Shown here: positions 1-64,000 of the stretch, piece by piece | How positions within the stretch are numbered: the first letter of the stretch is position 1 | How the letters are laid out: every line of letters starts with the position of its first letter | NCBI GenBank assembly: GCA_029881255.1 | Contig: JAOUMY010000006.1 | Span: 168,013-232,012 of the forward strand | Length of the DNA: 64,000 bases | Origin: Gammaproteobacteria bacterium | GTDB taxonomy: Bacteria; Pseudomonadota; Gammaproteobacteria; S012-40 | Direction: 5' to 3' | Made by a program: the position numbers and the translations under genes | Notes under the pieces: model-generated | What the model saw: the letters and a program-made list of their open reading frames with translations, nothing else | Databases searched by the model: none | What the model was told of the DNA's origin: nothing

Positions 1-61
1 AGAATTAAGATCATAACAAGGGAAACCTGTCCGCACATCTGAATTAACCAAGGGGGAAACA

Positions 62-421
62 ATGGTTCGTAAGTTCATCGCCAGTCTGGCAATCGCAACA
101 CTCGCTACTCTGGCAATTGCCGCGCAGGCTAGTGCCAACACCATCAATCTCAATTCTGCCGAGTGGCTGGGACATTTGAAACTGGAAGGCAAGCAACTCA
201 AAGAAATCAAATCCGCAGTAGAAAAAGCACTGGACTCGCCAATCGACCAGGAGCAACAGTGTGGTGACGTTCGTTTGGATTGCGTGGTTCGCGCAGCACG
301 CGAATGGGAATTTGAAGGAGACAAGTTCCGTGAAATCGTCATCCACATTCACACTATAGGTCATGCCTCACGTGCTGTTCAGCAGGTGAAAGGCAAGTGG
401 CCTGCTGTAGCGACCAAATAA
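62..421 (+). CDS. small exported protein of unknown function
   Basis: 119 residues. I do not recognise the family. The first 25 residues form a clear type I signal peptide (Lys/Arg start, Ala/Leu-rich core, cleavage probably after AQASA), so the mature protein of about 94 residues should be periplasmic or secreted. The mature part is polar, with two Cys (in QQCGDVRLDC) that could form a disulphide. A good Shine-Dalgarno sequence (aaggggga) sits 5 bases before the ATG. It stands alone; a structured non-coding stretch follows within 15 bases of the stop. The reading frame and signal peptide are directly visible; no function can be assigned. Confidence 0.8.
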   Translation: MVRKFIASLAIATLATLAIAAQASANTINLNSAEWLGHLKLEGKQLKEIKSAVEKALDSPIDQEQQCGDVRLDCVVRAAREWEFEGDKFREIVIHIHTIGHASRAVQQVKGKWPAVATK

Positions 422-432
422 GGTAAGGTCAA

Positions 433-561
433 AACCCTGGCAAATAGCCTTTGCTTTAGTCACATATAGACGGTTGAGCCGCTAGTCGAGGTTGTATTTC
501 GACTCTGGGAGGGGGGTTGTGCTCCCGTCTAGACCAGTAAAGCCGACTATTTGTCAGGGTT
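433..561 (+). ncRNA. candidate structured RNA (or small palindromic element) upstream of DAHP synthase
   Basis: A 15-bp stem closes this 129-base stretch: 433-447 pairs with 547-561 with only one G-U pair. Nested inside are 453-458 with 538-543, 467-471 with 527-531, and three hairpins: 471-473/479-481, 484-489/499-504 and 507-511/522-526. The layout is a long closing helix leading to a multi-branch junction, and the intervals hold no reading frame. It could be a free small RNA, a 5' leader element of the downstream gene, or a miniature element with terminal inverted repeats. I could not match it to a named riboswitch or to 6S, SRP or tmRNA. The strand is assumed from the neighbours. Confidence 0.45.
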
Positions 562-676
562 ATACCTCATAAGCTAGCCATCTTTTTTTGAAATCCAGTA
601 AAAGCCTTCAATTCCCCGATAAACTCCAGCACCGGGAAATTCGCCTGTTTCCTCTCCACTTCGCCATAAAAACGTT

Positions 677-682
677 TATAAT
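677..682 (+). promoter_or_regulatory. putative -10 box for DAHP synthase
   Basis: A perfect TATAAT lies 35 bases before the start codon. No good -35 box is visible at 16-18 bases upstream. If used, transcription would start downstream of the structured element at 433-561, leaving that element outside the mRNA. Confidence 0.45.
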
Positions 683-717
683 ACCTGCCCTTTTCAAGCG
701 ATAAATATAAAGCCGGG

Positions 718-1794
718 ATGTCTGAACAAGCACTCACCAATATCAACGTTGTCTCTCAACAACTGTTGCCAACGCCGAAAGAGGTTAAGGATGCTCTGCC
801 CCTATCGGCCGCGGCAGAAAACACTGTTTTGGCGGGACGCGAAGTTTTGCGCGACATTTTGGATCACAAAGACCATCGTATTTTTGTTGTTGTTGGTCCC
901 TGCTCTATCCATGACACCGACGCAGCTATGGACTATGCCCGCCGTTTGAAGAAACTCGCCGACGAATTAAAAGACACTATATATATAGTGATGCGCGTCT
1001 ACTTCGAAAAACCGCGTACCACTGTTGGCTGGAAAGGTCTGATCAACGATCCTCAGATGGATGACTCATTCCATATCGAGCAAGGCCTGCACACCGCTAG
1101 AAAACTCTTACTCGATATTGCCGAATTAGGCCTACCTACCGCGACTGAGGCTCTGGATCCTATTTCGCCTCAGTATTTGTCGGACCTGATTACCTGGACG
1201 GCGATTGGCGCCCGAACTACGGAATCTCAAACCCATCGCGAAATGGCCAGCGGCCTTTCCACTCCCGTAGGTTTTAAAAATGGCACCGATGGCAGTCTTA
1301 GCGTCGCCATTAATGCCCTGCATTCGGCATCACGTGGTCACCATTTTCTAGGTATTAACCAGGAAGGTCAGTGCGCCGTATTTCACACCCGTGGCAATCA
1401 ATACGGTCATGTGGTCTTGCGTGGCGGTGGCGGAACGCACAACTACGATTCCGTCAGCATCAAACAATGTGAAAAAGAGCTCGAAGCGGCCAATCTGTTA
1501 CCGCTCAACATCACCATAGATTGCAGCCATGGTAATTCCAACAAAGATCCGGCGAATCAGCCATTGGTCGCAGATGATTGTGTCAACCAGATAGTCGAAG
1601 GCAATAAGTCTATTGTCGCGCTAATGCTGGAAAGCAATATCCATTGGGGAAATCAAAACATCCCTGAAAATCTCGCCGATCTGAAGTACGGTGTATCAGT
1701 CACCGATGCCTGTATCGACTGGGAGACAACGGAAAAGTGTTTACGTAGCGCGGCGGATAAATTGCGCGACGTCCTGCCCAATCGTATTAAATAG
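718..1794 (+). CDS. 3-deoxy-7-phosphoheptulonate (DAHP) synthase, class I alpha (AroF/G/H type)
   Basis: Condenses phosphoenolpyruvate and erythrose 4-phosphate to DAHP, the first step of the shikimate pathway to aromatic amino acids; cytosolic and metal-dependent. 358 residues, the usual length for the AroFGH family (about 350). Family motifs are visible: GPCSIHD at 60-66, RVYFEKPRTTVGWKGLINDP around 93-112, GARTTESQTHRE around 164-174, PVGFKNGTDG around 183-192 and the metal-site region CSHGNSNKDP near 265. The N-terminal extension before the barrel is where these isozymes bind feedback inhibitors, but I cannot tell which amino acid inhibits this one, so no isozyme symbol is given. The ATG has only a weak upstream GCCGGG. 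The gene converges on ggt with a 10-base gap. Confidence 0.96.
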   Translation: MSEQALTNINVVSQQLLPTPKEVKDALPLSAAAENTVLAGREVLRDILDHKDHRIFVVVGPCSIHDTDAAMDYARRLKKLADELKDTIYIVMRVYFEKPRTTVGWKGLINDPQMDDSFHIEQGLHTARKLLLDIAELGLPTATEALDPISPQYLSDLITWTAIGARTTESQTHREMASGLSTPVGFKNGTDGSLSVAINALHSASRGHHFLGINQEGQCAVFHTRGNQYGHVVLRGGGGTHNYDSVSIKQCEKELEAANLLPLNITIDCSHGNSNKDPANQPLVADDCVNQIVEGNKSIVALMLESNIHWGNQNIPENLADLKYGVSVTDACIDWETTEKCLRSAADKLRDVLPNRIK

Positions 1795-1804
1795 ACGACA
1801 CTAA

Positions 1805-3343
1805 TTACAACAACGAGGTGCATCCTCCTCGACGAGGATCACCCGCAGCCGACAAACCGGTCCGATCAAACCTGACCGCGTGCACACCACCAAAAAACAA
1901 ATTATGTTCTGGCCACAAAACGTGTTGTGGAAAATCATCTACCAGCGCATTCACCACATCTTCACGCAATCCACCCTCGATATTCAGTACATCCTGTTCA
2001 AGGTGAATACGTGGCAGCTGAACCGCTTCCTCCAGGTGCATGCCGAAATCCACGAGATTGATTAACGTCTGCAAGACCGCTGTGCGCAGCCGGTTCGAGC
2101 CGCCTGAACCCAGGGCGGTTACGCCGCCATCTCTATCCAACAATAAAGATGGCGCCATCATCGACGTCATACGCTGATCGGTCTGCCAGTGATGAAAACC
2201 TTGTGGATTGAGATCCTCTTCACCCAACATATTGTTTAGCATGATTTGCATACCAGGCAACATATGGCCGCAGCCCTCGCCATTGCTTAGCGTCATGGCG
2301 GCAGCATTACCCTTGGCATCTACTATGCTGATGTGTGTTGTGCCGCGAAGGGCCTGAGCGCGCCCTTTGAGCGTTTTAACAAATGTCTTGAGTTGCTCCG
2401 GATCAAGTAATGATGCAAGGCCGTTTGGATTCTGACTCGCCATAACTCTCGCTCGTGAGGTAGCATCCATAACATTGGCCAACATGCGCAGATATGCATA
2501 GGAACCATGTCGATATTGACCGATCTGAACTTCATGCAATAACTGCAACGCAAAGTGTATCAAGGTGCCACCAGACGAGGGCAAGGGATTGGTCAGCAAT
2601 CGATGATTACCATAGGCGCTTTGCAGGGCGCGACGTTTCTCCACCGTGTACTGCTTCAAGTCTTCGGAATCAAGACAACCACCTTCACGGGTAACATGAC
2701 AGATTGCCGCGGCGATTTCTCCGCGATAAAAAAGCGCATCCCCTTCGTGGGCCAACGCATCGAGCACATCGGCAAACCCTGTCATTCGATAGCTGTCACC
2801 TTCGCCTTTCATTCGCGCCGCCTCATCCTGACGTGTAAAAATCTCACGCGTCTCCGATGAAACCTGATAAATCGGTTTCACTATGTCGAGGATATAGGCT
2901 TGAAAGGCATTCAGGTTTATCCCGTTTTTGGCAAGACGGATAGCGGGTTCCACCAATCGCGACATCGGCATACTTGCCAGATCGCGATGAATCTCAAACA
3001 TGCCACGCACGGTTCCTGGCGTGGCAATCGAGGCTCGTCCGATATGAAATTCCTGCGTTGCCGTTCCAAAGTCGGCCTGTATAGGATAAAAATCCAGTTC
3101 GTCCAGCTTGGGTTTTTGACGAGGTGTTTGCACAAAAAAATCATACACGCCATGACGGCCTTTGCTATCGCGAAATATCAGATAACCACCACCACCCAGT
3201 GAACACAGCACGGGTTCGACTACGCAGGCGGCAAATTGCGCGGCTATAACTGCATCGAAAGCGTTTCCTCCGTCGCGTAGAATTTCTTCTGCCGCACGCA
3301 CTGTTTCAATATGGCCAGCGCCTATGGCACCGTGATGTTTCAT
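1805..3343 (-). CDS. ggt: gamma-glutamyltransferase family protein, no signal peptide
   Basis: N-terminal nucleophile hydrolase that cleaves or transfers the gamma-glutamyl group of glutathione and related amides. 512 residues. The self-processing site is the conserved GTTHISIVDAKGNA at about 334, where Thr335 should become the N-terminal nucleophile of the small subunit; SSGGT near 257 and GSGGSNR in the last quarter fit the substrate-binding loops. Most bacterial Ggt proteins are periplasmic with a signal peptide, but this one starts directly at MKHHGAIGAGH, already inside the catalytic fold, so it is probably cytosolic and is shorter than the roughly 580-residue E. coli form. It lies 17 bases downstream of the Na/Pi transporter on the same strand, a likely operon. 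Confidence 0.9.
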   Translation of the reverse strand: MKHHGAIGAGHIETVRAAEEILRDGGNAFDAVIAAQFAACVVEPVLCSLGGGGYLIFRDSKGRHGVYDFFVQTPRQKPKLDELDFYPIQADFGTATQEFHIGRASIATPGTVRGMFEIHRDLASMPMSRLVEPAIRLAKNGINLNAFQAYILDIVKPIYQVSSETREIFTRQDEAARMKGEGDSYRMTGFADVLDALAHEGDALFYRGEIAAAICHVTREGGCLDSEDLKQYTVEKRRALQSAYGNHRLLTNPLPSSGGTLIHFALQLLHEVQIGQYRHGSYAYLRMLANVMDATSRARVMASQNPNGLASLLDPEQLKTFVKTLKGRAQALRGTTHISIVDAKGNAAAMTLSNGEGCGHMLPGMQIMLNNMLGEEDLNPQGFHHWQTDQRMTSMMAPSLLLDRDGGVTALGSGGSNRLRTAVLQTLINLVDFGMHLEEAVQLPRIHLEQDVLNIEGGLREDVVNALVDDFPQHVLWPEHNLFFGGVHAVRFDRTGLSAAGDPRRGGCTSLL

Positions 3344-3360
3344 GTATTTCTCAATCTCAT

Positions 3361-5016
3361 TTACAACGCCTGATTTACCGGAACAACATCGACTTTATAC
3401 TCCAAAGCCTGCTTCTGATCTGAAAGCATCATTATCGCCTTTGCCAATTGTTGCATCATCGCCCTCACATGGCTAAGCAATTCCAGAATATCAACCATAT
3501 CCTGCACTTCTACCTGTTGTGATGTACCCGCCGACAACACCTGTTGCTTCAAAGCCTGATAACGCTCTTCCGCCTCAACGATACGCGCGGGAAAGCTTGC
3601 CATATTGTCTTCTGCATCCGGTGACTGCATGGACTTCAATATATTGCGACACAAAAACAGATAGGATTCGGCATCTTCTTTTAAAGCCGTATGGAGTAGT
3701 TTAACCTGCCAGCTATGATGCTCACGCAAAAAGGTGGCGTGTACAGTCGCTGTGTGGAAATACTGACTCACACGCATAAGCCCGGGTAGTTGATTTGCCG
3801 TTTCCTTGCTCAGGTTTCTGGAATAAAGCTGTACAGTAAAATCACGCACCCGGGTCAAAATATTTTCCGTAGTATCTTCCAGCTCGTGCACTGCCTTACG
3901 AGACGGCACGGGTACCAACAATACCTGTTGGCCAAGATGTAATACAAAATTCTGGACGCGAGACAATTCCTGCCATACCGCATTCACTGCCAGGGTTGGC
4001 GTCCCCAATGTCGTTGCATCCAGATGTAAGGCCTCTATTTCGTGCTCGGCCACACTGGTAAAGCGATGCTTTAAAAAAGTCGTCAGGCGTGCACTTAGAG
4101 GCCACATCAATACGACTCCGAGTATATTGAATACGGTATGAAACAAAGCAAGCGAAACAACGGCTGTCTGTTCCAAACCTATCAAGCTGCCAACTGCCGC
4201 AACCAGCCACAACACCAAAGGCAATAACACCAATGCAACGACACCGGTAAACACATTAAAAATAATATGCGCCAGGGCGACACGCTTGGCATTGGGTGTC
4301 GCGCCAATAACCGCTAACGCTGCCGTCGAAGTAGTGCCAACATTTGCACCGATAACCATAGCAGCGGCGGCATCAAAGCCCAGCGCACCGGAAGAAACCG
4401 CGGTGAGAATCATTGCCACTGCGGCAGAAGACGACTGGGTCAGGACAGTAATTACGAATCCCATCGCCATGTAGAGAAACAGGCCAGAAGTATTGTCCGG
4501 AAAGACCGTCGCCAGTTCGATGGATTGCGACAGACCGGCGAAGGCATTCTTCAGTACTTCAATGCCTATAAAAAACAGACCAAAACCGGTTAAGACCTCG
4601 CCAATCGCCTTGATGCGAGAGGACTCCATAAACAACTGCGCAAGCATACCGATACCCACCAGGGGCAAGGCCCAGAGGGCTAATTTAAAGTTCAGCCCTA
4701 TCATGCTGACCAGCCAGCCGGTCATGGTCGTACCGATATTGGCCCCAAATACCACGCCCATCGCCTGATAAAGCGTCAATATGCCTGCGTTCACAAAACC
4801 GATGATGGCGACGGTGACTGCGCTGGAAGACTGAACGATACTGGTAATCAATGCACCGGAAAGTATGCCGCGCATCGGTGTGCGAGTAGCCTTGGCCAGG
4901 AAATTCCGCAAGGAGTTACCCGCGGCGATAGACAGGCCATCGGTGATCAGCTTGATCGCCAGCAGAAACAAACCTATGCCACCAAGCACTTGTCCAAGAA
5001 GAAACAACACGTTCAC
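3361..5016 (-). CDS. Na+/phosphate cotransporter family protein (NptA/YjbB type) with PhoU-like tail
   Basis: Inner-membrane symporter of the PNaS family. 551 residues. The N-terminal 310 residues contain two inverted repeats of hydrophobic helices, each with the hallmark QSSSA motif (IVQSSSAVTVAIIG near 61 and LTQSSSAAVAMILT near 192), followed by a soluble alpha-helical region typical of PhoU domains (about 340-540). The family moves phosphate with sodium; direction and physiological role differ between members. The start is a GTG with no clear Shine-Dalgarno sequence, and a second GTG lies two codons in. It is probably co-transcribed with the gamma-glutamyltransferase gene 17 bases downstream. 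Confidence 0.93.
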   Translation of the reverse strand: MNVLFLLGQVLGGIGLFLLAIKLITDGLSIAAGNSLRNFLAKATRTPMRGILSGALITSIVQSSSAVTVAIIGFVNAGILTLYQAMGVVFGANIGTTMTGWLVSMIGLNFKLALWALPLVGIGMLAQLFMESSRIKAIGEVLTGFGLFFIGIEVLKNAFAGLSQSIELATVFPDNTSGLFLYMAMGFVITVLTQSSSAAVAMILTAVSSGALGFDAAAAMVIGANVGTTSTAALAVIGATPNAKRVALAHIIFNVFTGVVALVLLPLVLWLVAAVGSLIGLEQTAVVSLALFHTVFNILGVVLMWPLSARLTTFLKHRFTSVAEHEIEALHLDATTLGTPTLAVNAVWQELSRVQNFVLHLGQQVLLVPVPSRKAVHELEDTTENILTRVRDFTVQLYSRNLSKETANQLPGLMRVSQYFHTATVHATFLREHHSWQVKLLHTALKEDAESYLFLCRNILKSMQSPDAEDNMASFPARIVEAEERYQALKQQVLSAGTSQQVEVQDMVDILELLSHVRAMMQQLAKAIMMLSDQKQALEYKVDVVPVNQAL

Positions 5017-5114
5017 GGGTCCGGTTATGGGTTACCCACACATTATGCCTCAAGCAAACAGACGATAGAATGAACATCAGTCCCCGGAAGATATACCCCG
5101 GCCCGGCTTTCCAC

Positions 5115-5120
5115 TATAAT
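5115..5120 (+). promoter_or_regulatory. putative -10 box for rlmL
   Basis: A perfect TATAAT lies 29 bases before the rlmL start codon in the gap that separates it from the divergent Na/Pi gene. The matching -35 region is poor. Confidence 0.4.
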
Positions 5121-5149
5121 GCCCCGACAATTTCCATCGTTGCCTCCCC

Positions 5150-7324
5150 ATGTCTGAACAATTTGAATTTTTTGCCACCTCTTCCCGAGATCTTGAAACA
5201 CTGGTCGCCGATGAACTAAACACCTTGGGCATCTCCGACTGTAAGACATCTCCAGGCAGCGTGCGATTTAAAGCAACGCTGGAACAAGCCTATCGTGCCT
5301 GTTTATGGTCACGCCTGGCCAACCGTATTTTGATGCCACTGGCAAACTTTGCAGCGGACAACGAAAAAGCCTTATACGATGGCGTGAATGCTATCGATTG
5401 GTTATCTCATTTCGACCACACCTGCACGCTCGCCATCGACGCCAATGTCAGTCGATCCAAATTCAACAACAGCCACTTTGTGGCACTTCAGGTCAAAGAC
5501 GCTATCGTTGACCAGATGCGCGATCGCTGTGGGGAACGCCCGAATATCGATATCAAAGAAGCCGATATTCGCGTGAATGTTTATATTCATCGCGATCAAG
5601 TGCAAATTGCGCTGGATCTGTCCGGCGGAAGCCTGCATCAACGTGGCTATCGCATACACGGCGGTAGCGCACCATTAAAGGAAAATCTCGCCGCCGCCAT
5701 TCTGGTTCGCGCGGGCTGGCCTGCTATCGCCAAAAGTGGTGGTGCCTTTTGTGACTTCATGTGCGGCTCTGGAACGCTGTTAATCGAAGCTGCCTTGATG
5801 GCAGGTGATGTTGCGCCCGGCTTACAAAAAAAGCGTTTTGGTTTTCAGTTTTGGAAGCGTTTTGATACCTCTGTCTGGGAGAAACTCTTACACGAGGCCG
5901 AAGAACGCCGAGATGTCGGGCTACAACAAATTCCCAGAATTATTGGCTTTGACCAATCCTATAAAGCCTATCTCGCCGCACAGGACAATATCGAGAATGC
6001 GGGTCTGGGTGCGTACATACACCTGGAAAAACAGGAACTGGAACAGATCAATGTAAACAAAAAAATAAAAGAAGGACTGGTGTGCATCAATCCTCCCTAC
6101 GGTGTGCGTATTGGTGAACTGGAAAACCTGGGCAGCCTATATCGCGCTATCGGACGGCAATTGCGCTCGCAGTTTGTGAACTGGAAGGCCGGTATTTTCA
6201 CTGCGAATCCCGATCTCGGAAAAATGCTGGATATCCACGCCAATAAACAATACAGCTTTTACAACGGCCCGCTTAAATGCAAGCTGCTGTTAATGGATAT
6301 CAATCCAACAAACTTTATTACTCCGCGTCGACTTCCCAAACTTCTGGACGCCTCGCAGTTTAGCGAAAATGCGCAAATGCTACGCAATCGCCTGGTTAAG
6401 AATCAAAAACACCTGGCAAAATGGTTGCGCCAGCACAATATCAGTTGCTATCGCCTTTATGATGCCGACATTCCCGAATACGCAATGGCAATTGACATTT
6501 ACGAAAGCGACAAGCTGCGTATCCATGTTCAGGAATACGAAGCGCCGAAAACGATAGACGAACAGGCGGCGCGACAACGGGTAAGAGAAGCGCTTAGCGT
6601 TGTACGTGAAGAGTTTGGCATCAGCGAAGACGAATTGTTTTTTAAGCGACGTCGTCAGCAAAAAGGCACGCAGCAATACGAGAAACAATCGCAAGACAGT
6701 CCTTTTTACACGGTAAGCGAAAACAATCACCGTTTCCTGGTCAATCTCGAAGATTTTCTCGATACCGGGCTTTTTCTCGATCACCGACTGGCGAGGTCGT
6801 GGGTAGAGGAAAACAGTGCTAACGCAGACTTTCTCAATCTATTCGCCTATACCGGTAGCGCGACAGTTTATGCTGCAGCCGGTGGCGCACGCTCGACGAC
6901 AACTGTCGATATGTCGAGAACCTATCTGGACTGGGCAATACGCAATTTTCAACTCAATGGCTTCGAGCTTAGTGACTCGCACCAGTTTATCCAGGCGGAT
7001 TGCATCGACTGGTTGAAAAAACAGGCGCCCTATCCGGTCTATGATTTAATATTCCTTGATCCGCCCAGCTTTTCCAATTCCAAGCGCATGAAAGACGTTC
7101 TGGACATTCAACGCGATCACGTTGAACTGATAAAAAATTGCATGCGCCTGCTGCGTCCGAAAGGCCTACTTATATTTTCCAACAATCTACGCAATTTCAA
7201 ACTCGATAGCGATGCCTTATCGGCGTACTCAACCAAGAACATGACGCGACCAAGTATTCCAAAAGATTTTGAGCGTGATCAGAAAATCCATCATTGCTGG
7301 TTTATAACTCACGCCTCTGGTTGA
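5150..7324 (+). CDS. rlmL: bifunctional 23S rRNA methyltransferase RlmKL (m2G2445 / m7G2069)
   Basis: Modifies two guanines of 23S rRNA using S-adenosylmethionine. 724 residues, close to the E. coli fusion protein (702). The N-terminal half (RlmL) has a THUMP region (about 45-155) and a Rossmann methyltransferase with DFMCGSGTLLIEAA at 202 and the N6/N2-type catalytic motif NPPYG at 314. The C-terminal half (RlmK) has a second methyltransferase with LNLFAYTGSATVYAA at 562 and the catalytic-loop motif DPPSFSNSK at 637. The fusion is characteristic of Gammaproteobacteria and is one of the best taxonomic clues here. Its last 23 bases overlap the convergent CPBP protease gene. Confidence 0.97.
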   Translation: MSEQFEFFATSSRDLETLVADELNTLGISDCKTSPGSVRFKATLEQAYRACLWSRLANRILMPLANFAADNEKALYDGVNAIDWLSHFDHTCTLAIDANVSRSKFNNSHFVALQVKDAIVDQMRDRCGERPNIDIKEADIRVNVYIHRDQVQIALDLSGGSLHQRGYRIHGGSAPLKENLAAAILVRAGWPAIAKSGGAFCDFMCGSGTLLIEAALMAGDVAPGLQKKRFGFQFWKRFDTSVWEKLLHEAEERRDVGLQQIPRIIGFDQSYKAYLAAQDNIENAGLGAYIHLEKQELEQINVNKKIKEGLVCINPPYGVRIGELENLGSLYRAIGRQLRSQFVNWKAGIFTANPDLGKMLDIHANKQYSFYNGPLKCKLLLMDINPTNFITPRRLPKLLDASQFSENAQMLRNRLVKNQKHLAKWLRQHNISCYRLYDADIPEYAMAIDIYESDKLRIHVQEYEAPKTIDEQAARQRVREALSVVREEFGISEDELFFKRRRQQKGTQQYEKQSQDSPFYTVSENNHRFLVNLEDFLDTGLFLDHRLARSWVEENSANADFLNLFAYTGSATVYAAAGGARSTTTVDMSRTYLDWAIRNFQLNGFELSDSHQFIQADCIDWLKKQAPYPVYDLIFLDPPSFSNSKRMKDVLDIQRDHVELIKNCMRLLRPKGLLIFSNNLRNFKLDSDALSAYSTKNMTRPSIPKDFERDQKIHHCWFITHASG

Positions 7325-8027
7325 CGCTTGTTGTTTGCCGCACGTGCAAAATCATTTTACCACTATAAAAGTCAACAACCGCATGAAGTAACATCGGTAT
7401 CAGCAAGGAGTCGGTGAGCAAAAATACATACGCCAGAACCGCGCCGGCAGCCGCTGTTCGCAGCACACCCTGGACACCTTGATAGACATGATTCAAGCCG
7501 AATAAAACCGATGTGATAAGCAATGCAATCCACGGATCGCTCATGCTGGTGAAATACCACATCATGTAACCACGATAGATAAGCTCCTCACAGATACCTG
7601 CCGTGAGTGACACCCACACAAACCATTGCATTTCGCGATCATTGGTCGGCCCCACCTCGGCGCCAGGCATGTCGGAAATCCAGCGTCGCAACCTGATATT
7701 CCATGCTCCACCCGCTCGCGCATTCTGTAAAATAAACACCGAGAAACTCACGTAAGCGATAACCAGGGCAAAACCAAACCATGTGCCCGCTGTGTCCGAC
7801 ACGGGCGAGAGTCCCATAGCAGTCAAATCACGTTCGTTATAGCTATACAGTCCCAATAGGAACGAGACCACAATCCACTGTTGAATACTGGCAGATTTGT
7901 ACAACTGTTCACGTATGCCCGGTGAGTTCTTCTGAAGTTCGGCCTTGATCATCGGATAAGATTTATACGTCATCATCGGCACGCCAATAGCGAAGAACAA
8001 TATAAACAAGTGATCAAGAATAGTCAT
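7302..8027 (-). CDS. CPBP family intramembrane glutamic endopeptidase (Rce1-like)
   Basis: Polytopic membrane protein of the CAAX-protease/bacteriocin-processing (Abi) family. I place the start at the ATG of MTILDHLF (8027) because the upstream in-frame residues, from 8069, look like untranslated sequence and the first membrane helix begins here; 241 residues. The two family motifs are present: EELIYRG with the paired catalytic glutamates at 147-148 and FGLNH at about 176-180. About six membrane helices are visible. The family cleaves peptide substrates inside the membrane; the substrate is unknown. The 3' end overlaps rlmL on the other strand by 23 bases. Confidence 0.88.
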   Translation of the reverse strand: MTILDHLFILFFAIGVPMMTYKSYPMIKAELQKNSPGIREQLYKSASIQQWIVVSFLLGLYSYNERDLTAMGLSPVSDTAGTWFGFALVIAYVSFSVFILQNARAGGAWNIRLRRWISDMPGAEVGPTNDREMQWFVWVSLTAGICEELIYRGYMMWYFTSMSDPWIALLITSVLFGLNHVYQGVQGVLRTAAAGAVLAYVFLLTDSLLIPMLLHAVVDFYSGKMILHVRQTTSVNQRREL

Positions 8028-8177
8028 AGATGCGTGATGATAGTAATTCAAAGAGACAATAACACACATCGGTGATGCTGGGTGCAGGAAGCCTGGTTAG
8101 CCAGGAAATTTTTTGTGGCTTTTACGTGGCCAGTGTTTGCCCCAGCGCTTGGAGCCACATGTCCGCCGGGATAAAGT

Positions 8178-8205
8178 GCCCCACCTCAGGAGGAAGAGGC
8201 GGGGC
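8178..8205. repeat. inverted repeat in the gap between the CPBP and SulP genes
   Basis: Ten bases at 8178-8187 pair with 8196-8205 with one mismatch around an 8-base loop. There is no T-run on either side, so it is not a classical terminator. It lies about 130 bases beyond the stop of the SulP gene and could protect its 3' end. Nothing else stands out in the 304 gene-free bases at 8028-8331. Confidence 0.4.
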
Positions 8206-8331
8206 GTTCCCACTAAGAGAGGAGGGAAAAATCTAATTTCTATTTAAGTCATCAGCTAATTAAGCGCTATTCACACGTCGTAACGTTTTTAACGCCGCTA
8301 TCGCCCGCTAGATGATTTACGTGGCTGATGC

Positions 8332-9861
8332 CTAGGCCAGTTTATTGGTGGCGACTTTGTAGCTGGGATCTTCCAGCACATTGACTTCTACCAAATCACC
8401 TGCGTTTTCCATCAGAACTTTGCATTCCTGACTCAAATGCCGCAGATGCAGCTTCTTACCTTCATTCACGTAGCGCAAGGCCAATGCATCAATTGCCTCC
8501 AGCGCGGAATGGTCATAAACGCGCGAATTCTGGAAATCGATTACCACATCATCCGGATCTCGTTGTGGATCGAAGAGCTCGCGAAAATTATGGATCGATC
8601 CAAAAAATAATGGTCCGCGCAATAAATAAATCTTCGATCCATTTGCGTCCATGTATGTTTGGACCTCGATGCGCTTGGCTTGTTCCCACGCAAATACCAG
8701 TGCTGAAACTATCACGCCGACAACGACGGCGATTGCAAGATCGGTTGCAACGGTTACACCTGAAACCAGTATCAATACAAATGCATCAGATCGCGGCACC
8801 TTGCCGAGTATTCGAAAACTGGACCACTCAAAAGTTCCCAGGACGACGATGAACATGACGCCGATAAGGGCGGCGATCGGTATCATTTCAATGAGACTGG
8901 AAGCAAATACAATAAAAATCAGCAGGAATATCGCCGCAGAAATTCCTGACAATCGGCCTCGGCCGCCGGAGTTAACATTAATCATGCTTTGACCAATCAT
9001 CGCGCAACCACCCATGCCACCAAAAAAACCGGTAACAACATTGGCGGTACCTTGACCAATACACTCCTTGTTACCGCGGCCGCGTGTTTCAGTAATCTCG
9101 TCAATTAACGTCATGGTCAATAACGATTCGATCAAACCAACCAGGGCGAGAATGACGGAATAAGGCAGTATGATCCACAGCGTTTCCAGACTCAGTGGCA
9201 CCATTGGAATGTGAAACTCTGGCAATCCACCAGCTATCGAAGCCATCTCGCCAACCGTGCGAGTATCAAGATTAAAAAATATCACTAATGCGCTAACGAC
9301 AATAATTGCTGCCAGGGAAGAAGGAATAGCTTTGGTTAAACGTGGCAGAAAATGAATTATCGACATGGTAAGAACGATCAAGCCTAGCAACATCCACAGT
9401 GCATCACCGGACATCCAGCTCACGCCGCCAGTTTCATCCTTGACTTGAAAGTGCTGCAATTGCGCGAGAAAAATCACGATTGCCAACCCGTTAACAAATC
9501 CGAGCATTACGGGATAAGGCACCAGACGAATAAACTTACCCAGCCTCAATACGCCCATACTGATTTGTATCAGTCCCATCAGCACTACGGCAGCAAACAA
9601 ATACTCCACGCCATGGCTTGCCACCAAATCCACCATCACAACCGCAAGTGCGCCGGTCGCGCCTGAGATCATTCCCGGTCGACCACCTATCGTTGCAGTA
9701 ATAAGCCCAACCATAAAAGCCGCATACAATCCCACCAGCGGATGCACACCGGCGACAAAGGCAAAGGCGACAGCTTCAGGAACCAGGGCAAGGGCAACCG
9801 TTAATCCGGAGAGTAAATCATTCTTTATAGAACGATTAACAGCACTATTGATATCAAACAT
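8332..9861 (-). CDS. SulP family anion transporter with C-terminal STAS domain
   Basis: Inner-membrane transporter of the SLC26/SulP family (sulfate, bicarbonate or other anions). With the start at the ATG of [11 protein letters not shown] (9861) it has 509 residues; a GTG start 15 codons upstream is possible but is less well placed. The membrane part carries the SulP signature regions ([24 protein letters not shown] near 25, [17 protein letters not shown] near 275) and 10-14 helices. A STAS domain occupies about 405-495, with [20 protein letters not shown]. The long form with STAS is often called a sulfate permease, but substrate cannot be read from sequence. The gene stands alone. Confidence 0.93.
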
Positions 9862-10290
9862 TGATGAATTAAATCCTATCCTATTGATTGTAAAGAACAG
9901 CTTCACCTGCCCTTTACACGAACAAAGGGCGCGAATGGTAGCAACTCACGCCAACCTTGTCAAAAGTCCGACACATGCCGATTTTTTTTATTCCATTGTT
10001 TTATGCAAGCTGCTGAATCGCTGGGAAGGACAAGAAGACAGGCATGGTCTACCCCTTGCACTGAGTGAACCAGGGCCGGGAAATGTTTTCTAATGAGGAT
10101 GTAGGTGTTGCGCCAGATATCCTCAGTATCGGTAGTCTAATGAAGTACGAGCGTAGCCATTGCAATTAATGCAAGACGATTTTTGTAAAACGATTGCTCA
10201 AGCCTCGCACTCACGAGAAGACTAAACGAGTGGGTATCTGACTCATCCAAGCCCAGGGGAGTATGACCTTTTGGTTGAGGAGAGTTGCCT
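9862..10290. other. gene-free stretch between SulP and the DUF2892 gene
   Basis: 429 bases without a convincing gene. Weak open frames on the plus strand have no ribosome binding site or recognisable protein. It should contain the SulP promoter on the minus strand and the promoter of the small membrane protein on the plus strand, but I found no strong -35/-10 pair or structured RNA. Confidence 0.5.
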
Positions 10291-10524
10291 ATGGCTCGAG
10301 TAAAGAAACCTTGCGTTTCCAATCTGGATCGCATGACACGCGTTTTTCTTGGTGCAATGACGATGGTGTTTGCCTTCGCTTTGCCATTGACCGCTAAATG
10401 GTTTGCAGGCCTGACACTGGCATCGACATATCCTTTATTTACCGGGATTATGGCGTGGGATCCGTTTTACGCCTTGATCAATGTGGTGCGCGAACGCTTC
10501 TCCGACTACCACATCTTTCATTGA
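10291..10524 (+). CDS. small membrane protein, DUF2892 family (YgaP-like)
   Basis: 77 residues from the ATG at 10291, which follows a good Shine-Dalgarno sequence (gaggagag). An in-frame TTG two codons earlier is less likely. The pattern of N-terminal NLDRMTRVFLGA, two hydrophobic segments (about 18-33 and 37-54), and YPLFTGIMAWDPFYALINV matches DUF2892, whose consensus ends in a similar 'G..CPLYALLGI' motif. The family is found alone or fused to rhodanese domains; here it is free-standing, and the usual Cys of the motif is replaced by Asp. Function unknown. The next gene, on the other strand, ends 3 bases after it. Confidence 0.8.
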   Translation: MARVKKPCVSNLDRMTRVFLGAMTMVFAFALPLTAKWFAGLTLASTYPLFTGIMAWDPFYALINVVRERFSDYHIFH

Positions 10525-10526
10525 GC

Positions 10527-11171
10527 TTATTCCGGTTTTAGCAATTCAATGATGGCGGTGTTTAATTGTTCGGTGTCAGAAACGAGTCGGTCCGGTCGCG
10601 CTTTTAACAAACGCTCACGCGTATTGAAACCCCAGTCCACCGCCACGACCGGGACGCTCGCCCGTTGCGCCAATACAATATCTCTGGCCTCATCGGTGAC
10701 ATAGATCAAGCGTCTGTTTTCCTTTTCCCGTTCACGCAAAAATTGATGTTTGCCTTTTCGCCATCGCGTCGAATCGACGAAATCCGGCATCTTCATCTCG
10801 TGTCGCTGAAAAAACTGTTGCACAATGGCACGGGAATTCGCAGTCAATACCGCAACACGGATATCATTTTCCAACAGTCGATTGATAAGATCGCGCACAC
10901 CGGGATACGGTTGAATTTCAGCGCTACGTCTATGCATTAAACGACGCCCTTGAAGAATAAAACAAGGCAGCCGCCATCGTGGCACGCCCAGGTATGAGAG
11001 AATTTCCGGCACAGACAATTGTCGAATGGTTTGAAAGCCTGTCTGATCCAGAGTTGGAAAACCGGACCTGCGTGCGATGACGTTATAGACATCCAGACCC
11101 ACCGCCATTGAATTGGCCAGCGTACCATCAAAATCAAACACGGCTGTTGGTATGGATGGCATCGAAGTCAC
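10527..11171 (-). CDS. HAD family phosphatase (phosphoglycolate phosphatase-like)
   Basis: 214 residues, haloacid dehalogenase superfamily. Motif I DFDGTLANS (13-21) carries both catalytic Asp; motif II is VLTANS near 110; Lys of motif III and the acidic motif IV VTDEARDI near 151 are present; an alpha-helical cap lies between motifs I and II. Such proteins remove phosphate from small metabolites. The first codon is GTG sharing TAGTG with the stop of cobU; an ATG three codons later (11162) is an alternative. The overlap indicates translational coupling with cobU, so a role in cobamide metabolism is possible but unproven. Confidence 0.85.
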   Translation of the reverse strand: MTSMPSIPTAVFDFDGTLANSMAVGLDVYNVIARRSGFPTLDQTGFQTIRQLSVPEILSYLGVPRWRLPCFILQGRRLMHRRSAEIQPYPGVRDLINRLLENDIRVAVLTANSRAIVQQFFQRHEMKMPDFVDSTRWRKGKHQFLREREKENRRLIYVTDEARDIVLAQRASVPVVAVDWGFNTRERLLKARPDRLVSDTEQLNTAIIELLKPE

Positions 11172-11683
11172 TATTTAATTTTGACCGGAATGCCTGCCAC
11201 CAACAAACTTACCTGTTGGCTGACCGTCGCCAGACCTTGGTGCAGAAAACCGATTTCGTCGCAGAACTTTCGTGTCAATTCACCCATAGGCATGACACCA
11301 AATCCGACTTCGTTAGACACAAAAAGGATGTCACTACGCATTTGCGGCAAGACCTCAAACAAATGCGCGACTTCCCTTTCAAGAATGCAATTCCCCTGTT
11401 CTTCCTGCATAAGCAGATTCGTCATCCATAGTGTGAGACAGTCCACTACTATGCAGTTTTCAACCTTGTCGCTGCGCTGAAGCGCATCGGCGAGATGTAG
11501 CGGCTCTTCGATTAATTGCCAGTCCGCACCGCGATCCTGTTGATGTCGCGCTATGCGTGCCTGCATTTCTTCATCCAGACCTTGCGCCGTCGCTATATAG
11601 ACTGGCGTCCGCCCGCTTTGCAAAGCGCATTGCTGCGCATAAGCGGATTTACCTGATCGCATACCGCCGAGGATCAAATGCAT
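11171..11683 (-). CDS. cobU: bifunctional adenosylcobinamide kinase / guanylyltransferase CobU
   Basis: Phosphorylates adenosylcobinamide and converts it to adenosylcobinamide-GDP in assembly of the lower loop of cobalamin. 170 residues from the ATG at 11683 (MHLILGGMRSGKS); an upstream ATG at 11704 would lie before the predicted transcription start, so it is not used. The P-loop GGMRSGKS at 6-13, the conserved VDCLTLWMTNLL region, and the SNEVGFGVMP segment are typical of CobU/CobP. No other cobalamin-assembly gene is adjacent except possibly the coupled HAD phosphatase downstream; a histidine phosphatase at 23492 could be a CobC but is 12 kb away. Confidence 0.95.
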   Translation of the reverse strand: MHLILGGMRSGKSAYAQQCALQSGRTPVYIATAQGLDEEMQARIARHQQDRGADWQLIEEPLHLADALQRSDKVENCIVVDCLTLWMTNLLMQEEQGNCILEREVAHLFEVLPQMRSDILFVSNEVGFGVMPMGELTRKFCDEIGFLHQGLATVSQQVSLLVAGIPVKIK

Positions 11684-11706
11684 AGGTTTACTCTCAAAAT
11701 TCACAC

Positions 11707-11735
11707 ATTATAGGGACTCTGTTAATAGGCGTCAG
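11707..11735 (-). promoter_or_regulatory. sigma-70-type promoter of cobU
   Basis: On the minus strand a CTGACG -35 box (11730-11735), a 17-base spacer and a perfect TATAAT -10 box (11707-11712) are visible. Predicted transcription start is near 11700, which supports the inner start codon of cobU. No cobalamin riboswitch motif is present in the short leader. Confidence 0.6.
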
Positions 11736-11782
11736 CGCAAATCTGTTATCATGCGCAACAGGTTCAACATTATCGAGCAGGC

Positions 11783-13165
11783 ATGAAAAAACGCGGCCTG
11801 ACCTGGTTAACAGGCATTATTGTTCTATTTGTCATCTTCATTGGGCCGTGGCCAATTAATGATCCACCCTATGTCGAAGGCGAATACTATCAACACACCC
11901 TGAATTCTCTCCAACAACTAGCTGTCGACAAATCAGATGGGGCGTTGACAGGCAATATTGCACAAGTAGACATCACCCCAGAAGGCGAATTTTCATTAGG
12001 CGGTTTTGCAGCGCGCAAACCCAAGCTCACACGGGAGATTCGAACACCGCTTAAAGCCAGTGCACTCACACTATCCAATCAACACAAAACGGTTACGATT
12101 ATCAATGCAGAAATTCTGCTGCCCTTGCCATTGTTGGTAGAACAGGTCAGCGCGCGTACGGCCATTCCACGAGAACAATTATTCTTTAGCGCCAGCCACA
12201 CCCATTCGGGACCGGGCGCATACGAGGACTCATGGCTACTCGAATTCACGCTTGGCGACTATGATGCAGATGCAACTGAAACATTGCTAAGTAAAATAAG
12301 CGCCGCGGTTTTGGCAAGCCGACAAAACCTTGCGCCTGTGCAATTGGAATATCATCGCATCGCGCCACAGACCGAAACACCTTTGACGCGTCACGGCCTG
12401 CAATCGAAGAAGGCCAGCGTCACAGCCTATGAAACGATACATGTATTGAGCCTGCTCGATGGCCAGGGAAACCGTCGCGGCATGCTCATCGGTTTTGGCG
12501 CACATCCGACCCTATTGGGTCGCGATAATCACCAACTCGATGGCGACTATCCTGGCCGCCTGACGATGCATCTCTCACAACAATTGAATATCCCGGTCAT
12601 GTTCGCATCGAGCGCGCCTGGCGCAACGTCGGCACAGATTTCCGGGCAGGAGTCCGGCGTCGAGGGCCAGGTCAGAGACGCACAACGCTACGCGCAAACC
12701 CTGGCGCAGCAAATACACTCAACCATCTCCAGCCAGACAGGCACACGCTGGTCAAATGGAACTGTCGATAGTTTGCTACTGCCGGTAAGGTTGAATAGTC
12801 TGCACCTGCAATTAGGCAAACACCTCAGAGTCAGTCCAATTCTGAGTCAGGCGCTACTTCACCCTGACAACACTTACATCCATGCCTTAAACCTGGACAA
12901 GGTATTATTGCTTTCCTTCCCCGCTGATTACGCTGGAGGACTTGCCGCTGAACTGGAGGCCAGTCTTCCACAGCAAGGCTGCATGCCCTTCCCACTGTCC
13001 TTTAACGGGGATTATATTGGATATGTCTCCCCATCCGCCGATATGGATATCCCCCACTACACCACCCGGGACGTCAATTTTTTTGGCCGCTGGACAGGAG
13101 ATTATTTCAACGATCTGGCCAGGGCGATGTGTAACAAATTTAGGGCAAACGCCTCTATTCCGTGA
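11783..13165 (+). CDS. neutral/alkaline ceramidase-like hydrolase (N-terminal domain family), membrane anchored
   Basis: 460 residues. An N-terminal hydrophobic segment (about 6-22) should anchor or export it. The body resembles the N-terminal catalytic domain of non-lysosomal neutral ceramidases: the start ITPEGEFSLGGFAARKP, the zinc-site motif SASHTHSGPGAYED near 134, and GFGAHPTLLGRDN near 237 carry the His residues expected for the metal. It lacks the C-terminal immunoglobulin-like domain of true ceramidases, which are about 650 residues or longer. The substrate may be an amide-linked lipid, but this family is wide in bacteria and that is inference. A two-component system starts 55 bases downstream on the same strand. 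Confidence 0.82.
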   Translation: MKKRGLTWLTGIIVLFVIFIGPWPINDPPYVEGEYYQHTLNSLQQLAVDKSDGALTGNIAQVDITPEGEFSLGGFAARKPKLTREIRTPLKASALTLSNQHKTVTIINAEILLPLPLLVEQVSARTAIPREQLFFSASHTHSGPGAYEDSWLLEFTLGDYDADATETLLSKISAAVLASRQNLAPVQLEYHRIAPQTETPLTRHGLQSKKASVTAYETIHVLSLLDGQGNRRGMLIGFGAHPTLLGRDNHQLDGDYPGRLTMHLSQQLNIPVMFASSAPGATSAQISGQESGVEGQVRDAQRYAQTLAQQIHSTISSQTGTRWSNGTVDSLLLPVRLNSLHLQLGKHLRVSPILSQALLHPDNTYIHALNLDKVLLLSFPADYAGGLAAELEASLPQQGCMPFPLSFNGDYIGYVSPSADMDIPHYTTRDVNFFGRWTGDYFNDLARAMCNKFRANASIP

Positions 13166-13220
13166 TCCTTTTGTGAAATTACAGCGCTAGCATATGTTCA
13201 GACTGACTGGAGGACACGCA

Positions 13221-13934
13221 ATGTCACGGCAAATTCTCGTCATCGAAGACAATACCGATATATCTAACCTCTTGACCATGCACCTCAGAGATCTGGGCTG
13301 CGATGTACGCCACACCGGTAACGGGCGCGAGGGCCTGGAATTGGCCATACAGGGTGAATATGAACTCATCATACTCGACCTGATGCTGCCCGGTCTCGAC
13401 GGCATCGAAATCTGCAAACAATTGCGTGGCAAGAATATCTATACGCCCATTCTGATGTTGACCGCGCGCAGTAGCGAACTGGACCGCGTGCTCGGCCTGG
13501 AAGTAGGTGCCGACGACTATCTCACCAAACCTTTTTCCATACGCGAATTAATCGCGCGGGTAAAAGCCATGTTTCGACGCATGGAAAATTTTCACCGCGA
13601 GCAGGAATCCGAATCCCAGTTGATTCAGTACAAAGATATGCGGATTGATCTTGCCGATCGGGTCGTTGAAGTACGCGGTCGCTATATCGATCTGACGGCC
13701 AAAGAATTCGATCTATTAGTGCAGTTCGCTGCGCAACCCGGCCGCGTCTACACCCGCGCACAGCTACTCGATAGCGTTTGGGGCTATGGACACGATGGCT
13801 ATGAGCATACCGTCAACTCGCACATCAACCGCCTACGCAGTAAGATCGAACAAGATCCCACCCACCCGGAGTTTATTCTAACGGTGTGGGGTGTTGGTTA
13901 TAAGTTCAATCGCGATTTACAGGCTGTTGCATGA
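13221..13934 (+). CDS. OmpR/PhoB-family response regulator
   Basis: 237 residues from the ATG at 13221, which has a strong Shine-Dalgarno sequence (ggagga) 6 bases upstream; a further in-frame ATG at 13194 is rejected. The receiver domain (1-120) shows the acidic pair VIEDN, the phosphoryl acceptor in LIILDLMLPGLDG, and the switch Lys in LTKPFS. A winged-helix DNA-binding domain follows (about 135-232: LTAKEFDLLVQFAAQPGRVYTR and GVGYKF). It regulates transcription after phosphorylation by the kinase encoded next, with which it shares ATGA. Target genes are unknown; the ceramidase-like gene just upstream is a candidate. Confidence 0.95.
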   Translation: MSRQILVIEDNTDISNLLTMHLRDLGCDVRHTGNGREGLELAIQGEYELIILDLMLPGLDGIEICKQLRGKNIYTPILMLTARSSELDRVLGLEVGADDYLTKPFSIRELIARVKAMFRRMENFHREQESESQLIQYKDMRIDLADRVVEVRGRYIDLTAKEFDLLVQFAAQPGRVYTRAQLLDSVWGYGHDGYEHTVNSHINRLRSKIEQDPTHPEFILTVWGVGYKFNRDLQAVA

Positions 13935-15409
13935 GTAATACGCTTTACAAAAAACTTTCCCTGGTTCTACTGGGAGTGATGTTGTTTCTCGGTCTGACGC
14001 TGGTCACCATCAGTGCGCTTACCACACCGGTATTTTTGCAGGAACTCAATCAACGCCTGCATTATGATCTTGCGCAGAATCTGGTCAAGGAAACACGTCT
14101 GTTCGAAAACACGCAGGTCAACGAAAAAGACTGGAATAAAGTCTTTATGGGGCTGATGCTGGTCAATCCTGCGATAGAGGTTTACCTGGTTTCAGTCAAC
14201 GGCGACATACTCGCCTATTCCGCGCCGCCAGGCCATGTCAAACTGGATGCCATAGATACGGGTGTCATACACCATTATCTATCCGGAGACGAGCTTCCCA
14301 TACTCGGTGATGATCCGCGTGGAGTCGAGCGCAAGAAGGCCTTTTCCGCTGCGCCTATTTATGATGGCAGTCAGCTACAGGGATATTTATATGTTGTGCT
14401 TGGCGGCGAAATCTATGATTCCGTCATCAGTATGTTGCAGTCGAGCTATGTCTCGCGTATGGCCATTGCCGCCATCGTAAGCGCGATTCTGATCGCGTTT
14501 ATAGCGGGCCTGTTTACCTTTCGCTTTATCACACGCCGCGTACGCAATCTTTCACAACTCATGCAACAATTTAAAAAGAGTGATTTTCAACAACACTTGA
14601 TAATGGATAAACGTTTCGATGGCCGCCCTGGTGATGAAATCGACGAACTCGGCCGCACCTTTCGTGAGATGTCGGAGCGCATTATTCAACAGGTTAAACA
14701 ACTGCAACATGAAGACACCATGCGCCGCGAACTGATCGCCAATGTGTCACATGATTTGCGCACACCCCTGTCTTCGTTACAGGGTTATCTGGAAACGCTA
14801 AGTATCAAAGGCGACTCACTCAACACAGACGAGCGTAAACACTACGTCGATGTCGCTTTCCGACACAGTCAACGTCTGGGGCGTCTGATATCTGAATTGT
14901 TTGAATTATCCATACTGGAAAGTGGCTCAAATCGTCTACACTACGAGCCCTTTTCCATGTCGGAACTGGCCTACGATGTGGTGCAGAAATTTCAGTACCT
15001 CGCCAGTGAAAAACAGATCAGTTTGCACACGAGCATACCCGAGCAGATTCCCTTTGTTCAGGCCGATATTGCCTTGATCGAACGGGTTATCGAAAACCTT
15101 CTGGACAATGCCATAAAGTACACCCAGCGCGGAGGTGAAGTCAGTCTAGAACTGGAACAAAAAGATGGGCAGTTATTCATCAGTATTGCAGACAATGGCC
15201 CGGGCATCGATGAAAAGGACATACCGCATATCTTTGAACGATTCTATCGCGCAAATAAAAGCCGCGATGATACGGAATCAGGCACAGGCCTTGGTCTGGC
15301 CATCACCAAGCGCATTTTGCAGCTTCATCAGAGTGATGTTCGCGTAACCAGCCATATCAATCAGGGGACGCAATTTGCCTTTCCCTTGCCCTTACATCCG
15401 ATTCACTAG
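13931..15409 (+). CDS. membrane sensor histidine kinase (HAMP, HisKA, HATPase)
   Basis: 492 residues, start overlapping the regulator's stop (ATGA). Domain order: membrane helix (about 10-32), periplasmic sensor region (about 33-175), second membrane helix (about 176-200), HAMP linker (about 200-255), dimerisation domain with the phosphorylated His at 274 in NVSHDLRTPLSSLQGYLE, and ATPase domain with NLLDNAIKYT, ADNGPGIDEKDIPHIFERF and GTGLGLAIT. It phosphorylates the preceding OmpR-type regulator. The ligand of the periplasmic region cannot be predicted from sequence. A run of 660 bases without genes follows. Confidence 0.95.
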   Translation: MSNTLYKKLSLVLLGVMLFLGLTLVTISALTTPVFLQELNQRLHYDLAQNLVKETRLFENTQVNEKDWNKVFMGLMLVNPAIEVYLVSVNGDILAYSAPPGHVKLDAIDTGVIHHYLSGDELPILGDDPRGVERKKAFSAAPIYDGSQLQGYLYVVLGGEIYDSVISMLQSSYVSRMAIAAIVSAILIAFIAGLFTFRFITRRVRNLSQLMQQFKKSDFQQHLIMDKRFDGRPGDEIDELGRTFREMSERIIQQVKQLQHEDTMRRELIANVSHDLRTPLSSLQGYLETLSIKGDSLNTDERKHYVDVAFRHSQRLGRLISELFELSILESGSNRLHYEPFSMSELAYDVVQKFQYLASEKQISLHTSIPEQIPFVQADIALIERVIENLLDNAIKYTQRGGEVSLELEQKDGQLFISIADNGPGIDEKDIPHIFERFYRANKSRDDTESGTGLGLAITKRILQLHQSDVRVTSHINQGTQFAFPLPLHPIH

Positions 15410-15612
15410 GCCTTACCTAACAGCGGCTTAGATAGGATTTCCGGGACTGGCAAATCCGACATTCATTGTTCACAAAAAGTATGTGAATAGCATCACACTT
15501 CCCTTGCAACACACTTCTCAAAGCCGGGGTTTTTACGATACAGTCTTTACCGTATGTGATGACTTATGCAAATGGACTTGGCAATCTACTCGACGGCATA
15601 TCGATGTAAATT

Positions 15613-15692
15613 TATACACTTTTAGGGGACGGGGACTGCTGACCACAGCAAGTTCTCATTAGAGGGCACCGAATAGGTGCCCTTATTTTTTC
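15613..15692 (+). ncRNA. candidate short RNA ending at an intrinsic terminator
   Basis: A TATACA box at 15613-15618 is followed by about 65 bases and a strong intrinsic terminator. The intervening bases contain a small hairpin (ctgctgaccacagcag-like, near 15636) and no reading frame. The terminator may instead end a longer transcript from the histidine kinase operon 250 bases upstream. Promoter evidence is weak, terminator evidence strong. Confidence 0.35.
15663..15692 (+). terminator. intrinsic terminator
   Basis: An 8-bp stem (15663-15670 with 15676-15683) around the loop gaata, followed by a T-rich run on the plus strand. It lies 254 bases after the histidine kinase stop codon. Confidence 0.8.
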
Positions 15693-15844
15693 CTGTCTAG
15701 AATAAACACGCCTAATGCAGCGGGTCTGCATTCATATCACGAATCCCAAGATCGTTAGCAAACGGATAATCCACACCCAAGAAGGAAATCCAGAACCAAT
15801 TGGCAAAACCACCGTGACCCTGTTCACAGAACACGGTAAAACAC

Positions 15845-16074
15845 TTTCAAATGCGTCCACATTTCCACTATGCTAATCATAGTATTTGCTATACCTGATG
15901 TGGCTGGTAGATAGGAAAACCATTACTAGCCATGCCTCGTGATGAGAACCACAAGCATTGAATGCGCATAGCAACGGTTTTCTTTACTGAATAGAAACGG
16001 ACTCAGATCGACAAGTTAAGCAACTGCACTTACATAGAGCCTTCTTACAAGGTGCCCTTGCGGCACCTTTTTTT
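15845..16074 (+). ncRNA. candidate small RNA between two intrinsic terminators
   Basis: A possible promoter (TTTCAA at 15845-15850, 18-base spacer, TATGCT at 15869-15874) precedes about 190 bases that end at a strong terminator. The stretch has no convincing reading frame. A 9-bp hairpin (tggctggta pairing with tactagcca, about 15901-15931, one G-U) is visible inside. Because the preceding terminator at 15663-15692 should stop upstream transcription, the second terminator implies its own transcript. It does not look like 6S RNA. The terminator abuts the 3' end of the opposing kinase gene, so antisense action on that mRNA is possible. Confidence 0.4.
16049..16074 (+). terminator. intrinsic terminator ending the candidate small RNA
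   Basis: 8-bp stem (16049-16056 with 16062-16069), loop cttgc, then a run of seven T on the plus strand. No T-run exists on the minus strand, so it does not serve the opposing kinase gene, whose stop codon it touches. Confidence 0.85.
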
Positions 16075-18514
16075 ATGTATCCAGCCGTGGCAGCGTTACA
16101 AAAAAGGTGACGCCTTTGTTGGGTTTGTTAGAATGAAAACCGATTTTACCTCGCATTTTTTCCACGAGATTCTTACACAATGCCAACCCCAGTCCCGCGC
16201 CGTTATGTTTACGCGTAGTCGAACTGTCTACTTGATAAAACCTCTCGAATATATCATCTGCGAGTTCATCTGGAATTCCAACCCCTTCGTCACATACTGA
16301 AATGTTGACTTCAGTCGGTTGCGCCACTACCGACAATTTTACTGCGCCCTTGGCAGGCGAGAATTTAGCTGCATTGGACAAGAGATTTGAAATGACCTGT
16401 ATCAATCTCAATGCATCGACTTCCACGCCTATCTTCTCATCACATGCCTGACCCAACTGCAAATGGATATCGTAGTGAGAAGAAAGATAGGTATTTTGCT
16501 TAATAGCATCTCTGATCACAGGCATGATGGACTGTGGTGTATTCTCCACGATCAACATACCATGCGCTGCTTTATCGATATCTATCACATCCTCGACTAT
16601 AGCTACCAAACGCTTACTATTATTGTATGCAATATCGATCAAACGACTAACTTCATTTTTGACATCGACTGCTTCATCACACTCTATACGCAACAACCCC
16701 AGTGCGCCAAGTATAGAAGTCAGCGGCGTTCTGAGTTCATGGGAAATTGTCGACACCAGTTGATTTTTCATCACATCCACCTTCTGTCTTTCCTGTATAT
16801 CGCGGAATATTGCAACATAGTGGGGAGTTTCATCTTCAAGCTCAATGTATTGTGTCTGGATTTCAACAGCGATAAAGTGACCGTCACGATGACGTAATTC
16901 CGCTTCGAGACTCACCACTCTTCCCTGACGTCCACTAATGGGTTCAATAAGTTGTCGGTAAGATTCTTCGGTAATGTCTGGCAATAAATCGACCGGAGAC
17001 ATTCGACGCAAATCCGCCTCACTATATCCCGACTGCAACGCGGCTCCACGATTTACGTAAATACACTGCAATGAATTCACGTCGAAAACAAAAACACCTT
17101 CGAGCATCATATCCAGAATCTTTTTGAATCTTTCATTGACAAGTTGAGTCTTTTTCTCGTAGTCAACATTTGCCAGTGATCCTATTATCTCATGGGGATT
17201 TCCCGCGTCATCCAGCACCAGGTTTAACTCATCTCTTAGCCAGATGAACTGACCGTTACCTTGTAAAAATCGGTATTCCTGAATGTGTTTTCCATAGTTA
17301 TAAAGTTTTATTACATCCGACCACACACGGTCGCGATCCTCAGGATGTATCTTGTCCTGCCAAAATTTCGCATCGCTGATAAATTCGCGTGCGTCATATC
17401 CAAGCAGTTTTCCTACATTAGCGCTAATGAAAGTGGGACAATAGTCGCCAACTGCACGACGGCTATATAAGACTACAGGTAGGTTTGACAGGATGTGCGC
17501 GTGTTGTTTTACGCTATTTTCGAGTTCGTTTTCACGTTGTTTTATTTCGCTGGCGTCACGAATTTGCGCAGCGAATTGTAGCTTCTCGTCACCACGCGAG
17601 AGCACCGACGCAGTCCATTCGCTGGTAAAGTAAGTGCCGTCGCTTTTCATACTGGCCAGATGAATAGTGCTGTGCGCACTTTTATCTTTGTATAACAGTT
17701 CATAGGCAAAATGTTTGAGTACTTCGCGACTGTCTCCGGACACCAGACGTACTAAATCTGACTCAAGTACAGTATCCAAGCTGTAACCAAACAACTGCTG
17801 AGCGGCTCGATTCCAACTGGTTATGCGCATGCGTTCATCCCATTCAATCGTAGCCAGGGGAGAACTGTCTATCAATAGCTTCACTCGCCTGTCAGAACGT
17901 TCTCGATTTTCGAGTTCTTTTTCGCCGGAATACTTCATTCTGATGTTTTTGGTAAACGCCTCATTCAGACGCGTACCGCCAACATGTAAGGTGATTAGAA
18001 AAAACACCGCCAAAACTGAGATAATGGAAAGCGTCGTATCGTGCATCGCCATCATGACGACTACCGGTATAAGAACCAAGGCGAGATAGATACGCATAAT
18101 CGGTATCACATATGCCAGACTGACAACAGACCCGGATGCGACACCGGCAATCAAAATTATCATTACTGACAAGGTGGTAATAGACAGGTATTGTATAAAA
18201 ACAATCGACGCCAAAGCCCAGCATATACCGAGCAATATAGCCCCTAAGCCAAAACGAAAACGCCACGCAGGTTCGTACTCACTATCGGCATTACTTGCAC
18301 TATAACGGGCGTAAACTATCGTGCGATAAATCATCACCAGCACGAACAAAACGGACCAGGCAAACAGTAGAGATTTGGGTACTTCGCTGGAGATTACCAG
18401 CAATAAGACTATTGCAAGTAATAAGGCAACAAGCGCGGGGAGCGGGTAACTGGCAAATAGCTGCCTATCCTGCTCACATCTTGTCTTGTTTTCCAGCAAT
18501 CCTTCTGAGTACAC
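16073..18514 (-). CDS. membrane-bound multi-PAS sensor histidine kinase
   Basis: 813 residues. The N-terminal 190 residues hold about six hydrophobic helices, an integral-membrane sensor region. Three PAS-type modules follow (about 210-330, 335-455 and 460-575; the motif SEADLRRMSPVDLL and the PAC-like VAIFRDIQERQK mark the third). HisKA has the phospho-acceptor His at 592 in STISHELRTPLTSILGALG, and the ATPase domain shows NLLSNAAKFSPAKG, DEGVGIPDELADDIFERF and GAGLGLALCK. There is no receiver domain and no adjacent regulator, so it is an orphan kinase. A STAS-domain gene starts about 200 bases away in the opposite direction. Confidence 0.93.
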   Translation of the reverse strand: MYSEGLLENKTRCEQDRQLFASYPLPALVALLLAIVLLLVISSEVPKSLLFAWSVLFVLVMIYRTIVYARYSASNADSEYEPAWRFRFGLGAILLGICWALASIVFIQYLSITTLSVMIILIAGVASGSVVSLAYVIPIMRIYLALVLIPVVVMMAMHDTTLSIISVLAVFFLITLHVGGTRLNEAFTKNIRMKYSGEKELENRERSDRRVKLLIDSSPLATIEWDERMRITSWNRAAQQLFGYSLDTVLESDLVRLVSGDSREVLKHFAYELLYKDKSAHSTIHLASMKSDGTYFTSEWTASVLSRGDEKLQFAAQIRDASEIKQRENELENSVKQHAHILSNLPVVLYSRRAVGDYCPTFISANVGKLLGYDAREFISDAKFWQDKIHPEDRDRVWSDVIKLYNYGKHIQEYRFLQGNGQFIWLRDELNLVLDDAGNPHEIIGSLANVDYEKKTQLVNERFKKILDMMLEGVFVFDVNSLQCIYVNRGAALQSGYSEADLRRMSPVDLLPDITEESYRQLIEPISGRQGRVVSLEAELRHRDGHFIAVEIQTQYIELEDETPHYVAIFRDIQERQKVDVMKNQLVSTISHELRTPLTSILGALGLLRIECDEAVDVKNEVSRLIDIAYNNSKRLVAIVEDVIDIDKAAHGMLIVENTPQSIMPVIRDAIKQNTYLSSHYDIHLQLGQACDEKIGVEVDALRLIQVISNLLSNAAKFSPAKGAVKLSVVAQPTEVNISVCDEGVGIPDELADDIFERFYQVDSSTTRKHNGAGLGLALCKNLVEKMRGKIGFHSNKPNKGVTFFVTLPRLDT

Positions 18515-18717
18515 AAGTATATTCCTTAACTTTATTCCGATTTCTTTGTGCTATCAGAAAGTATTTGCAATTTATTTTCCGTTTTACCAATTTTTACAAT
18601 CAGTTTTTTGAATATGCTTATCGCGCCGCAGATACAAAGATATACACACAAACACTGTTAGATAAGAAACATCGGACGAAAACCTCAGTACGCTTTGAAT
18701 GCCACGAGGAGCACCAC

Positions 18718-19017
18718 ATGCACAACTACCGATTGGATAAGGAAAACAAACGCCTGGAATTGGTTTTTGAAGATAGCGTCAACCAGGAAGAGTTTTATCT
18801 TATCGCTAAGGAACTGGTTGAAAACGATGACAACTGCCATATTGTGTTCGATATGTCAGCTCTCGACGACATGAACTCCGATATGCTAGGAACGATTATC
18901 GCGTTAAAAGCCGCCTTTGGCTGGAGTAGCGACAAAATCGAACTACTGGGATGCAACCAGGATATGCGCGCCCTGTTCAGCCAGCTCCAAATGGATCAGT
19001 TCTTCACCATGCACTAA
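18718..19017 (+). CDS. small STAS-domain protein (anti-anti-sigma-like)
   Basis: 99 residues from the ATG at 18718, preceded by a good Shine-Dalgarno sequence (gaggag); the frame is open further upstream but lacks a ribosome binding site and runs into the divergent kinase promoter region. The sequence NCHIVFDMSALDDMNSDMLGTIIALKAAFG followed by IELLGCNQDMRALFSQLQMDQFF has the layout of a STAS domain, in which a Ser or Thr is usually phosphorylated by a partner kinase; here the acceptor position would be Ser in DDMNSDML. Such proteins act as switches in sigma-factor or signalling partner systems. No partner kinase or phosphatase of that type is next to it. Confidence 0.75.
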   Translation: MHNYRLDKENKRLELVFEDSVNQEEFYLIAKELVENDDNCHIVFDMSALDDMNSDMLGTIIALKAAFGWSSDKIELLGCNQDMRALFSQLQMDQFFTMH

Positions 19018-19047
19018 AGGTTTCGCGATACATTTGTGATAAACAGG

Positions 19048-19125
19048 TGACAAGCCTGTGACGAATGCTTGTCATAGTACCTCCGCTTGATGGCAAACAA
19101 ACCAATCAATTCGGAGGGTACTATG
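19048..19125 (+). promoter_or_regulatory. leader hairpins covering the ribosome binding site and start codon of the spondin gene
   Basis: Bases 19073-19085 pair with 19112-19125 over 13 base pairs with one bulged G. The 3' arm contains the whole Shine-Dalgarno sequence (ggaggg) and the ATG. A second, overlapping hairpin (19048-19055 with 19067-19074, 8 bp) lies just upstream and competes for two bases. The arrangement would hide the translation start unless the helix opens, as in RNA thermometers or ligand-controlled leaders. No known riboswitch motif is recognisable. Confidence 0.6.
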
Positions 19126-19761
19126 ACAAAATCCATCTTAGCTTTAGCTTTAAGTTTCGGCCTGATCGCCAATGCGGCGCAAGCAGGTGACGACATGGAA
19201 ACGTTCAAGATAACCGTTACCAACGGCAGTCTTCATCAAATTCTTACACCACCTCTCGTCGTCGCTCACAAGCGTGGCTTCCATTTGTATCACGTTGGCC
19301 AGGCAGCAAGTGAAGGACTAGGTATTCAGGCTGAGACAGGCGATCCATCGATGCTTAAGTCCGAAGCCGAAGCGAACGGTATGGTTTACTCCAGTGCTGT
19401 CGGCGCTGGCGTAATTCTGCCGGGACAATCGCTCGACATCGAAATCATGGCACCACGTCGTGCACGCTTTAGCGTCAGTACTATGCTGGCCGGTAGTAAC
19501 GATGCGCTGGCTGTCGTCAGCGGCACTCGTAGCGCGCACAATATGATGGCGGTGATTGATGCCGGTACCGAGATGAACAACGAGGATTGCGATTACATTC
19601 CAGGTCCACCTTGCGGCAATGGTAGCAATCAACGCACGGCTTCCGGTGAAGGTATGGTCAGCTATCACAACGGCGTACACGGCGTAGGCGATTTGGTACC
19701 TGCGGAAAACGATTGGCGTGGTTCTTTCGCTACGGTTCACATCGACAAGATGGACGACTGA
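19123..19761 (+). CDS. exported spondin-domain protein
   Basis: 212 residues from the ATG at 19123 that follows ggaggg; an ATG 12 codons upstream lies in the leader loop and is rejected. A signal peptide (MTKSILALALSFGLIANAAQA) precedes a single Spondin_N-like domain: FKITVTNGSLHQILTPPLVVAHK near the start, a central LGIQAETGDPSML, and LPGQSLDIEIMAPRRARFSV. Four Cys/Gly-rich residues near 155-165 (CDYIPGPPCGNG) may bind metal or form a disulphide. Bacterial members are secreted or periplasmic and of unknown role. Translation is probably controlled by the leader hairpin; an intrinsic terminator follows 24 bases after the stop. Confidence 0.85.
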   Translation: MTKSILALALSFGLIANAAQAGDDMETFKITVTNGSLHQILTPPLVVAHKRGFHLYHVGQAASEGLGIQAETGDPSMLKSEAEANGMVYSSAVGAGVILPGQSLDIEIMAPRRARFSVSTMLAGSNDALAVVSGTRSAHNMMAVIDAGTEMNNEDCDYIPGPPCGNGSNQRTASGEGMVSYHNGVHGVGDLVPAENDWRGSFATVHIDKMDD

Positions 19762-19785
19762 ACGGCGGCACGCTTCATGCGTCTA

Positions 19786-19817
19786 AAGGGGAAGTCATTC
19801 AGGCTTCCCCTTTTTTT
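19786..19817 (+). terminator. intrinsic terminator of the spondin gene, abutting the marC start codon
   Basis: 9-bp stem (19786-19794 with 19804-19812), 9-base loop, T-run at 19811-19817. The next base is the A of the marC ATG, so the marC ribosome-binding region is the terminator itself. Confidence 0.85.
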
Positions 19818-20453
19818 ATGCTAGACCAGATACTCAGTGTTCTCGTAGTGCTTGTCGTCGTCATTGACCCTGTCGGCCTGGCACCGATATTCGCCAGCCT
19901 CACCGTCGGCGCAAACGACCAGTACCGCCTGAAAATGGCGCGTCAAGGGGTATTGATTTCAGCCGGGATACTCATTGTATTTACGATTGCGGGTAGCCAG
20001 TTACTCGGCTGGCTCGGGATTGGTCTGGACGCTTTTCGTATTGCCGGCGGTTTTCTACTGTTCATGTTGTCTATTGATATGGTGTTCGCCAGACAATCCG
20101 GGCTGCGCTCAACAACCCATACGGAAGAAGTAGAGGCGCACGAAAGAGAAGACATTTCCGTTTTCCCCCTGGCAATTCCTCTGATCGCCGGACCGGGATC
20201 AATGACCACGCTGGTGTTAATGTTGCGTGAAAACAGTCGGCCTGAATCCTACTGGATCATACTCGGGGTGTTAATCGTGGTATTAATCATGACGTATTAC
20301 GCACTACGCTTTTCTACAGCTATTATGAAACGCCTGGGCGAAACCGGCGCCAATGTTATCAGCCGTCTGCTCGGTGTTTTACTGTCGGCGCTGGCGGTGC
20401 AATACATTGTTGACGGCATCAAAGGCAGCCTGTTTGCCGCGTCTCCTATATAG
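19818..20453 (+). CDS. MarC family integral membrane protein
   Basis: 211 residues. Six hydrophobic helices with the family start DQILSVLVVLVVVIDPVGLAPIFASLT, a conserved IPLIAGPGSMTTLVLM in the fourth segment, and the C-terminal MKRLGETGANVISRLLGVLLSALAVQYI. The ATG at 19818 is needed to complete the first helix, yet there is no Shine-Dalgarno sequence: it directly follows the T-run of the spondin terminator. It may be leaderless or depend on read-through. The family was once linked to multiple antibiotic resistance, which has not held up; its transport role is unknown. Confidence 0.9.
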   Translation: MLDQILSVLVVLVVVIDPVGLAPIFASLTVGANDQYRLKMARQGVLISAGILIVFTIAGSQLLGWLGIGLDAFRIAGGFLLFMLSIDMVFARQSGLRSTTHTEEVEAHEREDISVFPLAIPLIAGPGSMTTLVLMLRENSRPESYWIILGVLIVVLIMTYYALRFSTAIMKRLGETGANVISRLLGVLLSALAVQYIVDGIKGSLFAASPI

Positions 20454-20501
20454 TCTTATACTGCAACGCCCACTAAGCAGTCGTGCAAGGTTTCGAGTTA
20501 C

Positions 20502-21191
20502 GTGCATTTTATTCTGTTAGCCATCATCTTCATCGCTGTCATCTTCGGCCCGCAAATGTGGGCCAAACGCACTTTTGCCCGTTATAGCAAGAATATTGCG
20601 AATATGCCTGGCACAGGCGGCGAGCTTGCGCGCCACCTGCTGGACAGATTTGATATGACTGATGTCAAACTGGAAACCACTGAACGTGGCGATCACTATG
20701 ATCCATCGACAAAAACCGTCCGACTGTCACCAGCGAATTTCCAGGGTCGTTCCCTGACCGCCATTTCCGTGGCCGCTCACGAAGTCGGACACGCCATACA
20801 GCACAAACAAAACAGCCCGCTATTGAAAACGCGAACACGATTGGTCATGCTGGCCAATGCCGCCGAACGCTTCGGTTCACTGTTTATGATTGCGATACCG
20901 TTTATTACAGCCGCCACCCGTGCACCATCAACCGGGCTGGTAATGTTTGTGGTGGGATTTATCAGTATCGGCCTGGCAGTGCTGGTGCATTTGATTACAT
21001 TGCCCGTGGAACTCGACGCCAGTTTCAATAAGGCCTTGCCGGTATTGAAAGAAGGGAATTATATCCAAGCGCCTCATGAAGCGGCCGTTCGGCGCATACT
21101 CAAGGCTGCGGCCTATACCTATGTAGCGCAATCTCTGGCGGGAATTCTAAATCTTGCTCGCTGGATTGCGGTGTTGAGACGTCGTGGTTAG
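20502..21191 (+). CDS. membrane zinc metallopeptidase, YugP / Zn_peptidase_2 family
   Basis: 229 residues from a GTG start. An N-terminal helix (about 2-20) is followed by a soluble segment with the zinc-binding HEVGHAIQH at about 96-104, then hydrophobic helices near 125-145, 150-170 and at the C-terminus. DASFNKALPVLKEG carries the conserved downstream Asp expected as a third ligand region. The catalytic motif implies membrane proteolysis; natural substrates are not known. It follows marC by 48 bases on the same strand and may be co-transcribed. The 3' end faces the phosphodiesterase gene with a 30-base gap. Confidence 0.88.
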   Translation: MHFILLAIIFIAVIFGPQMWAKRTFARYSKNIANMPGTGGELARHLLDRFDMTDVKLETTERGDHYDPSTKTVRLSPANFQGRSLTAISVAAHEVGHAIQHKQNSPLLKTRTRLVMLANAAERFGSLFMIAIPFITAATRAPSTGLVMFVVGFISIGLAVLVHLITLPVELDASFNKALPVLKEGNYIQAPHEAAVRRILKAAAYTYVAQSLAGILNLARWIAVLRRRG

Positions 21192-21221
21192 CGACGGTTT
21201 GAACCTGCCCCGATATAAGCG

Positions 21222-22388
21222 CTAGCACTTCACAACGACGAGCGGTATTAACATCTCGTCTTCGCTCAGACCGCCATGCACGCCAATTTGCGTAAAAGGC
21301 TTTTCGGACAGCAAACGATCTTTGATGACGTAATTGCCTTTCAATAACAACACGAAATCGCCTACGCGTTCTTTGAGCAATGCATTGGCCTCACCCAAGC
21401 CAAAGTATCCGTCATCAATCAATTGTTGCGCGGACACGCAATCACAATATTGTCCGAGCTGGGTTTCGCACAGATCGGCAAACATCGACATCGCCTCTGG
21501 TTTTACATAGCAATAACAGGCGCGGGGTTCACCACATAACGGTATACGTAAACACTGTGCGATTTCCGGATAGTCTTCGATGCGTATGACGTATTCGGGC
21601 GCGGTGTCTATCAAGCCGTGATCGGCGGTAACGACAATGAGTGTATTGCTACCCGCTAAGCGAGTCGCCAGTTGTTCCAGTCCTTGATCGAGGTCATTGA
21701 AATGTTTATGGGTGTTTTGATGGTAAACACCATAGGTATGACACAAACCGTCGAACTCCGGCCAATAGGCAAAGATATATTTCTTATCCTTGTCCGCGGT
21801 AATCGTCTGTTCGATTTCGGAATAGAACTCCTGAAGACTGGCATACCCTTTACGTTTTGCGCCGCGCGTCATGCCCACGCTGTAATCTGAATCAACGATG
21901 TAATTATGGTTGATCACGTAACTATCGCGTTTCAATTCGGAATAGAAAGGCTGCGCGCCCATCAATTGATTGATAGTAATGTTCTGACGACTAAACACCT
22001 CGCCACCGATGCGCGGTTTGAAAGGTAGCAAAGCCGCCACGGTAGCAAGCTCCCGCCAGTACACAAACCAACCCGTCGCCGTGTGTTGTTGCGCCGCCGT
22101 TCCGGTATTCACCGTGGAAATCGCTGTAGATGTGGTGGAAGGAAAAACGGAAGTCAGACTGCCTATACAATGTTTGTTAATAAAACTCTGATCGCCATGT
22201 CGGCGTAGGCTATTGTAACCAAGCCCATCCAACAGCATGAAAACAATATTGTCGTAGCCTTCGATCTCGTGGGGTGCCAGCAAAGACGCCGTTGGATAAT
22301 GATCAATCTTTCCACCCATAGCGACGCGCAAGGACGATATAAGATTGACCAGGCTTCCGGCGCTATAATCTGGCAATACGTTTTTCAT
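21222..22388 (-). CDS. alkaline-phosphatase-superfamily protein (type I phosphodiesterase / nucleotide pyrophosphatase-like)
   Basis: 388 residues. The metal-binding start NIVFMLLDGLGYNSLRRHG (about 49-67), the nucleophile region FPSTTSTAISTVNTG near 100 (Thr acceptor), and the later metal ligands PEFDGLCHTYG (near 210) and VVTADHGLID (near 252) follow the alkaline phosphatase superfamily pattern. No signal peptide, so probably cytosolic. The family hydrolyses phosphomono- or diesters; the exact substrate is not inferable. The gene ends 11 bases after pyrD on the same strand, so it may share the pyrD transcript. Confidence 0.87.
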   Translation of the reverse strand: MKNVLPDYSAGSLVNLISSLRVAMGGKIDHYPTASLLAPHEIEGYDNIVFMLLDGLGYNSLRRHGDQSFINKHCIGSLTSVFPSTTSTAISTVNTGTAAQQHTATGWFVYWRELATVAALLPFKPRIGGEVFSRQNITINQLMGAQPFYSELKRDSYVINHNYIVDSDYSVGMTRGAKRKGYASLQEFYSEIEQTITADKDKKYIFAYWPEFDGLCHTYGVYHQNTHKHFNDLDQGLEQLATRLAGSNTLIVVTADHGLIDTAPEYVIRIEDYPEIAQCLRIPLCGEPRACYCYVKPEAMSMFADLCETQLGQYCDCVSAQQLIDDGYFGLGEANALLKERVGDFVLLLKGNYVIKDRLLSEKPFTQIGVHGGLSEDEMLIPLVVVKC

Positions 22389-22399
22389 TCGCTGTCTGC

Positions 22400-23419
22400 T
22401 TATTTCATTGAAGCAAGCGTGCTTGCGGCTTCGTGTATTAGATCGGGTCCGCGATAAATCATTCCTGAGTACACCTGCACCAGGCTCGCACCCGCTTGTA
22501 TTTTCTCCCTGGCATCCTCGCCCGACAAAATGCCACCGACGCCAATAATCGGCAACCGACCTTGCAGGGTTTTGTTCAAGACCTTAATCACATGAGTCGA
22601 CTTTTCTCGCACAGGCGCACCACTCAGGCCACCTTGTTCCCTGCCATGTTCTAGCGCATCTACGCTGTGTTTGTCGATCGTGGTATTGGTCGCTATTACA
22701 CCATCTATTTCATTATCTATCAAAAACTGCGCGATCGCGGTAACCTCCGCATCTGTCAGATCAGGCGCGATTTTGATCGCAATCGGAATATACTTGCCGT
22801 GAGTTTTACTCAACTCGCGCTGCTCACTTTTCAATGCACTAAGCAGTCCACCCATTTCCTCCGCCTGTTGGAGCTGGCGTAGATTCTTGGTATTTGGCGA
22901 CGAAATATTCACCACGATATAGCTCGCCTGCGCATAGACTTTACGTAAACAAATCAAGTAGTCGTCTACCGCTTTTTCAATCGGCGTATCAAAGTTTTTT
23001 CCGATATTGATACCCAGGACGCCATGATAAGAGGCCCGTTTGACTTGTTGCAGCAGGTAATCGACACCCTTGTTATTAAATCCCATACGATTGATGATGG
23101 CCTGCGCCTCGGGTAGACGAAACATACGCGGCCTGGGATTGCCCGGTTGAGGACGTGGCGTGACCGTGCCCATTTCGACAAAGCCAAAGCCAAGACTCGC
23201 CAGGGCATCGAGATACTCTGCATTCTTATCCAGTCCCGCCGCCAGACCAACACGATTGGGAAAAGCAATCCCCATGACTTCTATCGGATCTTCCACGCGG
23301 GATTTTGCCAGTACGCCCTGAAGTCCGATTTCGTAGGCGAACTTCAAACTTTTTAACGTGAAATGGTGAGCCTTTTCCGCGTCCATACGGAAAAGCACGG
23401 GACGAACAATCGAATACAC
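22400..23419 (-). CDS. pyrD: dihydroorotate dehydrogenase (quinone), class 2
   Basis: Oxidises dihydroorotate to orotate with ubiquinone in pyrimidine synthesis; peripheral on the inner membrane. 339 residues with a GTG start at 23419 ([20 protein letters not shown]), which aligns with the start of E. coli PyrD (336 residues); a longer in-frame version would begin upstream of the predicted promoter and is rejected. FMN and substrate motifs: [41 protein letters not shown] with the catalytic Ser, and PIIGVGGI near the C-terminus. The N-terminal helical extension is the class 2 membrane-binding part. Confidence 0.96.
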
Positions 23420-23448
23420 AACACACCTGAACTTGACGGAAAGAGGCG

Positions 23449-23454
23449 AGTATA
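23449..23454 (-). promoter_or_regulatory. putative -10 box of pyrD
   Basis: TATACT on the minus strand, 30 bases before the GTG start. No convincing -35 box at 17 bases. It argues for the short PyrD start and separates pyrD from the divergent phosphatase gene. Confidence 0.4.
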
Positions 23455-23491
23455 GCATTTTAAGCGCCCAAAACCGTATGTGGGAAACGTA

Positions 23492-24091
23492 ATGCAGGAA
23501 ACCATCATCGATCTCATCCGTCATGGCGAGCCCGTCGGCGGCAGTCGTTACCGTGGTCACAACATTGATGACCCCTTAAGTGAAAAGGGCTGGCAACAAA
23601 TGTGGTCGGCCGTTGGTAAGCGCCAACAATGGCAACATATCATCAGCTCTCCCATGCAACGCTGCCGGGACTTTGCCGAGGCACTGGCGCAAAAACAGCA
23701 GCTCTATACCGTGGTCGTTGAAGATCTGAAAGAAATCGGATTTGGCAGTTGGGAAGGCAAAACCAGGCAGGAAGTGAAAACGGAATTCGGCGAAGCCTAC
23801 AACGCCTTTTATCAAGACCCAGTAAACGCCCGCCCCCAGGGCGCGGAAAATCTCGACAGTTTTATTTCCCGGGTATGTCGCGCCTATGATGATGTCGTCG
23901 CCAAAACCTCAGGAAAACATAGTTTGATCGTTGCCCATGCAGGCGTCATACGCGCCATCGTCGCGCATACGGTATGTGCTGCGCCGAGAGGACTATATAA
24001 CATCCAGATCGACAATGGCGGCATCACACGTATACAGCATGGAAAGTATGGCGCCAGCCTGTTATTTCTGAACAGAAAACTGGAGGACTAA
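23492..24091 (+). CDS. histidine phosphatase family protein (phosphoglycerate mutase / CobC-like)
   Basis: 199 residues from the ATG at 23492, preceded by GGGA; an in-frame GTG four codons earlier is less likely. The catalytic RHGEP at 9-13 supplies the phosphorylated His, [14 protein letters not shown] gives the second Arg, [10 protein letters not shown] supplies the general acid Glu region, and [13 protein letters not shown] the second catalytic His. Members include alpha-ribazole phosphatase CobC, so a link with CobU elsewhere in the window is possible, but specificity cannot be read from sequence. Confidence 0.88.
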
Positions 24092-24100
24092 TTCAGTTTT

Positions 24101-24544
24101 CTATCGTGTCCACACCGTTGTTCTGCCGATAAGCGATATGCCGATATAGCCCCGAACATTCAAGACGCGATCATTTTCCAAGGTCATTTTACACGAATAG
24201 GTTTTGCCATTTTCAGGGTCGTAGATTTCACCGTCTTCCCACACCCTGTCTCCCTCATATGCAAACCCTTTCATGATCTGCAATCCGATCAAGGGCTTGT
24301 CATGTTGCGTTGGGTCGGGATTTTTCAAATCCGTCTTTGCTTGTCCCGCGCGTTCATGGTCGCTTTCAAAATTCGGTTTTTTCAACCAGACTATCTTGCC
24401 GCAAAAACGGTCTCCACATTTATATATTTCGATACGCGATTTTTCTTCCGGCGTCGACCACTCACCAATCACATCGTCAGCGCCTTGCGCGAAAATCGTC
24501 GGCATGTAAAACACGCCTATTATCAAAACCAGGTATTTGATCAT
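24101..24544 (-). CDS. exported DUF2147 family protein
   Basis: 147 residues. Signal peptide (MIKYLVLIIGVFYMPTIFA) then a lipocalin-like DUF2147 domain: VIGEWSTPEEKSRIEIYKCGDRFCGKIVWLKKPN at the start and the diagnostic DGEIYDPENGKTYSCKMTL, ending RGYIGISLIGRTTVWTR. Function unknown; periplasmic by inference. It converges on the histidine phosphatase gene with a 9-base gap. Nothing notable in the 198 bases before its start apart from A/T-rich sequence. Confidence 0.88.
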   Translation of the reverse strand: MIKYLVLIIGVFYMPTIFAQGADDVIGEWSTPEEKSRIEIYKCGDRFCGKIVWLKKPNFESDHERAGQAKTDLKNPDPTQHDKPLIGLQIMKGFAYEGDRVWEDGEIYDPENGKTYSCKMTLENDRVLNVRGYIGISLIGRTTVWTR

Positions 24545-24742
24545 CGAATTCCCCTAAAAATCCTTGTCAGGAAAAGAACCACTAATTTCGTCATGACGAA
24601 CGACACTAAATAAGCCTGACTTCAATACGCTAACAGGTGAGTGAGAGCAGAAAAAAAACACGCGCCGGGCTTGCAAACCAAAACAGGTATCGCGAATTTT
24701 CAACTCTGCTATCGCTCACGAGATAGCAACAGAGAAGGCTAT

Positions 24743-25249
24743 TTATTCACCGTCCAGCATCTCTGCTTTTTCGATAAGAACATCCTCTGCCGGCACATCT
24801 TGATGTCCCATACGTGACGTGGTGGCGACAGTCTTAATTTCGTTTACCACATCCATGCCGTCGACGACTCTGCCAAATACGGCATAGCCCCAACCATCAC
24901 GCGTTTCAGAACGGAAATTCAAAAAATCATTGTCTTTGACATTGATAAAGAATTGCGCCGAAGCGGAATGCGGGTCCATGGTTCTCGCCATAGCGATCGT
25001 ACCGTTGTCATTGCCAAGACCGTTATTGGCTTCGTTCTTGATTGGGTCACGAGTTTTTTTCTGCTGCATACCAGGCTCGAAACCGCCACCCTGGATCATA
25101 AAACCATTGATAATGCGATGGAAAATAGTGCCATCATAGTGCCCATCTCGCACATATTGCTCAAAATTTTCACAAGTAGCAGGCGCCTTTTCATTGTCCA
25201 GTTCGATCACAATTGACCCCATACTGGTATTCATTCTGATTTTACTCAT
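24743..25249 (-). CDS. ppiB: peptidyl-prolyl cis-trans isomerase B (cyclophilin)
   Basis: Accelerates proline isomerisation during protein folding; cytosolic, since it has no signal peptide. 168 residues, close to E. coli PpiB (164). The cyclophilin core is complete: catalytic Arg in [15 protein letters not shown] (about 45-59), [21 protein letters not shown] near 83-103, and the [17 protein letters not shown] segment. A hairpin at 24704-24734 beyond the stop (partly paired 10-base arms) may end the transcript but lacks a T-run. The gene is monocistronic. Confidence 0.96.
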
Positions 25250-25478
25250 TTCCTAGCCCTTATAGATTCATGGCTAATGCGCTAAACGCTTTCGCACCAG
25301 CTAAAACACATCAAAAAAACTGGAATTATAGACCTATCGGTGACGGTGTAAAGCGCCGATTTCCTCTCTATGAATGCTCGCCACCTTGCCACAATGTAAA
25401 CAAACATAAAATACCTGAAAGTCTGTTATAGCCCCCATAATTTTAGTCGTTACAAATACTAATGCAGGAAAATAGAAT

Positions 25479-27500
25479 ATGCCGAACAAAAAGTCACAAG
25501 TAACACCCGACATTACACAAGCAATTCTCGACAACGTCGTTGATGGCATTATCACTATCGATAGGAAGGGAATAATTCGCTCTTTTAATAAAGCGGCGGA
25601 GGCTATGTTTGGTTACACACCTGACGAAGTATTAGGACAGAATGTCAACATTCTAATGGAAGGTACCAACCACAAACTGCACAACCAATATATTAACAAC
25701 TACCTGAAAACCGGTGACGCACAAATAATCGGTATTGGCCGACTAGTCAAAGCACGAAAAAAATCCGGTGAGGAAATGGATATCGAACTCGCCATAGGAA
25801 TGGTCGAAAAAGACAGTGAAAAATTCTTTGTAGGCATTACCCGTGATGTCAGCATACGCGAGTTAATACGTCAACAATCAGACAATACCAACAAGTTGCT
25901 TAACAGTATTACGGAGGCACAATCCCAGTTTATCCAAGATGTAAAACCAGCTATCGTATTTGAAACCCTGCTAAGCAAAATTCTTGAAGTGACCGAAAGC
26001 GACATAGGTTTTATCGGGCAGGTATTTTCAGACGGCAATGACAAGCCTGTGATGAAGACGCTTGCGATTTCTGATATTTCCTGGGATGAAGACAGTCGCG
26101 AACTGTACCGAAAAAGCGCCGCAGGTAAACTAATGTTCCACAATACCGAAAACTTGTTTGGGCATACGATGCTCACCGGCGAGACTGTGATCAGCAACGA
26201 CGCAAAAAAAGACAATCGCAGCGGCGATACACCTGAGGGACATATGAACATCAAGACATATCTTGGCGTACCAATAAAACAGGGAAACATCATGGTGGGT
26301 ATTCTTGGGCTCGCCAATAGACGCTTTGGTTATGATCAAAGCATTGTTTCATTTCTCAGCCCAATTTTAACCACTTGCGGAAGCATAATTCAGGCGCTTA
26401 ATCAGACGGAACAACGCAAGAAAGCGCAGCGAGACCTCCTGATGGCTAACCAAAAACTGGAGGTCACAGTCAACGAAATGGAAGAGCGTACGCGTGAAAT
26501 AAGTATCGTCCGAGACCTAGACGACTATCTTCAGGTGTGCAGGAGTTACTCGGAGGCGTATGCAGTGACTCGGAATATGCTTAAACAGCTTTTCCCTCAA
26601 TCCATGGGTTTTATCTACGCCAACAATCGCTCAAACGATGGTTTGTTAATGATGGAATATTGGGGCTCACAGGATAATATCGATCCTATCCTCGATCATG
26701 ATGATTGTATTGCTGCCAGACGCGGAAGGACTCACTATAACCTCTTGGACCAGGCCGCGTTGCTTTGCCTACACGTAAAGAACCCGAGTAAACCTAGCGT
26801 GTGTATTCCAATACAGGCGCAAGGAGACTCCTTCGGAATACTGTCTATTTCGGGGTTTAATACCCAGCACGACGAAGTCGTCAATCAAAATCGTATTGAA
26901 TTATGCGAGGGTGTAGCACGGCAATTGGCGATGGCATTGGCTAACCTCAAACTGCGCGATTCTTTGAAAGAGCAATCGGTTAAAGATCCACTAACGGGAC
27001 TATACAATCGTCGATACATTGAAGCATCAATTGAGAGAGAATTATATCGTGCTGAGCGCAACAAGGACCCGATCGCAGTCTTAATGTTTGACGTGGACCA
27101 CTTCAAACAAATAAATGACACTTTTGGTCACGACATCGGTGATTTGATGCTGAAAGAGGTCAGCGAAATACTCAATAAGCACTGCCGAAAATCAGACATT
27201 CCGGGGCGCTATGGTGGTGAAGAGTTCATACTGGTAATGCCAGGTCTCGATCGTTCTTTGTCAATTAAGAGGGTAGAGTCTATCCTTCAGGCCGTACGTG
27301 AAATTACAGTTGAGAAACACGGCACTCGAATAGAACAACAGACGATTTCCTGCGGAATTGCGCTTTACCCTGAAGATGGTAAAACAAGTAACGAACTCTT
27401 TTCTGCCGCTGATAAAGCTTTATATAAATCCAAGTCGGATGGGCGCGACCGATACACAGAGGCAAGATCCCTCGACAAAGCCTTGCGTAAGGCAAGCTAA
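25479..27500 (+). CDS. PAS-GAF-GGDEF diguanylate cyclase
   Basis: 673 residues, soluble. A PAS domain (about 10-130: ILDNVVDGIITIDRKGIIRSFN, FGYTPDEVLGQNV) is followed by a GAF domain (about 160-305), a coiled-coil, a second GAF-like region (about 340-490) and a GGDEF domain (about 505-665). The active-site signature is GGEEF at 579-583, preceded by DPLTGLYNRRYIE and DVDHFKQINDTFGHDIGD, so it should make cyclic di-GMP from two GTP. I see no RxxD inhibitory site immediately before it (the residues are PGRYGGEEF). It could feed the REC-PilZ protein encoded at 51333. Confidence 0.94.
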   Translation: MPNKKSQVTPDITQAILDNVVDGIITIDRKGIIRSFNKAAEAMFGYTPDEVLGQNVNILMEGTNHKLHNQYINNYLKTGDAQIIGIGRLVKARKKSGEEMDIELAIGMVEKDSEKFFVGITRDVSIRELIRQQSDNTNKLLNSITEAQSQFIQDVKPAIVFETLLSKILEVTESDIGFIGQVFSDGNDKPVMKTLAISDISWDEDSRELYRKSAAGKLMFHNTENLFGHTMLTGETVISNDAKKDNRSGDTPEGHMNIKTYLGVPIKQGNIMVGILGLANRRFGYDQSIVSFLSPILTTCGSIIQALNQTEQRKKAQRDLLMANQKLEVTVNEMEERTREISIVRDLDDYLQVCRSYSEAYAVTRNMLKQLFPQSMGFIYANNRSNDGLLMMEYWGSQDNIDPILDHDDCIAARRGRTHYNLLDQAALLCLHVKNPSKPSVCIPIQAQGDSFGILSISGFNTQHDEVVNQNRIELCEGVARQLAMALANLKLRDSLKEQSVKDPLTGLYNRRYIEASIERELYRAERNKDPIAVLMFDVDHFKQINDTFGHDIGDLMLKEVSEILNKHCRKSDIPGRYGGEEFILVMPGLDRSLSIKRVESILQAVREITVEKHGTRIEQQTISCGIALYPEDGKTSNELFSAADKALYKSKSDGRDRYTEARSLDKALRKAS

Positions 27501-27543
27501 CCAATCAGGACGTAGCGCTGGCACTGCATTGCCATCAGCTATT

Positions 27544-28014
27544 CTAAATATTTTGGTAATCGTAGGACGCTCCCTTAGAGAGTTTTTCGACAGCAGACAC
27601 CATACTCGGTATAGCCTGGGCAACGTCCACCGATACACCACTAAAGGGTATCGAGTCGCCTATTTCCACACCGACGAAATGTATAGGAATGCTTAAACTG
27701 AATAACTTTCTCATCAATGCCACGCTTTCTGCAAACGAAATCGCATGACTCGATCCAGCCAGATTTTCGTTTGGTAACTCGTCTTCCGTAAGCACTACCA
27801 CTTCACCAATCTTGCCACGCCCTTTAACGCCATCAACAAATACAATCTGTTGACTGTCTTTAATCTCGGCAATCCAATCCATCGCTGTGGCATTACTACG
27901 AAAGAGTCGACGATTCTCTAATGCGAAACCGCTTTCTGCCAGCACGTCGATTACCTGCCACCCCACCCTATCGTCACCGTGGGGCGAACCCAGCCCTACA
28001 ATCAATGTTTTCAT
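27544..28014 (-). CDS. [NiFe]-hydrogenase maturation protease
   Basis: 156 residues from the ATG at 28014 that shares TAATG with the stop of the large-subunit gene. The N-terminal GLGSPHGDDRVGWQVID is the HyaD/HycI-type signature, with the metal-sensing acidic residues Asp (DDRVGW) and later FVDGVKG; SHAISFAESVALM supplies the His of the nickel site. It removes the C-terminal tail of HydA after nickel insertion. The gene is last in the hydrogenase operon and is translationally coupled to hydA; an in-frame longer N-terminus inside hydA is rejected. Confidence 0.92.
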   Translation of the reverse strand: MKTLIVGLGSPHGDDRVGWQVIDVLAESGFALENRRLFRSNATAMDWIAEIKDSQQIVFVDGVKGRGKIGEVVVLTEDELPNENLAGSSHAISFAESVALMRKLFSLSIPIHFVGVEIGDSIPFSGVSVDVAQAIPSMVSAVEKLSKGASYDYQNI

Positions 28015-29306
28015 TACTTGTGTATCCTCAAATCGAGAAAATGAGTAGCACATGAAATACAGGGATCGTAGTTGCGTATTACTTGCTCCGCATGTCGGCG
28101 TAATTCTTCCTCGCCTTTATCCAACCCAAAATGTGCAATGGAAAAATGCAAATCTTCTTCTATACGCGCCTGATTCTGACTCGTCGGTGGCACTATGCGC
28201 GCATTGACTATTAAGCCCGCGTCGTCCACTTCGTACCGATGCCAAAGCAAACCTCTCGGCGCTTCACTACCACCATAGCCTACGCCTGCCCTGGTTTCCA
28301 CCTCGACAAACGGACTGGCTGGTACCTGGTATGACTCAAGTATCTGTATCGCCTCCATTAAAGCGAATTGTATCTCTACTGCACGCGCAATAATGCTGTG
28401 ATACATATTATTGCTGGGAAACGTGATACCGGTGTCGGTTATTGCCTGTTGTAGTTCTGATGAAAAGTATTGTCGATGTAAATTCACTCTCGCCAATGGC
28501 CCGACCAGATAGGCCTGGTCTTGAAAACGACAAAACAAAGCAGTCGAGTGTGGCTCATGGCTTTCCTGAAAGTTTTGCTCGAAGGCATCCATGTCTAGTG
28601 TGTCGCCATTACTTGTCACGATGGCGTCGCCTATCATTGGATATTCCTGTGCCGAAGCCGTTGCGACCTGTAAAAAGTTTTGAACGTTATCCGGCATAGG
28701 TAAGTTCGCCACCCACCGTAACAATGCCTGCGCCTCGACAAGCGCGGTTCGCAATTGCTGCAATAACTGTTCTACGTCTTTCAATGCAGGCGCGGCATGA
28801 AAACCACCCACGCGCACACCCACGGGATGCACGGAACGCCCACCCAATAGTTTTAGAATCGCATTGCCCGCGTGTTGCAAACGAATTCCGCGACGCACTT
28901 GCTCCGGATAATCCTGGGCCATCGCCGGTGCGCTTTCGTAGCCAAGAAAATCCGGCGCGGCTAACAAATGGATATGTAGTGCATGACTCTCTATCCATTC
29001 CCCGCAATAAAACAAGCGCCGCATCGCCTTAACCCATGGGCCAGGATCGACTTCGAACAATGATTCCAGCGCTGTTACTGCGCTCATCTGATAAGCCACC
29101 GGACAAATACCGCAGATACGCGCCACGATATCCGGTACTTCTGAATAGTGACGGCCTTCGAGAAATTTTTCGAAAAGACGTGGCGGTTCGAAGATATTCA
29201 ATCGCAGTTTGGTGATCTTGCCGTCGTCGATGTGTAGATCAAGCGAACCTTCACCCTCGACACGGGTGAGCGCTGGCACTTTGATACGGATTTTTTTATC
29301 ACTCAC
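28014..29306 (-). CDS. hydA: [NiFe]-hydrogenase large (alpha) subunit, group 3b type
   Basis: Catalytic subunit holding the Ni-Fe(CN)2CO centre. 430 residues. Both metal motifs are intact: RICGICPV with Cys65 and Cys68, and DPCISCATH with Cys416 and Cys419. An 8-residue tail (FLDLRIHK) follows His422 and is the expected cleavage product of the downstream protease. The start is a GTG overlapping the stop of hydD by 4 bases. Context (beta, gamma and delta subunits in the same orientation) and the short length fit the cytosolic bidirectional group 3b enzymes (sulfhydrogenase-type, NADP-linked); group assignment is inference. Confidence 0.95.
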   Translation of the reverse strand: MSDKKIRIKVPALTRVEGEGSLDLHIDDGKITKLRLNIFEPPRLFEKFLEGRHYSEVPDIVARICGICPVAYQMSAVTALESLFEVDPGPWVKAMRRLFYCGEWIESHALHIHLLAAPDFLGYESAPAMAQDYPEQVRRGIRLQHAGNAILKLLGGRSVHPVGVRVGGFHAAPALKDVEQLLQQLRTALVEAQALLRWVANLPMPDNVQNFLQVATASAQEYPMIGDAIVTSNGDTLDMDAFEQNFQESHEPHSTALFCRFQDQAYLVGPLARVNLHRQYFSSELQQAITDTGITFPSNNMYHSIIARAVEIQFALMEAIQILESYQVPASPFVEVETRAGVGYGGSEAPRGLLWHRYEVDDAGLIVNARIVPPTSQNQARIEEDLHFSIAHFGLDKGEEELRRHAEQVIRNYDPCISCATHFLDLRIHK

Positions 29307-30082
29307 GTCTTAGGCTCCAGTACGCTGATCGCAGCATTGCGAAACACCGGCGCGTTATTATTAAACATCGCAAAACGGCGGGCGATATCATCCGGGAGTA
29401 AACCAAATCCAGCAAAGCGATTCGACAACGACGTCGTATTGTTATCGACAGACGGCCCGTAACAGCCATAGCAATTGCGCGAAAACTGCGGGCAAATCGC
29501 ACCACAACCGGCACGCGTCACCGGTCCAAGACAAGGGGTTTGCGACGTCACCAGGATACAGACGTTTTGCGCACGCTTACACTCCATGCACACTTTTTCG
29601 GTATTGTCTTGCGGTGTTACGCCCATTAACAAGGCATTGACCGTGGCCACGATCTGTTCACTTGAAACCGGGCATCCCCACAATTCAAAATCCACGCGTA
29701 TGTGTTGCGCTATCGGTGTGACCGTATCCAAGGTCGAAATATATTCCGGTTTCGCGTAAATACCTTCCACCCATGCCTGAGTATCATTCATATTGCGCAA
29801 TGCCTGTATGCCACCACTGGTGGCACAGGCGCCGATAGCAATCACATAGTGGCTATTGGCGCGTATTTTTTTCACGCGTTGTAATTCCTGTTCCGTGGAA
29901 ACACTACCCTCAATAAACGCGATATCGACCTGCGACTCTTCATCGACCATCCCCGCCTCGACAAAGTGACGGATATCGACTAATTCGGTCAGCGTCAACA
30001 ATGCCTCGCCCAGATTCAGAAATGCGAGCTGACATCCATCGCAGGAGGAGAATTTGTGTACGGCGATAACGGGACGGGCCAC
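29303..30082 (-). CDS. hydD: [NiFe]-hydrogenase small (delta) subunit, group 3b type
   Basis: Carries the Fe-S clusters that relay electrons from the active site. 259 residues, no Tat signal, so cytosolic. SSCDGCQL with Cys14 and Cys17 binds the proximal cluster together with GACATSGG and a later GCPVS; CMECKRAQNVC and the C-terminal CGAICPQFSRNCYGCYGP supply distal clusters. The start is a GTG with AAGGA 8 bases upstream. In related operons hydD directly follows hydG; here about 9.4 kb of Rhs DNA separates them, so hydD must have its own promoter or rely on a very long transcript. Confidence 0.95.
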   Translation of the reverse strand: MARPVIAVHKFSSCDGCQLAFLNLGEALLTLTELVDIRHFVEAGMVDEESQVDIAFIEGSVSTEQELQRVKKIRANSHYVIAIGACATSGGIQALRNMNDTQAWVEGIYAKPEYISTLDTVTPIAQHIRVDFELWGCPVSSEQIVATVNALLMGVTPQDNTEKVCMECKRAQNVCILVTSQTPCLGPVTRAGCGAICPQFSRNCYGCYGPSVDNNTTSLSNRFAGFGLLPDDIARRFAMFNNNAPVFRNAAISVLEPKT

Positions 30083-30536
30083 GTTTATGTCCTTGGTTGT
30101 GAGAATCTATTTCCACGCACCCAAGATAAAACCTCGGTTTATGCGCAGTTAACACGAAGTATAGCCTCAATAGACAAAGGTTCTAGTTAAACTGGCCCAA
30201 CTTCCTGCCATCAAAACAACCCGACCGGAATTTACTCCGCAATATAGCGTGTATGTGCGGATAGTTTTACTACCAAAACACGAGTTTGTAGCGATACCGT
30301 GCGTCTTGCCTATTCTATGGAGGAATTATTATTAAGGATATCACTTTTCGCTTATTGAATATCTCGCTATTTTCAAATCTATTCAATGCGATAGCATATT
30401 TAATTAAAGAATAATGTGTAATTCAATTCAAGCCCTACACACCCGCCAAGGCTGATGAGGTCAACCACAATTTCACCAAATTGAAAGAGGCTATAATGCG
30501 TATGTTAACCAGTTAGAAGGGATGAAAGGATGCGAT
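30083..30536. other. gene-free stretch between hydD and the Rhs island
   Basis: About 450 A/T-rich bases without a supported gene. A TATACT on the minus strand (30158-30163), 76 bases before hydD, is the only promoter-like box and has no good -35 partner. The island's right-hand breakpoint must lie in or beside this stretch; I see no clear target duplication. Confidence 0.5.
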
Positions 30537-30768
30537 AGCCGCTTCCGTTCTTAATCATGTAATCCGGTACATGGGGTTTGGAACCATAGACAAACCGGGT
30601 AACAACATTGCCGTTGGCGTCGAGTTCGGCGATGGGGTTGAGTTGGTCTTGGGTCGCTCTTGCGCGTCCTGCGCTCGCGACACTTATGCATCCATGCACA
30701 TCGTACAAAAACCCTGTACCGGCGCATCATTCAATTTCTTACCGACACGACGATCATTGGCATTGTTC
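30537..30768 (-). pseudogene. Rhs core fragment, rightmost remnant
   Basis: Translates to pieces such as [35 protein letters not shown], nearly identical to the intact core at 38230-38420, but it is interrupted by a 55-base palindromic element at 30651-30705, has a broken upstream part (a frameshifted match to NNRRVGKK) and no continuation into a tip. It is a dead copy. The same element interrupts the remnant at 32042-32246. Confidence 0.85.
30651..30705. repeat. 55-base palindromic element, copy 1
   Basis: Inserted in the Rhs core where intact copies run straight through from 'gagttggtctt' to 'aaaaccctgtacc'. It has a GC-rich imperfect palindrome (gtcgctc...gcgac) followed by the palindrome tgcatccatgca. 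It resembles REP-type intergenic repeats in size and layout. Copy 2 is at 32109-32163 with three or four differences. Confidence 0.65.
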
Positions 30769-30780
30769 TAATCTGTGGCC

Positions 30781-31551
30781 TTATTTTTCGTCGTTATGAT
30801 CGTGTCGGAGATAAACTTCGTGCTCGGGGTGTGCCTCTTCGATTGTGCGTTTGGTCGAAGCCATGCCTAAGTCTTTCGCGAGTAGGTCCAGGCCTTCAAG
30901 AATTTGCATGCGATCTGCTATTTGCAGCGAGGTAAAACACCGATCTCTGAATTCTGGATTGTTTTGAAATGATTTAATTGCACGCTTTAAAGACTTTTCA
31001 ACTTCATAGGCCGCATTTGCCTTGTGAATGGATTCTTGAGGAATGTTGTGTTGCCCTCTAAGCACACACAAGTCAATCAAATCTCTTGCTTCTACCGATG
31101 TGTCATTCCAGCGATCGGCATTCGCCAACAGCTTCTCGGTAAACGTATCGACCAAATTTAGACACGGTAGTAAGCACCAGTCCAGGTACTCTGGCGATCC
31201 TAGCGAAATTCTGCCTTCCAAAACAATCTCAAACTTGATAATAGTGTCATCGACCTTGACCGGAAATCGAATGCCGGATTGGTGGGTGCTTATATCGCGA
31301 GGAAATTCGAGTCCATCAGTTTTTAAAAACAAACCGTCATATGCACTGTCGTCTACGAGTTCCCGCAGTAACTTGTAACCTTCTCCGACAGTGCATAAAA
31401 AATCGATGTCTTTGCTCCATCGATATTCGTTAAATCGGAGTGAGAGCAGGGTGCCTCCGCCGAAGTATGCTTTGGTATCTTCAAACAGCGCAGGATTTAA
31501 AGAGAGCAAAATCTTTTGAATCTTTTGATGGTGTGGGTGATTAAATTTCAA
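30781..31551 (-). CDS. AbiEii/AbiGii-type nucleotidyltransferase (putative toxin)
   Basis: 256 residues. The nucleotidyltransferase signature FGGGTLLSLRFNEYRWSKDIDF (about 30-51) provides the G-S/T and the two metal-binding Asp, and LDWCLLPCLNLVDTFTEKLLANADRW with EARDLIDLCVL matches the Lys-containing later motifs of the AbiEii family. Such proteins are toxins of toxin-antitoxin or phage-abortive systems and transfer nucleotides, in some cases to tRNA. The gene overlaps the small gene before it by 11 bases, which suggests a coupled antitoxin. It lies within the Rhs island between two dead core fragments. Confidence 0.85.
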   Translation of the reverse strand: MKFNHPHHQKIQKILLSLNPALFEDTKAYFGGGTLLSLRFNEYRWSKDIDFLCTVGEGYKLLRELVDDSAYDGLFLKTDGLEFPRDISTHQSGIRFPVKVDDTIIKFEIVLEGRISLGSPEYLDWCLLPCLNLVDTFTEKLLANADRWNDTSVEARDLIDLCVLRGQHNIPQESIHKANAAYEVEKSLKRAIKSFQNNPEFRDRCFTSLQIADRMQILEGLDLLAKDLGMASTKRTIEEAHPEHEVYLRHDHNDEK

Positions 31552-31768
31552 GGTTAATCCAGGAGCCGAATGCAGCCGCTAATTGTTTAATAAAATCCTT
31601 CTCCGCACCCTCCGGTTCGCCAAAGACGTCTCGGTAGTTCCAGCCACGTTCGTATCTATTCAACATCTCTTCCGGTGTAAAGTGAAAAACGTCCGCTGTT
31701 TGCCAACAAATAGCATTCAGGAAGGGTAGCTGTTCTGGTGTTGGCGGGAGTTGTGCGTCAGTACCCAT
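31541..31768 (-). CDS. small protein coupled to the AbiEii-type gene (putative antitoxin)
   Basis: 75 residues from the ATG at 31768 (MGTDAQLPPTPEQLPFLNAI); a longer frame from 31810 lacks a ribosome binding site. Contains PEEMLNRYERGWNYRDVFGEPEGAEKDFIKQLAAAFGSW and no recognisable DNA-binding domain, so it differs from the classical AbiEi antitoxin. Its role as antitoxin is inferred only from the overlap, order and size. It is known that AbiEii-family genes often have a short partner of this kind upstream. Confidence 0.6.
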   Translation of the reverse strand: MGTDAQLPPTPEQLPFLNAICWQTADVFHFTPEEMLNRYERGWNYRDVFGEPEGAEKDFIKQLAAAFGSWINLEI

Positions 31769-31825
31769 AATCAATCTCAATATTCTCTTGTGGCGCAAAA
31801 TGGTCTGCACAGTTACCTTGGAGTG

Positions 31826-32023
31826 TTATCTAATCCGTGGGGAACCTTTCTGCTTGATTAGTATAGAAAAACGAACGATCAAGTTCAATATGTTGTTTTC
31901 CTCTGCTACCGTCTGATTATAAGGAGGGAGCAACTTCTTCAGAACCGCTACTTTTCGTTCTGCACTATAATGAATAACTCGTTCCGCCTCCACTCTGAGC
32001 TTCTTGTTCAAACTAGGCGACAA
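31826..32023 (-). pseudogene. remnant of a transposase N-terminus (IS3-type helix-turn-helix)
   Basis: The first 45 residues contain IHYSAERKVAVLKKLLPPYNQTVAE, the start pattern of IS3-like transposase OrfA proteins, whose usual form continues into a helix-turn-helix. After AEENN the match stops. No OrfB, inverted repeats or target duplication are visible nearby. A small scar of an insertion sequence, oriented like the Rhs genes. Confidence 0.55.
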
Positions 32024-32041
32024 CTATCCTGACACAGGAGG

Positions 32042-32246
32042 CCATAGACGAACCTTGCAACAACATTGCCGTTGACGTCGAGTTCGGCGATGGGGTTGAG
32101 TTGGTCTCGAGTCGCTCTTGCGCGTCCTGCGCTCGCGACACTTGTGCATCCATGCACATCGTATAAAAACCTTGTACTAGCGAACCATTGATCTTCTTGC
32201 CCACTCGATGGTTATTGGCGTCGATGATGTAGTGGATGTTGGTATC
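32042..32246 (-). pseudogene. Rhs core fragment with palindromic insertion
   Basis: Corresponds to the core stretch around NIHYIIDANNRRVGKKVNGALVQGF and [15 protein letters not shown], but the 55-base element at 32109-32163 interrupts it and shifts the frame. No tip follows in frame. It is the next copy after the membrane-protein gene at 32265, so it may mark the site where another tip was once attached. Confidence 0.85.
32109..32163. repeat. 55-base palindromic element, copy 2
   Basis: Same element and same position in the Rhs core as copy 1 at 30651-30705. The shared site means the two remnants descend from one interrupted ancestor by duplication rather than from two separate insertions. 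Confidence 0.65.
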
Positions 32247-32264
32247 TCAGCGAAAATTGGCTAG

Positions 32265-32555
32265 CTAAAAAAATGCGCTGACCTCTTTAATATAAAGCTG
32301 AAAATTCCCGCCCCTATCTACAAATAAGTACCAAATCGACAAGCTTATTGAAATAGCTCCAATAAATAGCATCTCAAGTGGACCATTGCCGAATATGCGC
32401 CTATTCTGGGTCTTCGGGAATTTTCTAAGCCCGTTTTTGTACATATATCTAAAACTATTAAACGTTAAATTCAATCCCATAGGAATCAAAACGAAAATTA
32501 TTCCTATCGAATAGGTTGTGTACAATATTAGGTCAAACCAATTATTGATTTGCAA
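32265..32555 (-). CDS. small two-helix membrane protein, putative immunity protein for tip 4
   Basis: 96 residues from a TTG start at 32555 ([12 protein letters not shown]), chosen because a strong Shine-Dalgarno sequence (GGAGGAG) sits 6 bases before it; an ATG seven codons earlier would place that sequence inside the gene. Two hydrophobic helices (about 6-30 and 60-82 of the protein) suggest an inner-membrane protein. It overlaps the end of the glycine-rich Rhs tip by 14 bases. I do not recognise the family. Position directly after a tip, overlap and membrane location make it a candidate immunity protein against a membrane-acting toxin. Confidence 0.6.
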
Positions 32556-33391
32556 TCGTCGCTCCTCCGGCGGCACCTATTGCTGAACCTTGTGCTCCGT
32601 AATTCGATGAAATGCGTTCGTTTATGTCACGGCCAATCATATTTGTCGGTCTAAGCGTATTTTTTCCGATTACCCCTGCACCTAAACCAAATAACCCGCC
32701 AGCTCCTCCGAGACCCGCACTGCGTAGTACTTGCGAGAAATTGAAATCGCCGCGGCAACCTTTCGCATAACTGTCAAGTTGCTGGTATGTGTTGTTTGCT
32801 GCGCCAGCTATCGCACCGAAACCAAAAGCTCGAATTGCAGTTGAACCAAAACCTCCGATAATGCCAGTCGCCCCCGCCATTGCGAGTCTTCCCAAATCAA
32901 AAGTTCCTGCCTGGTATTGGTTGTATCCCTCAAAACCTAAACCTGCAGCGAATCCGATCAATTGCGGAATGAACATTCCATTTGCGTCTTTATAGTTCAC
33001 AGGATTTGCGAAAACATACCCATACAAATTCGTATCCCCACCCTGAAACCGAATCGGGTCTTTGGACGTCCAACGGCCACTCTATGCATCATAATCGCGC
33101 GCACCAAAGCGCGTGAGTTGGGTGTGTTGGTCATAAATACCACCGGCAAAACCAAACGGCTGAAACCCTGGGTTGCTGTCCTGAATCACATTCCCGAATT
33201 CATCATAGGCCATTTGTTGGGCGATGGTGTTGATCTGTACATCAATCACCAGGATAGGGCTACCCAGATGGTCTGAGAGAATACGATAGGTGCTTCCATT
33301 CTTAATCATGTAGTCCGGCACATTGGGTTTGGAACCATAGACAAACCTTGCAACAACATTGCCGTTGGCATCGAGTTCGGCGAAGTTGTTA
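32542..33391 (-). pseudogene. orphan Rhs C-terminal module 4 with nonsense mutation, glycine-rich tip
   Basis: The core runs from [16 protein letters not shown] to FGARDYDA, where the usual CAG (Gln) is TAG (stop codon at about 33082-33084), then continues as [23 protein letters not shown] and into a tip of about 150 residues. The tip ([19 protein letters not shown] onwards) is rich in Gly, Ala and hydrophobic residues ([25 protein letters not shown]), like the hydrophobic pre-toxin regions of Rhs proteins. The upstream end at about 33385 is a junction of two core sites that share gagttcggcga. The tip could still be expressed from an inner start at the GTG/ATG-like codon near 33027. Confidence 0.7.
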
Positions 33392-33426
33392 AACGATAGT
33401 ATAGTAATTGGCGATATGGAGAATCG

Positions 33427-34479
33427 TCACAAGTTTCGAAAGTAAAATATTTTTTGGGTTCCTGGAGTCATATATTTACTACTGCCAATTTTGCACTCGC
33501 TTGCGTCTAGACCGGTAGCCCAGTTTTTGAACTCTAACATTGTGACAGGGTTCATAACACATTCATGGTGGTTTAACGGGTGTCCGAGATGCAGTAACAT
33601 GTGGCCTAATTCATGAACAAGATATGTGCCTGATAGTTCGAGTGCTTCTTGGTGGGTGTATACTTCATCTCCTCGAAGATATGACAAATATTCGTGGGAC
33701 TCGAAGAAAGGGAATGTGCTCAAGAAGGCGAATTTCTTCGAATGTGTGTTTTTCCCATAGAACGTACTTCCTACACTGATTCCGCCGCGTATTAGTGTAT
33801 GTACGTCCGTAGGTGCATATTCTGCACTGACAACGAGTTGATTGGTTATGATAATGTCGCAGGTGTTGTTTCCATAACCCAATGCTTGCCACATGAGCCA
33901 CTCATTGAGATTGCCTTCGTTTACATATAAATTTCCGCCCTTATCTTTTGCTGTTCGCCAATAAAAGAGTCGCATCAATGCGGTATTGACTAACTGATCG
34001 CTGAAGTCGCCCTTGTCTTCTAACAAAAAACCGACGGTGAATTTTTTCATTTCAACGACATATTTTTCATCTGTGAATAGGGACTCTTTGATAAACTTCT
34101 TTAGAGAATCAGTCTCTATCGATCCAACTTTCCAGTGAAAAATGTAAGGACGAAAGAATTCGATTGCCCTTCTTGCCGATAAGTCGAAAACTTCTTTTAT
34201 CGAATTCCTACTTTGTAACTTAAAGTCAACGTCCATGCCCAAATAAGTCTTAGTGTGCTTTTTTGCAAAGAATAGAATTGTTTGCAAGTCTTTATCGCTG
34301 AGCACTTTAAATTGAGGATTATCCGCGGCGCATACCATGAGTTCGATAGGGTTCTGCTTTTGTATTTTGGTATACGGCAATTCTTGAAACTCACCTGAGT
34401 CTGCTACCGCCCCACGATTCACCATTAAAATAAGAGATACAATAAAATACTTTCTTCTTATGCTCATTTTGTTAACCAT
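33427..34479 (-). CDS. exported HExxH zinc metalloprotein beside Rhs tip 3
   Basis: 350 residues from the ATG at 34479, which overlaps the stop of tip 3 (ATGGTTAA); MSIRRK at 34467 is an alternative. A hydrophobic N-terminus ([20 protein letters not shown]) looks like a signal peptide. The zinc site [13 protein letters not shown] is near residue 290, followed by HHECVMNP, which resembles the Met-turn of metzincin proteases (compare CVMN in archaemetzincins). The spacing of the third His is not the standard HExxHxxGxxH, so family placement is uncertain. In Rhs loci the next gene is normally immunity; a secreted peptidase there is unusual and might be an effector or a protective enzyme. Confidence 0.65.
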
Positions 34480-34927
34480 TGTTCGTACGTATTACATGGT
34501 CTGCTTGCCCACGGATGCCACAACAAATAAGGCCTTTTGGATTCTTCTTTCTTGCTTCTTCTTCGACTTTTTCGTAATAGTTATTTGGCGTAGTCGATTT
34601 AGTGACATCTCTAAATAGATTCTTTAGTTTGTCATCTATTCCTTTCGATATTTCGGACTCGTTTTTCTCAGTCGGGCATTGTTTAATCAGTCCCGAGCTA
34701 TCCAGAAAATTAATCGGATCTCCAAAGACATACCCATACAAATTCGTATCCCCACCCTGAAACCGAATCGGGTCTTTGGACGTCCAACGGCCACTTTGTG
34801 AATCATAATCGCGTGCACCAAAGCGCGTGAGTTGGGTGTGTTGGTCATAAATACCACCGGCAAAACCAAACGGCTGAAACCCTGGGTTGCTGTCCTGAAT
34901 CACATTCCCGAATTCATCATAGGCCAT
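34472..34927 (-). CDS. orphan Rhs C-terminal module 3, short tip with a possible HNH start
   Basis: 151 residues from the first ATG. The core part ([21 protein letters not shown] to [13 protein letters not shown]) is about 83 residues; repeat identity with other copies runs to 34955. The tip of about 68 residues is polar and charged ([29 protein letters not shown]) and ends [20 protein letters not shown]. The Cys pair followed by ADHV resembles the first part of an HNH nuclease, but the zinc/catalytic second half is missing, so the tip may be truncated. Its own translation start is unproven: orphan modules normally serve as recombination donors. The overlapping downstream gene encodes an exported metalloprotein. 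Confidence 0.6.
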
Positions 34928-34999
34928 TTGTTGGGCGATGGTGTTGGTCTGTACATTTTCTCTTAGAATCCGTGTCTATTGTATAAGCAATTTAGCGAA

Positions 35000-35557
35000 C
35001 TAGTCGCTTTCCCAGAATCTGAGAAACGATGCAGACTTTTCCTCCCAAAAGAAAATGCTACTTGATGACTCAAATCTGAAAAGATTTATACTTGTATTTT
35101 TAGTCAAAATATTTCCATTTTTACAATTGTTTAGGCTGACGTGTCCTTTTTCGCAAGCAACCTTGTAACTGCCTGGGGGCTTTACGACAATACCATACGC
35201 TTGAGCTGGCACCTTTGCATTGGATTCCTCAAGTTTTACTAGGCGCTTTTTGTCTCCGTCTGTTGATAGAAACACGATCAGACTCCAATAATTTTCATTT
35301 TCCTTGTCGATGAGTATCCATGCATCATCTACTTTTCCATCACCATTAAAATCCCCTGCAGCGTGGTATGGTTCTGGCAAAATATTCTTGTATTCTAGCC
35401 AATCCCATTTAATGTCTTGCTCACTAGGAAATCGCCATTTGTCTTCGACAAATTTGTCACCGGAATACGCAACTTCCGCCCATATAAGTGTGAAAACCAT
35501 TCCTAAAGCAGCAATTGCTAGCTTAATTTGGACACTGTAGTGGTTGAATATTTTCAT
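35000..35557 (-). CDS. exported protein, putative immunity protein for the M15-like Rhs tip
   Basis: 185 residues from the ATG at 35557 (MKIFNHYSVQ), chosen because a signal peptide (IKLAIAALGMVFTLIWAEVAYS) follows directly; the longer frame upstream adds a non-signal tail. Overlaps the end of module 2 by 35 bases. The mature part has DFNGDGKVDDAWILID, a Ca-binding-like FG-GAP or dockerin-like loop, and a C-terminal half without known motifs. Periplasmic location fits protection from a peptidoglycan-cleaving toxin. Family not recognised; the immunity role is inferred from position and export. Confidence 0.6.
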   Translation of the reverse strand: MKIFNHYSVQIKLAIAALGMVFTLIWAEVAYSGDKFVEDKWRFPSEQDIKWDWLEYKNILPEPYHAAGDFNGDGKVDDAWILIDKENENYWSLIVFLSTDGDKKRLVKLEESNAKVPAQAYGIVVKPPGSYKVACEKGHVSLNNCKNGNILTKNTSINLFRFESSSSIFFWEEKSASFLRFWESD

Positions 35558-36917
35558 ATATAGGACTAACTTTTGGTTGATATTCAATATGAATATGGTT
35601 TTTGTATGGGCTCGTTGGATAAGTTTCGACAATTACATCGTAGTCAGACCCTAAGAGCCTTCTAAGATCGCTGCCAATATTGTGTAGTTGTTTCGTGGAA
35701 AAGTTATTACCTCTTACATCAACAGCGTATCCACTGTAGTGAAGAGACCCAGGCATGTGAATTCCATCTGTCCCAGAGGTAATAACACCTTCGTATTGAT
35801 TGGAATTCTGCCTTATTGCAGAATCAATGTAGGGAAAAGTCATGTTTAAGCGATAATTTAGGCCTGAAATGTCTGCGCCGTTTGGGCCTTCTTTTATTTT
35901 TATTTTTCCAGTTGGATCAAGTAAGTTCAATCCATCCCCCAACACATACCCATACAAATTCGCATCCCCACCCTGAAACCGAATCGGGTCTTTGGCCGTC
36001 CAACGGCCACTCTGTGCATCATAATCGCGCGCACCAAAGCGCGTGAGCCTTGTGTGTTGATCATAAATACCACCGGCAAATCCAAACGGCTGAAACCCTG
36101 GGTTGCTGTCCTGAATCACATTCCCGAATTCATCATAGGCCATTTGTTGGGCGATGGTGTTGGTCTGTACATCAATCACCAGGATAGGGCTACCCAGATG
36201 GTCTGAGAGAAGTCGATAGGTGCTTCCGTTCTTGATCATGTAATCCGGTACATTGGGTTTGGAACCATAGACAAACCTTGCAACAACATTGCCGTTGGCA
36301 TCGAGTTCGCCGATGGGGTTGAGTTGGTCTTGATAAAGAAAACCCTGTACCAGCGCACCATTGACCTTCTTGCCCACACGACGGTTATTGGCGTCGATGA
36401 TGTAGTGGATGTTAGTACCATCGGCCAGTGTGGCAGCACGGAGATTACCCAGCACATCGTAGTCGTAGCTAGCGACAGTGGACGTACCGGAACGCTTGGC
36501 CAGCAACTCACCGTTGGCGGTGTAGTCGTACTGTGTAGTGCCGTATTGGGTTAAACGATCCTGTGCATCGTAGCTGGCGTTAATCGTCCCCTGAAGGTTA
36601 AAACCACCAATGCGGTTGCCATTGTCATCATAGAGGTATTGGGCAACAGAGGTGTTGTCCTTGGTGACGTTGACCAGACGACCGGCGAGGTCGTAGTCGT
36701 AGACATAGTGATGTGTGGTGCCGTTGATGGTTTCGGTTTTCTCGACAATACGCCCCAGCACATCACGGGTGAATTGGGTTTGATAGATTACACTACCTGC
36801 GGCCTTGGCAGTGAAGCTGTCGAGCTCGGCGAAGTTGTTATAGGTTTGGTCAGTTGTAACAGAACCTAATACCGTGCCGAGGAGTACGCTACTGCTGAGG
36901 TCGCGATCGAGTACCAA
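35523..36917 (-). CDS. orphan Rhs C-terminal module 2 with M15-like peptidase tip
   Basis: 464 residues from the first start codon; the frame stays open upstream to past 36967. Residues 1-335 are Rhs core (many YD repeats, [28 protein letters not shown]), more than 95% identical by eye to module 1. The tip of about 126 residues carries GSLHYSGYAVDVRG and YKNHIHIEY, the SxHxxGxAxD and HxH zinc ligands of M15/VanY-type D,D- or L,D-peptidases, so the toxin would cut peptidoglycan peptides. It starts just after the module 1 immunity gene, the typical place for a displaced tip. Confidence 0.75.
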   Translation of the reverse strand: MVLDRDLSSSVLLGTVLGSVTTDQTYNNFAELDSFTAKAAGSVIYQTQFTRDVLGRIVEKTETINGTTHHYVYDYDLAGRLVNVTKDNTSVAQYLYDDNGNRIGGFNLQGTINASYDAQDRLTQYGTTQYDYTANGELLAKRSGTSTVASYDYDVLGNLRAATLADGTNIHYIIDANNRRVGKKVNGALVQGFLYQDQLNPIGELDANGNVVARFVYGSKPNVPDYMIKNGSTYRLLSDHLGSPILVIDVQTNTIAQQMAYDEFGNVIQDSNPGFQPFGFAGGIYDQHTRLTRFGARDYDAQSGRWTAKDPIRFQGGDANLYGYVLGDGLNLLDPTGKIKIKEGPNGADISGLNYRLNMTFPYIDSAIRQNSNQYEGVITSGTDGIHMPGSLHYSGYAVDVRGNNFSTKQLHNIGSDLRRLLGSDYDVIVETYPTSPYKNHIHIEYQPKVSPIYENIQPLQCPN

Positions 36918-36967
36918 ATCACCGGCTTGGGTGAGTAGGCCGTCGTTGTCGTAGGCGTAGCCGATGG
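35938..36967 (-). repeat. long direct repeat of Rhs core, copy in module 2
   Basis: About 1,030 bases nearly identical to 37988-39018. Left end at the core codons for GYAYDNDGLL, right end at GYVLGD. Such long identity allows recombination that would swap the M23 and M15-like tips. Shorter copies of its right part are at 34728-34955 and 33014-33391. Confidence 0.9.
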
Positions 36968-36993
36968 GATTGTAGCTAGGTGAAGCGGTAAGA

Positions 36994-37518
36994 CTAAAAA
37001 GAATAGTGAGATATGCCTATTTTTCCGCCTGCATATCGTACAGTAAATATCGGTGTCTCGAATTTACATTGCCCATGTGTTTTTCCAATATGATCGGGTT
37101 TTAAGTAGATGTCGTAGTATCCGCTAAAAAGATCGTTTTCGGATATCTGTATCTGATAGTTTCCTCGGTATTTTTCTAAAAACGAATATAGAGAAACAGA
37201 AAATTTATTTTGTAGCTTAGTGATACACAGCTCTATGTCTTTATGACTAGGCTTCCGAAATAAACTCTGGTGAATGTAACTGTTCTCGTTATATATGTCG
37301 CCTCTAATATTATCAAAATCTATACGTGTATCCGAATCTATAACGCCGTCATTAGAAAAATAATCACCAACTTTTGCATAATCCTTTATTTCAACTGAAT
37401 GCAAAAAATTGGATACGATTTTCTTTACTTCCTGTAATTGTTCAATGGAATTGGAGCCGCTAGCACTTAGTGACTTAGCGAATAATAGAAAAAAAATGCA
37501 ACCCAATTTTATATTCAT
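36994..37518 (-). CDS. exported protein, putative immunity protein for the M23 Rhs tip
   Basis: 174 residues from the ATG at 37518 (MNIKLGCIFFLLF); a GTG at 37536 that overlaps the tip's stop (TAGTG) is an alternative. The N-terminus is a signal peptide (cleavage near LSASGS). The mature part begins SNSIEQLQEVKKIVSNFLHSVEIKDYAKVGDYFS, a pattern seen in NTF2-like folds, but I do not recognise the family. Immediate position behind the M23 tip and export to the periplasm, where an M23 enzyme would act, make it a likely immunity protein. This is inference. Confidence 0.65.
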   Translation of the reverse strand: MNIKLGCIFFLLFAKSLSASGSNSIEQLQEVKKIVSNFLHSVEIKDYAKVGDYFSNDGVIDSDTRIDFDNIRGDIYNENSYIHQSLFRKPSHKDIELCITKLQNKFSVSLYSFLEKYRGNYQIQISENDLFSGYYDIYLKPDHIGKTHGQCKFETPIFTVRYAGGKIGISHYSF

Positions 37519-37535
37519 GTTTGTGGCCTTTGTCA

Positions 37536-39491
37536 CTAAGGACCATCACGCTTTGAAGATGACGGATATGGTGAGGCGTTTCGAAAGTGATCGAATGGGT
37601 CTACACGTCGACCAGGCTGGAAAAATTCATAGTGTAGATGACCGCCAGTGCTTCTTCCGCTTAAATCCGTTACGCCAATTTGTTGACCTTCCGATACTGC
37701 TTCTCCAACAGAAAGTTTACAAGCAACATGTGAATACGATGCGGCGGAACCGTCAGCATGTTGAATAGTTACTGAATTCGCTAGTCCATTTGCCCCCTGC
37801 CTTATCCTATAGACATAGCCAGAATCACTAGCGACAACTGCACCATTCACTGGATTAGCAAAATCGACTCCAGTGTGTGCCTCCATTCCATTTCCTGTTG
37901 GATTTTGTCTTTGACCATATCGCGATGTTATTGGTCCAGACGCTGGGAGTGTTGTCAAGCCTATCGGATCAAAAAAATTAACCGAATCCCCCAACACATA
38001 CCCATACAAATTCGTATCCCCACCCTGAAACCGAATCGGGTCTTTGGACGTCCAACGGCCACTCTGTGCATCATAATCGCGCGCACCAAAGCGCGTGAGT
38101 TGGGTGTGTTGATCATAAATCCCACCGGCAAAACCAAACGGCTGAAACCCTGGGTTGCTGTCCTGAATCACATTCCCGAATTCATCATAGGCCATTTGTT
38201 GGGCGATGGTGTTGGTCTGTACATCAATGACCAGGATAGGGCTACCCAGATGGTCAGAGAGAAGTCGATAGGTGCTTCCGTTCTTAATCATGTAATCCGG
38301 TACATTGGGTTTGGAACCATAGACAAACCTTGCAACAACATTGCCGTTGGCATCGAGTTCGGCGATGGGGTTGAGTTGGTCTTGATAAAGAAAACCCTGT
38401 ACCAGCGCACCATTGACCTTCTTACCCACACGACGGTTATTGGCGTCGATGACGTAGTGGATGTTAGTACCATCGGCCAGTGTGGCAGCACGGAGATTAC
38501 CCAGCACATCGTAGTCGTAGCTAGCGACAGTGGACGTACCGGAACACTTGGCCAGTAACTCACCGTTGGCGGTGTAGTCGTACTGTGTAGTGCCGTATTG
38601 GGTTAGACGATCCTGTGCATCGTAACTGGCGTTAATCATCCCCTGAAGGTTAAAACCACCAATGCGGTTGCCATTGTCATCATAGAGGTATTGGGCCACA
38701 GAGGTATTGTCCTTGGTGACGTTGACCAGACGACCGGCGAGGTCGTAGTCGTAGACATAGTGATGCGTGGTGCCGTTGATGGTTTCGGTTTTCTCGACAA
38801 TACGTCCCAGTACATCACGGGTGAATTGGGTTTGATAGATTACACTACCTGCGGCCTTGGCGGTGAAGCTGTCGAGCTCGGCGAAGTTGTTATAGGTTTG
38901 GTCAGTTGTAACAGAACCTAATACCGTGCCGAGGAGTACGCTACTGCTGAGGTCGCGATCGAGTACCAAATCACCGGCTTGGGTGAGTAGGCCGTCGTTG
39001 TCGTAGGCGTAGCCGATGGCGTCGTTGTTGACGGTGATGGCATTTACCCAGAAATTATTGTCATATGAGAAGGCGACTGTACCGTTGATATCGCCAGACC
39101 ATGAGGTTTCTGTTGGTAGCATGCCGTCGTACTGATAGCCGAGTGTGGTCGCGGCGTTAGAAACACCGCGCAGCTGGCCGGTCATGGGATTGTAGTCATA
39201 CGTGGTCTGTTCCGTTGGCGTGTCCAACGTTGTTAGACGGCCGCCGTTGTCGTAGATGAAGTCGATGCTCTGGCCATCGGGACGGACGACTTGGGTGAGA
39301 TCCTGGTCACGGTTATAGAAATAACGCGTATAGTTAACCCCGGCAACGACTTGTGGTGGGGTGTATTCGGTTTCCAGATTGACGCCGTTGTAGTTAAACA
39401 GATGCGCTTCTCTGCCTGGTGGAACGATGGAGGCCAGATTACCGTTTTCGTCGTAACTGTATTCATGGCATTTGTTTTTCAACTTTGCCAT
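37536..39491 (-). CDS. N-terminally truncated Rhs/YD-repeat protein with M23 peptidase tip (module 1)
   Basis: 651 residues, far shorter than full Rhs proteins (over 1,300), because the sequence begins inside the YD-repeat barrel (YSYDENGNLASIVPPGREAHLFNYN) only 14 bases after hydG. The core ends at [24 protein letters not shown] and VNFFDPIGL, near residue 512. The tip (about 513-651) is an M23/LytM domain: HTGVDFANP (zinc His at about 539 and Asp) and GHLHYEF (HxH at about 618-620), with SRYGQRQNP at its start. It should hydrolyse peptidoglycan peptides. No export or PAAR domain is present. The ATG is directly preceded by a GAAA-loop hairpin and lacks a Shine-Dalgarno sequence. Confidence 0.8.
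   Translation of the reverse strand: MAKLKNKCHEYSYDENGNLASIVPPGREAHLFNYNGVNLETEYTPPQVVAGVNYTRYFYNRDQDLTQVVRPDGQSIDFIYDNGGRLTTLDTPTEQTTYDYNPMTGQLRGVSNAATTLGYQYDGMLPTETSWSGDINGTVAFSYDNNFWVNAITVNNDAIGYAYDNDGLLTQAGDLVLDRDLSSSVLLGTVLGSVTTDQTYNNFAELDSFTAKAAGSVIYQTQFTRDVLGRIVEKTETINGTTHHYVYDYDLAGRLVNVTKDNTSVAQYLYDDNGNRIGGFNLQGMINASYDAQDRLTQYGTTQYDYTANGELLAKCSGTSTVASYDYDVLGNLRAATLADGTNIHYVIDANNRRVGKKVNGALVQGFLYQDQLNPIAELDANGNVVARFVYGSKPNVPDYMIKNGSTYRLLSDHLGSPILVIDVQTNTIAQQMAYDEFGNVIQDSNPGFQPFGFAGGIYDQHTQLTRFGARDYDAQSGRWTSKDPIRFQGGDTNLYGYVLGDSVNFFDPIGLTTLPASGPITSRYGQRQNPTGNGMEAHTGVDFANPVNGAVVASDSGYVYRIRQGANGLANSVTIQHADGSAASYSHVACKLSVGEAVSEGQQIGVTDLSGRSTGGHLHYEFFQPGRRVDPFDHFRNASPYPSSSKRDGP
37988..39018 (-). 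repeat. long direct repeat of Rhs core, copy in module 1
   Basis: Partner of 35938-36967. Differences are scattered single bases. Beyond the left end the two copies diverge: module 1 continues into more core, module 2 into unrelated bases after a shared 'gatgggattgtag' that also occurs at 39181-39200, suggesting an internal deletion formed module 2. Confidence 0.9.
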
Positions 39492-39505
39492 AGACGAAAG
39501 TCTTA

Positions 39506-40351
39506 TTAATACCCCTTAACCCCAAACAAAGACCGAATCTCTGCATACGGAAACACCGGTCCTTGCTTGCAAATAAACGAAGCGCCATATTGGCAATGCC
39601 CGCATAGGCCGACGGCGCATTGCATGTTGCGCTCCATGCTGAGCCAGATGTCTTGTTCGTCCAAACCTTCACGTAGTAACGGTTCGATGGCGGCGTGCAT
39701 CATCGGCTCGGGGCCACACATCATGGCAATGGCATTGCGTGGGTTGAATATCGCCTGACCAATCAGATTTGTTACATGTCCGGTATGCCATGGCCAATCG
39801 GCGCTGGTTTCTTCACTGGCGGCGAGGATGACCTGGGTTTCGTGCAGGCTTGCCCAGTGGTCGTATTGTTCGCGCCAGATCAAATCATCGGCGCGTTTCA
39901 CACCTTGCATAATGATCAGGCGTCCAAACATGTCGCGGCGACGGGTGACGTAACGTATCACCGAAACCACTGGTGCGCATCCCAAACCGCCCGTCACCAG
40001 AATCACGTCTTTACCTAGCGCTTCACGCAAGGGCCAACCTCTGCCATACGGACCGCGCAGGCCAATTTGATCGCCCGGTTTTAGTTTCGCCAGCCCCTTG
40101 GTTACGCGTCCAACAGCACGTATGGTGTGGTCGACGGTTTCTTCCTCTGCTGGATCGGAAACTATCGATGTCGCCACTTCGCCTACGCCATGCAAATACA
40201 GCATATTGAATTGCCCCGGCTCGAAACGATAATCCCGTTGTCGATTCTTGTCTTCAAAACGCAGGCGCAAGGTAAAGATCGTCGGGGTTTCCTGGACGCG
40301 TTCGACGACGCTTACCGTTTGTGGCAGGTAGGGGTTGTGCATCACGGCCAC
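39506..40351 (-). CDS. hydG: hydrogenase gamma subunit, FAD/NAD(P)-binding with 2Fe-2S cluster
   Basis: Ferredoxin-reductase-like electron-transfer subunit linking the hydrogenase to NAD(P). 281 residues: FAD-binding barrel (about 10-105, with FEPGQFNMLYLHG and RGPYGRGWPL), NAD(P)-binding domain (about 110-225, VILVTGGLGCAPVVS and MMCGPEPMM), and a 2Fe-2S motif with Cys245, 250, 253 and 261. Complete at the C-terminus (SLFGVKGY). The start lies 3 bases after hydB. Downstream the operon is broken by the Rhs island; the stop is intact, so hydG itself was not truncated. Confidence 0.94.
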   Translation of the reverse strand: MAVMHNPYLPQTVSVVERVQETPTIFTLRLRFEDKNRQRDYRFEPGQFNMLYLHGVGEVATSIVSDPAEEETVDHTIRAVGRVTKGLAKLKPGDQIGLRGPYGRGWPLREALGKDVILVTGGLGCAPVVSVIRYVTRRRDMFGRLIIMQGVKRADDLIWREQYDHWASLHETQVILAASEETSADWPWHTGHVTNLIGQAIFNPRNAIAMMCGPEPMMHAAIEPLLREGLDEQDIWLSMERNMQCAVGLCGHCQYGASFICKQGPVFPYAEIRSLFGVKGY

Positions 40352-40354
40352 CTC

Positions 40355-41461
40355 TTATACATGGGCAGCGTCCTCACACAAAGCCGCGAGTTCCTCACGC
40401 ACATCGATTCCGACCGGACACCAGCTAATGCAACGCCCGCAACCGGTACAACCGATGCGCCCATACTGTTCTTTCCAGGTGGCAAATTTGTGCGTCAACC
40501 ATTGTCGATAACGCAAGCGGGTTTCGCTACGCACCGTCAGGCCGTGGATATAACTATGCCCTTGACCAAAACAACTGTCCCATTCGCGCAGGTGAGTAGT
40601 GGTTGGACTGCCTAATTCGGTTTCGTCGATCTCGCGATGACAAAAACAACTGGGACACACCGCCGTGCAATTGCCGCAGGCCAGACAACGGGCGGCGACC
40701 TCCTCCCAGCGAGGGTGTTCAAGGCGTGACGTCAGGACATCAGTGGCAGACAAATCCGGCGCTGCTTGGGCCTGCATTTGTTCAATTGAAGCCTGCGCTT
40801 GGAGTTCCGCTTCGCGTCGTTGTTCTGCACTTGCCACGGCCCAGGAAAACTCTTCCAGCAACAGTTTGCCGCGCAGACTGCCGCTGGCGATTAAATAACC
40901 ATCGTCGAGCTCGGTCATGACCAGGTCATAGCCAGTTTTTACACTTGGGCCGTCGCCGCTATGGCTGCAAAAACACGTAGCCGCCGGATGACTGCAATTC
41001 ACCGCAATCAAAAACAGAGATTCTCGACGACGTTCATAGGCAGGATCAGCGTTTTGTTGCAGAAAATGTCGGTCTTGCAAATCGAGGGCGGCGAGATCAC
41101 AGGCGCGTATGCCAATAACAGCAATTTGTTCTGGTTCGGGCAGACAGGGCTCAAAAGACAATACGCCGTGCTCGTCTCGTCTTGCTGACCACAGCGATTC
41201 ACGCGGCGCAAAGCTCAAGGGCTTTAAGGCCTGCGGGCTATTAGCCCAGGCAAAGTTACGTGGAGAATCGACTTGGTGTAAGCGATAACTACCGGGCGAC
41301 TGCTCGTCCTGAATACCCACCGGCAATTCAGCGACGGATTCAATCACGTCATACACGATGGCGTTTTGTCGTACCACAGGCCCAAGCAAGCGGTACGCCT
41401 GTTGTCGCAGCGCGTCGATGAGTAATTGCAAATCCTGACGAGGCAGATAGCGAAAGTCCAT
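40355..41461 (-). CDS. hydB: hydrogenase beta subunit, 4Fe-4S protein
   Basis: 368 residues; first gene of the hydrogenase operon. Two ferredoxin-type clusters at the C-terminus: CLACGNCTAVCPSCFC (about 260-280) and Cys338, 341, 344 and 348 in GCTGCGRCISWCP. The N-terminal 250 residues match the large domain of HydB/AsrA-type subunits (anaerobic sulfite reductase A relatives), including IGIRACDLAALDLQDRHF. It passes electrons between the delta and gamma subunits. The divergent hypC gene starts 179 bases away, so one intergenic region serves both structural and maturation operons. Confidence 0.94.
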   Translation of the reverse strand: MDFRYLPRQDLQLLIDALRQQAYRLLGPVVRQNAIVYDVIESVAELPVGIQDEQSPGSYRLHQVDSPRNFAWANSPQALKPLSFAPRESLWSARRDEHGVLSFEPCLPEPEQIAVIGIRACDLAALDLQDRHFLQQNADPAYERRRESLFLIAVNCSHPAATCFCSHSGDGPSVKTGYDLVMTELDDGYLIASGSLRGKLLLEEFSWAVASAEQRREAELQAQASIEQMQAQAAPDLSATDVLTSRLEHPRWEEVAARCLACGNCTAVCPSCFCHREIDETELGSPTTTHLREWDSCFGQGHSYIHGLTVRSETRLRYRQWLTHKFATWKEQYGRIGCTGCGRCISWCPVGIDVREELAALCEDAAHV

Positions 41462-41640
41462 GGTAGTGACTCGCTTCCCTATGGCGGTGTAGGGCCATTG
41501 TATGCTGAGTAGACACTTTAATAAAACAAGTGCAATGTCGCTGCGCTATTTCGGTAGCGTTTTTTGTCAAAAAGACCGCTTGAGTTCTGTATTGTCACTG
41601 GGTAGGCTTGTGTACTCACTAACCGGCGAGTCCGTTTAAC

Positions 41641-41880
41641 ATGTGCCTCGGCATACCCATGCGAATAGTCTCGTTATGCGAACACACCGCGCGCTGCGAA
41701 CGCGGCGGCATTTCGCGAAATGTTGACGTATTCTTATTACAGGGGCAGACACTCGCTATCGGCGACTATGTATTGGTCCACGTCGGTTACGCCATACAAA
41801 AAATCTCCCACGAGGATGCAAGCGCCCGGCTGGAGATTTTTCAGGCGATGGAACGACTGGAGAAGAATAAACATGCATGA
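41641..41880 (+). CDS. hypC: hydrogenase assembly chaperone HypC/HupF
   Basis: 79 residues. The obligatory N-terminal MCLGIP with Cys2 binds the Fe(CN)2CO unit; VGDYVLVHVGYA-like sequence (IGDYVLVHVGYAIQKI) is the conserved OB-fold core. It delivers the iron centre with HypD to the large subunit. First gene of the plus-strand hyp operon; its end overlaps hypA by 8 bases. Confidence 0.95.
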   Translation: MCLGIPMRIVSLCEHTARCERGGISRNVDVFLLQGQTLAIGDYVLVHVGYAIQKISHEDASARLEIFQAMERLEKNKHA

Positions 41881-42214
41881 GATGTCGACGTGTCGACGTA
41901 TTCTGCGCGAAGTCAGCAAAATCACGACGCATCATAAAGACAAACGACTGACACGCATTACCCTGGAGGTTGGTGACCTGGCTCGTATCGATGTCGACGA
42001 GCTACAGGAACTTTTCCCTCTCGCAACGCAGGGTACGCCTTATGAAGGCGTTGGTTTACACATTACACGAGTGCCCACGGGGTTTCGTTGCGCGGACTGC
42101 CAACAGTACATCACCGTTACAGATACTGAACTGAGTTGTCCACACTGCGGGAGTTCGCGGACCGTCCTGGAAAGTGGAACGGATATGACACTCAAGGAAC
42201 TGGAATTTGAATAA
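41873..42214 (+). CDS. hypA: hydrogenase nickel incorporation protein HypA
   Basis: 113 residues from the ATG at 41873 (MHEMS), inside the end of hypC; longer in-frame N-termini read through hypC and are rejected. His2 of MHE binds nickel; the zinc domain is RCADCQQY...LSCPHCGS near 72-93. It inserts nickel, normally with the GTPase HypB, which is not encoded in this window. Overlaps hypD by 8 bases. Confidence 0.95.
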   Translation: MHEMSTCRRILREVSKITTHHKDKRLTRITLEVGDLARIDVDELQELFPLATQGTPYEGVGLHITRVPTGFRCADCQQYITVTDTELSCPHCGSSRTVLESGTDMTLKELEFE

Positions 42215-43331
42215 ACCTGGCCCGCGCGATTATCTGAGACAGATACGCGCCAGTAATATTCCGCCGCTACGCATTATGAACGTCTGCGGTGGGCATGAAC
42301 GCAGCATCAGCCTTGCCGGGCTGCGCTATCTGCTGCCTGCGCATGTGCAACTGATTCCCGGTCCCGGTTGCCCGGTATGTGTTTGCCCGGAAGAAGACAT
42401 CCGTTTTGCCGTTCAACTTTCCTTTCTGAAAGATACGATCGTTACCAGTTTTGGCGATATGTTGCGTGTACCACTACGCTCGATGAACGGCTCAACCGAC
42501 GAGATCTATAGCCTCGAATCAGCGCGTCAACACGGAGGACGGGTTATACCCATCGCTTCGCCGCTGGATGTGTTATCCCTGGCAGAACAACACCCAGAGC
42601 AGAATATTGTATTCTTCGTTGTCGGCTTTGAAACCACGCTGGCGCCAGTGGCCGCCATGCTGGCGCAGGGTCTGCCCGCGAACGTCCGTCTTTTAGTGTC
42701 AGCAAAAAGAACCGCGCCGATAGTGCAACATCTATTGCAATCCACGACCAATAACATAGACGCCTTGATTGCGCCCGGTCACGTGGCGACGATTATGGGT
42801 ACGGATGAATGGCGTTTTGTCAGCGAACAGTACCGAAAACCATGCGCTGTGGCTGGCTTCGACCAGCTCAGTGTGCTCAGCGCAATAAACGCCATTACGC
42901 AGCAACACCACAGCGCAGATTTTCATGTCGAAAATTGTTACCGTGGCGTAGCCAGAGCTGAAGGTAATCCTTTTGCTATAGCAACCATCGAGCGCTTTTT
43001 TGACATCGACGGATCACGCTGGCGCGGCATCGGCCGGGTGGAAAATTCCGGTTTCCGTTTAAAACCCGAATTCAAAAATCTCGACACGCATGACTATTAT
43101 GCATCGGTGTACGCACAGGCGCTGGAGGAAACGGGTAAGCACGACATGCCGCGCGCCTGCGCATGCGGCAAAGTGGTCATGGGATCGATACTTCCCCATC
43201 AGTGCAAACTCTATGGTGCGACGTGTACGCCGGAATCTCCTGCGGGTCCATGCATGGTATCCAGCGAGGGCGCCTGTCACATCTGGTGGCAGGCAGCGCA
43301 ACACCGTCCCCTTGAGGTTGGACTGTCATGA
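42207..43331 (+). CDS. hypD: hydrogenase formation protein HypD
   Basis: 374 residues from a TTG start overlapping the end of hypA; AAGGA lies 9 bases upstream. Carries MNVCGGHERSI (about 24-34), GPGCPVCVCPE (about 52-62), GFETTLAP and the C-terminal CACGKVVMGSILPHQCKLYGATC region that binds the 4Fe-4S cluster. HypD works with HypC as the scaffold where cyanide and CO are added to iron. It shares ATGA with hypF. Confidence 0.95.
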   Translation: MNKPGPRDYLRQIRASNIPPLRIMNVCGGHERSISLAGLRYLLPAHVQLIPGPGCPVCVCPEEDIRFAVQLSFLKDTIVTSFGDMLRVPLRSMNGSTDEIYSLESARQHGGRVIPIASPLDVLSLAEQHPEQNIVFFVVGFETTLAPVAAMLAQGLPANVRLLVSAKRTAPIVQHLLQSTTNNIDALIAPGHVATIMGTDEWRFVSEQYRKPCAVAGFDQLSVLSAINAITQQHHSADFHVENCYRGVARAEGNPFAIATIERFFDIDGSRWRGIGRVENSGFRLKPEFKNLDTHDYYASVYAQALEETGKHDMPRACACGKVVMGSILPHQCKLYGATCTPESPAGPCMVSSEGACHIWWQAAQHRPLEVGLS

Positions 43332-45631
43332 GCAGCGTTGCCGATTTTGCAACAGAGTTACATCTGACCTACGTCATCAAAATTCACGGCCGCGTACAAG
43401 GCGTGGGGTTTCGTCCCTTTGTTGCACGCGTTGCCATGGAGATGGGATTACAGGGCGAAGTCTATAACCACGGTTCGGCTGTGCGCATACTTTTGCAATG
43501 CGCTCCGGAAAAATTACCGCTATTTATCGCCGAGTTGAAAAAACGTCTACCGGCTTTGGCGAAGATTTCGCGCATAGAACATCTCGAAGAAAAACGGCCC
43601 GTTCACTACCAAAACTTTTGTATTAGCGCCAGCCGTAACAGCATCAATATAGACGCCGATATTCAGGACTACGCAGTCTGCACTGCATGTCTGGATGAGT
43701 TCAATGATCCTGACGACAGACGTTATCGCTACCCCCTCATCAGTTGCACCGAATGTGGTCCGCGTTACGCCATACTGGAGCGCTTTCCCATTGATCGCGC
43801 CAATACCAGTTACCGACATTTTCAACCCTGCGAACAATGCGAGCAGGAATATCACGACCCTAAGAGCCGGCGTTTTCATGCACAAAATATTGCCTGTCCT
43901 AAATGCGGTCCACATATTACCTTGTCACATAGCATCCTGTTGGCCGAATCTGTTGACGACATCGTTGCCACCTGCAATCGCATATTGATCCAGGGTGGAA
44001 TTATTGCGATCAAGGGAATGGGCGGTTATCGCCTGTGTTGTGATGCGGAAAATACTGGCGCAATCGAACGCCTCAGGCGTTTTAAAAATCGACCACACAA
44101 ACCCTTTGCCTTGATGTTGCCGCAAGACCATGAGCTAAAGACAGTGCATCATCATGTGTGGGCGGATGAAGAAGACAGCCATTTACTCATGACTAATGCA
44201 CGACCAGCGGTTTTGCTCGCGCGCAAACCGAATAGCAAACTGGCGAACAATATTGCGCCGGGCATGCGCCATCTGGGCATATTTCTGCCGTCAACCGCAT
44301 TCGAACATTTATTGCTACGCACTTTTGGTCGACCAATTGTTGCAACCTCGGGCAACCGTCGCGGTGAACCCATCATCGCCGACGAAGAATTGGCAAAACA
44401 GCGACTCAGCACTGTGACTGATGCGTTTATTCATCATGATTTGACGCTGCAACACGGTCTCGACGACAGTATTCTGGTCGGCAATGTCTTCACCCGTTTT
44501 TTCATACGCCGCGGTCGCGCGACCAGCCCCACACACTACACGCTCCCGCATCGCCTGCCGGTACCCGTAATCGCACTAGGGGGTGAAAGTAAAAACACCA
44601 TTACCCTGGCCTGGGACAATCACGCCGTCAACAGTCAACACCTCGGTGGCATGTCAGACCTGGACGGTTGGCGTAATGCCTTGCATTGCGCGACACGTTT
44701 GCAACGATTGTACGGCGTCAGCGCGCGACTTTTCCTGTGCGATGCGCATCCTCTTTACACTGCGCATCAGTGGCTCAAGAAAAAAGGCCTGCCCTTTGAA
44801 ACCGTGTTGCACCACCACGCCCATGCGTCGGCACTGACGCTTGAACACAAGATTCAGGAACCCCTGCTGGTATTTACCTGGGACGGTACCGGCTACGGTG
44901 AAAACGGTGAGCTTTGGGGCGGTGAAGCCTTTTATGGAAAAGCGGGAAACTGGAAGCGCGTTTGCCGCATAAAACCATTGCGCTTGCCCGGTGGTCAACA
45001 GGCCATCAAAGATGTCTGGCGTTGCGCGGCAAGCATGGCCTGGCATAGCGATATCACCTACTCCCCAAACAATGATACCCGCGATATCGTTCGTCGCATG
45101 TGGACGCAACGTATCAACAGTCCAACGACGTCTTCCATGGGCAGGCTGTTCGATGGCGCGGCTGCGGCGCTCGATCTTTTGAGTTCCAGCAGTTACGACG
45201 GCCAGGCGCCGATGATGCTTGAGGCCATGAGTAACCCCTCGATTACGGACGCCTTGCGGTTACCGCTTGTTGTTACACAAGACCAGATACTTGAAATCGA
45301 CTGGCGCCCATTGGTGCCATTGTTACTCGATCAAGAAGAAAATCCCTATTATCGCGCCAGCGTGTTTCATAACTCTCTGGCGGCGAGTATTGCCGAAGTC
45401 ACGCGACGACTGGCACAGAATTTTGTGTTTGAAAGCGTCGGCCTGACCGGCGGTGTTTTTCAAAATCGCATACTACGTGAGAATGTCAGCAACCGTTTGC
45501 TGGATCTCAATCTTGAGGTCTATACCTCTCGACACATTCCGGCAAATGACGCCGGTCTTTCATTAGGACAAGTAACGGAATATGCCGCGCAGTATCAGGC
45601 AAAACTCAAAGGACGGACAAATGACGAATAA
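43328..45631 (+). CDS. hypF: carbamoyltransferase HypF
   Basis: Makes the carbamoyl group on HypE that becomes the cyanide ligands. 767 residues, usual length. Order: acylphosphatase-like domain (about 14-100, GRVQGVGFRPFV), two zinc fingers with CTACLDEF, CTECGPRYA, CEQCEQEY and CPKCGPHI, a YrdC-like domain (about 215-400, with AIKGMGGYRLCCDAEN), and a Kae1-like domain (about 410-767, with HHHAHASAL and DGTGYGENGELWGGE). It overlaps hypE by 11 bases, so all five hyp genes are coupled. Confidence 0.96.
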   Translation: MSSVADFATELHLTYVIKIHGRVQGVGFRPFVARVAMEMGLQGEVYNHGSAVRILLQCAPEKLPLFIAELKKRLPALAKISRIEHLEEKRPVHYQNFCISASRNSINIDADIQDYAVCTACLDEFNDPDDRRYRYPLISCTECGPRYAILERFPIDRANTSYRHFQPCEQCEQEYHDPKSRRFHAQNIACPKCGPHITLSHSILLAESVDDIVATCNRILIQGGIIAIKGMGGYRLCCDAENTGAIERLRRFKNRPHKPFALMLPQDHELKTVHHHVWADEEDSHLLMTNARPAVLLARKPNSKLANNIAPGMRHLGIFLPSTAFEHLLLRTFGRPIVATSGNRRGEPIIADEELAKQRLSTVTDAFIHHDLTLQHGLDDSILVGNVFTRFFIRRGRATSPTHYTLPHRLPVPVIALGGESKNTITLAWDNHAVNSQHLGGMSDLDGWRNALHCATRLQRLYGVSARLFLCDAHPLYTAHQWLKKKGLPFETVLHHHAHASALTLEHKIQEPLLVFTWDGTGYGENGELWGGEAFYGKAGNWKRVCRIKPLRLPGGQQAIKDVWRCAASMAWHSDITYSPNNDTRDIVRRMWTQRINSPTTSSMGRLFDGAAAALDLLSSSSYDGQAPMMLEAMSNPSITDALRLPLVVTQDQILEIDWRPLVPLLLDQEENPYYRASVFHNSLAASIAEVTRRLAQNFVFESVGLTGGVFQNRILRENVSNRLLDLNLEVYTSRHIPANDAGLSLGQVTEYAAQYQAKLKGRTNDE

Positions 45632-46607
45632 CAACACAATTAGCCTTGCCCACGGAAATGGCGGGCGTTTAATGCAGGAACTTATACAGAACGTTTTTGC
45701 ACCCGCGTTTGGCGTCAAAACCCTCGATACCACAAAAGACGCCGTCGCCCTGGATTTGCGAGGACACGCCGTCATCAGTACCGATGGCTTTACCGTTGAT
45801 CCGATTTTTTTTCCAGGTGGAGATATCGGCAAGCTGGCGGTGTGTGGAACCTTGAACGATTTGCTGGTCAGCGGCGCTATACCCGCTTATCTCACGGTGA
45901 ATTTTTTTATCGAAGAAGGCTATCCGATCAGTTCACTCACCAGTATCGCCACCAGCATGGGACAAACCGCTCGCGACAATCAGGTACGTATTGTTGCCGG
46001 TGACACCAAAGTATTACCTAGAGGAAATGCTGCAGGGATTTACATTGCCACCACCGGTATAGGCGTTATGCAACGCGCCGATCTTTCCTTGCAACGCATA
46101 CGGACAGGAGACAGCGTTTTTATTTCCGGGACTGTTGGGGATCATGGAACAGCGGTTATGCTTGCGCGCCAGGAGTTTGGTTTACACGGTGACCTTGAGT
46201 CGGATTGCAGCTGCGTAAAACCACTGGTTGAAAAACTGTTGAGTATCGAAACATTGAAGTTTATGCGCGATCCAACACGCGGTGGTCTCGCTGGCGTGTG
46301 TCATGAAATTGTAAACTCCACTGGCCTTGGCGTACGCCTGAAAGAAAACGCGATTCCAGTGCAGGACCAGGTTAGAACTATGTGCGAGATACTCGGTTAT
46401 GACCCGTATCAACTTGCCTGCGAGGGACGGGTATTGTTTGTGTGTGGGCCGGAGACGGACCTCGCGCAATTGAAACAGATCAGCGAAGACATTTGCGAAA
46501 TAGGTGTGATTGAGGATCGGTCGTCTCAGGTATTACTCGAGACATCACTGGGGGGACAACGCATCGTACCGGAATTGGAAGGAGAGCCTTTGCCGAGAAT
46601 TTGCTGA
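45621..46607 (+). CDS. hypE: hydrogenase expression/formation protein HypE
   Basis: 328 residues from the ATG at 45621 (MTNNNTISLAHGNGG), with aaaggacgg upstream; an earlier in-frame ATG is inside hypF. PurM-like ATP-binding fold: LAHGNGGRLMQELI at the start, DTKVLPRGNAAGIYI near 133, and the C-terminal PRIC, whose Cys is converted to thiocyanate as the cyanide donor. Last hyp gene; the next gene converges 4 bases later. Confidence 0.96.
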   Translation: MTNNNTISLAHGNGGRLMQELIQNVFAPAFGVKTLDTTKDAVALDLRGHAVISTDGFTVDPIFFPGGDIGKLAVCGTLNDLLVSGAIPAYLTVNFFIEEGYPISSLTSIATSMGQTARDNQVRIVAGDTKVLPRGNAAGIYIATTGIGVMQRADLSLQRIRTGDSVFISGTVGDHGTAVMLARQEFGLHGDLESDCSCVKPLVEKLLSIETLKFMRDPTRGGLAGVCHEIVNSTGLGVRLKENAIPVQDQVRTMCEILGYDPYQLACEGRVLFVCGPETDLAQLKQISEDICEIGVIEDRSSQVLLETSLGGQRIVPELEGEPLPRIC

Positions 46608-46611
46608 GCCC

Positions 46612-48531
46612 TTATTTTAAGGCCGTTTGTATCGTCGACAATAGTTTGGCCTTGCTCACTGGTTTTTGCAGTCGATACTGATAGGATTCACGGCGTTTTT
46701 CCACATTCTTGACTTCCCTATCGTAACCGCTTGCCAAAATGATTTGCATCTTGGGGTATTTTTGACGTGCGGCATCGGCAAGATCAAACCCATTCATGCC
46801 AGGCATAATGATATCGCTCACCATCACATCGAAGGGTTTCTTCTCCAGTAAGGCCAGCGCTTCTTCGGCATTAGATACCGCCTCCGCCTTGTAACCACCT
46901 TGTATAAGAATCTGCTGGGTAAGCATGCGCAAGGCGCTCTCATCATCGACGACTAACACGCTCCTGCCATGTCCATCGTGGATTTGCTCTTCGTTGCTGT
47001 CTTTTCCTGCACCCTCTGCCAGTGCATCACAGCGTGGGAAATAAAGATCAATGATCGTGCCTTTTCCCCGTTTACTTTTTGCGGAAATCGCCCCATTAGA
47101 ACGCTGTACGAAACCGTAAACCTGTGTCAAACCGAGACCGGTTCCGGATTCTCCCTTGGTAGAAAAGAACGGATCGAATACATGTTTCAAGGTATCCTCA
47201 TCCATGCCTATACCGGTATCCCTGACAGTTAGACGAACATATTGTCCTGGCGGCAATCCTACTTTCTCCGATGCCTCAAGATTCAAATCGAGATTATGCG
47301 TTGCAAGCGTCAATGTGCCGTTGGATTCCATGGCGTGTTTGGCATTGATACACATATTGATGATGGCATTTTCCAGTTCATAGTGGTCGGCGGCAACCGT
47401 CCACAAGGTGGCGTCCAGAGTCGTCTGCAATTGTATACTGGCGGTGAGCGTCTTCTGCAGCATCGGCAATATATCTGAAATAATAGAATTCAAATTGAGT
47501 ATAGAATCGCCTGCTCTGTCACGACGAGTAAACGCAAGCAATTTGTTGGTCAAGGCCGCGGCGTTTCTGCTGGCACTTTGAATTTGTTGTACATTACTCA
47601 ACAACTCCGGCTGGTCCTGCAATTCATATGAAAGCAATTCAGCAAAGCCGGAAATAATACCCAAAACGTTATTATAGTCATGGGCAATCCCACCGGTCAT
47701 TTTCCCCAGCGCTTCCATCTTCATCGCCCGACGCATGGAGTCCTGAGAAGACATCACCTCCCGGTATTCCATTTCCTGCTCCAAGGCTTTTTGATTCGTA
47801 ATTAGATTTTTCACGCGTATGATGAGTTCTTCTTCGATTATGGGTTTTGCAACATAGTCAGTAATTCCCATATGGTAAAGACTGATGCGTCTAGAGCTTT
47901 CATCGAAACCTGTCATCGCCAGTATAGGCGTGTCGCCTTTTGCACCGTCCAGACGACGTATTTTGTTTATTAGCAACACGCCGCTGGTTTCGCCTTCCAG
48001 AACAAGATCTGACACCACCAGATGATAATGATTTTTTAAAAAGGCTTCCCAGGCATCGTCTGCATTGTCAAAGGCATCGACCTGCAACGCTCTTTGCTGA
48101 AATATATTGGTTACAAATTCTCTTAAAGACCTCTGGTCTTCCACATACAGTACTCTTCCGTCCAAAGGCTTATTGTACTGTGTGAATCGATCGATAAAAT
48201 TGACCAGTTGGTGAATATTATCTTTGGAGAAAATGTCTGTTATACCAGACTTGATCGCTTCGGCTATGATACTGGGATGAGACTCTGTAGTCAGCAGCAC
48301 AATAGGGGTATAACGATAAGTCTTATTCAGACGTATCATTTTACATAATTCTATGCCATTAAAATCGTCGAGATACAAAGACACGCAAATACACTGATAC
48401 TCCTCCTTATCCAACATAGACAATGCGGCCTTTCCCGTAGAGGCAAACTGGTGTTCAATTCCGGAATCGCTCAGCACACCGGCTATGATTTCCTGAAACA
48501 GTTTTACCCTATCGACTATCAGTGTTTTCAA
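46612..48531 (-). CDS. hybrid histidine kinase with three receiver domains
   Basis: 639 residues, soluble. Order: REC 1 (about 1-115, CVSLYLDDFNGIELCK), REC 2 (about 123-245, RVLYVEDQRSLREFV and VSDLVLEGETSG), coiled-coil, HisKA with the phospho-His in GKMTGGIAHDYNNVLGIISG (about 275-294), ATPase domain (DTGIGMDEDTLKHVFDPFFS, GTGLGLTQVYG), REC 3 (about 520-639, SVLVVDDESALRML and VMVSDIIMPGMNGFD). REC 1 has an Asp-poor site (SLYLDDFNG supplies it). Input is unknown; no sensor domain is present, so it probably responds through REC 1 and 2. It converges on hypE with a 4-base gap. Confidence 0.92.
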   Translation of the reverse strand: MKTLIVDRVKLFQEIIAGVLSDSGIEHQFASTGKAALSMLDKEEYQCICVSLYLDDFNGIELCKMIRLNKTYRYTPIVLLTTESHPSIIAEAIKSGITDIFSKDNIHQLVNFIDRFTQYNKPLDGRVLYVEDQRSLREFVTNIFQQRALQVDAFDNADDAWEAFLKNHYHLVVSDLVLEGETSGVLLINKIRRLDGAKGDTPILAMTGFDESSRRISLYHMGITDYVAKPIIEEELIIRVKNLITNQKALEQEMEYREVMSSQDSMRRAMKMEALGKMTGGIAHDYNNVLGIISGFAELLSYELQDQPELLSNVQQIQSASRNAAALTNKLLAFTRRDRAGDSILNLNSIISDILPMLQKTLTASIQLQTTLDATLWTVAADHYELENAIINMCINAKHAMESNGTLTLATHNLDLNLEASEKVGLPPGQYVRLTVRDTGIGMDEDTLKHVFDPFFSTKGESGTGLGLTQVYGFVQRSNGAISAKSKRGKGTIIDLYFPRCDALAEGAGKDSNEEQIHDGHGRSVLVVDDESALRMLTQQILIQGGYKAEAVSNAEEALALLEKKPFDVMVSDIIMPGMNGFDLADAARQKYPKMQIILASGYDREVKNVEKRRESYQYRLQKPVSKAKLLSTIQTALK

Positions 48532-49365
48532 TCAAGATTACCCATAATTTGTTTCCGCAAATTCATGATATTCGCGCTTCTATATATAACGAGACAACTA
48601 TCCAAATAGTTGAGTTGATTTTCTACTTAAGATGCTTCCAATCTGTGGAATTCTGGTGAAAACTGTACGCATTGCGCACATCTTTACGGCATTGCCACTA
48701 ACGGGAAACAACTAGTCTATATATTTTTACAATTCGATAGACAGTTTCTTTGAAATTGTATTCCAGACAAGAATAATGGATACCGAACACCGGGTAGCAC
48801 TGGCCTCCTCTTCTTTTCGTGTAACAGAGTAAAAAAATAGTCATCTGTTCTTATCTTCGATATTTTTCTGCAACATTCCATATCAGCATTTCCTACCAGA
48901 AGCATTAACAGATAACGGCATGTAATTCCGTAGCGACTTGACGCCATCAATTTCGCTGCGCGAAAACCAACCATAGACACGATACATGAGAGCAAGATAA
49001 ACGATCACAGTTGAGCCTGGAATTTCATTTTCCATCGAAAATCAATTCCTGTGACAAATAGAGATATCGCCGCAACAGTACATGCGTAATTTTTCCTTTA
49101 TTCAATTTTTACATAAGATCAATTGCTCGCCTTTTCGACTATCCGTCTACTTGACAACACCATATAAAAAACCACTTTCCTATCTATAGATAAATCCATA
49201 TCTACGCTTAATAAAATTTTTTTTGTTCACTATCCGATCCTGGTAATACCACCTTACGACATTTCTTATGTCAGTAAATGATTTTATCTTCTCTCCACTG
49301 CGACAAAATGCTATTGTGATCGCGCTACGCTTCATGATGGACCAACGTTTTAAAAAGGAGAAAAT
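48532..49365. other. 834-base gene-free, A/T-rich stretch
   Basis: No supported gene. A minus-strand open frame at 48717-48995 has no ribosome binding site or familiar sequence and I regard it as chance. A perfect 12-base palindrome (tatctatagata, near 49181-49192) is the only feature I noticed. The promoters of the hybrid kinase and of the esterase should be here, but no clear -35/-10 pair is visible. Confidence 0.5.
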
Positions 49366-50784
49366 ATGTATTTTCGTCGTTTTTTTGCAACACTACTTCT
49401 TGTTTTTTTTGCCGCGCCTATACTGGCGCATGCTGATCGGCACCAAAATTCTGGACCTGCGCAACTCGGTCAATGGCAAAAAATTATTCCCGACACTGAA
49501 ATGCACGTTGTTGACGGTAACGGAAATGAACGACTGATTACGCCCAGCTGTTCCGGCGCGCTTGAAGTCACTGGTTTCGGGCCCAGTGGTCCGATCATTA
49601 CACCATCCGACAAAACCTACGCATTTTATTATCGTCCGGGAAGTTCTGAAGAAACCTTGGTATATTTCGATGGCGGCGGTGCATGCTGGAACGAAGAAAC
49701 CTGTGCCAGTTCTCTGCTACCCGGCCTGACTGGTGGAAAAGTCCCTTCTTCTTTTTTAGGCAAGCTGGTGGAATCTAGCAGTCCTGAAAACCTTGGTGGT
49801 ATTTTTGATTTTTCTCGTAACGACAATCCCTTCAAAAATCATAGCATCATATTCGTTCCGTTTTGCACGGGGGACATTTTCTGGGGATCAAATACCGCAA
49901 TATATAAAAACACCAGTCTCACGCTGCTACAAGCAGACGGAACGCCTGTTACTCTTCCTATTGGAGACATGGTAATCGAACATCGTGGCTTTGATAACTT
50001 TCTCGCCGTCAGAGAATGGATGAAAACAAGCCTGCTAAATTCACTTGATGAATCCGTTAAGCTTACCGTAGCCGGTTCAAGCGCAGGCGCCTACGGTGCG
50101 CTGTTGGCATTTCCGTATCTGAAGCAATTACTGCCAAATTCGCGTGCCCATCTTTTGTCTGATGGTGGCAATGGCGTCATACTCGACAAATTCATCCAGG
50201 ATGTCTTTCAAAGCGATATCTCCCCATGGCAGGCACGCGCCAACTTTCCCAATTGGCTACCTGCTTTTGAGGCGGCAACGTTTGGTGACCCAGACTTATT
50301 TATCGTCACTATCAACACCGCTATAGCGATGCAGTATCCACGAGACCGGTTCGCGCAATTCACCACTGCCTGGGATGCCGTACAGATCCTGTTCTACAAC
50401 ATCATGAAGAGTGAATACACGGTTCCCAATAATGGGTTCTATGGCTGGTTCAATGTCAATGCGCAAACTGCTGGTGAGTGGAATCTACGTATGCAAGCGG
50501 GCGCAGGCGCCACATCCGCGGCAGCAAACTATCGCTTTCACATCACGCCCGGCTGCGTACACACCGCGCTACGCTTCACAGATGAGTTTTATAGCCAGAC
50601 TACCGGACTTACTCCACTCAATGACTGGATCAAAAACATGATCAGTAATCGCGGCAACGCCTGGCAGTCTGAATCTTGTGATGGTGCCGACTGCAAACCG
50701 CCAGTTTACATCGACGAGACTGGTAATATTCGAGTAGACCAGGACATGGTAAACGCCTGCCTGGTCAAATCCTTTGGCAGCTAG
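49366..50784 (+). CDS. exported pectinacetylesterase-family (Notum-like) hydrolase
   Basis: 472 residues; ATG preceded by aaaggag. Signal peptide (FRRFFATLLLVFFAAPILAHA). The alpha/beta-hydrolase body has the PAE motifs: YFDGGGACWNEETC (oxyanion hole, near 101-114), VPFCTGDIFWGSN, the nucleophile elbow VAGSSAGAYGALL near 235, and PGCVHTALR near 395 with the catalytic His. It should deacetylate a polysaccharide or remove an acyl group; many bacterial members have no link to pectin. Multiple Cys suggest disulphides outside the cytosol. Monocistronic with its own terminator. Confidence 0.9.
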   Translation: MYFRRFFATLLLVFFAAPILAHADRHQNSGPAQLGQWQKIIPDTEMHVVDGNGNERLITPSCSGALEVTGFGPSGPIITPSDKTYAFYYRPGSSEETLVYFDGGGACWNEETCASSLLPGLTGGKVPSSFLGKLVESSSPENLGGIFDFSRNDNPFKNHSIIFVPFCTGDIFWGSNTAIYKNTSLTLLQADGTPVTLPIGDMVIEHRGFDNFLAVREWMKTSLLNSLDESVKLTVAGSSAGAYGALLAFPYLKQLLPNSRAHLLSDGGNGVILDKFIQDVFQSDISPWQARANFPNWLPAFEAATFGDPDLFIVTINTAIAMQYPRDRFAQFTTAWDAVQILFYNIMKSEYTVPNNGFYGWFNVNAQTAGEWNLRMQAGAGATSAAANYRFHITPGCVHTALRFTDEFYSQTTGLTPLNDWIKNMISNRGNAWQSESCDGADCKPPVYIDETGNIRVDQDMVNACLVKSFGS

Positions 50785-50806
50785 TCGCTTCTGATTTTAC
50801 ACGACC

Positions 50807-50835
50807 AGCCCTCAACACCTGTTGAGGGCTTTTTT
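50807..50835 (+). terminator. intrinsic terminator of the esterase gene
   Basis: 10-bp perfect stem (50807-50816 with 50821-50830), 4-base loop acct, followed by six T. Located 23 bases after the stop codon. Confidence 0.9.
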
Positions 50836-50907
50836 CACTCGTAAACATTTGTGTACTCGTGCGGCAAGACTTAGCCGCTGTGTTATGCTTGCGCTTCACA
50901 TGGCAAA

Positions 50908-51321
50908 ATGGGACATCCCGGAATGCGCTACGTTTTGGAAACGGTTCCAAACTTTTCTTTTAGTCTGTTGAGTATCAGTGGAACAATTCAGCCAGACGAC
51001 TTGACGTCGATGCTAAAGGAACTATGGACAGATGAGAGGTATCGTCAGTTATCCCATGTCGCCTGGGAGTTTGTAGATATCGAGTCTGAATATTTCCAGG
51101 ACGATATTTTCAGACTCTTCGAGTATGTGCGCGACCACAAACAACAACGAGGACCACACACAATCGCCATTGTAGCACCACAAGATACCGAATTCGGCCA
51201 GTCACGTATGTTTTCCACATTATGCGATGGAAGAGGGCTAAAAATCGGCGTCTTCAGAGAATTTGTCGCCGCAGCCGCCTGGCTACAACAACAGATTGCG
51301 TTTGACGAAACGACTGTTTGA
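50908..51321 (+). CDS. STAS/SpoIIAA-like protein
   Basis: 137 residues from the ATG at 50908; MRYVLE at 50923 is an equally good start. The layout (FSLLSISGTIQPDDLTSMLKELW, a central VAWEFVDIES, and HTIAIVAPQDTEFGQSRMFS, then LKIGVFREFVAAAAWL) matches SpoIIAA-like proteins that adopt a STAS-type fold. No phosphorylatable Ser is obvious. Cytosolic. It faces the REC-PilZ gene with an 11-base gap. Function unknown; it may sense or bind a small lipophilic ligand as some relatives do. Confidence 0.65.
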   Translation: MGHPGMRYVLETVPNFSFSLLSISGTIQPDDLTSMLKELWTDERYRQLSHVAWEFVDIESEYFQDDIFRLFEYVRDHKQQRGPHTIAIVAPQDTEFGQSRMFSTLCDGRGLKIGVFREFVAAAAWLQQQIAFDETTV

Positions 51322-51332
51322 CATAACGTCGG

Positions 51333-52073
51333 TCAGTGCCACTGGCTATTGTCTGGTTGCTCAATCTTAAAACGCTCAATAAACTGCTTTAGCAGAACCT
51401 TTACTTGATGCTCTACCGGTTGAAAGAGAAAGGCCGCTTTTATCGAAGTGCCATCTCTGTGTACTTCTTGCCGAATAAGTTTTCCACGCAATACAATTTT
51501 TTGGTTATCCATACTGAATGATATGCTGGCCTGATCATATATTGTGCCGCCATTTTTAAACACATTACTTTTCAACTGGCAGCCATTTTCAGAGATATCC
51601 ATAAATTCGCCGGTATAACTAATACCTTTAAAGTTAATCATAACCTCAGTCTTTTCCGTAACCACCAGGCGTTCAGCGCCACGCCTTTCGACATTGGTAA
51701 AAATCTTTGATAGCTTGGTCTCCAGCGTCTGGCCGTTAAAGGGTTTGATCAGATACTCACTAACCCCCGCCTGTATCGCCATCATAATCGACTGTTTGTC
51801 ATTACGCGTCGTCACCATAATAAAGGGGATGTCTTTGAATTGTTCATGCTGTTTAAGCTGCGTCAAAAAGGCAAAACCCGAAACAGACGGCATTTCCCAA
51901 TCGCACAATATCAAATCCACTTTCTGACGGTTTTGCAAAACGTTAAGCGCCGCGGCTGCCGACCCTTCTTGCAATACATTCGAAAACCCCATTTGGGTAT
52001 TTAGAAGTTTCGCGATATATTTTCGTATAGCACCAGCATCATCCACCACAAGTGCTGTCATCGTATCGTACAT
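51333..52073 (-). CDS. response regulator with receiver and PilZ domains
   Basis: 246 residues. The receiver (about 1-125) has VVDDAGAIRKYI, LILCDWEMPSVSG with the phospho-Asp, and LIKPFNG. The PilZ domain (about 133-240) has ERRGAERLVVTEKTEV, a match to the RxxxR arm that binds cyclic di-GMP, followed by DISENGCQLKS for the D/NxSxxG motif. It should connect phosphorylation and cyclic di-GMP to an unknown output, possibly motility. The diguanylate cyclase at 25479 is a potential source of the second messenger. Confidence 0.92.
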   Translation of the reverse strand: MYDTMTALVVDDAGAIRKYIAKLLNTQMGFSNVLQEGSAAAALNVLQNRQKVDLILCDWEMPSVSGFAFLTQLKQHEQFKDIPFIMVTTRNDKQSIMMAIQAGVSEYLIKPFNGQTLETKLSKIFTNVERRGAERLVVTEKTEVMINFKGISYTGEFMDISENGCQLKSNVFKNGGTIYDQASISFSMDNQKIVLRGKLIRQEVHRDGTSIKAAFLFQPVEHQVKVLLKQFIERFKIEQPDNSQWH

Positions 52074-52328
52074 AGTAGCCTCTCGATCCCACTCTGGAAT
52101 TAATCTTATATTTCTGAGCTAATTAGATTGTTATTGTTGCGGAATTAGTTCTTTTTGGCTATAGCACCAAAAAGGAACTGTGATGAGACTTGCACTATTT
52201 TTGTCTATGAGTCGGTTGACACTCACAGGCTTAACATGCCTCAAAATAGCGACTATCCGTTCGCTAACTGTGATTGCATACGCCGATATGTTAATTTAAA
52301 TCTTTTCTTTCACCAGCGAGGTCAGTAT

Positions 52329-52781
52329 ATGCAAGAGTTTAAAACAACTTTTGAAGTACGTTGGGCCGACATTGACGCCAATCGACATATGCGTCATTCG
52401 GCTTATTACGATTACGCCGCACATTTGCGTGTACAGATCCTGGAAGCAATAGGTATGGATGTCGATACTTTGTCAAAGCTTCATATCGGCCCCATTCTTT
52501 TTCGCGAGGAAGCCGTGTTCAAACGCGAACTCGGCATGAGTGAAAAAATCTCGGTCAATGTCATGCTCAAGCGCTCTCGCCACGACGGTTCACGGTGGAC
52601 ATTTGTGCATGAGATTACGCGCGAAGACGGCAATTTGGCCGCAACAATCAGCGTAGACGGCGCCTGGATCGACATTCAAAAACGCAAAATCGTCGGCCTT
52701 CCCGAGGAATTTCTTGCCGCGTTGAAAGACCTACCCAAAACCGGCGATTTCGCCTATGAAGAAGATGAAAAGAAACCTTGA
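52329..52781 (+). CDS. hotdog-fold acyl-CoA thioesterase (4HBT / YbgC-like)
   Basis: 150 residues from the ATG at 52329, with gaggt 8 bases upstream; the longer in-frame extension lacks a ribosome binding site. The signature VRWADIDANRHMRHSAYYDYAAH (about 9-31) contains the catalytic Asp of the 4HBT family, and the ISVDGAWIDIQKRKIVGLPEE segment closes the fold. It hydrolyses thioesters of coenzyme A or acyl carrier protein; chain specificity is unknown. Monocistronic; a terminator-like hairpin follows 57 bases after the stop. Confidence 0.88.
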   Translation: MQEFKTTFEVRWADIDANRHMRHSAYYDYAAHLRVQILEAIGMDVDTLSKLHIGPILFREEAVFKRELGMSEKISVNVMLKRSRHDGSRWTFVHEITREDGNLAATISVDGAWIDIQKRKIVGLPEEFLAALKDLPKTGDFAYEEDEKKP

Positions 52782-52837
52782 CCTTTGCCGTACGTCAGGC
52801 ACCAAATTGTCTGCATAAGTAAACAACACAAAGATCT

Positions 52838-52869
52838 AAGTGCCCATGGCAATATCGCCATAGGCGCTT
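52838..52869 (+). terminator. terminator-like hairpin after the thioesterase gene
   Basis: 13-base arms (52838-52850 with 52857-52869) with one mismatch and one G-U pair, loop aatatc, followed by only three T. Weak as an intrinsic terminator; it lies between converging genes. Confidence 0.5.
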
Positions 52870-52898
52870 TCTAATTATTGAACGCCATAACTTTGTAT

Positions 52899-53330
52899 TT
52901 AAAACGATTGCAGCATCACGTCAAACTGAACTGTCTCTTCACCAAGGGTAAACATCACGTCTTCAAAATCCGGTGGTATTATCCTGACCTGGTAGTTGCG
53001 TATAAAACCAAAACTCTCCTCGGGAAAACCGATCCAGCTGTGATCCATAATTTCGTTATTGTTACGATCATGAAAGACAAACGCTGCGTATCTTCCCGGC
53101 GGAATATCTGTTAGCAGCAGATCCGCATGATTCTCCTGTATAGACGCCTCCGTCCGAATACTGATCTTGTCGATTTGCTTGGGAAAGTGTGTTTTTTCAG
53201 CTTCGTGAAACAAGGCCACTCTCACCTTTCCTTGCTCTCCGTCGATGCCGGAAACACGAATGCGTATTTCCGCCGCGGAAATATTGGACGACACCAGTAA
53301 CAGAAAACACCAAGCGAGTAATTTATTCAT
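52899..53330 (-). CDS. exported DUF2141 family protein
   Basis: 143 residues from the ATG at 53330 (MNKLLAWCFLLLVSS), overlapping the permease stop by 8 bases; a longer frame from 53345 is less likely. Signal peptide then a beta-sandwich DUF2141 domain: IRVSGIDGEQGKVRVALFHEAEK and DIPPGRYAAFVFHDRNNNEIMDHSWIGFPEESFGF. The DRNNNEIMD stretch resembles a calcium-binding loop. Function unknown. It is the last gene of the ABC exporter operon and may be a periplasmic partner. Confidence 0.88.
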   Translation of the reverse strand: MNKLLAWCFLLLVSSNISAAEIRIRVSGIDGEQGKVRVALFHEAEKTHFPKQIDKISIRTEASIQENHADLLLTDIPPGRYAAFVFHDRNNNEIMDHSWIGFPEESFGFIRNYQVRIIPPDFEDVMFTLGEETVQFDVMLQSF

Positions 53331-55686
53331 ATGCCAGGGCCTCACGTGTAGAAATGCGAATCGCGTTACGTGATGGCAGATGACTGGCGAACCAGCAGAA
53401 AAACACCGTCGTCACGACGGTTATCGCTACCCCGGCAGGACTGATACTCAAGGGAAGGTCTGCGCCGCCCATGATGAGATCACCCCAGAATCGCGCACCC
53501 AATTGACTCAGGGGCCAGGACAATATCAATCCCAAAGCCACTCCAATCATTCCCAGCAACATACCTTCGCTTACAAAGAGTCGATAAATATGTCCAGGTG
53601 TTGCGCCGATGGCGCGTAACACACCTATCTCACGGGTGCGTTCCAGCACGTTAATCCCCATTACCGATGCCATGCCTAAGGCACTTACGCTCAACACCAT
53701 TAAGGCGAACACTACAAAGCTCATCAATATAATATTGAGGTGATCGTAGAGTATCTTGACCCGTTGCTGCTGCGACTCCACATCGAGCACCGGCAGTGCA
53801 GAGTCGGCAACGATTTTTTCTATCGCAGTCTTGAGCTGTATCACGCTCGCATAGCGACGATCTTGCGCGGCAAACATCAAGCTATTGACGAGATGCTCAG
53901 GATTGAACATCGCATCGTATTGTTGTTGGTCTATATAAAACTTGGTGGTATCGAATTCTTCTACCAGACCGACTAAGGTCAGCGAAATCGTTTTTCCGCC
54001 AATACCAAGACTCAACTGCGTGTCCATGTCCGGGAAACCGTAATCCTTCCATGCCTGGGTATTCATCACCAGTTCCTGCGCAGCGCCGCTCAACCATCTA
54101 CCCTGTAGCATATCCGGTCGGCGCAATTGAGTATCAAACGGCAATGCGGTAATACCAATGCCATTTCCGGCCGTGAATATCTCGGACTGCAAAACGCCCT
54201 TTCCGCCACTCCAGGCTTCGATACGTTTGACGCCTTCAACATCTTCAAACAGCGGCAATAATTTTTCGCGACTTACCGGTGCCTTGAGTACCAGTTTGAC
54301 GTCGTAGCGCATGCTATCGCTAGTCTGTTGCAACATTTCAAATAGCGAATGTCGAACATTGAACCCGGCATCAAACATCGCCACGCCAAACGCCATGCTC
54401 ACTAAGGTGACAATTAATCGGCTCTTTCTGCGCATGCTATTGCGAACCGCAAACACGATGCTACCAGGTAAGTACGATGTGATAGACGACGCACTTCTGA
54501 TTTTTTGCATGGAAGCATCCAGACCATATTCTCCGATACCTTGCTTCACTGACATCGCAGTACCACGAATAATCGTCGATAGAGAAAAGAGCAGCGGCAA
54601 TAACAGAGCCGCAGCGATCAAAACCAGATAGACCTCAAACGGTAATTGGGTTGTCAGTATCTCGAAATTCAATTGCAACGCCGTGCCATAGGCCAGACCA
54701 TATCCTGACGCAATCGCCAGTGGAATGCCGATAGCGCCAGACAACACACCTAATGACACAACCATTAACAGATAAATCACAAACACCTGAGAACGTCGGC
54801 CACCGATCGCCTTTAACACTGCAATCTGTCGCAATTGCTTAGACAATAGCGAGGCCATCAATTGCGACACCAACACCGCCGCCATCACAAAGGCCAGAAA
54901 ACCGATACTGCCCTGTAACAACAACAAACTATCGAGCTGCCATTGATGTGGGTGGGCATTGAAATTTGGCGTTGATACGATGCGTAACTTCTTGCCCTGT
55001 CGCGCCATTGCTTCGCGCAACTGCGTTACGGCAACTGCGACATCGTCTTTCGAACCAACATTACGAAAGCGCACTATCATACGTTGATATGGCGACTCTC
55101 CGGTAAACTGACGATAGGTGTCGCTATGCATATAGCCAAAGATAAAATGATCCTGCGTAGCAGGTGGCTGAGCGGGATCGAAGGCGATGCCGCTGACGGC
55201 AATCTCATGCGTCGAGTTATTCATTCGTACTCTCGGCGCAGACCCCACTTTGATATTGGAAATCAGCCGGCCATTGCGTTCGATCAACATGCTTCCCGCT
55301 GCGGGTATTTGCTCGCCTTCCTGGTGGTAAACATGGGCAAGAGCGGTATGAGAAAAGTCATACAGTCCATATAGTCTCAGCGGCACCCATAAATCCGGTT
55401 GTATCTCAATGCGGTGCACTGAGTATTCGCGAAACTCGGCGGCGTCAACATAGGAAAGCGCATTCACCCACGACGCGTCACCCGCTACGAAATCATCTGA
55501 AACGAGAACAACATGTGGCGGTGCCGTCTCCAGGAAATTTTTCGGCATGTCCTGCGATAGCACCGTATAGGAAACCAGAATTGCACCTACGCCCCAAATT
55601 CCGATCACCAGTGCAAATACCACCAGTGCGAATCGCCCAGGCTCATAACGAATATCGCTAATCGCTTTTTTTAATAACATATTCAT
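53323..55686 (-). CDS. ABC transporter permease, FtsX/MacB-like with two FtsX domains
   Basis: 787 residues. An N-terminal helix (about 18-40), a long extracytoplasmic region (about 45-265), FtsX domain 1 (about 268-375, with LRQIAVLKAIGGRRSQVFVI), another extracytoplasmic domain (about 430-650), and FtsX domain 2 (about 660-780, with TREIGVLRAIGATPGHIYRL). This eight-helix duplicated layout is shared with permeases that move lipids, peptides or macrolides across the inner membrane or work as mechanotransmitters. It overlaps the ATPase gene's stop by one base (TAATG-type). Confidence 0.9.
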   Translation of the reverse strand: MNMLLKKAISDIRYEPGRFALVVFALVIGIWGVGAILVSYTVLSQDMPKNFLETAPPHVVLVSDDFVAGDASWVNALSYVDAAEFREYSVHRIEIQPDLWVPLRLYGLYDFSHTALAHVYHQEGEQIPAAGSMLIERNGRLISNIKVGSAPRVRMNNSTHEIAVSGIAFDPAQPPATQDHFIFGYMHSDTYRQFTGESPYQRMIVRFRNVGSKDDVAVAVTQLREAMARQGKKLRIVSTPNFNAHPHQWQLDSLLLLQGSIGFLAFVMAAVLVSQLMASLLSKQLRQIAVLKAIGGRRSQVFVIYLLMVVSLGVLSGAIGIPLAIASGYGLAYGTALQLNFEILTTQLPFEVYLVLIAAALLLPLLFSLSTIIRGTAMSVKQGIGEYGLDASMQKIRSASSITSYLPGSIVFAVRNSMRRKSRLIVTLVSMAFGVAMFDAGFNVRHSLFEMLQQTSDSMRYDVKLVLKAPVSREKLLPLFEDVEGVKRIEAWSGGKGVLQSEIFTAGNGIGITALPFDTQLRRPDMLQGRWLSGAAQELVMNTQAWKDYGFPDMDTQLSLGIGGKTISLTLVGLVEEFDTTKFYIDQQQYDAMFNPEHLVNSLMFAAQDRRYASVIQLKTAIEKIVADSALPVLDVESQQQRVKILYDHLNIILMSFVVFALMVLSVSALGMASVMGINVLERTREIGVLRAIGATPGHIYRLFVSEGMLLGMIGVALGLILSWPLSQLGARFWGDLIMGGADLPLSISPAGVAITVVTTVFFCWFASHLPSRNAIRISTREALAYE

Positions 55687-56396
55687 TAGCCGACCTCCTT
55701 TAAGCCATACTCCTGCTTCAGGTCTTCCGTCACCTGACCATCGTGTAGGCGAACAACACGCGAAAACCTGTCCAGCGACGACTGTTCATGGGTTACCACA
55801 ATGACGGTCTTGCCCTCATTCACCAGCGTTTCAAATAACGACATAATGTCATTCGCCGTCGTACTGTCGAGATTGCCCGTCGGTTCGTCGGCGACGAGAA
55901 CAGGAGAATTATTGGCGAGTGCGCGAGCTATTGCCGCACGTTGCTGCTCACCACCAGACAATGCTGCCGGAAGCTTTTGTGCGTGCTGCGCAATCCCAAC
56001 CCGCGTCAATAATTGCGTGATACGCGCTGCACGTTGGCTTTTTGGAATCACATTAACAAACTCCATTGCCAGGGCCAGATTCTCGGCAATCGTCAGGGTA
56101 GGAATGAGTTGGAAGAATTGAAACACGATCCCAATATTACTCCCCCGCCAGGCCGCCAGTTGGCTCTCATTCATGCGGTGTATATCACCGCTATTGACCT
56201 TCACCACGCCCTCGGACGGATGATCAATACCAGTAAACATGTTCAACAGCGTCGATTTGCCGCTCCCAGAGCGCCCAACGATGGCTACAAATTCACCTGC
56301 GCCGATCTCCAGCGAGATCTCCCGCAAGGCATGAAATCGTCCCGCAGCGGCGTCATACCAACGGGATACCTGTTGTAGTTGAATCAGTTTTTTCAT
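55686..56396 (-). CDS. ABC transporter ATP-binding protein (MacB/LolD-like)
   Basis: 236 residues. Walker A GRSGSGKST (about 41-49), Q-loop VFQFFQLIPT, signature LSGGEQQRAAIARAL near 145, Walker B VLVADEPTGNLDS near 167, and H-loop VTHEQS. Powers the permease encoded next. First gene of the three-gene exporter operon; its promoter region contains the tandem palindromes at 56472-56515, and a divergent PadR-type gene lies on the other side, so repression by that regulator is likely. Confidence 0.95.
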   Translation of the reverse strand: MKKLIQLQQVSRWYDAAAGRFHALREISLEIGAGEFVAIVGRSGSGKSTLLNMFTGIDHPSEGVVKVNSGDIHRMNESQLAAWRGSNIGIVFQFFQLIPTLTIAENLALAMEFVNVIPKSQRAARITQLLTRVGIAQHAQKLPAALSGGEQQRAAIARALANNSPVLVADEPTGNLDSTTANDIMSLFETLVNEGKTVIVVTHEQSSLDRFSRVVRLHDGQVTEDLKQEYGLKEVG

Positions 56397-56471
56397 TGCT
56401 GCCTCCTGGATAGGGATATCGTTTCAGTCGTTATGGTGGGCAGAGCCTACAGATCCAGAGCAGGCCTCCGC

Positions 56472-56515
56472 TATACCGTATAGCTGCTATACAGTATAGT
56501 GTTATCGCGTATAGT
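56472..56515. promoter_or_regulatory. tandem palindromic operator between the ABC exporter and PadR genes
   Basis: Two perfect 13-base palindromes of the form CTATACnGTATAG at 56472-56484 and 56488-56500, starts 16 bases apart, and a third degenerate copy at 56503-56515 with an intact right half. A TATACT -10-like box for the exporter on the minus strand (56494-56499) overlaps the second copy. The regular spacing, about one and a half helical turns, suggests cooperative binding of dimers. Confidence 0.7.
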
Positions 56516-56634
56516 TAGTAAACCTTGAGGGGAAAATTTTATGTAGCATGCCTATAATGCTCCGGGTTCTGTCCCGACAACGGCCATGCGACAAATTTAG
56601 ACAGCTGATATAACACGCGGATAAACAACTACTT

Positions 56635-57171
56635 ATGTCTACTATTGATTTGATTGTGCTGGGCATTTTGCTCAGAGAAGCGCAAAACGCCTATGAAGTG
56701 GTGCGCTTCATCCGTGAAAAAGAGGTGCATCGCGTACTCAAAATAAGCGAACCGGCGGTCTTCAAAAGTTGCCGACGTCTGGCTGAGGGCGGATACCTGG
56801 ATGGTCAGACCATTCGTAGCGAAGGCGTGCCCGATAAGGTGGTTTATGCGGTTAATGCCAAGGGGGAGCAATATTTTTCCGAACTGATGAAGCATTTCGC
56901 TGCGAACTTCAAACCCTTTTATCTCGACTTTAATACGGTATTGTGGAATATCGATCAGTTAAAAGAAGAAGATGCGCTCAATTCCTTACGAACACTTCAG
57001 GAACAACTACACGAGGCATATCTCTGGGTTAGCAAACACGACGAAGAAGTCAGAAGTTTTCTGCCGTTTGGACCAAGACAAATCGTAAAACAATACACCA
57101 TGACAATCGGTGCGCTAAAACAATGGATTGATGAAGCAGTTGAGGACTATTCACATAAAAATACGCGCTAA
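56635..57171 (+). CDS. PadR family transcriptional regulator
   Basis: 178 residues. The N-terminal winged helix (about 1-85) follows the PadR pattern: STIDLIVLGILLREAQNAYEVVRFI, then ISEPAVFKSCRRLAEGGYLDGQ and DKVVYAVNAKGEQYF. The C-terminal half (about 90-178) is the helical dimerisation region of the Vir-like subgroup. PadR proteins are usually repressors released by small molecules. It is divergent from the ABC exporter operon and the region between holds the palindrome array, the best candidate for its operator. No ligand can be inferred. Confidence 0.88.
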   Translation: MSTIDLIVLGILLREAQNAYEVVRFIREKEVHRVLKISEPAVFKSCRRLAEGGYLDGQTIRSEGVPDKVVYAVNAKGEQYFSELMKHFAANFKPFYLDFNTVLWNIDQLKEEDALNSLRTLQEQLHEAYLWVSKHDEEVRSFLPFGPRQIVKQYTMTIGALKQWIDEAVEDYSHKNTR

Positions 57172-57225
57172 TTGTAAATTGTTGCGACTGATTCCCATAT
57201 TTATTACACCCAACGCCCGAACTCA

Positions 57226-57253
57226 CTAAAGTTTCCACACCGCATCTCGCTAT
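57226..57253 (+). promoter_or_regulatory. possible sigma-28 (FliA) promoter of the chemotaxis receptor
   Basis: The -35 element TAAAGTTT (57226-57233) is a perfect match to the FliA consensus. The -10 element CTCGCTAT (57246-57253) matches 4 of 8 positions of GCCGATAA, with one base more than ideal spacing. Chemotaxis receptors are typical FliA targets. Confidence 0.4.
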
Positions 57254-57304
57254 CCCTTCTATATATAGACGTACAAAACAAATGTTTTAGTCGGGAATAA
57301 CACC

Positions 57305-58810
57305 ATGAATATGTCAAACTTAACGGTGGGCAAGCGCTTGATGATAGGGTTTAGTGTTCTCGCCCTAATCTTTATCATTTCTATCGGTATTACACTCCAA
57401 GCGAGCAACCACGTAACAGATTCCGTCGAGCAGATCATAACTGAACAGTTTCCCTATGCCTTGGTCGCCGATGATATCGCGATAAATATTGTTCAAGTCC
57501 AGCAGTGGCTGACGGACGTGTCCGCTACACACAATCCCGACGGATATAAGGACGCCGAAGAAGCCGCGGACAACGTTAAAAAGGGAATTGAAAAATTTCG
57601 TGCGCTGTTTGAATCGCACAAAGATAAAGTCGCGTTGGAAAATCTTAATCAACTAGATACGGCCTTTGATGCCTTTTATAAAACGGGTATACGCATGGCC
57701 GAAGCATATTTGACTAAAGGTATAGAAGCCGGCAATGTGGTAATGGAAGATTTTGACGTGACTTCCGAGCGCCTGACAGAAAAAGCCATAACTCTCAAAT
57801 CAGCACAAATGCAGGCCGCCCACGGGGTACTGGAAGATTCTTTATCCTCCGCAAACAGACTCGAAACACTACAATATTTACTCGGTACCTTCGCCGTGTT
57901 GTTTTGCCTTGTAATTGCTGGCGTGATTACCCGTAGCGTTACGACACCTTTAAAAACCATGCTCGACGCGACGATTGAGCTGCGTGAAGGCGATGGTGAT
58001 TTAACGCGGCGACTACCAGACTTTGGGAAAAACGAACTCGGCGATGTTTCTGTCGCAATGAACGGATTCATCGAAAAAATACAAGACGTCATGCTGCGCG
58101 TAAATGAGACGGCTGAAAGAATTGCCGACTGCGCCGCCCAGGGTAAAGATACCTCTGGAGAACTGAGCTCTGCCGCTTCACGTCAGGCCGCCAGCCTGGA
58201 GGAAACCGGTGCGACGCTCACACAAATGGCAGCATCTATCAATGCCAACTCGGATAACGCCAAACGCACGGATGAAGTCGCCTCTACCGTGGCAACCGAG
58301 GCCAAAGCAGGTGGGGATGCTGTTGCTAGAACATCAGAGGCGATGAACGTTATAGCTGAAAAAATCGACCTCATTCAAGACATCGCTTACAAAACCAATT
58401 TGCTTGCCTTGAACGCCGCCATAGAAGCCGCTCGCGCAGGTGACCATGGTAAGGGTTTCGCCGTGGTCGCTGATGAAGTACGCAAACTCGCCGAACGCAG
58501 CCAACATGCAGCGCAAGAAATAACGGAACTGACGGTAAGCAGCGTGCAAATTGCATCCGAAGCAGGAACACTGCTCGCGAAAATCGTCCCCGCCATAGAA
58601 GAAACTGCCACGCTTGTGCGCGAGATAACCGCTTCTTCTAAAGAGCAATCTTCCGGTGTCAATCAGGTCTCAGATGTAATAACAGATCTCGACAAAGTCG
58701 CACAGGCGACAGCAAGCGCATCAGAACAATTGGCAGCTAGCTCAGGTATGTTAAATTCACAGGCAATCGAACTATCCACCATTCTTTCGTACTTCCGTCT
58801 GAGCAATTAG
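57305..58810 (+). CDS. methyl-accepting chemotaxis protein
   Basis: 501 residues. Membrane helix (about 9-30), periplasmic four-helix-type sensor region (about 31-185), second helix (about 188-210), HAMP (about 212-265), and a cytoplasmic signalling domain whose hairpin tip reads [20 protein letters not shown], then [18 protein letters not shown]. It relays ligand binding to CheA/CheW. The cytoplasmic part is short (about 36-heptad class) and lacks a C-terminal CheR tether. No che gene is nearby. The upstream stretch holds a possible sigma-28 promoter. Confidence 0.95.
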
Positions 58811-58819
58811 GATGGCTTG

Positions 58820-60841
58820 CTAGCGGTTTGAATCGAGAGCAAGCACCGAAGCAATGGTTTCGCGGAATTCCTTGATTTGAAGTGGCTTACTGATGTGTAA
58901 ATAGAACCCGGCCTGCCGGCTTTTTTCTACATCGGATGGCAGGGCATTGGCGCTAACTGCAATCACCGGAACTTTATCCGAGAGCAAGCCCTTTTCTATA
59001 AGCATTTCGTGTAACTCGTATCCACTCATCTCAGGCAAATTGAGATCCAATAACAACAGATCGACGGAATTGTTCTCCAGCCACGCAGCGGCCTGACTGG
59101 GGCTCATCACTGAGTGAAACGATATGCCACTAAAAATAGATAGCGCTTTCTTAACAATAAGGGTGTTGACAGCATTGTCCTCAACGTAAAGAACCTTGCA
59201 TTCTCTTCCGGCTAGTTTTCCTGGAGACTCACTTTCCGAATTCATTGGTTTTACCCCTTCCTCAGTCGCGCAACCGCTACCATTACGCCTTAAAGACACT
59301 GTGAATATACTGCCTCTACCGGGTTCACTGGATACCGAGATTTCACCCTGCATGAGCGTCACCAGACTCCTGGTAATACTTAAGCCTATTCCCACACCTT
59401 CACCGTCAGTCACATTCTTACCTTGAACAAATGGCTTAAATATCTCTTCCAAAAACGACGCGTCTATACCCACGCCAGTATCAACAACCTCGATAGAAAC
59501 AGTTCCCGTTGTCCTGGTCGTAAGACGTATGTACACGCGCCCATCCACCTGGTTATAACGAATGGCATTATTCAGGAGATTGACGATCACTTGTTTTAAT
59601 CTCAACTCATCCGCTTCCACGCAGACATCGCGTTCAGCTATCTCATTAACCACCGTAATACCGTGTTTCTTTGCCGTAGCCTGGGTAAGCTTGATACTCT
59701 CCTGCACAACGCGATCTACGCAAACAGACCGCAGTTTTATTTTCAACTGCCCGTTTTCGATCCGCGACAAATCCAAAATGTCATTTATCAGCGACAAGAG
59801 ATAATGTCCCGCGCGATGTATATCCTTTACACCTTGGCGTTGATCAGTGCTAAGACCACTATCCTCTTCCAGTATTTCACTCAATCCCAATATGGCGTTA
59901 AGCGGCGTGCGTAGTTCATGACTCATGTTTGAAAGAAATACTGATTTGGCTTTCTCTGATTCTTCCGCGCGGTTTTTGGCGCGTTCCATCAAAATTTTGG
60001 ATAGCGTAACATTATGTATGTTGTCCAACATATTATTGATGGCAAAAGCCAGTTTACCGAATTCGTCTTTTCGGTTTTCCTCCATACGGCTGTTTCGGTT
60101 AAATGCCTGCTCGTCCATGCCACCTAAAAACGCAAGTACACGAGAAAGCGGTTTAAATACTTTTTTATCCAAAATACGTTTTAATATTAGCGTAGAAAGC
60201 AAGATACTCAGAAATGAAGCAAAATGAAAAAATAGAGGCGCGCTGATACTTTTCTTTATTTGTTCCGCTTCCTGTATATAGGCTAAACCAATTTGAGAGA
60301 CGAGATCATCGAACTTATCATTAAACTCCTGCTGCCCCAACTTGAGTCGATGCAAGTCTGAATCACTTACATTAGCGCCTTCTGACAGGCGAGCCGCAAT
60401 CGCCAGATTTTCCTTCAGATACACCCTGTAGTCATTACGAATCAACAATAGAATGTCGCGTATATTCTTTTCGGCTCGACTACTACCTTCGTCGTCGCTT
60501 CCAGTAGTCAACATGATTGCGCGGCGATCATCCATTAAAGAAAATAGTTCGTCACTTAGTTCATAGAACTTATTTCCTTCGGCCGCCGCCAGTAGCAAAA
60601 GATTTTCGTCTCGTAACACAGCCGCCTGCAGAGCGTGGCGCTGGGTTGCGTTAACTGTCTCACGAACATCAAATACATTTTGCTGGGCACGCGCGGATTT
60701 TTCCAACGTATTGGCTATCGCCAAATCCAACTCTTGCGAGGAGTACCAGTCTAAGACGCCCATAGCGGCGATATACGATAGCAAAAACAGAAAGGATACA
60801 TCGATGACGGTTTTGATACTGTAGTCTCTAAAAGGCAGCAT
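58820..60841 (-). CDS. membrane hybrid histidine kinase with C-terminal receiver
   Basis: 673 residues. Membrane helix (about 13-30), long helical periplasmic region (about 35-200), second helix (about 203-222), HAMP (about 225-280), HisKA with SNMSHELRTPLNAILGLSEIL (phospho-His near 311), ATPase (NLLNNAIRYNQ, DTGVGIDASFLEEIFKPF, GVGIGLSITRSL), and a receiver (about 550-668, LLLLDLNLPEMSGYE). It starts 3 bases after a PstS-like binding-protein gene, so ligand-loaded binding protein may signal through the periplasmic region. No Hpt or output protein is adjacent. Confidence 0.93.
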   Translation of the reverse strand: MLPFRDYSIKTVIDVSFLFLLSYIAAMGVLDWYSSQELDLAIANTLEKSARAQQNVFDVRETVNATQRHALQAAVLRDENLLLLAAAEGNKFYELSDELFSLMDDRRAIMLTTGSDDEGSSRAEKNIRDILLLIRNDYRVYLKENLAIAARLSEGANVSDSDLHRLKLGQQEFNDKFDDLVSQIGLAYIQEAEQIKKSISAPLFFHFASFLSILLSTLILKRILDKKVFKPLSRVLAFLGGMDEQAFNRNSRMEENRKDEFGKLAFAINNMLDNIHNVTLSKILMERAKNRAEESEKAKSVFLSNMSHELRTPLNAILGLSEILEEDSGLSTDQRQGVKDIHRAGHYLLSLINDILDLSRIENGQLKIKLRSVCVDRVVQESIKLTQATAKKHGITVVNEIAERDVCVEADELRLKQVIVNLLNNAIRYNQVDGRVYIRLTTRTTGTVSIEVVDTGVGIDASFLEEIFKPFVQGKNVTDGEGVGIGLSITRSLVTLMQGEISVSSEPGRGSIFTVSLRRNGSGCATEEGVKPMNSESESPGKLAGRECKVLYVEDNAVNTLIVKKALSIFSGISFHSVMSPSQAAAWLENNSVDLLLLDLNLPEMSGYELHEMLIEKGLLSDKVPVIAVSANALPSDVEKSRQAGFYLHISKPLQIKEFRETIASVLALDSNR

Positions 60842-60844
60842 GGA

Positions 60845-61678
60845 CTACTCCACCGGAATATAGTTTTTATTGAGGATAATATCTCGTGCACGCGGCGACA
60901 GCATAAATCGAATAAATTGTGTTACCGCTTTATCCTCGACATGATTCTTTTTCACCACCAGATTTAACTGTCGTAGAACTGGAAACTTACGTAGCTTGAC
61001 GTTTTCAGAAGTTGCGGCAATACCATCGACGGGTAGGGCCTTAACTTTCAAGCCCACATTTTGCGCCCGCTCAATCGCTCCTATAGACGCATAACCAATG
61101 GCATCAGGTTCAATTCCGACCAGCGCCAGTACTTCTGCGTTTGCGCCTACCAGTGTCGCCGATTCCGCGAGCGAGTTTATCGAAAAAGCGTTATCAAATA
61201 TCTCCCGCGTCGATCGACCTTTTTCCTTGGAGATAAGTACTATGCTTTTTTGTACTGGACCACCAAAGAGCGACCAATCGATAGCGTCTCCAGTAAAAAT
61301 TGCCTTTATATTTTGCCGTGAAATCTGCGTAACCGGATTATTGGCATGTATAACGACAGCCACCCCATCATAACCCAGAGTAAAAGCCGTTAACTCCCCT
61401 TCTTCTTTCGCGGTTAACGCCCTCGAGACCATTCCAATATTTGATTCGCCTGCAATAGTGTCACGAATACCTTTTCCACTGCCCCCGCCAACGACATGAA
61501 AATCGATTCCCGTTTCCTGCTCGAAGACACGCGCTGCCGCCTGTATCATTGGCAACACAGTGCTCGACCCTGATATGCGGCGATCTCCGGCATTTGCCGT
61601 CACCCCCCCAAACGAAGTGATGGAAAATATTAGCCAGAACATTAGGGTAATAGTGGTCTTTTTGCGAATGATCATCAT
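60845..61678 (-). CDS. PstS-like periplasmic substrate-binding protein
   Basis: 277 residues with a signal peptide (cleavage near GGVTANA). The fold is that of phosphate-binding proteins: ISGSSTVLPMIQAAARVFEQ, the anion-binding VGGGSGKGIRDTI, IGMVSRALTAKE, FTLGYDGVAVVIHANNPV and a later KGRSTREIFDNAF. Classical PstS pairs with the PstCAB permease, which is absent here; instead the gene is coupled to a sensor kinase. Likely a sensory binding protein for phosphate or another oxyanion. Gene start MMIIRKKT; the second Met is an alternative. Confidence 0.9.
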   Translation of the reverse strand: MMIIRKKTTITLMFWLIFSITSFGGVTANAGDRRISGSSTVLPMIQAAARVFEQETGIDFHVVGGGSGKGIRDTIAGESNIGMVSRALTAKEEGELTAFTLGYDGVAVVIHANNPVTQISRQNIKAIFTGDAIDWSLFGGPVQKSIVLISKEKGRSTREIFDNAFSINSLAESATLVGANAEVLALVGIEPDAIGYASIGAIERAQNVGLKVKALPVDGIAATSENVKLRKFPVLRQLNLVVKKNHVEDKAVTQFIRFMLSPRARDIILNKNYIPVE

Positions 61679-61882
61679 ACGATAAAATTATTTCTTAGAA
61701 TCACTATCGGCACTTATCGAACAAAGTTTTACCTTACATATCTCATATTGTTTGTATGAATAAGGCGATTGAGTTCTATGCCAGCGCAGTTCACTGGTTT
61801 GCGTTCACACCATTGCTCGACTACATTTTTGTTATAAGGCCAACGCAGCGCCGGTATAACAATGATCTAATGTGGGGAACAT

Positions 61883-63118
61883 ATGAAAGGACGCACTTTC
61901 GCAGGCTTTGCCGTGGCCGCTATTCTGTTTGCATGTGGTGAGCCTCTTCCTATTTACTCAATTCATTCATCCTTGCAGGCAAGTTTTGTACGCACGCCAA
62001 TGACGCCGTTGGTGGTTCGGTTGAATGAGCTGACAGATGATCAACGTCAGGATGTCATACCGATTAGCGGTACTAAAGGCGTGGTATTCAACGATCCTAA
62101 AGGTGAATACGATCTCAATGTCGCACGCATCAATAAACGCGCGCGCGTACAAGGTCGAGTCACAACGCTTACTTCGGGAGTATCGCTATTAACACAACGA
62201 ATCTACTATACCGCTGGCTCCATTGCCCGCTACAACCTGTATGAGTATGATCTGACAACTGGCATGCGTAGCAAACGCATTCAATACAGCGGGCCAGGCG
62301 TGGACACAATCTGGTTTAACGAAGACGATGACATCAAGGAGTATGTTGTTTACAACGCCACTATAAACGCTATTAACGTACACATGGCGCGTTATAGTGG
62401 CCCTGGCGTGGATACTCTCTGGTTTACCGAAGATGACGACGTTCGATACTATATGGCGGACCTCTTAGACGCCACAGGTGCCGTTGTCGCTATGGCGCAA
62501 TTTAACAGCGCTGGCGCAGACACCACCTGGTTTAGCGCCGATGATGAAATCGGCTCGGCGGAAATGGAAATGATTGATGCCGATGGCGATATGCGTTGGA
62601 TGGAATTCGTCGACGCCGGTACCGACATGGATTGGAGTACGCTTGATGACAATACCGTTGGCAGCTTTGCCATGGTAATGCTTAATGTCGATGGATTGCC
62701 CGAGCGCCATAACTTTTTTGCCGACACCGGTGCAGACGCCACGCCTTTTACACCCGACGATACCGTCGCTTACTACCACGATTTTACTTACAACGCCCTC
62801 GGCGATCGTGAAACAGAAATACTGTTTTCCGCGCCGGGTGACGATATGCTGTGGCATACCGCCGATGATGTTATTGATAATTGCGAGGCGTTTAGTTATA
62901 CCGCAGACAATAATCTCGATCAGGAAATACGTACGCTTGCTGGTGTCGACCTCACATGTTTTACCGCCGACGATCAAACCATACGCTACGACGCGCATAT
63001 TTATGATGTTACGAATCACCTGACCGGTGAAAATCGTTATGACGATGCAGGAGTAGACGTGACATGGTTTACCGACGACGATGTCCTTGGGCGAGAAAGC
63101 ATTTACACCCCGCAATAA
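61883..63118 (+). CDS. lipoprotein with eight acidic 36-residue repeats
   Basis: 411 residues. The N-terminus ends in LFAC (Cys18), a lipobox, so it should be lipid-anchored; Gly-Glu at +2 and +3 gives no inner-membrane Asp signal. From residue 136 the motif G-x-D-x-x-W-F-T-x-D-D-x-I recurs eight times with a 36-residue period (about 136, 172, 209, 244, 280, 316, 352 and 388). Each unit is acidic and could bind calcium. Outside the motif, units share 'YD...G' beta-strand-like stretches reminiscent of YD repeats. I do not recognise a named family. It stands alone; a hairpin follows the stop. Confidence 0.75.
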   Translation: MKGRTFAGFAVAAILFACGEPLPIYSIHSSLQASFVRTPMTPLVVRLNELTDDQRQDVIPISGTKGVVFNDPKGEYDLNVARINKRARVQGRVTTLTSGVSLLTQRIYYTAGSIARYNLYEYDLTTGMRSKRIQYSGPGVDTIWFNEDDDIKEYVVYNATINAINVHMARYSGPGVDTLWFTEDDDVRYYMADLLDATGAVVAMAQFNSAGADTTWFSADDEIGSAEMEMIDADGDMRWMEFVDAGTDMDWSTLDDNTVGSFAMVMLNVDGLPERHNFFADTGADATPFTPDDTVAYYHDFTYNALGDRETEILFSAPGDDMLWHTADDVIDNCEAFSYTADNNLDQEIRTLAGVDLTCFTADDQTIRYDAHIYDVTNHLTGENRYDDAGVDVTWFTDDDVLGRESIYTPQ

Positions 63119-63121
63119 ACA

Positions 63122-63149
63122 GGGCATGCCGTTTTAATACGACATGCCC
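63122..63149. terminator. hairpin between convergent genes
   Basis: 7-bp stem (63122-63128 with 63143-63149) with a 14-base loop containing tttt. No T-run follows on either strand, so its role as a terminator is uncertain. Confidence 0.4.
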
Positions 63150-63159
63150 ATACGGAAGA

Positions 63160-63624
63160 CTAGCGACGTTGGTGTTTGCCACCGATTTTTGATTCAAAAG
63201 AGAACAACATACCGGTGCGCGGTACGGTAATCATTTCATAGGGCTGCTCGGCTACTAAACAGTAGATCGGCCCTTCCGGCGTCTTGATCCGACTTTCAAC
63301 TTTCAGATAACTACCTTTGTCTTCCACTTCTTCCGTGGCAACGGCGTATCCACACGACGCGACTTGCCCCAGGAATTGCGCAATGACGACTTCGTTGTCG
63401 AAATCGACTTTAGGTGCCACCACCTCCTCGACGCTATTAGCCGTATGCATTTTCCACAAATGTTCCCAATGCATCGGACTATCAACAACCATAGTCATCT
63501 GGTGATTAATGGCGCTTTGACCACCTGCACTGAGGACATAAAACGGCACTTCATCATCGGCGAAACTGTTAGTTGAAATCAACGACATTAAAAAAAGACC
63601 TGTAATACCCAATGACTTTTTCAT
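63160..63624 (-). CDS. exported PrcB-like protein
   Basis: 154 residues from the ATG at 63624 (MKKSLGITGLFLMSLI), which has a strong Shine-Dalgarno sequence (ggaggag); the longer frame from 63669 is rejected. Signal peptide then a domain with VDFDNEVVIAQFLGQVASCGYAVATEEVEDKGSYLKVESRIKTP and a final EMITVPRT, the layout of the PrcB C-terminal domain, which regulates the dentilisin protease in Treponema. In most bacteria its role is unknown. Converges on the lipoprotein gene. Confidence 0.7.
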   Translation of the reverse strand: MKKSLGITGLFLMSLISTNSFADDEVPFYVLSAGGQSAINHQMTMVVDSPMHWEHLWKMHTANSVEEVVAPKVDFDNEVVIAQFLGQVASCGYAVATEEVEDKGSYLKVESRIKTPEGPIYCLVAEQPYEMITVPRTGMLFSFESKIGGKHQRR

Positions 63625-63972
63625 CTGCACTCCTCCATAAGTTAGTTGGATGAAACCATTCCTGGCCACTACATGATGAACCTATTTAAACAGGCTCTCA
63701 ATCAGAATTTTTTTATTGGATATAAAGACGATATTGTTATGTATTCTACTCAGATGGTTTACGATATGTCCTTTCAGAAAAATCGACAGGTAGAAACGTC
63801 GCGACTTCCACCCGGGTAGAAAATTGAGAAACCTTTTAACTAATTACTTAAACCCGCTTTTGGGAAAAGCTAGATTCTTCATGTAATGTTATCGAACGCT
63901 AACTTTTCACCCGATTGAAATCGTGAGTACAAAGCGCCAGCATTCATACCAAAACTTTTTCCAGGGAACATC
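63625..63972. other. gene-free stretch at the right end
   Basis: 348 A/T-rich bases between two divergently oriented genes. It should hold both promoters; I see no strong box pair, repeat or structured RNA. Confidence 0.5.
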
Positions 63973-64000
63973 ATGACCAGCCCCAAGTTACTCGACACCT
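63973..64000 (+). CDS. start of a gene cut by the window end
   Basis: An ATG preceded by ccaggga opens a frame reading MTSPKLLDT up to the last base. The ribosome-binding context is fair, but nine residues are not enough to identify the product. Confidence 0.4.

Follow-up and report, generated by a model that had tools for sequence, protein, structure and literature searches.

The padR gene and its divergent neighbours

The window analysed here, a stretch of 64,000 nucleotides from a gammaproteobacterial contig, carries the gene of a 178-aa PadR-family regulator (56635..57171, plus strand) and, facing away from it, three genes on the minus strand. The latter encode an ABC exporter ATPase of the MacB/LolD/FtsE type (55686..56396), an FtsX/MacB-type permease of 787 aa with two FtsX stretches (53323..55686), which resembles the ADOP permeases at a score below their cut-off, and lastly a secreted DUF2141 protein (52899..53345). 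Because the ATPase, permease and DUF2141 genes overlap or abut, they presumably form one operon. DUF2141, a domain of unknown function, has been recorded alongside crtG in gene clusters for carotenoids (PMC5989583). A regular array of short palindromes sits between padR and the exporter genes.

On its own, the window protein reaches 23.2 bits against the Pfam PadR family (PF03551), below the cut-off of 27, so its family membership is assigned by way of its orthologs, which score 29.6 (68% identical) and 35.7 bits (61% identical). Its AlphaFold model, whose confidence is moderate (pLDDT 68), shows a winged helix followed by long C-terminal helices, and a fold search with it returned PadR structures first: the B. 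subtilis PadR-DNA complex, smu.1604c, Rv1176c and VanR. Whole-chain TM values are low (about 0.4-0.5), while the winged-helix part alone superimposes on 6abt_A with a TM of 0.82 by target. As modelled, the protein thus has the PadR fold with a predicted helical C-terminal dimerisation region, and the PadR identity given to this gene in the preliminary description is borne out. All three orthologs have the same helix-turn-helix stretch, KISEPAVFKSC, in keeping with an unchanged operator.

Anatomy of the palindromic array

The array reads CTATACCGTATAG-ctg-CTATACAGTATAG-tg-TTATCGCGTATAG and was correctly described beforehand as two perfect and one degenerate 13-base palindromes at a spacing of 15-16 bases; its span is 56471-56514, the numbers 56472-56515 given earlier being one base too high. 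The palindromes, to which no strand is assigned, lie at 56471..56483 (palindrome 1, perfect), 56487..56499 (palindrome 2, perfect) and 56502..56514 (palindrome 3, which has three mismatches and retains TAT-N5-ATA). Their centres, at 56477, 56493 and 56508, are separated by steps of 16 and 15 bp. At 10.5 bp per turn this puts neighbouring sites 154-189 degrees apart, as had been supposed when they were placed on different faces of the DNA, and brings centres 1 and 3 (31 bp, 343 degrees) to one face again. A further perfect palindrome, TATAGCTGCTATA, occurs between sites 1 and 2 (56479-56491), since the array can also be read as a series of half-sites that follow one another at 7-8 bp (steps of 8, 8, 8, 7 and 8 bp).

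Palindromes 2 and 3 overlap TTTACT-18-TATACT (56493..56522, minus strand), the best promoter-like match in the direction of the exporter: palindrome 2 contains its TATACT and palindrome 3 falls in its spacer. The claim that the palindromes overlap the exporter promoter therefore stands as far as position goes, although the match itself is weak (9 of 12 consensus positions) and had no counterpart at this position in G006, the closest of the related loci described below. For padR, the TATAAT at 56553..56558 (plus strand), some 77 bases before the start codon, would be a possible -10 element; it has no good -35 and is absent from the promoter-scan output.

The canonical PadR operator, ATGT-N8-ACAT (PMC4517056), does not occur between padR and the exporter genes; its four matches in the window are all found at 30.5-38.3 kb. 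Elsewhere in the window, direct repeats, four to five in number and diverged (300 nt, 81-94%; 137 nt, 61-89%), occupy the minus strand of 30515-38469 and encode C-terminal pieces of RHS/YD-shell proteins (Pfam TEN_YD-shell and RHS_repeat), one of them with an M23 peptidase after it. By their sequence these repeats resemble Rhs-type cassettes strung together, with alternative 3' ends.

Related loci and a common site

Orthologs of the regulator were found in G006 (68% identical), in G007 (61%) and, as a fragment at a contig edge, in G045, which belongs to another family. No further ortholog turned up in 95 relatives, 369 genomes of the class, 398 of the phylum, 321 relatives of G045, plasmids or viral contigs. 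A more distant full-length PadR, 29% identical, is encoded on a Monoglobus pectinilyticus plasmid (L043:2501-3452), where it overlaps yjdF; the yjdF family is known for an azaaromatic-binding riboswitch, and this overlap is a possible hint to the class of ligand.

G006 has the same divergent locus, with a syntenic ATPase gene, a permease 51% identical to that of the window and DUF2141. Its array, CTATACTCAATAT-ca-CTATAGCGTATAG-ctg-CTATACTGTATAG-tg-TTATCGTGTATAG, has one extra 15-bp unit; palindromes 1, 2 and 3 of the window align with CTATAGCGTATAG, CTATACTGTATAG and TTATCGTGTATAG, respectively. Over the array, 36 of 38 positions are identical, versus 15/50 and 8/50 in the ungapped flanks, which are unalignable. 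Palindrome 3, the poorly matching one, has its counterpart in G006 and is therefore conserved rather than decayed. What appeared to be a second G006 array, on contig C56, was rejected as a second copy, being the same locus on an overlapping contig. Contigs C56 and C165 overlap by about 150 bp (L033:1-152 and L030:1-151) at an assembly break beside the operator region, and arrays at contig ends can thus be counted twice.

The arrangement in G007 is different, in that two separate pairs are present. One, GTATACTGTATAG-tg-ATATACTGTATAT, with a step of 15 bp, lies within a near-consensus padR promoter (TTGACA-17-TATACT, 11 of 12 positions), and the TG of its spacer doubles as an extended -10. Judged from the sequence, these sites clearly sit in the predicted padR core promoter. 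The other, CTATACAGTATAG-ca-ATATACGCAATAG, also at 15 bp, precedes a downstream operon of DUF2141, MMPL(RND) and LolA-like genes. At L006:4602-8283 these genes for DUF2141, an MMPL/RND exporter and a LolA-like protein stand in a row, a second exporter type that follows a putative PadR operator pair and would be under the same regulator. G045 has just one copy, CTATGCCGTATAG, between the end of padR and DUF2141; an array is thus not obligatory. The number of units varies between species (1, 2, 3, 4), and a DUF2141 gene is present at all four loci, which makes it the constant partner. Both features had escaped the preliminary description.

Across the 12 palindromes of these loci, every one of the 24 half-sites keeps its TAT or ATA; the C/G positions, inner and outer, are less constant, and the centre varies freely. 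This leaves TAT-N5-ATA as the invariant core, as against the canonical ATGT-N8-ACAT. Successive units mostly follow at 15 bp; all four such pairs have a two-base spacer of TG or CA, and the 16-bp pair has CTG. The sample is small, only four loci being known, two of which share one ancestral array. Since the palindromes are 15-16 bp apart and their half-sites 7-8 bp, an everted reading is conceivable, in which the PadR dimer would sit on pairs of the form GTATAG-N2/3-CTATAC and the description as 13-bp palindromes at 15-16 bp would be misleading. The half-site spacing, the perfect palindrome between sites 1 and 2 and the constant spacers all suit such a register, and a GTAT-N7-ATAC span would come nearer to ATGT-N8-ACAT. 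However, G045 has an isolated 13-bp palindrome, and every array consists of whole palindromes only, with an even number of half-sites, TAT first and ATA last. We regard the everted register as unlikely and keep the 13-bp palindrome as the unit.

Rarity and specificity of the sites

A lone perfect 6-1-6 palindrome is unremarkable: the window has 21, compared with a mean of 17.4 in simulated sequence. In contrast, pairs of palindromes 13-20 bp apart, with the same arms or otherwise, were never encountered in 3.84 Mb of simulated sequence. The frequency of single palindromes of this length and the gain or loss of whole 15-bp units might suggest that the array arose by chance or is a non-regulatory tandem repeat. 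Nevertheless, the scarcity of pairs, the conservation of the array between unalignable flanks and the existence of two separate pairs in G007 make this explanation hardly credible.

The genome-wide motif search that had been proposed earlier was carried out, and exact CTATACNGTATAG has two matches in the 4.97-Mb genome, both in the array beside padR. A loose form of the motif is not enriched genome-wide, with 135 sites at up to 2 mismatches versus 215 for the reversed control. Of the single-mismatch sites in the same genome, among them L003, L004 and C2:388742, the two inspected, L003 and L004, are both inside coding sequence. The pair pattern matches G000, G006 and G007, at padR/exporter loci only (reversed control, 0), and of the 369 class genomes sampled the other 368 gave no match; the genomes that carry it are all three that have a full-length PadR ortholog. 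As the pattern was designed on the carrier genomes, the value of this test lies in its absence elsewhere. Patterns for 15- and 16-bp pairs with up to 3 mismatches gave no further locus in the carriers. Given that no further pair loci emerged and that the inspected single-mismatch sites are within genes, the regulon looks local.

These results also bear on whether the palindromes belong to a different regulator encoded elsewhere, padR being merely one member of its regulon. Winged-helix families other than PadR could recognise a palindrome built like TATACNGTATA. On the other hand, the genome has no exact sites beyond these, and the sites track PadR across genera and across two exporter types, so that a foreign regulator seems very improbable. 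In three related bacteria this regulator again has the same palindromes at its side, and for this reason we read the array as the site of that regulator.

A model for control of the exporter

Our main reading, to which we give a probability of roughly 80%, is that the array constitutes the operators of the adjacent PadR protein, an autoregulating repressor of the DUF2141-linked exporter that would bind as one dimer per palindrome and be released by a ligand. Seen from the sequences, the loci look like PadR-controlled exporter modules in which exporter and regulator genes share the predicted sites, through one divergent array in the window and G006 and, in G007, through two separate pairs, one ahead of padR and one ahead of the DUF2141-RND operon. 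In the simplest model, two or three dimers, each on a 13-bp palindrome and turned to roughly the opposite face of the helix from its neighbour, would cover the core promoter of the exporter-DUF2141 operon, and RNA polymerase would thereby be blocked. The regulator probably limits its own gene as well, a control of padR that had been missed at first. Release of PadR might be brought about by a hydrophobic or envelope-related ligand, presumably the substrate of the exporter. Multi-dimer binding is already known for LmrR, and cooperative binding on opposite faces is therefore plausible here too.

Repression rather than activation is what we infer from the position of the sites. In the window, the array would lie roughly 50-90 bp upstream of a possible padR start, which could suit an activator or a dual regulator, and the wider PadR group includes activators, among them PrhP and AphA. 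The G007 palindromes, however, are inside the -35/-10 region of padR and directly before the ribosome site of DUF2141, positions typical of repression; an activating or dual role for this PadR is thus quite unlikely.

The association of DUF2141 with FtsX/MacB-type as well as RND-LolA partners suggests that it may take part in the export or handling of a hydrophobic compound. An uncharacterised domain is thus linked with ABC and RND exporters, which are unrelated, and with a single predicted regulator of both. More tentatively, these proteins could represent a PadR subfamily with a new 13-bp code, TAT-N5-ATA, on which dimers form a ladder at 15-16 bp and on alternate faces, the number of units (1, 2, 3, 4) setting how sharply export of a DUF2141-linked hydrophobic envelope compound is induced. 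With one to four units each, the natural arrays are a simple means of learning how repression depends on the number of units and on helical phase. None of the five 13-mers tested is printed in the literature searched, where the site of this PadR subfamily has no description; a testable operator is now proposed.

Comparison with known systems

Like the canonical operators of PadR and LadR, the sites described here are short inverted repeats of the kind read by a winged-helix dimer. The arrangement had been called different from that of classical PadR operators. This is true of the sequence, which departs from ATGT-N8-ACAT, but less so of the use of several dimers per promoter. In the case of LmrR, several dimers on one promoter, 2:1 binding and an operator across the -10/-35 region are documented (PMC4534193, PMC5428041), and the arrangement is consequently not unprecedented. 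The LmrR-lmrCD system of Lactococcus lactis, in which LmrR represses a multidrug ABC exporter, also shares with our locus a PadR gene beside an ABC exporter and autoregulation, which is a prediction here. It differs in its operator (ATGT-N8/10-ACAT versus TAT-N5-ATA); moreover, the exporter of our locus is of FtsX/MacB type with DUF2141, and the palindromes are discrete and in tandem at 15-16 bp.

A non-canonical motif is likewise known for cdPadR1 of Clostridioides difficile, whose TACT-N11/12-AGTA occurs twice in its promoter and is bound in larger complexes (PMC5050560). Two inverted repeats in one promoter are a common trait, whereas the motif, its longer AT-rich core and its many genomic sites set cdPadR1 apart. 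Among NCBIfam models, padR_acidobact (TIGR03433) and the ADOP permease (TIGR03434) match the window PadR and permease best, and with 30 versus 101.8 and 109.6 versus 622.3 bits, far below the curated cut-offs, the two proteins are not members; on a PadR-ADOP pairing, the literature searched offered nothing usable. Pairs of dimers on one long operator are found with QacR and DtxR (named in PMC5428041), which belong to unrelated protein families and serve as models of the two-dimers-per-operator principle. All in all, the kind of system is already known; what is new is the sequence of the operator, the regularity of its tandem layout and the link to DUF2141.
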